Below, piece after piece: positions 1-23,163 of a stretch of DNA of 23,163 bases. How positions within the stretch are numbered: the stretch's first letter is position 1; every line of letters starts with the position of its first letter. Source of the DNA: Herpomyces periplanetae (lineage: Eukaryota; Ascomycota; Laboulbeniomycetes; Herpomycetales; Herpomycetaceae); the NCBI GenBank assembly GCA_009733715.1, contig WMKJ01000154.1, forward strand, positions 1 to 23,163. Direction: 5' to 3'. The notes below the pieces were generated by a model, which ran no database searches, was not told the DNA's origin, and saw only the letters and a list, made by a program, of their open reading frames with translations. A program made the translations under genes and the position numbers.

Positions 1-261
1 ATGACAGAAAATGGCCCATAAAAATATAATTATGTATGGATGAATAGATGATGAGTGTAATCCTGAAGCAATTTTAGTGAATAATAGGGCGGGTAAAAAC
101 AATTTAACGCCCAGATTTGATAGACTTTGAGCCGTGGATTTTTCGAGTAAGCGAAGATGCGCGGCAATACCGCCGTACAAAATGAGCATAATTACCGATA
201 AACTAGCTTGGACAGCTGCAATAAATGATGTTGAATAAGATGATGGCTCGTGGGAAAACAT
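1..261 (-). CDS. Auxin efflux carrier-type membrane transporter, N-terminal part (partial)
   Basis: Reading leftward from an ATG at 261-259, 87 codons stay open to the window edge, so only the N-terminus is seen. It starts MFSHEPSSYSTSFIAAVQAS and contains a first hydrophobic helix (about residues 13-36), a polar linker with HLRLLEKSTAQSLSNLG, a second helix (KLFLPALLFTKIASGL, about 53-68) and the start of a third (about 75-87). A short lead into helix 1, a conserved polar linker and an LPALLF-type second helix are what I know from fungal members of the membrane transport/auxin efflux carrier family (PF03547), which move small molecules across ER or plasma membranes. The start was chosen by that resemblance. 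The frame stays open a little upstream of the ATG, where an acceptor-like AACAG directly precedes it, so a 5' exon is possible. The gene diverges from the phosphatase gene. Confidence 0.72.
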   Translation of the reverse strand, partial: MFSHEPSSYSTSFIAAVQASLSVIMLILYGGIAAHLRLLEKSTAQSLSNLGVKLFLPALLFTKIASGLHSSSIHPYIIIFLWAIFCH

Positions 262-2493
262 TCTGTTAAATTTTAGATGCGCACTGCCAATTAGATTTTT
301 AGACAAAGTAGACTGAGTAAGTGATCGATCAAGCAAGCCGGCAAGCAAGCAAAAATGTAATCTTTAGGTTAGTCGAATTTGCTCGTTATATGGCTGTATA
401 GCTTGATAGCACCTGTGCTTTAACCGAACCACACTGCTATAACGTTGTTTAATCATGCGAACCTAGATCCGTTTGAAACTATACTTTCGCTCGCTCACTA
501 GCTTGTTAGCTCTTCGTTGGTTCGTTCGTTCGTTCTTTAGTAATTAGTCAAGGTAGATAATCTCGTATACGCCCAAACCGATCAAACACGCTGTTGGAGG
601 GTGTATACCGGTTCAGCATAGTCTAAGTCTTTCATCCGTAAATGTTAACCGAGGATGTGTCTACAGTTAAAGTATATTGTAGTGCTAAAATATCGTCCCC
701 GTCCATATTCCCTTGCGCGCCGCGTACATATCATACATGCGTATACACTAAAGTATTGTTAGTTAATTTGTGTTAGGAAAAGCTACCTGCAGCTGGTTGT
801 ATATAATACTAGGAACGAGCTTGTGTGAGTTAATATCATTAGAATGCAAACTGTTTGCCGCTGGTTTAATTTTGATTGTGTGGAACGTTATATTGTCAAA
901 ATATTTTCAAAATTTTGTGCTCTCTTAGCCAACAAGCCACCCCTTAAATCCTACTCCCTTTAGTCACCCTTCCACTATTCGTTTCGGCATCCCGTCCCAT
1001 CCTCCAAATGACACGTGTCTACTTCCACCCAGAACTGTGGCGCATTCCATCGTAAAACGTGGCTGAGAAAATCCCATGGTATAATACGTTGTATGCGTTG
1101 GTTTAGTGTAGGAGATAAATCGTACGGCGTAAAGTGAACTGTGATAATACCTCAAAGAATCTGTCGTTTGGCTTTACAAATTTATGTGCACGTGAATTGT
1201 TTCAACTTTTATACGTTTTTAAAAGAGTTGGTTTATGATAGAGTAGGATGTAAGCGCTTTTACCGTTAACTTTCCAATGTTCTCTCACCTTAATCTAAGC
1301 GTCTTATGCGTTAATTCGTAGCTTGGCTAATCGCACATAATTCATGCTAATTTATCTCATTTTTGACAAAAATCTTTTAGAAAGATTAGCATTAAAATTA
1401 TGGATGAAAAATTATGATAACATTTACCAAGTATGAATCCACCCGTTATCATTTAAATGTGATTGTACGGCATACATCTTGGTTGTATTAGCCTAAGTGT
1501 AGTCGAGTTATCTCGTCCGTGTGTATACTTGTTTTTAACAAAACTTGTGCAGATAAGCTACTCAAATGTGTAAACAACCGTAAGGTTAAGCGTAGTACCA
1601 ACTGAGATTTCTCGTCAACAGTATACCCGCATACGATAAATCATGCTAATCACATGCATAGGCAGTCTGTACGCTCCGTCTACCTTATTATCACATGCCA
1701 GTGGTGAGCTACCCGATACACGTTCCATTATCAAGTTTAAACGCTCCTTGCCCAAGGAGCTCAACATCCAGCAGGGTATACAAGCATCCGTACACTTTTA
1801 ATGAAAACCTTGTACACTTAATTCCTGAGCTATATACCAGTGTATACTCACGAATCGTATGCACGCATGCATGCACACCCACGCATACTCGTATTAACAT
1901 TAAAGCTAACGGTATCTTAATACACCACTTACGCTGACAGGGGGAAAGAACGTTCAAGGTGAAACGGATCCGAACCAGCCGAAAGTGGCATGACAATGTT
2001 TCAGAAAAGTGGTACCTCCTAATTGGTAAGGGAAAGTGTGAACGAATCTAGTCTTACACACACCCAGATTCTTCTTTGGATTCAGCACGTGCTCACTTAG
2101 ATTTAACCTAATTATCATATATTTCAAGTGTGTGTGCATGTAGGGTTTCGAGATATAATCGATACCTTATTAAAACGAATAATCAAAGTGTGAACAAGTT
2201 ATTAAACCAACTTTACTCATCTATGATAACCTAGTTAATCACTTTGTGTGCATGACACAAGTTCATAAACTTTCGTTAGCTTCAACTTACGCTGTTGCGA
2301 GGGTGTATAAAGTTTAATGCACAATTTAATATTATATACTATCTAGTGTAATAACTTTAAAAGCTTATTACGGATAGTTTGTATATGACTCGTTTCTATA
2401 TACACTCCCAAAAGTTACGGTATGTCCAAAAGATTAATTATCCTTCTACCTACAGTTATGAAACAACCCATCTAATATCATCCATTCCACTTC

Positions 2494-2615
2494 ACCGCCT
2501 TTTCTTTCGCTATATCGTCCTTCGTCCACCAGTTGTCATGTGACTCTTAACACTACGTCACATGATGCGGCATTATTCTCGAACATTTTTTCCGGAGGAA
2601 TTTTCTAAAGGCGGT
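2494..2615. promoter_or_regulatory. Nested inverted repeats with CATGTG/CACATG arms
   Basis: Inner arms TCATGTGAC (2536-2544) and GTCACATGA (2557-2565) are a perfect 9 bp inverted pair with a 12 nt spacer. The left one sits inside a full palindrome, GTCATGTGAC (2535-2544). Outer arms ACCGCCTTT (2494-2502) and AAAGGCGGT (2607-2615) are another perfect 9 bp inverted pair with nearly the same centre. CATGTG-type cores are typical bHLH binding sites. A regulatory role is inferred only from symmetry and from the position in a divergent spacer. Confidence 0.3.
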
Positions 2616-4189
2616 AAGGCTGGTTAGTGTATGCATATCAGATAAAATTTTTCGTGTACAAAAGCAGTGCAAAGAGTGGCATTAGTATAAGCTAAGCTTA
2701 ACAAGTTTAAACGAAGGATGCTCTGTTTTGCTGGTTAACAATGATGTGCTAGCGTATAAGATATAATACGTGTAGGCATCGTTGGGTTAAGCGAACAGAA
2801 AAGCGCATATGCCACTAAGAGGACTAACTTTTTATCTTCTACTTTCGTACTTACTTCATTTTTATTTGTCCAACCGGTTTCACAGGTCTTGATCTGGATA
2901 ACAGTGGATAAGCAAACGCGTTTCCTTGCCATGAAAAGTTCACGAGTCTTGGTAAACTGTAAATCACCCGGCGGTGTGGGCGCGTGCCATCACACTGTAG
3001 GACTATGATTGATTAAGTTATCGGGAAACTGGTGTATGTACATTGAAGTTACTTAATGTTTTAACATGATACTGGTCACGCAAATTTGTGTAAACGTACG
3101 TATACTGAGGTACATGGGTAAATTTGTCGGGTCGGTTACACAAGCGAATTTATCTATATACATCTTTATCACTTACTCGCTGGCTTTCCCACGTCCCCCA
3201 TGCTTAGCTTACACTTTGGATTGACTAACTTGGACTAGCTTAACTTTGGCTTTTAGTAAGGGATACCTAGTGTATGAATAAAATCCAACAATTAGACGTC
3301 CACGCTACCACAACTACAGGAGTAAATGACATGAAATGAGAAATCGAAAATACACACTTTCGCACGTTTATCATGTTAAATTACTATCGTTATTAATCAA
3401 TGAACCTGATTTACTCGTTTCTTCGACTTTTATCACGTGAATTTACAGGTAATATTTACTGGTCATGATAACCGTTGAACGTTGTGAGTAGCGTACGTTA
3501 ATGGCACGTGAAGAGTCTTGCTTGGTACAGATTCGTCTGATTAACGTGCATATACTTAGCCATGAATGTCTCGTAAGTTATAACGGCTATCCAAGCAGGT
3601 ACTACGCTAAAGTGAGTTCTTCAAAGCTTTCCAAAGAATAAGCTATAGTAGTATGCAAAGTAGCTCAATATAGATCCAAAGATTGGATAAATTTCAGTTA
3701 ACATTCATAACATACGTTGTAAATATCCGCAAATATAAATCAAGACTGCTAAAACTTATACACACTGGAGAAATTGTTAACATAGACAACGCTTTATTGG
3801 GTTAACATATTTGAAATATATGGCGAGTGACTTGTGAAGACTGGCAATGCAGCTAGTTTATTTTTAGCCGTGGCGACAGCCCCAAAACCCGATAGACAGG
3901 ATGAACCGTTAACTAACGGGTTCAATCGTAACGAATTAAGTCTGATTAGTATATGTCAGGCAGCGATAAATTTTTACGTATGTGCGTCCAGTCCCGAAGT
4001 ATTGATTGCTCACATTTATATTATACGCGTAAAGTATGACATAAAATGACGCTCGTACTTCCCGATGATAACGCGTTTATTCATTTAAATAGCTTAGCTT
4101 TACACTTTAACAGTGGCAAGCGGAGAGCGAGGCGGGGCGGCGCGACGCGCTGGAGCGCCGCGTACATCTGTAACCCGAGTTTTTCTCTT

Positions 4190-5190
4190 GAAAAAGGAAA
4201 CTTTAAGCCAACTTTTCCACTTCCCATGATCTCACCTTCATCGTCACCCTTGTCCGTATCCTCATCTTCCCTTTACCCCTCATTCCCGTTAATACGCACC
4301 ATACTATGCCCAAAACTTACGCTTCATATACACTAAATCACCGCAGTATCACACTAAGGAAAATTTCCCTATACAATCATTTTAACGTGCCCTAACTTCT
4401 TCCTTTTGCGCGGGTCTGGTACTTTTTTAAAATTTTAACCTTTTCTCAAACGTTCACACACACATTTCAACAATCTACAATAATTTTTACTCCTTCTGTT
4501 TTAGTATTATATGTCATCAACACTTTCCTTGAATTTGCCTCGCTACTACGTCCCTAAACTCGCTTTGTCATTTCGTAAACCCATCACTCTCCATCGCCCC
4601 TTCCTATTTTATACAATTTATTACCGTTGTCCTCATCGCTTCTCCCCTATTTATTTCCGGATAATTCTTTCTTATCGGACGCAACTTCTTCAAGTATTTT
4701 TTCTCCGATACCGTTTCCCGGTCTTGCGCGCGCCCCTTTTCCTTTTTACTCGTATATATATATCCGACACGACCCCGTTTCAATTCGTTTTCTCCCGATC
4801 CTTTTCACCCTTTTCCCTTTTTCCCATTTCCACTTCTGCCCTCTTTCATCCTTTCTTCCTTCGTTTTACGCGCGCGCATGCAACCGCTTCCTTCTAATTG
4901 ACCTACATTTTCTTACTCGCGCTTCTTAATCGCCATTCTTGCTTTGCTTCTACTTACCCACACTTTTAATCTTAATTTTACCCATACCTTTTCTTTTTGT
5001 CTTCCTTCTAAACTAACTTATAATCCATCTTCCTTCTTATCACCTTACACACTTTCCCCTTCAACGTTAATTTTCCTTCTGGCTGCCTTACCTTGATTTT
5101 AACTCCCCATCTATTTTCCACCAATCTAATCTGTGCTGCACCACATTGCACTATACGGTCTTTTTCTCTCCTGCGTGTATCCATTCTTGT
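4190..5190 (+). promoter_or_regulatory. Pyrimidine-rich leader/promoter tract upstream of the phosphatase gene
   Basis: About 1 kb of plus strand is dominated by C and T (runs such as TTCCTTTTGC, CCTTTTCCCTTTTTCCC) right up to the phosphatase ATG. CT-rich tracts just upstream of translation starts are common in fungal promoters and long 5' leaders, though this one is unusually long. The bias creates spurious long open frames (for example 4511-4897) rich in S, P, F and R, which I do not call genes. The transcription start cannot be placed from sequence. Confidence 0.45.
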
Positions 5191-5197
5191 TATCACC

Positions 5198-6775
5198 ATG
5201 ATGTCTGAACCTTCGGCATCCTCAACCCCTCAACCGGCTAATTCTTCTTTTCTCCTTCGTCCGACTTCACATTCTCCCGCAAAACGGTACCGAAACTTAA
5301 AGAATCTTGCTGTTAATACTGCTTCCGCTACATCGTTCGGTAAAGTTATCTCAACCGCTCAGTTCCCACTTGTTAGTGCCGCAGCTGCTGTTTCATCCAA
5401 TCATGGCTTTCCCGCTACATCCTGTGCTCCCGCATCAAGTGTTGCTACATCTACTACAACATCATCTTACCTTACCTCAGAGCGCAACAATTCTTCCTTA
5501 CCTATGCCTACTCCGTTACTTGGAAAATTCACTACATCTAAACCAAAGAAAAGTAATCGTCTGGGGTTAACTATTGCCACTCCATCAACCTGCGAATTTC
5601 CTTGTCGACTTGATCCATCTACGCCTGCTACTGCCGTCAATAAACCTTCGACACTGGGCTTTGGGAACTTGCAAAAATCGCCTTCTTATCCACTTCCCAC
5701 AGCTAAGTTTCCTCCACTCGGCGGAATGAGCTTACCTACAGTCCGCAAAAATCGGGACAGTTTAATGGATTCCCGCATCTACATATTTCAGTCCATTACA
5801 CCGGCAAAAAATTCCAGATCCGATAAACTTGGAGTTGCGTTTTCCAAACCTCCTCAGTCAGATGAAACTACAATCGCGGCTGGCTGTGATTCGGATGGCG
5901 CCTGGAGCGAACCGAATTTCGACCTGCCTTTGTCTCGTGAACAGAGGCCCGATGCATATCCAAACGGTCCTATTTGTATATGTGAACCTAACGTGGATTT
6001 GTATCTTGAACCTACCGCAGAAATAGCTTCTCGCTATGATGTAGTAATAAACGTAGCCAAGGAAGTTAAAAATCCCTTTAATCCCACAAAATCACCTCCA
6101 GGTTTGGACGAAAATCGAACTGGGTTGCATCATATCAAGCGATTTCTTAGTCCACCTCTTTCTTCGACATCCAAGTTCACCCACAGGAACTACTCTTTAA
6201 ACTTGTCTACTTCACCTTCTACTACGCCACCGCCATCACAAACTTGTCTAGAGCCGCCCATCACATCACCAAATTTCTTAAAGTCCTCTGTCCTTCGATC
6301 AGGCCCACTATCATCATTAAAGACTCGTGGACTACCAGCGTCTCAAGATTGCGGAATTCATCGGTCTCAGTCATTATCGTCTAGGTTAACTACATCTCAA
6401 AACGAAGACATCTTTTCCGCAAGTACTGCGGTAAACGTTAATTCCCAAGTTACCAATGCGCCGCCCGAGTACATTCATATACCCTGGGAGCATAATTCCG
6501 ATATTGTGTCTGACTTGAAAGTTTTAGTTAGGTTGATTGACCAAAAGGTTTCATCACGGAAACGTGTTCTTATCCACTGTCAATGTGGCGTGTCACGGTC
6601 CGCATCACTCGTGGTAGCATATGTTATCTATAAAAACCCTCACTTAAACGTTGCCGATGCTTACAACGTTGTTAAGCGCAGAAGCAAATGGATTGGTCCA
6701 AACATGAATCTTATAATGCAACTTCAAGAGTTTCGCGATGCTTGTCAGCGTGATGAATTCCTAGCATCATCATGA
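5198..6775 (+). CDS. Dual-specificity (MAP kinase) phosphatase, Msg5/Pmp1-like
   Basis: Intronless, 525 aa. It starts at the first of two ATGs in a good context (TCACCATGATG); the frame is open further upstream only through the CT-rich leader. The catalytic P-loop HCQCGVSRSAS (from residue 460, Cys461, Arg467) fits HC-x5-R, followed by the AYNVVKRRS and IGPNMNLIMQLQEF blocks typical of dual-specificity phosphatases. The domain's first part (YPNGPICICEPNVDLYLEP, about 252-270, to NVAKEVKNPF, about 293) is separated from IHIPWEHNSD (about 424-435; the Asp is the likely general acid) by roughly 130 residues of Ser/Pro/Thr-rich sequence. The long N-terminus is also low-complexity and holds KRYRNLKNLAV (29-39), a basic-then-hydrophobic pattern like a MAPK docking site. 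By family it should dephosphorylate the Thr and Tyr of activated MAP kinases (cell-integrity or pheromone type). The exact orthologue is uncertain. Confidence 0.92.
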   Translation: MMSEPSASSTPQPANSSFLLRPTSHSPAKRYRNLKNLAVNTASATSFGKVISTAQFPLVSAAAAVSSNHGFPATSCAPASSVATSTTTSSYLTSERNNSSLPMPTPLLGKFTTSKPKKSNRLGLTIATPSTCEFPCRLDPSTPATAVNKPSTLGFGNLQKSPSYPLPTAKFPPLGGMSLPTVRKNRDSLMDSRIYIFQSITPAKNSRSDKLGVAFSKPPQSDETTIAAGCDSDGAWSEPNFDLPLSREQRPDAYPNGPICICEPNVDLYLEPTAEIASRYDVVINVAKEVKNPFNPTKSPPGLDENRTGLHHIKRFLSPPLSSTSKFTHRNYSLNLSTSPSTTPPPSQTCLEPPITSPNFLKSSVLRSGPLSSLKTRGLPASQDCGIHRSQSLSSRLTTSQNEDIFSASTAVNVNSQVTNAPPEYIHIPWEHNSDIVSDLKVLVRLIDQKVSSRKRVLIHCQCGVSRSASLVVAYVIYKNPHLNVADAYNVVKRRSKWIGPNMNLIMQLQEFRDACQRDEFLASS

Positions 6776-8470
6776 TATGAGCGCATTTGTGCTAGCGCCT
6801 TTTCCCCCCCCCCCTCTCCCTTTACGGCAAGGTATTGTCGATTCATAGTGACGTTTGACCGATATGTGCGAGTGTAAACTCGTATAGCGTGAAAGTGTCA
6901 TAATTTGCTTGCAAATGAAGCTTTCTCAAGCCCGCTCGCGCATTCTCCTTTGCGTAAAATAGATCTATTGTTTTGAGGTTTTTTTTATCGTCATTATCCG
7001 ATTTCACATCTCTGCATTATTCACGTTCATTTACGCTCCATATCTTTTTCTATTTCATTAACTCTCTGATGTAGCACCACGCATTAAGGTCACCACATTC
7101 CCCTTTCTTACGTTTTGTGTGCGTGCGCCGACTCCAGACTCTGATCATATTTTCTACCAATTTATCTCGGTTCTGTTGCGTTGTAAATTCCCATTATTCT
7201 AATGATTTTTTGAGATTGTCAGTCAGTGTGTGTGTGTGGTTACTTTCGTATACTACTCAGGTTGTGTCTTGTACATACTACACTTGCATTTATTAGCTTG
7301 ATTGTCCCCTACTGTGTTTCTTGTTGATGGCACGTACGTGCGCTCATTCTATGCTTTTCGATGCGCTGATCGCTGGTAGTGGGGAGAATGGGTGCTAGTG
7401 CACGGCCAATATTTGGTTTTTGTACGAGTTAGTACTGTGCTAAAAATGAGAATGTATTTTTGTGGATGTCTGTGTGGTATATGATTAATTAGTGATTTTG
7501 AGCGGAGTCCAATTAGTATTTATCTGTTTCGCCCTCACTTTTGCTAATATATAACTATTTTACAGGACTTCATACACTCAAGTTTATCCACATTATAAAA
7601 TATATTTTCAGTAAGCATACCACTGTAATATTATCCCCATTATATCCGTCTTTATACTCGTTCCGTGCAATTCTTGTCCTGGTCCCAATAAAAGTTTCTC
7701 ACACCCTCCTTCCCGTTCACGTGACCTATGCTCACGGGACTGGCAAGGCTTACTATCCGGCGGTTGTGCACAGCCTCTTGAAGCTTGCGTGGCGTAGTGT
7801 GGATGGTGGGTTATGTAATTGGGGAGAGGGGCACGTGGGGAGGACGCGGTATGGAAAGGTAGATGTAAACGTTTATCGGTTTGGGGCAAAGTGGTTTGGG
7901 GTTAATATATGTTTACGGTAAACTTTAATAGTTGTTACAATATATACGTAAATATAAGCCTTGAATTTAACCTACCCTGACCTTACATACGCCGGATTTT
8001 ACCCTTTGCCAATCCGAAATTTATCCGTTCCATCTATACTGTGGATGTGGCGCAGTGTGGCGAGTGGGACTGGTGGCTGGAGGAAAAGAATTGGAGTTTG
8101 GAGATAAGTTTGTATGGAACATTAAAATTTATCAATCCGTCACCAAAAAATAATTATTGGATGTTAAAAAAAGGTGAAGTTTTCTTTTTATTATAGTTCA
8201 TCGGCTCTTTATCATCTAAGTTAATATTAACATTAGGATTTGGTTTAAAGTTTATAGCAAAACTAAACTCTTTTTCCCATTACATCACATAGTATTTAAC
8301 CCAAGGGAATATCTACTCATGCGTCATTTCTTTTTGATATATACAAACATCAAATTCCAAGACGGATAGTTTAGAGGTTTATGTATCAAAACTTTCAAAA
8401 TTAAAATAGAACTTTTACCTTCATTCATAATTTAATTAGTGTACACTCATATACTTTACTCACCCTTACA
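6776..8470. other. Intergenic region between phosphatase and Tms1 genes, no gene seen
   Basis: These 1.7 kb hold the phosphatase 3' end and the Tms1 promoter. Visible details are a C11 homopolymer at 6804-6814 inside a CT tract, a short GT run near 7226-7238, CACGTG sites near 7722 and 7832, and a TA-rich stretch from about 8100 to the Tms1 start. Open frames at 7541-7921 and 7608-7889 overlap on opposite strands and show no domain, so I treat them as chance. Confidence 0.55.
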
Positions 8471-10126
8471 ATGGGGGCATTTTTATCCCTCCCATTACTC
8501 TTCATACCAAGCTGTGGTACGGTACGAACGCATAAACTCATCATATACTTACTCGTACACTAACTAAATCCTCTTAGGTTTTGGCTTGTCTTGCTTCAAC
8601 CTGCGGTGCCGCAACTTGTTCAGTTTTATGCCGTTCGTGCAGTAATTGTCAAAATAGGTAAAATCACCAAAGTATCAACTGATCTCCTACTTATCGTAAA
8701 TCAAAATGTCGAGAATCAAAACTCTTACTCTCATACTTTTAGTTTACTCACGAGAATCGCGTATGCTCTAACATTTCTCATCAACTCAATATTATCATGG
8801 CTCATGTTAACAGACTGGGCTGTGAAAAAACTGCAAAAATTAACGCTCAACTCCATGAAAATAACTTGCCTTAACAAGGATTGTTATGGCTTCATCGCCG
8901 TTCATCGAATTAACTTCGCCCTGGGGATTTTACACTTATTCCTTGCTTTACTATTACTCGGTGTGCGGACTTCAAGGAATTCTAGAGCTCCAATACAAAA
9001 TGGTTTTTGGGGCCCCAAATTAATAGCCTGGCTGTCCAGCATCATCATTTGCTTCATGATTCCTGACGCTTTTTTCGTCGTTTGGGGCAATTATTTCGCC
9101 CTCGCCGGTGCTGTATTATTCCCATTACTTGGTTTAATTCTCCTTGTAGATCTTGCTCACGTTTGGGCGGAATATTGCTTGGAACGCATCGAAGATTCAG
9201 ATTCCAATGTGTGGCGATACGTACTAGTCGGCTCAACCTTCGCTATGTATGCTGCATCCATCGGAATGACGGTTGTTATGTACATCTTTTTCGCTCACAA
9301 AGGATGTCATATTAATCAGGCTTCTATCACAATTAACTTAATTCTCTTTGTAATTGTGTCTGCCTTATCCATCAATCCCATCGTTCAATCAGCTAATCCC
9401 AGAGCCGGTTTAGCTCAAGCTGCGATGGTCACCGTATACTGTACTTATCTCACAATGTCTGCTGTTGGTATGGAACCTGATGACAAAAACTGCAATCCAC
9501 TAGTCAGAGGTCACGGAACAAGAACTGCATCAACAGTTTTGGGTGCTATCGTTACTTTCCTAACCATGGCCTATACTACTACTCGCGCCGCAACTTATGG
9601 CATTCCTAATGGAAATCCATACCAATATTCCCGAATTCGTGCATCTCACGATAACTACTCCCCTAGTGCATCATCTTATCATGATCTTATAACTCAACAG
9701 CCTGAATCTCGCCGCAAAATTCGTATAGCAGCTCTTCAAGCTGCCGTTCAAACTGGTGCTTTACCCCCCACTGTCCTCGATGATATAGATGACAATTATA
9801 ATGATGATCCCGATGATGAAAACTCAAGTCCTTCACACTTTTATGCCTCCTCACGAAAACGGAATATGGTTGACGATGAACGTGGTGGTATACAGTATAA
9901 CTATAGTGTGTTTCATATAGTCTTTTTTCTCGCAACCACTTGGGTTGCTACTCTGCTCACAATGAACGTTAATCCTCAGGACAAAGCTGGTGATTTTATA
10001 GCCGTTGGTCGTACGTATTGGGCTAGTTGGGTAAAAATAATCTCTTCGTGGGTTTGTTATGCTCTATTTGCTTGGAGTCTGACTGCACCTGTCATGTTCC
10101 CTGATCGTTTTGAATATTTATCATAA
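8471..10126 (+). CDS. TMS1: Tms1/SERINC family multipass membrane protein
   Basis: Three exons: 8471-8521, 8578-8657 and 8743-10126, giving 504 aa. Intron 1 (8522-8577, GTACGA...CTAAC...TTAG) and intron 2 (8658-8742, GTAAAA...TTTTAG) restore the conserved N-terminus MGAFLSLPLLFIPSCGT-VLACLAS, a cysteine-rich stretch (TCGAATCSVLCRSCSNC) and then TRIAYAL. The rest follows Tms1/SERINC closely: ILSWLMLTDWA, CYGFIAVHRINFALG, IQNGFWGPKLIAWL, VVWGNYFALAGAVLF, LVDLAHVWAEYCLE, TYLTMSAVGMEPDD, YTTTRAA, then an Asp-rich hydrophilic loop (DDIDDNYNDDPDDE), YNYSVFHIVFFLATTWVA and a last helix ending MFPDRFEYLS. About ten or eleven membrane segments are visible. SERINC proteins sit in endosomal, vacuolar or plasma membranes and have been linked to serine-derived lipids; the fungal role is poorly defined. 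Length and sequence look intact. Confidence 0.97.
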
Positions 10127-10447
10127 AACTGCTGAAATTTCAGCGATTTGGCCGAAACTAATACATCTGGATTAATACATCATAACCGTATTATCTAATT
10201 TACCATGTCATGATATTTTCGTGATGAAAATAGCTTGCATTAACCATCATGCCTTAGTTTTACCACATCTCATAGTATTGCTGTCGACGAATAGTTGATT
10301 AAATTTAATTCGGATAAGATAAGTAAAAATTATTTAATTCATTAAATTCCATTCAGAACTCCTTTTCAGTTCCATCGTTTCGGAGGCTCCATGGTAAACT
10401 GCTCTCTGCCAAATTGTCCCTCGCTCAACAATCACCTAGCTTAAGCA
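10127..10447. other. Spacer between Tms1 and the small secreted-protein gene
   Basis: This is 321 bp of AT-rich sequence with no coding signal. Four nt after the Tms1 stop lies a perfect 14 bp palindrome, GCTGAAATTTCAGC (10131-10144), which could form a small hairpin in the 3' UTR. A short GC-richer patch near 10375-10440 precedes the next ATG. The promoter of the secreted-protein gene must lie here. Confidence 0.5.
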
Positions 10448-11140
10448 ATGCTCCTTGGCCTCTTAGTTTTTTATATTTCCGCTGTCCTATCAAATTACGG
10501 TCAGTTTAAAATAGTTATGGCCGTTCCTGATCAAACTAGAGCCGGCAATGTCACCTCATTTCGCCGTGTCATATTCGATAATAATGGAATATTGCTTGGC
10601 CAGAAATTTAATCCAGAATCATATAGTAATTTGGGGTAAAAAATACAAATAGCTATTCAGTCAACGTGCTTACTGAATAATTTGTAAAAATAGTTTCTTA
10701 AATTCCGATTTCATCCTAGACACCGATGGTACATTAATGACGTATCGTAAATCCATGTCGGATTTGATATATACAACCAGTTAGTACCGCGTTATTAAAA
10801 ATAAAATCAATTAGTATATTGACTGAGAATTATAATTTTAGAAAGAGTATATTATAACACTTATACCGGTTGTATAAGCTATGAAGTTAACTCTACGCCT
10901 AAATATCGCATTCCCTTAAAGTTTAATACCCACCATATTGAGGTAGGGGAAGTTCGTGTTACGGAATTAATCCCAGAAGGCGACATAATTTTGGTAGCCG
11001 TTGGGACTGATGATGGTGTGGCTCTCCTACTGCGTTCTAAACTTTGGAGCGACCCACGCGCAGTGCGGGTGTTTGTGTACAATAAGGAATTTCTTCATCT
11101 TTACACCATGGCCACAGGAAATTCAGTCAGTGCTCCGTAA
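10448..11140 (+). CDS. Small secreted protein, candidate effector (RNase-like type possible)
   Basis: Exon 1 starts at an ATG preceded by an in-frame stop and encodes a signal peptide (MLLGLLVFYISAVLS), then FRRVIFDNNGILLGQKF. The last exon runs to TAA at 11138-11140 and encodes VYYNTYTGCISYEVN, then GEVRVTELIPEGDIILVAVG and LHLYTMATGNSVSAP. Two simple phase-consistent splicings exist: 10626-10841 removed (158 aa) or 10636-10845 removed (160 aa). A third model adds a 27 nt exon at 10720-10746 flanked by CCTAG and GTAAAT. A signal peptide, a short RVIFD-NG beta-strand block, a Y-x-x-C motif, an intron and a late hydrophobic strand resemble powdery-mildew RNase-like secreted effectors (RALPH/CSEP). 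Only one cysteine is seen in the mature part, which is atypical. The coding call is firmer than the family call. Confidence 0.6.
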
Positions 11141-13300
11141 AAACCAAAAAGCCAAACTCAACTGCTAAACATGTTCAAAATAAGAATATTTTACGAAATA
11201 TAAAGCTTTAATATTTAATCTGTAACCCATATGGCAATTAGATATGTCATAAATGGTTTTTCTAAATGAATATCGTGCAAAATGTAGTTTTCTCACAAGT
11301 GATACCAAATACTTTATCTTTAAACTTATGAAATTTTGCTAATCACAATTTATACACATTCGAATGTCCCATTACATAATCACACAAACTATTGGCTTAC
11401 CTAATTTTGCAAAATTATTCTTTGACTTGGGTTTAGTATCGTGGAAAATTTTGTCTTCTGCTCTCAAGGCTTTTGAATTTTTGGGTTTTAAGTTGTGTTC
11501 GTTTTAATAGGTAAAGTATGATTAAAATTCTCTTTCTTTATGAACATAGTTGATGTATTTTTTTACCGTATTCGCATAAGGTATTTCTGTATAATATACC
11601 TCAAGCGATTGTTTATTTCAAATTCATTCCCTTCTTTTCGTTGTTACCCTTTCTTTTCTCGTTAATAGGCTCACAACTTCGCCATCCTCTTTGGTCATGT
11701 GACTGGTAGTAAATATTCGTATACGCGACCGTATTTGGTGGTAACTTGATATTGTTTTACTTTTTGGGAAATAATTAATTTTCTTTAGCATGAAATCCAA
11801 AACTCCATATATCGATTTATTGCTGTTTATCATTATTTCATCTATTCTAATTCTCTTCCCCTGTGGTCAGCCGTACTCTGATTTCTGCAAAAATTGGTAC
11901 TTTAATGTGATATTCGGAACTTTGCCCTGCACGACTCATTTGCTTAAATTGGAGTTAAGAGAGTAATTTGCAGTAACAATCATTAATTTCTTATGAGTTT
12001 CCTCTTGATTAGGTATTTCAACACTTTTCTCTTGCATTGTATTGTTCCATTCCAATATTTTATTAGTAAAGTAACCGGTGTGTCTTTCTGTAATGTCATA
12101 ACCCCGTTGTGACTTAAACGGACTTTTTTTGTTTAAACTGTACGTTATTCAGTAAGACTGAAGTGATATTATGGTTAAATTCTTGTAATTTACACTGTCA
12201 ACGGTAAATTAATACGTACAACTTCACGTTAGCCAAGAGTGTTTGTAGTAAACCATTGAAAGCATGAAATTTATGTTTCCAACAAAACCGTTTTACCCAT
12301 GAGTAAAAGTATACGTCTTATTTTATATTTCTCCTCCATTAATAATCGGATTAGAAAATTTTTTGTTTAATATTGTAGTAAAGCCTAAGTAACTTAATAA
12401 AATGATGATCTGTAACACAAGATTGACCATCCAAATCTCTTAGTTACCTGACCTTAGGAAAGGTAAGCTTTCTTTTGCCCGTGTTGGACTGAAAACAACA
12501 GCGCTGAAAATGCCCTTTTCTGTGCCTTCTAAAGGTCCAATTGCGATCTAAACCCGTGGACATCTCCCCGTTTTTGTCTGTAAGTCCATTCGCAAAATCT
12601 GAGGGCATTAGTTTGCCTTATCGGATGAATAGTTTTTTCCGAGTTCCGCAAAAAGCACAACTCCAAGTACCAGTACTAATGAAACAAGTTCTGTGCTTTG
12701 TCTGCCAAATGATGCGGAGAATTCCTTATTTCTGTATCTTTCAGTAGTCCAGTCGCATGCATGTTTTGTAGATATGGCCCTTATGTGTACATGCAGCCAT
12801 TCTCAAATTCGAAAGTGATTGAACATCCTTTTCTAGATTAACAGTTTTCCGACTTTCAAGTTAATTTGGAACTGTTGTTTTACAGCTTCATAACATTACC
12901 AAAATAGGAAATAATTTTGGTGAACTTTGGATTTTTGTGCTGAGCCTTCAATTTTCCAGGTTCATGATTTCGGACAGTGTATAGCGTAATCTTTCATACG
13001 CCCAAATATTTTTATTAAAAATTATATTGATTAAGATATTTCCTTCAATAATACTTCTCTCAATCATGGAATGGTTCCGCAATCACTTTTTAGAAATTTC
13101 TAGATGGTATGGAAAATTTATTGTATTTTCCCTTATGAGGTACAAGGCATCCCAGCGTGAGATTCACAATCTAATACTACGTATCTCGCTAATTTTAATG
13201 AATCTTTTTCCGATCAACCTCATAAACTCTGACCGAATAACCGTTTATTCAAGTATCAGCGCTGGGGATGCTAGCGAAGGGTATTACTAGAATCACAACT
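11141..13300. other. AT-rich gene-free stretch, start of the repeat-rich half
   Basis: After the secreted-protein gene the sequence becomes AT-rich and has no supportable gene for over 2 kb. One patch, about 12,480-12,745, keeps unusually long open readings on both strands (plus 12541-12747, including PVDISPFLSVSPFAKSEG). It is less AT-rich than its surroundings, so it may be an eroded coding or repeat fragment that I cannot identify. The short frame at 13027-13290 has no recognisable domain. Confidence 0.45.
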
Positions 13301-13319
13301 CATGATAATGCGTTTGTTA

Positions 13320-14020
13320 CAGATTTGCGGGGATGACTGCAGAAGAGGAAAACGGGAAGGAAACGGTCGTGGTGTTGACACAGTAACCCTCTGCTTGCAG
13401 TAGAATGGGATGCGAGAATACAGATTGTCTAGAAGAGAGGACAACTGCACACAAGTAAGAAAACGAACAAGTGGTGGTTAATGAGGGAGATGTGGCGTTC
13501 TTTTACAGTTAAAATGTTTAGATTTATCTAAGTGAAAACACTATCAATTCCTGTTTTTTTTTTCAAAAGGGGAGAGACGGATATCATAAAACTGGCTGAA
13601 AACCATGTGTCTGTGTATTGACTTCTTGGAGCAAGCAATCACGACAAGAGAATGGCGGGTAGGCAGCGATGGAATTAGCAGATTGGTTGTTATGGAAAAA
13701 GCGAGCAATTCTCGAAAATAACTCAACATTTTACCGATGCTCGAAGACTAACAGAGTGAAAAAAATGCTTCATGCCGAGCGGAACAGGCAAAAACATTGT
13801 TCAGGTACCGAAAGGACTGGAAGAGGCAATAACATGCTGTTACCAGCAGATGCAGAAGATGGGGCGGCTGAACCATGTCCTAAAGGACAAGACGCACAGG
13901 GCGCCAAGAAAAACCAAAAGAAAACAATACCTTCAACGAAAAAGAAGACGTAGACCATGCGCCCTAGAACGGCATGACGTTTACTCTCTGTTTTGGGATA
14001 ATACTCTCCTCTGAAAAATC
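13320..14020 (+). mobile_element. Possible remnant of a pogo/Fot1-type DNA transposon (transposase C-terminal region)
   Basis: The patch is purine- and GC-richer than its flanks. At about 13,772-13,975 a plus frame reads VPKGLEEAITCCYQQM, then MGRLNHVLKD, then a basic tail KTKRKQYLQRKRRRR. Fungal Fot1/pogo transposases commonly end with such a heptad-like helix (KG-x-E..., several L) followed by a run of K and R. No DDE core or HTH domain is recognisable upstream, stops are frequent outside this piece, and I found no terminal inverted repeats. If correct it is a heavily decayed fragment; chance, or another repeat class, remains possible. Confidence 0.3.
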
Positions 14021-16193
14021 AAAGGTGAACGCCTTCATGCTCTGGTGATACTGACATTACCTTTGCAGGCAGTACAGGTACTGGTGCATAAAATAATGGT
14101 TATATGCTAAATTCTAACCGAACGTAGTCGAAAGGGGAACCATTACGACCAACACAAATAGTAGTGTCTGTTGGTAAGTTTTTTGTTAAGGGGTTAAACT
14201 TCACCAAAGAGTAACATCATAAAATCTTCCAGATTACTTAGACCTTTATAAAAGTAGCGTCAGCCCCATTCCATGGTAAATGGCAGTGTAGATAGAAATA
14301 AAACACTCAAACCTTCAAAAAGGTAGATCTGACGCCAACAACACCGCTTCACCACGTATGGGAAACTCACCCATAGCACGTGTTCGCCCAGAATATATGC
14401 AGATGCTCGCATTCCAAATTATAGACCAACTTTGGACGCACAGGGGGATAGTAAGTCAGCTGGATTGCATCCCAACTGATGGTGTGATTTAGTGATCATG
14501 GTGTTAAATGCCACAATGCACATAAGCGAAATACGCATGTTTTGCAGCCTTCATAATACAAGCGTAAGACATAATGGTGACATTTATCGCCTGCCCAGAA
14601 ATATCATTTCAATATCTACGCGTGGAGATAACTCAGATGAGTTTAACACGGATAGAGTTGACTTGGCCATTTCGTGCACTTTGGATGTCCGAGACCCCAA
14701 CAACAACTGAGATCTTGAGTATCAATCTCATTTAACTACTCATGAAGCAACGACTACTTAATCTGTTGTAAGAACTGTAATAACTTTAGACCGTATCTTT
14801 TTTCTGGTTGACACAGATATTGGTATTGTTATTGCGTTCGTCGTGTTGTCACTCTGTCTACTCTGTAGAGCAATTTTTGCATAGTACTCTGATGAAAGTG
14901 ATTGTAGCTATTTCATCCGTAATCCCAATAATATTGCCTATTTGCCAAGTTAACCATGACACGTGATGTGAGAGTGTGTAACACTATTCCCGGTTTTGGC
15001 TGCAAGCTTCCGGTATCGGATTGACCTGCAAAACGAAGGTATGCTATTTATGGATAGCAAGCTTCATGCAAAAGGTTTGGTACAGTTTAACTTCAAACAG
15101 ACTTTCGGAGCGAAAGTCAAGTCTGCTCCAGTTGACAAACTCATGTATGTGTTAATATTTTTTTTATTGGGCGGCTGGACCTTAATTTATGCACTTCCTC
15201 AAACTAGCAATCTTGTTCCTTTTCATACTTTTAGAATCCCTTATTAGCATTATATACCATCGTAACTGCCATCTTGCTGGAATTATTCCTTTTGACTAAT
15301 TACATTTATTGTGTCAAGTCTACGTACTACTATAAATTATTGGAAGTTCATCCTTTTTCTTACCTTGTTCACGTTGCTTGAGCTCCGTTTTAATGTTGCA
15401 CATCTCTCTTGTCGTATCTACGTTTACTTGAGTGAACAGCCACGTCTGTTGGGTAAATAGACAAAGTAGCTGCAACTACTCTAGCCGAAGCATTACGCAA
15501 GACTGGTTCGATAAAGTAAACTAATAGACAATGCAAGAAGAGTAGTAAATAAATATATATCGGTGTCGACTAGACAGACATCGTTCTAAGCTAATACACC
15601 AGATTTGTAGCAGTGGCTGAACTTGTGAATTAATGGAGACAACTATAACAGAAACAGACTGATCCTCGACATCCCAGTTTTCGTGGTAATTTCCGGCATC
15701 TTTAGTGTATGAGACGACCAAGGCAACTCTACCTGAGTCCAACTTACCCCTGTCGTCTCTACGAGCATATGTCGCGAGGTTAATCCACTTGATTTTTATG
15801 TCATTGTGATAGAATTAAAATATTGCAGTGATAATGGAAATCAATGCTTCAGTATTATCGCGTCATTTTCTCCTATAATTGCCGATAATTCGTAGTAACC
15901 CCTTGTAGCGGACCTCACTAGACTTCTCAGGAAACATCAGCTGATATTTTCAGGTAAGTGACGATTATCACCATAATGTCATATCAATAACAGAATCACG
16001 ATTCCGGTTGGTCCTGAATTTTGAACATGACCACAGACATGTTTTAAAGATGATTACAGAATTGCGCTCTATTTGTTCCTTAAAAATTTACACAAAATTT
16101 TATAAAATTTCTTTGAATCTCATTCAAGTAGTTAGTTCATAGTATGTAGATTAAATTATATACTTAGTTTTATATATATTCACAATTGAGTGT
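14021..16193. other. Gene-free stretch with short unassigned frames
   Basis: No confident gene. A mildly coding-like patch lies at about 14,340-14,710 (plus frame containing ARVRPEYMQMLAFQIIDQLW) and could be part of a decayed mobile element of unknown class. A second patch at 14,996-15,247 ends in a 34-codon piece with a signal-peptide-like sequence, listed separately. The remainder, notably 15,780-16,190, is AT-rich without visible structure. Confidence 0.4.
15143..15247 (+). pseudogene. Signal-peptide-like short frame, possible relic of a secreted-protein gene
   Basis: ATG at 15143 opens 34 codons beginning MYVLIFFLLGGWTLIYALPQ, a good secretion-signal shape (hydrophobic core then A-L-P), and stops soon after. 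The core IFFLLGG resembles the signal of the secreted protein at 16194-17094 (MIFFWFLLGG). No donor site leading to a continuing frame is obvious, so this may be a truncated gene, a very short secreted peptide or chance. The same frame is open upstream to 14,996. Confidence 0.25.
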
Positions 16194-17094
16194 TTAGCTA
16201 GGATTTACATCTTTTTTGGAAATTATTTCTAGTCTAACATCCAGACATTGTTTCAAGTATGGCCTTCTGAGTGAAAAAAAATATATATTTTTTGTTTTTT
16301 CATAAGGACAAATGTCAAATATAACTCTCTTCCTTCGCATAAAGTAATTTCTATTTTGGTAGACAAAAACATTTGGCGAAGATATAAATGGTACGCATGG
16401 AATATTCGATATTTCACCGAAAAATAGCGTAGTTCGAAACGCTGCAACTGAGGACCTCACAGTTTTAATGGTTACCGCATCCTGACGTCGAAAAACCGAT
16501 TCTATTTACGGTTAGAATTGAATATCTGGTATTCGTTACCTTACCCCAAGTAGCACGATCTGGATGTTTTGCTATTAAAATACCTCCTGCGCCGATGCTA
16601 AACTCTAATCTGTTAAATTACCAACTCAGCCATATATGATTTGAAAGGGTTGCTCTGAATCTAAGTTATTACAGGTTTGATTTCAACTCATCTGACTCAT
16701 TCTTAGAAGCAGTATAAGTCACCATGACATTTTGATTGCCAAGTGACAGATAACTTGGTATTATAGTATCAGACTTTTTCAAAGGTTTTGGAGAAAGATA
16801 GAATGATGAAGGTATTGCGTCAAGAAAATTCCTAATTCCATCAAGGTTCTTTGATGTGCTGTTCGAGACATTTGCTGTATTATGTTCAAGATCTGAAGTT
16901 ATGTCATATTCTTGTTTCCAGTGAGGTAAAGGAGATAACTTAATCATTTTGTAAGGTGAATTTTGTGAGCATGAATTATTAAATGCAGCTGGCGAATCGT
17001 CTGCTGGACGCTTTTGGGAGACGGAAGCAATATTTTGATTTATGTTTGGAGGTTGACAAAAAACACCTCCCAGTAAAAACCAGAAAAATATCAT
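16194..17094 (-). CDS. Secreted protein of unknown function, paralogue A (three exons)
   Basis: Exons on the minus strand are 17094-16673, 16609-16545 and 16447-16194, giving 246 aa. Introns are 63 nt (GTAATA...TTTAACAG) and 97 nt (GTAAGG...CCTCAG); both junctions keep frame. A short signal peptide (MIFFWFLLGGVFCQ) leads a polar Ser/Asn-rich region, then SFYLSPKPLKK (97-107). The middle exon encodes LEFSIGAGGILIAKHPDRATW (142-162, split by its introns at both ends). The last exon has NIPCVP (Cys180), FDICPYEKTKNIYFF (Cys209) and LKQCLDVRLEII (Cys230). These blocks line up with the gene at 20060-21167, including intron phases for the last two junctions, which strongly supports the splicing. 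No known domain is recognised. Secretion and cysteines fit an effector-like role, but that is inference. Confidence 0.72.
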
Positions 17095-17960
17095 AGTAAA
17101 TTTTTAAATTGTTTGATAAGTATAAATTTATATAGAGAAGTATAAATCTAGATCTTAATATATTTACAGTTGATATTCAGTAAATTACGGAGTTGACTAA
17201 ATGCCAATCATTACAGACAAACTGACCTGATAATATTAAAGAATTATGCGCATTTTTCGTGCGAAATATTTATTAGTGATTCTATGTAAACGTCAGTGTT
17301 TATTCCGAGATATCGAATAAAATACTTCTATATAAATCACTTGAATATTGTATTTGAAAACTAGTTATAAAAATTAAGCATACCTTTTCATTCTGCAGAA
17401 ATACTCCAGTACCTTGCTGCGTAAATTTTTTAATGAGATATATATAGTAAAATTTCTGTACGCTAGAAAAGGTACAAGTAACGAAGATTGTTATAAAATA
17501 GTGTGTGCTGTCAAATTAGGGAAAAGTGTTACTGTTATAAACCACTTAGCAGCACTTATTCCCTAAAAATTCAGATAGCAACTCTTAGTTAATCATATAT
17601 CTGTGAAATATTGGTAAAACGAAGCTACTCAATAATGAATAATAAACTGTGTCAGTGCCAAAAATTTTTCCCGTTAAGTATGGCAAACATCCACATACAT
17701 TCTAGATAAATTACAGATGAAATGAGCCAGATAGAATAACCAAAATTTTCGTTTAAAACTAAATGTACTACTACTGCGTGACAAATTGCGAGAATAACTT
17801 TTGGCGTGGAAATTTGGAATCCGGAAACTTTTCAAAAAAAATTTGGGAAAATTCAGTTAAAAACATCAAAACGAGCATCAGCACTGTAAAAACAGGTACG
17901 AACGAGATTATGACGTGGCACCCAGCCGTAAAGTCCAAATGCTGAGGCATTCCAGAGTAA
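17095..17960. other. AT-rich upstream region of paralogue A, no gene seen
   Basis: This region should contain the promoter of the minus-strand secreted-protein gene. It is strongly AT-rich with TATA-like strings just upstream of the ATG (around 17,120-17,165). Beyond about 17,740 the composition changes and short frames on both strands (17763-17945 plus, 17771-18043 minus) overlap each other. They show no domain and probably belong to the repeat material that follows. Confidence 0.45.
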
Positions 17961-17970
17961 AACATTATTC

Positions 17971-18280
17971 CGTTACCCGTTGCTTTTGCCCTCTGCTTCC
18001 GTTTCTCGGGAGGTATTCTGGTGCTAACATAATAAGAGATCACCTGATCTGTATTAGATCTACAGTTCTGTTAGGGACCTGTTACTGAAGGCTGAGTGAC
18101 GAGAAAATCCGGCATAGCAAGTATTTGCTAAGCAGATCTCTCACGTGGCACATTATGTGAGGAACACATGACTGAGTAGAACGGAAACGTGGGGAAAGCC
18201 ACATCAGAAAATTTCTTTTTGTGTTAGCACCAGAATACCTCCTTAGCAACAGAAGCAGGAAACTGAAACAACGAGTAGCG
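17971..18280. mobile_element. Inverted repeat with 59 bp arms, possibly broken LTR ends
   Basis: The arms at 17971-18029 and 18222-18280 are inverted copies. The innermost 21 bp (18009-18029 versus 18222-18242) match perfectly and the outer part matches at about two thirds of positions. The spacer is 192 bp. The inner end of each arm reads TGTTAGCACC outward, ending in TAACA on the other strand, which is the usual terminus of Ty1/copia-type LTRs (TG...CA). It could therefore be two LTR pieces of one family in opposite orientation, or a foldback/MITE-like element. No internal coding region is seen and it looks broken and old. A non-autonomous DNA element cannot be excluded. Confidence 0.5.
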
Positions 18281-18790
18281 GAGTGTGAGTCTCGATACGA
18301 ACATAGAAGACGTGAGAGTGTGATGAAATTACCCATAGATAAAGGTCTTTCGTGAAATTAAGTCAATTTCCGAAAAAATTATTCATATGGCAGGTACATG
18401 TGAATACTCACACTCACTATACTCCCTGTTAGATAGGCAATCAATTTCAGTTAGTACTTTGGGTTATGTAATTTTTCAGCAAAGTTTAAATGCTTAAAAA
18501 TCATGTAAGTTGGTTTTTTGAGGTAGTCTTGCAGCTAGTTCGCAGCATTTTGTCGCTTAAGCAGTAATCTTCATCAATCTAGCAATGTGACTGCAGTACT
18601 AATCTTGTTTTATTTAGCTGCTTGGGTTTTGCTAAATCACAAGACGAACTGGTACCGAACCTGCTCTGTATGTTACATTTCACCCTGCAGCTAGGCGTAG
18701 TTTACTTGATAGAACAAGTCACAAGGTAATGTAAATACATAAATAAATGTTGCTACAACCATAAAACAAGCTGTTTGTTTTATTCAATCA
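18281..18790. other. Gene-free stretch between the inverted repeat and repeat copy 1
   Basis: About 0.5 kb of AT-rich sequence with no open frame of note and no clear repeat match inside the window. It probably belongs to older repeat insertions. Confidence 0.4.
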
Positions 18791-19830
18791 GAAAAGGTAA
18801 GAGACGACAATCTTCCAAAAAAACTACAGGTCACATTTGTCAATGCCAACCAGGTACAAGACAAATAATATTTGAGTAAAATATACTAGCTAAGTGGAAC
18901 TTACGTTTTAAAAAAGATTACCTAAATTTAAACTCAAGGACAAGTCGATTCATAGTGAGGGTTAAGGCAGACTTAAATACAAAAGCAACAAGGTGAAAGA
19001 CTCTACGAAAATCCTTACTTCTCCTCATATTCACATTGCATTTCGAGCCTAAACCATCTATCCTTCTTCAAGAAAAACTCATAAACTACTATCCGAAGCT
19101 ATACCTTGACAGACATAGCTATCACATCTTTGCGTGCATGAATAGCATATGTACACTTGCCATTATCTTAGAAGACGAAACAATTACTACTCGATTATTC
19201 CCAAATATTTCAAATACAATATTCTTAGCAAATACGATGTGACATAAGCCATGTTTAAAAGCCATGACAATGCAATCTTACTGAAAGCATTATCTGGTAT
19301 TGAAAATCTAAATCCCAACCATGATGTTTGGCAGGAGCACACAAAGAAACCAAATTTGGGCTTATGGAAATAATATCTTTTCACTAAGAGGGCACTACTA
19401 CCAAAAACCACTTAGAGACCATATAATTAGCCTTAGCTCACTATGACCACTTGGTAATGAAACTAACTGCTTCATACCACTGGATAAAGGAATAACAATC
19501 AATTCGTAACTTCTACTTGAAGCTGTTGAGAGACTAATCATCCTTCAACCTGACTAGAGACACTATTAAACCATTATTAAACCTGACTGCTTCCAACATG
19601 TAGGTGTTTGGACCATCTAGTATCATCCTAGTGCCAATACTTCACGCTCCAATGTTTGCGTATTCTTAACCAGAGTAATACCGGCTCTACATAGGTCAAG
19701 TTATTCATTTTCTATACAAAACAAAGCTAAGCATATATTAAAAAGCTATCATTCATAATTTCCAAATGCAAGCCAAGGAAACCAAAACATCAGACTATAT
19801 CGAACGCTTCTTTATTCTAACAATTAGTTC
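18790..19830. repeat. Dispersed repeat, copy 1 (diverged)
   Basis: This segment matches 21690-22710 in the same orientation through a chain of similar blocks. Examples are a TA-CTAGCTA region (about 18,885 versus 21,757), CAAGGTGAA/CGAGGTGAA (about 18,990 versus 21,870), AACTACTATC (about 19,084 versus 21,961), CTGAAAGCATTATC (about 19,280 versus 22,160) and CAATACTTCACGCTCC/CAACACTTCACTCCTC (about 19,636 versus 22,515). The copies differ by many substitutions and indels, so the repeat is old. No intact frame remains. The class is unsettled; a decayed retroelement interior is possible because copy 2 continues into a reverse-transcriptase-like trace. Confidence 0.6.
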
Positions 19831-20059
19831 CATCTATTGTGTTGTCTGTAACTTGCAACATCCCTCATACATGCAATTTATTAGATAGCCCGAGCTCTAA
19901 AGTGCATGAACACAGTTTTTTGAAATAACAAATGTTTGACCGAATCTTTCACCTATACTCCAGGACCGTAAAAGTTAATTGTACAAATATGTTATATATC
20001 ATTTTTGTTATCAAAATATTATTACAGAAAACTTAAGTGCATTTGCAATTATCTTTTAT
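19831..20059. other. Downstream flank of paralogue B
   Basis: Short AT-rich stretch holding the presumed 3' UTR and polyadenylation region of the minus-strand gene (TA-rich around 20,000-20,055). Nothing else is seen. Confidence 0.4.
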
Positions 20060-21167
20060 TTATTTATTTGCAAATATCATGATTAGTTGGAAACTTTTGC
20101 AGCGTTGGCTACAAGTGTGTTTTGCAAAAAGAAAGTAGTCAATATTATTTAGAGTGCAAAATGTAAATGCACCACCAGCAGTTTTATTATACACAAGTTT
20201 TTGCCTTTTCAGTGACTCATATTGTTTCATACGTATCTCATAAGATGTATCAGACTTATGTTTATATCCTAGCCTTGGTGCATATTTTACATATTCTGCC
20301 ACAAGGTTGTTCGATTTTCGAGGTATCGGTGGACACGGCTGGTTAAATATTGGTTCTAAATTCAAGTTAATAAGTTAAAAACAATGAAATTAATCTTTTT
20401 ACCCCAAGTATCAGAATTTTTTCTCTTTGAAATCAGATTTCCATCGTTAAAAGAAAATTTTAGTCTATAGTTGTTAGTTATAAAATATATATATGTTCAT
20501 TTACATACCTGGAATCATCATCAATTTTCGAGTAAAACATTGGGTCCGCCTTTATCATTATTCTATCATCATTGCTGAGATAGACAAAGAAATTATTTGA
20601 GGAGCAAATCTTTCGCCTAATCAGTGTTTTGCAAGGTGCTGGGCAAAGGTAGAATTCGGCAATAGATGGCTTTAAGCTATTTCCTAATTATATTGTAAGC
20701 ATTACTATTGAAAAGTGAAATTATTTTTTACCTGTAGTAGTCGATTGAACATTTGTGTTTATCGGTTCTATATAGTCGCATTGTTCTATTGGGACATTGA
20801 GCTCGGTTTCCAGACTTTCCATCATGAATGTATTTTGATAATTCGGGTTCAATGCACTCTGATGATAATTCGGGTTCAATGCACTCTGATGATAATTCGG
20901 GCTCAATGTACTTTGATGATAATTCGAGTTCAATGCAAGTCCTGAATAATCATCAATTGGGCACAATTCTTGTGAGCTATGTGATTCGCAGACAGAGTAG
21001 CTTGGCAAATATGTATTTATGGGCTCATGGTACACAGTATTCGGATAGGTACCGTGTCCTGTTTTATCTCCTGGCTGAGAATGGGTCCCCGTTCCGAATA
21101 ATATGACGATTATAAAAATTGATTGCACAACGTATAATTTTATAGATATCCGATAAATAGAACACAT
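20060..21167 (-). CDS. Secreted protein of unknown function with 9-residue repeats, paralogue B (four exons)
   Basis: Minus-strand exons are 21167-20732, 20683-20509, 20464-20403 and 20355-20060, giving 322 aa. Three tiny introns (48, 44 and 47 nt) have GTAAAA, GTATGT and GTAAAA donors and TAG acceptors, all phase-consistent; intron 2 has a CTAAC branch-like site. The N-terminus has a hydrophobic signal (to about residue 30, ending near THSQPGD). Residues about 76-110 are a tandem repeat of NYHQSALNP. Exon 2 gives EFYLCPAPCKTLIRRKICSS (155-174), a Y-x-C motif plus two more cysteines. Exon 3 gives LKFSFNDGNLISKRKNSDTW (205-224). Exon 4 gives FNQPCPPIP (Cys232), FTFCTLNNIDYFLF (Cys291) and TCSQRCKSFQLIMI (Cys306, Cys310). 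It is a clear paralogue of 16194-17094. The Y-x-C motif after a signal peptide recalls powdery-mildew candidate effectors, but the protein is longer, has more introns, and the motif lies mid-protein. The function is unknown. Confidence 0.75.
20836..20943. repeat. Tandem 27 bp repeat, about four units, inside paralogue B exon 1
   Basis: Units start at 20836, 20863, 20890 and 20917 with the shared core TGATAATTCGGGTTCAATG. The first two units are identical and the other two carry a few changes. Because 27 is a multiple of three, the repeat encodes a 9-residue unit (minus strand, NYHQSALNP) without disturbing the frame. The nearly identical copies suggest recent slippage or unequal exchange. Paralogue A has no such array. 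Confidence 0.9.
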
Positions 21168-21689
21168 TTTTAAAATATAAATATTATTGTTCCAGGTTTA
21201 GATTTTGAAGTACACCTCTTTAAAAAATATTATTTGAAATATAGAATATATATAATAATAACAAAATTCACCCAAAATACAAGTTCATACTTAAAAGTAG
21301 CACGAGATTTTATTAATTAGTAATGTAACTGTAGGTTTAAATATATTTACACAAGGTGTTGTGAAGAAATAATTGGAGACGCACATTTCTTGAGCAAAAC
21401 ATCCACGGAAATTATCACATGGCTGCCAAGTTGGATGACAACGTGTAACATCGCAGAATCTTTATGTACCTCTTGCATTAATAACGTGATGTGTATGGGT
21501 CGTTGCGTCTCTACTCAGACGTAGTTAAGCGTCTCGATAGGCATGAAGGAAAATTATGTAGGCTTTTAGTCTACAAGATGCAAATATAGTGCATTTTGGG
21601 CATAGTTATTACCTGCCAGGAAGTATCAATTTCATATTGACAAAGCGTAATGTAACTTATATTACAATTTTAGGCTATTTTCCTTAATC
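21168..21689. other. AT-rich upstream region of paralogue B, no gene seen
   Basis: Presumed promoter of the minus-strand secreted-protein gene, with TATA-like strings at about 21,235-21,260. From about 21,360 the sequence is less AT-rich and may already be repeat-derived, but no match to another part of the window was evident. Confidence 0.4.
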
Positions 21690-22710
21690 GATTAGAGCAA
21701 TTAAAAGACAGCAGTAGTCAAAACTGCCACAAGACAAAACATGACTTGACTAAAATATGCTAGCTATATGTAAAAAAAGTTAGTTACTAGTGGGGCATGT
21801 AAAACAAGATTGATCCCCAAATGTCCAAACATGGTGGAGCTCTACGCTAATATATATACTTAAGGAACGAGGTGAAGAACTCGACCAAGTTCGTACTTCA
21901 CCAAGTCTCTGCTTCGCATTTGCCGCCCGAGCCGCTTCACTTTCTTCAAAATTAGCCTATCAACTACTATCTGTAGCATCAGCAAAACAACCAGGGCTGC
22001 TTTGACTCAGCACATGCGAACAGGAAAAATGCCCTCGTAGTTATCTCAAAAGGCAAGATATTTACAATTCGATTATGGTCAAGTATTGATAGCTGCAAAA
22101 TTAGTAGGATAATTAATGTAGTTTGAGCAATATTCAGATGCCATGATTTCATAATCTAACTGAAAGCATTATCCGGTAGTGGCAATCTAAGACCCAGCCA
22201 AAACGATTTATGTTTAGCTTGCAAAGCTACCTGCTATGGACTAAAGGGAATTAGCTCTCTCCACCAGGCAGTGGCGACTACCGAAAGCCACTTTGAGACT
22301 ACACATCTCTAAAGTTAGCTCTCTACGATTATTATGGTGTTAAATCTGCATTTTCCTTTTAGGTAACCGGCTACCTACCAATAAGTAGCTTAAATTTGAA
22401 AATTTAGGGAGACTACCCATCTCTCGTCCTGACCATAAACTTAGCATAACAATCTTAAAACAAACTGTTCAAGATAGAGAACACATAAATCCCACCGATG
22501 CAGCATTCCGATGACAACACTTCACTCCTCGACGGAAATGATACTAGTGCTATATAGGTTAGCTCGTAAGCTAATTCTCACTCAACGGGCGATACATAAA
22601 CCTTGCTATCTATGTACTGTCTTTGCAAAGTCATCCATATACATGACAAAAGATATGAATCATAGTTAGCAGAAGCAAGGTGAAGAAAATCATAACAGCA
22701 AAATATTCCA
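21690..22710. repeat. Dispersed repeat, copy 2 (diverged)
   Basis: Second copy of the repeat at 18790-19830, in the same orientation and the same relative position upstream of a secreted-protein gene. The best-preserved shared block is around 22,150-22,205 (CTGAAAGCATTATC, then GG-TA and CAATCTAAGACCCAGCCA against a diverged counterpart). Many substitutions and length differences separate the copies and no intact frame remains. The right boundary is approximate. Confidence 0.6.
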
Positions 22711-22790
22711 ATCGCGGCGTTACTTTGTAACAAAATACCGGCTTTTAAACGTTCGTAGAGATACACACGCAAGGTAAGCATGTGATATGG
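22570..22790 (-). mobile_element. Weak trace of a Ty1/copia-type reverse transcriptase (fossil)
   Basis: On the minus strand near 22,620-22,650 a short reading SFVMYMDDFAK resembles the reverse-transcriptase catalytic block (hydrophobic stretch, Y-M-D-D). The surrounding sequence is degenerate with several breaks and no other domain is certain. It adjoins repeat copy 2, which may be part of the same old element. A chance match is possible because only one short motif supports it. Confidence 0.25.
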
Positions 22791-23163
22791 TAAATGTCCG
22801 AGGTGACATTAGTTACCTAATGTTCTGGTAATACATGTGAGTTTACGCAAGCTCTTTCAGGTTGAAGACGAGGAACTGTGGATGGCGAGGAGGTGCTTAT
22901 CATGTCTAGCTGATGATACGCTCACGGGAATTTTCATGAAGAAAAACACCCAATCTATAGTTGGTGACAACGATGAAGCATGGAATTTATTTACCGGCAC
23001 TCGTCCTTGGAATAATAATTTTTTTCACCACTTTTAGTTGTACTGAACCGAAAAAGTGATCATTATGCTCTAGTTAGTTCAAGGTAATAGTTGGTAACAA
23101 GCTAATTGGTGGAAATATATAATTTTCATATTGATATAACTGGTATTTAAAACAACGTATTCT
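22791..23163. other. Right-edge stretch with one unassigned short frame
   Basis: A plus frame at 22837-23037 follows an acceptor-like CTTTCAG and contains LADDTLTGIFMKKNTQS and DNDEAWNLFTGTRPW. I do not recognise it. It may be an eroded exon or mobile-element piece. The last 120 bp are AT-rich. Confidence 0.3.

What the first reader, a model, noticed from the sequence alone, without database searches (positions are those of the whole stretch)
16194..21167. Two paralogous intron-split secreted proteins of an unrecognised family
Splice reconstruction on the minus strand gives 246 aa (16194-17094) and 322 aa (20060-21167) proteins. Shared features: a signal peptide; FYLSP/FYLCP; a middle exon LEFSIGAGG...ATW versus LKFSFNDGN...DTW, entered after two codon bases and left after one in both genes; and a last exon with NIPCVP/NQPCPP, DIC/TFC before NIYFF/NIDYF, and LKQC/SQRC. 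Independent agreement of exon boundaries, phases and residues makes chance very unlikely. I recognise no described domain. In a repeat-rich region of a probable plant-pathogenic fungus this looks like an effector-type family.
Basis: partly seen in the sequence, partly recalled or inferred. Interest (0 to 1): 0.82.

Follow-up and report, generated by a model that had tools for sequence, protein, structure and literature searches.

The report
New split-gene family of secreted proteins
An unidentified fungus carries about twenty very different copies of a gene for a probably secreted protein, recognisable as one family because they share the same unusual pattern of gene pieces; the protein libraries searched hold no match, and the proteins look like ones used at the contact with a host or on the cell surface.

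Summary
The two genes are real paralogs in a larger family. Exon searches of the window's own assembly (13.79 Mb, 220 contigs) give 20 loci on 11 contigs; the last search added none. In 19 of 19 assessable loci a 62- or 65-nt exon is entered in phase 2 and left in phase 1. All 18 last exons without in-frame stops keep two cysteines and a leucine. Corrections: gene 1 encodes 264, not 246, residues; the NIPCVP/NQPCPP match is out of register. Pfam, the PDB and a length-limited search of 5.8 billion proteins give no confident relative. A weak match to the PIR1-like cell-wall domain hints at an origin. The Erysiphales guess is not supported: among the 120 listed hits of the neighbouring Serinc protein none exceeds 64% identity and no named one is a powdery mildew (class labels recalled). 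Most likely a lineage-specific, fast-diverging, secreted effector-type family. Secretion and function are inferred; there are no expression data.

The parts
16673..17094 (-). gene 1 exon 1: hydrophobic signal-peptide-like start, linker, FYLSP..YLSL segment; exits in phase 2
16610..16672 (-). gene 1 intron 1 (63 nt, GT..AG)
16545..16609 (-). gene 1 middle exon, 65 nt, phase 2 in, phase 1 out (LEFSIGAGG..ATW)
16194..16501 (-). gene 1 last exon: conserved C-terminal part with ICPY..IYFF..QC and stop; 264 aa in all
20732..21167 (-). gene 2 exon 1: hydrophobic signal-peptide-like start and linker with a 9-residue repeat; exits in phase 1
20836..20937 (-). 27-nt tandem array (3.8 copies) coding the 9-residue repeat in gene 2's linker
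20684..20731 (-). gene 2 intron 1 (48 nt)
20509..20683 (-). gene 2 exon 2: FYLCP..FFVYL segment; exits in phase 2
20465..20508 (-). gene 2 intron 2 (44 nt)
20403..20464 (-). gene 2 middle exon, 62 nt, phase 2 in, phase 1 out (LKFSFNDGN..DTW)
20356..20402 (-). gene 2 intron 3 (47 nt)
20060..20355 (-). gene 2 last exon: conserved C-terminal part with FTFC..DYFLF..RC and stop; 322 aa in all

Best explanation
The two genes belong to one multigene family of probably secreted proteins with at least 20 loci in this fungal genome. Each typically encodes a signal-peptide-like start, a quickly changing, often S/T/N/P/Q-rich or repeat-bearing linker, and one conserved C-terminal domain (about 160-170 residues, an estimate from exon lengths; strand-rich in the last-exon models) encoded by three exons with fixed phases and holding a conserved cysteine pair. 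Most likely the preprotein is secreted, the linker is a flexible stalk, and the disulfide-bonded domain acts outside the fungal cell at the contact with a host. Duplicate copies keep the core, the cysteines and the splice frame while almost everything else is replaced, the pattern expected of effector-type proteins under pressure to change. Shown: the family, the gene structure, the divergence, two broken copies. Inferred: secretion, the disulfide, the host-facing role.
For: 20 loci from exon searches of the own assembly, none new in the last search. A search with the FYL exon of one member returned, besides itself, two other members' FYL exons (E 9.7e-5 and 0.043) and nothing else. Middle exon of 62/65 nt with phase 2 in and phase 1 out in 19 of 19 assessable loci (in at least five loci it was located by eye using the expected pattern). 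Motif scan without other hits in 49.7 kb. Two cysteines and a leucine invariant in 18 of 18 last exons without in-frame stops, at a mean column identity of 31%. Hydrophobic starts in 13 of 13 first exons examined, out of 20 loci (best 9-residue Kyte-Doolittle mean 1.9-3.6; start Met chosen by me), linkers 30-57% S/T/N/P/Q (no control composition computed). 15 of 20 loci share a contig with another member. Two copies have in-frame stops, L004 and L006. GH28 polygalacturonases were not found in the assembly, compatible with a host-dependent life but no proof.
Against: No expression data, no host known, organism unidentified, no signal-peptide predictor run. No selection test was made (paralogs too diverged), so diversifying selection is not shown. 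The linkers and the weak PIR1-like match fit wall-bound surface proteins as well. AlphaFold2 models of the last exon alone are of medium to low confidence (pLDDT 71.5 and 69.5, pTM 0.59 and 0.47); the first has no PDB match. The lineage restriction rests on one limited search.
Confidence: 0.5

Rival explanations
1. The family is a set of wall- or surface-bound proteins derived from the PIR1-like mannoprotein domain; it shapes the fungal surface (coat, adhesion, variable surface) rather than acting on host cells.
For: PIR1-like_C (PF22799) was named and searched, before the 16 last exons were scanned together; one of 16 then matched it weakly in register (L017, E 0.22, 12.7 bits). The family profile aligns to the assembly's own PIR1-like protein (C110) over 29 residues around FxFCPYN..YFLV: score 22.2, P 0.0014, against at most 19.1 in 500 shuffles and 16.8 in the 56 control pieces other than family last exons (some of these pieces are first exons of members); with other profiles P 0.003-0.008. 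The two invariant cysteines are 19 residues apart in gene 2 and L017 and 21 in gene 1, against 20 in the PIR1-like protein and 17 for the C195-C212 pair of ScPir4 (PMC8975586, passages). Both kinds have a signal peptide, a repetitive middle and a C-terminal domain.
Against: Far below the Pfam cut-off of 27.6 bits; four other families matched one member each in the same scan (best E 0.035-0.22), and lax scans before one search gave no PIR1-like match. hhalign probability only 17%. The DGQ core occurs in 1 of 16 FYL exons, QFQFD in none, and neither in 18 last exons (the assembly's PIR1-like protein has DGQ but no QFQFD either).
Confidence: 0.3
2. [quoted passage not shown]
For: Y-x-C occurs at the domain start of gene 2 and two relatives (3 of 16 FYL exons). 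51 of 54 Bgh genes of that superfamily share one intron, always phase 1 and 45-76 nt (PMC2886064, passages); the second domain intron here is also phase 1 and 43-63 nt where read.
Against: Two fixed domain introns instead of one; YxC absent from 13 of 16 FYL exons; no ribonuclease family in Pfam scans of 16 last exons; no PDB chain at E up to 10, although an RNase-like effector structure is published (PMC6464244, abstract start in the listing; its presence in the searched copy was not checked); organism apparently not Erysiphales.
Confidence: 0.06
3. Secreted proteins for self/non-self or microbe-microbe interaction, not directed at a host.
For: The same secreted, diversified architecture would be expected; the lifestyle is unknown.
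Against: No Pfam domain of a lytic or antimicrobial kind in the exons scanned.
Confidence: 0.1
4. Chance: the shared exons and phases are a gene-modelling artefact.
For: The two last exons alone are not significantly similar.
Against: 19 of 19 loci with the same exon pattern, no other hits in the motif scan, subgroup profiles matching at P 3.4e-12 and 5.6e-9.
Confidence: 0.01

Closest known systems
Powdery-mildew Y/F/WxC candidate effector (CSEP/RALPH) superfamily
   Same: Large set of secreted, highly diverged paralogs held together by fixed intron position and phase, short introns (45-76 nt there, 43-63 nt for the two domain introns here where read), often a cysteine near the C-terminus (PMC2886064 and PMC3582587, passages).
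   Different: Two domain introns (phases 2 and 1) around a 62/65-nt exon rather than one phase-1 intron; long variable linker before the domain; YxC in only 3 of 16 FYL exons; no ribonuclease match; organism apparently not Erysiphales.
PIR1-like cell-wall mannoproteins (PF22799, PIR1-like_C)
   Same: Signal peptide, repetitive or low-complexity middle, C-terminal domain with an F-x-x-C-P....Y-type motif and a similar cysteine spacing.
   Different: No significant Pfam score, DGQ in 1 of 16 FYL exons and no QFQFD, two instead of four conserved cysteines, and domain introns, whereas the assembly's own PIR1-like match covers the whole model in one open frame.

Membership tests
[quoted passage not shown]
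   Absent from gene 1's FYL exon; present in 3 of 16 FYL exons, gene 2 among them, where it follows a linker of over 100 residues. F/YxC also occurs within 6 of 18 last exons
[quoted passage not shown]
   Two domain introns, phase 2 and phase 1, in 19 of 19
Y/F/WxC (RALPH-type) powdery-mildew effectors | ribonuclease-like sequence or fold | tested here: inconclusive
PIR1-like cell-wall proteins (PF22799) | PIR1-like_C domain above the curated cut-off (27.6 bits) | tested here: not met
   12.7 bits in 1 of 16 last exons, no match in the others; L046 and L054 were not scanned
PIR1-like cell-wall proteins (PF22799) | DGQ repeat core and QFQFD motif | tested here: not met
   DGQ in 1 of 16 FYL exons, QFQFD in none; neither in 18 last exons; linkers were not scanned
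PIR1-like cell-wall proteins (PF22799) | four conserved cysteines in two disulfides | tested here: not met
   Two conserved cysteines in 18 last exons; none conserved in the FYL exons
PIR1-like cell-wall proteins (PF22799) | alkali-labile bond to beta-1,3-glucan | not testable with these tools
   needs wall fractionation
Secreted effector (functional class) | N-terminal signal peptide | tested here: inconclusive
   Hydrophobic start in 13 of 13 first exons examined, of 20 loci; hydropathy only, no trained predictor
Secreted effector (functional class) | expression during host colonisation and effect on the host | not testable with these tools
   no RNA data, host unknown
Secreted effector (functional class) | lineage restriction | tested here: inconclusive
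   136 candidates in the protein collection, none at E up to 1; limited to proteins of roughly 60-200 residues (if the length goes by the first member) and to shared 5-residue words

The most novel reading that the evidence does not exclude
A fungal lineage without close sequenced relatives has turned a PIR-type cell-wall protein domain into a diversified secreted arsenal: the wall-anchoring repeats became free, fast-changing linkers, the domain gained two fixed introns around a 65-nt exon, and the copies spread and diverged until only the splice frame, the strand pattern and one disulfide remain.
Probability: 0.22. Interest if true: 0.68.

Novelty: new member of a known kind. Interest (0 to 1): 0.45.

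Why it matters
It adds an apparently undescribed family to the effector-like superfamilies whose common origin shows more clearly in intron position and phase than in sequence. The splice-flanked micro-exon is a DNA search key that had no false hits in 49.7 kb, so the family's extent and age can be tested in related genomes where protein similarity is weak. If the PIR1-like link holds, it would show where such a family came from.

Tried and rejected
Erysiphales origin: not supported (the paper on the compact mildew P. polyspora was seen in passages). RNase-like effector: no sequence evidence. Weak Pfam matches (NOMO_3rd, CR4_N, Myosin_TH1, BT_3535-like, Zn_ribbon_DnaG): each in a single member, taken as chance. 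PDB matches of single last exons (ribosomal protein L18, T-cell receptors, PurE and others): E 0.079 and above, rejected. C166:55279 (L012) from the gene 2 search: E 0.086, an 828-residue open frame, dropped. Homologs of the assembly's PIR1-like protein: 6 candidates, none at E up to 1e-5, so no deep PIR profile could be built; its own PDB matches (best E 0.0094, antibody light chains) were taken as chance. Fold search of the first last-exon model: nothing; the second model was not searched. tRNA and Rfam: nothing in the window. Organism: one-gene tree inconclusive; four paper searches on candidate lineages, guessed from recall, did not identify it (listings only). Paper searches for a described family of this structure (listings with abstract starts), and passages of PMC3582587, PMC6759760, PMC8975586 and PMC2886064, showed none; that is no proof of absence. 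Left out before counts: L004 (contig end, in-frame stop) and L006 (in-frame stops) are in none of the last-exon alignments; L004 is not among the 19, L006 is. L046 and L054 entered only alignment A8, L046 from an arbitrary start and L021 without its tail. In A3, A7 and the search, L021 lacked its first 21 last-exon residues by a coordinate slip of mine.
Full report
Observation. The two minus-strand genes read as described, with one correction. Gene 1 has exons 17094-16673, 16609-16545 and 16501-16194 (introns 63 and 43 nt; 264 aa). Gene 2 has exons 21167-20732, 20683-20509, 20464-20403 and 20355-20060 (introns 48, 44 and 47 nt; 322 aa). All introns are GT-AG and no exon holds a premature stop in frame. 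The 43-nt intron is preferred because most relatives begin the last exon with a split E codon, one residue and a hydrophobic-aromatic pair, as gene 1 does with this acceptor; no RNA confirms it. The claimed NIPCVP/NQPCPP correspondence is out of register, and in NIYFF/NIDYF only the YF is aligned.

Is it more than chance? The last exons of the two genes are not significantly similar to each other (BLASTP E 1.8). The family makes the link. Searches of the own assembly with the two last exons found relatives at E 3.9e-15 (gene 1) and 7.8e-11 (gene 2). Searches with further members raised the number to 20 loci on 11 contigs (C24, C36, C52 x2, C56 x4, C95 x3, C108 x2, C130, C160 x2, C166 x2, C178, C189); a last search added none. 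Loci with weak first hits (for example C56:9153, E 0.05, and C178, E 0.013) were accepted because of their exon pattern and later hits. Profiles of three subgroups match one another at P 3.4e-12 (gene 1 group to central group), 5.6e-9 (gene 2 group to central group) and 8e-4 (gene 1 group to gene 2 group). The FYL exon of one member, searched alone, returned only itself and the FYL exons of two other members.

Gene structure. In 19 of 19 loci with sequence upstream of the last exon there is a middle exon of 65 nt (16 loci) or 62 nt (3 loci: gene 2, L010, L023), entered in phase 2 and left in phase 1, between AG and GT. In at least five loci (L007, L017, L020, L021, L046), and for the exit in L011, I placed this exon by looking for the pattern, so these are not independent tests. 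The scan is freer of this: over both strands of 49.7 kb a strict form of the motif hits 7 of the 9 known middle exons there, a looser form 8 of 9, and neither hits anything else; the motif was drawn from these same genes. The two introns flanking this exon are 43-63 nt with the sites I accepted; alternative sites exist in several loci.

Protein anatomy. Thirteen first exons, of 20 loci, were examined; all begin with a hydrophobic stretch, followed by a linker of 71-322 residues with 30-57% S/T/N/P/Q (start Met chosen by me, no control composition). Linkers carry private repeats: a 9-residue repeat in gene 2, a long FPAKPFPEN-type repeat in L032 and a duplicated segment in L021. The conserved part begins with F-Y-L-x-P-like residues (F invariant and L nearly invariant in 16 FYL exons), continues through the middle exon (L-x-F ... 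W in most), and ends in the last exon with F-x-x-C-P-Y-like ... Y-F-[LF] ... C ... L. Two cysteines and this leucine are invariant in the 18 last exons without in-frame stops. The whole domain was not folded.

Known families. No Pfam family reaches its cut-off in the family exons scanned, no PDB chain matches the 16-member profile at E up to 10, and the 5.8-billion-protein collection gave 136 candidates, none at E up to 1. That search reached only proteins of roughly 60-200 residues sharing 5-residue words, so full-length relatives of 250-320 residues were not covered. One lead remains. The C-terminal motif resembles PIR1-like_C (PF22799). One of 16 members matches it in register at E 0.22; four other families matched one member each at E 0.035-0.22 in the same scan, so the E-value alone means little, but PF22799 had been singled out before. 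The family profile aligns to the assembly's own PIR1-like protein over 29 residues with a score of 22.2, against at most 19.1 in 500 shuffles and 16.8 in 56 other open-frame pieces; with other profiles P is 0.003-0.008. hhalign's probability is only 17%. This is suggestive, not proof. Defining features of PIR proteins (Pfam score, QFQFD, four cysteines; DGQ in all but one FYL exon) are not met, so the family is not filed there.

Organism. The assembly is unnamed. For Serinc, a neighbour in the window, the 120 listed of 1,310 hits are 57-64% identical by BLASTP, and no named one is from Erysiphales (classes recalled). In a one-gene tree it sits on a long branch, nearest to Dothideomycetes by path, but grouping it with Leotiomycetes is not rejected (p 0.163). 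GH28 polygalacturonases were not found at E up to 0.001. The powdery-mildew label is unsupported and plant parasitism unproven.

Mechanism. Best supported: a secreted, disulfide-pinned, strand-rich domain on a flexible stalk, multiplied and diversified for contact with a host (0.5). Main rival: a wall or surface protein family of PIR origin (0.3). The two could be one story, in which a wall domain was re-used as a secreted effector. Secretion, the disulfide and the host role are inferences.

Novelty. The family itself was not found in the libraries and paper searches used. Its kind, a secreted family held together by intron phase, is known from Blumeria, where 51 of 54 genes had one intron, always in phase 1 (PMC2886064, passages seen). 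The exon pattern here is different.

Noticed in passing
window 8738-10126 (+): Serinc/TMS1 gene whose 120 listed relatives are only 57-64% identical, with named ones spread over Dothideomycetes, Leotiomycetes, Eurotiomycetes and lichen fungi: the organism seems to be a lineage without close sequenced relatives.
   Followed up: partly
window 17969-18051 and 18200-18282: Inverted repeat with 83-nt arms, 76% complementary, 148 nt apart, between the two genes; could be a decayed MITE-like element.
   Followed up: no
L013 (assembly contig C110:147442-147666, -): Only PIR1-like_C match (E 1.7e-9) found in the assembly, in an open frame with an acidic tail and a cysteine-rich end; its first 130 residues had no hit at E up to 1e-5 among 6 candidates of the protein collection.
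   Followed up: partly
L032 (C166:82994-83194 region): Family member with a linker of over 300 residues, a large part of it FPAKPFPEN-type repeats.
   Followed up: no
L004 (C56:22479-22739) and L006 (C95:8160-8375): Two copies with in-frame stops; L004 also lies at a contig end, next to L003 in opposite orientation.
   Followed up: no
window 5024-6775 (+): Open frame with a dual-specificity phosphatase domain (DSPc, E 1.3e-24) at residues 466-572 after a long N-terminal part.
   Followed up: no
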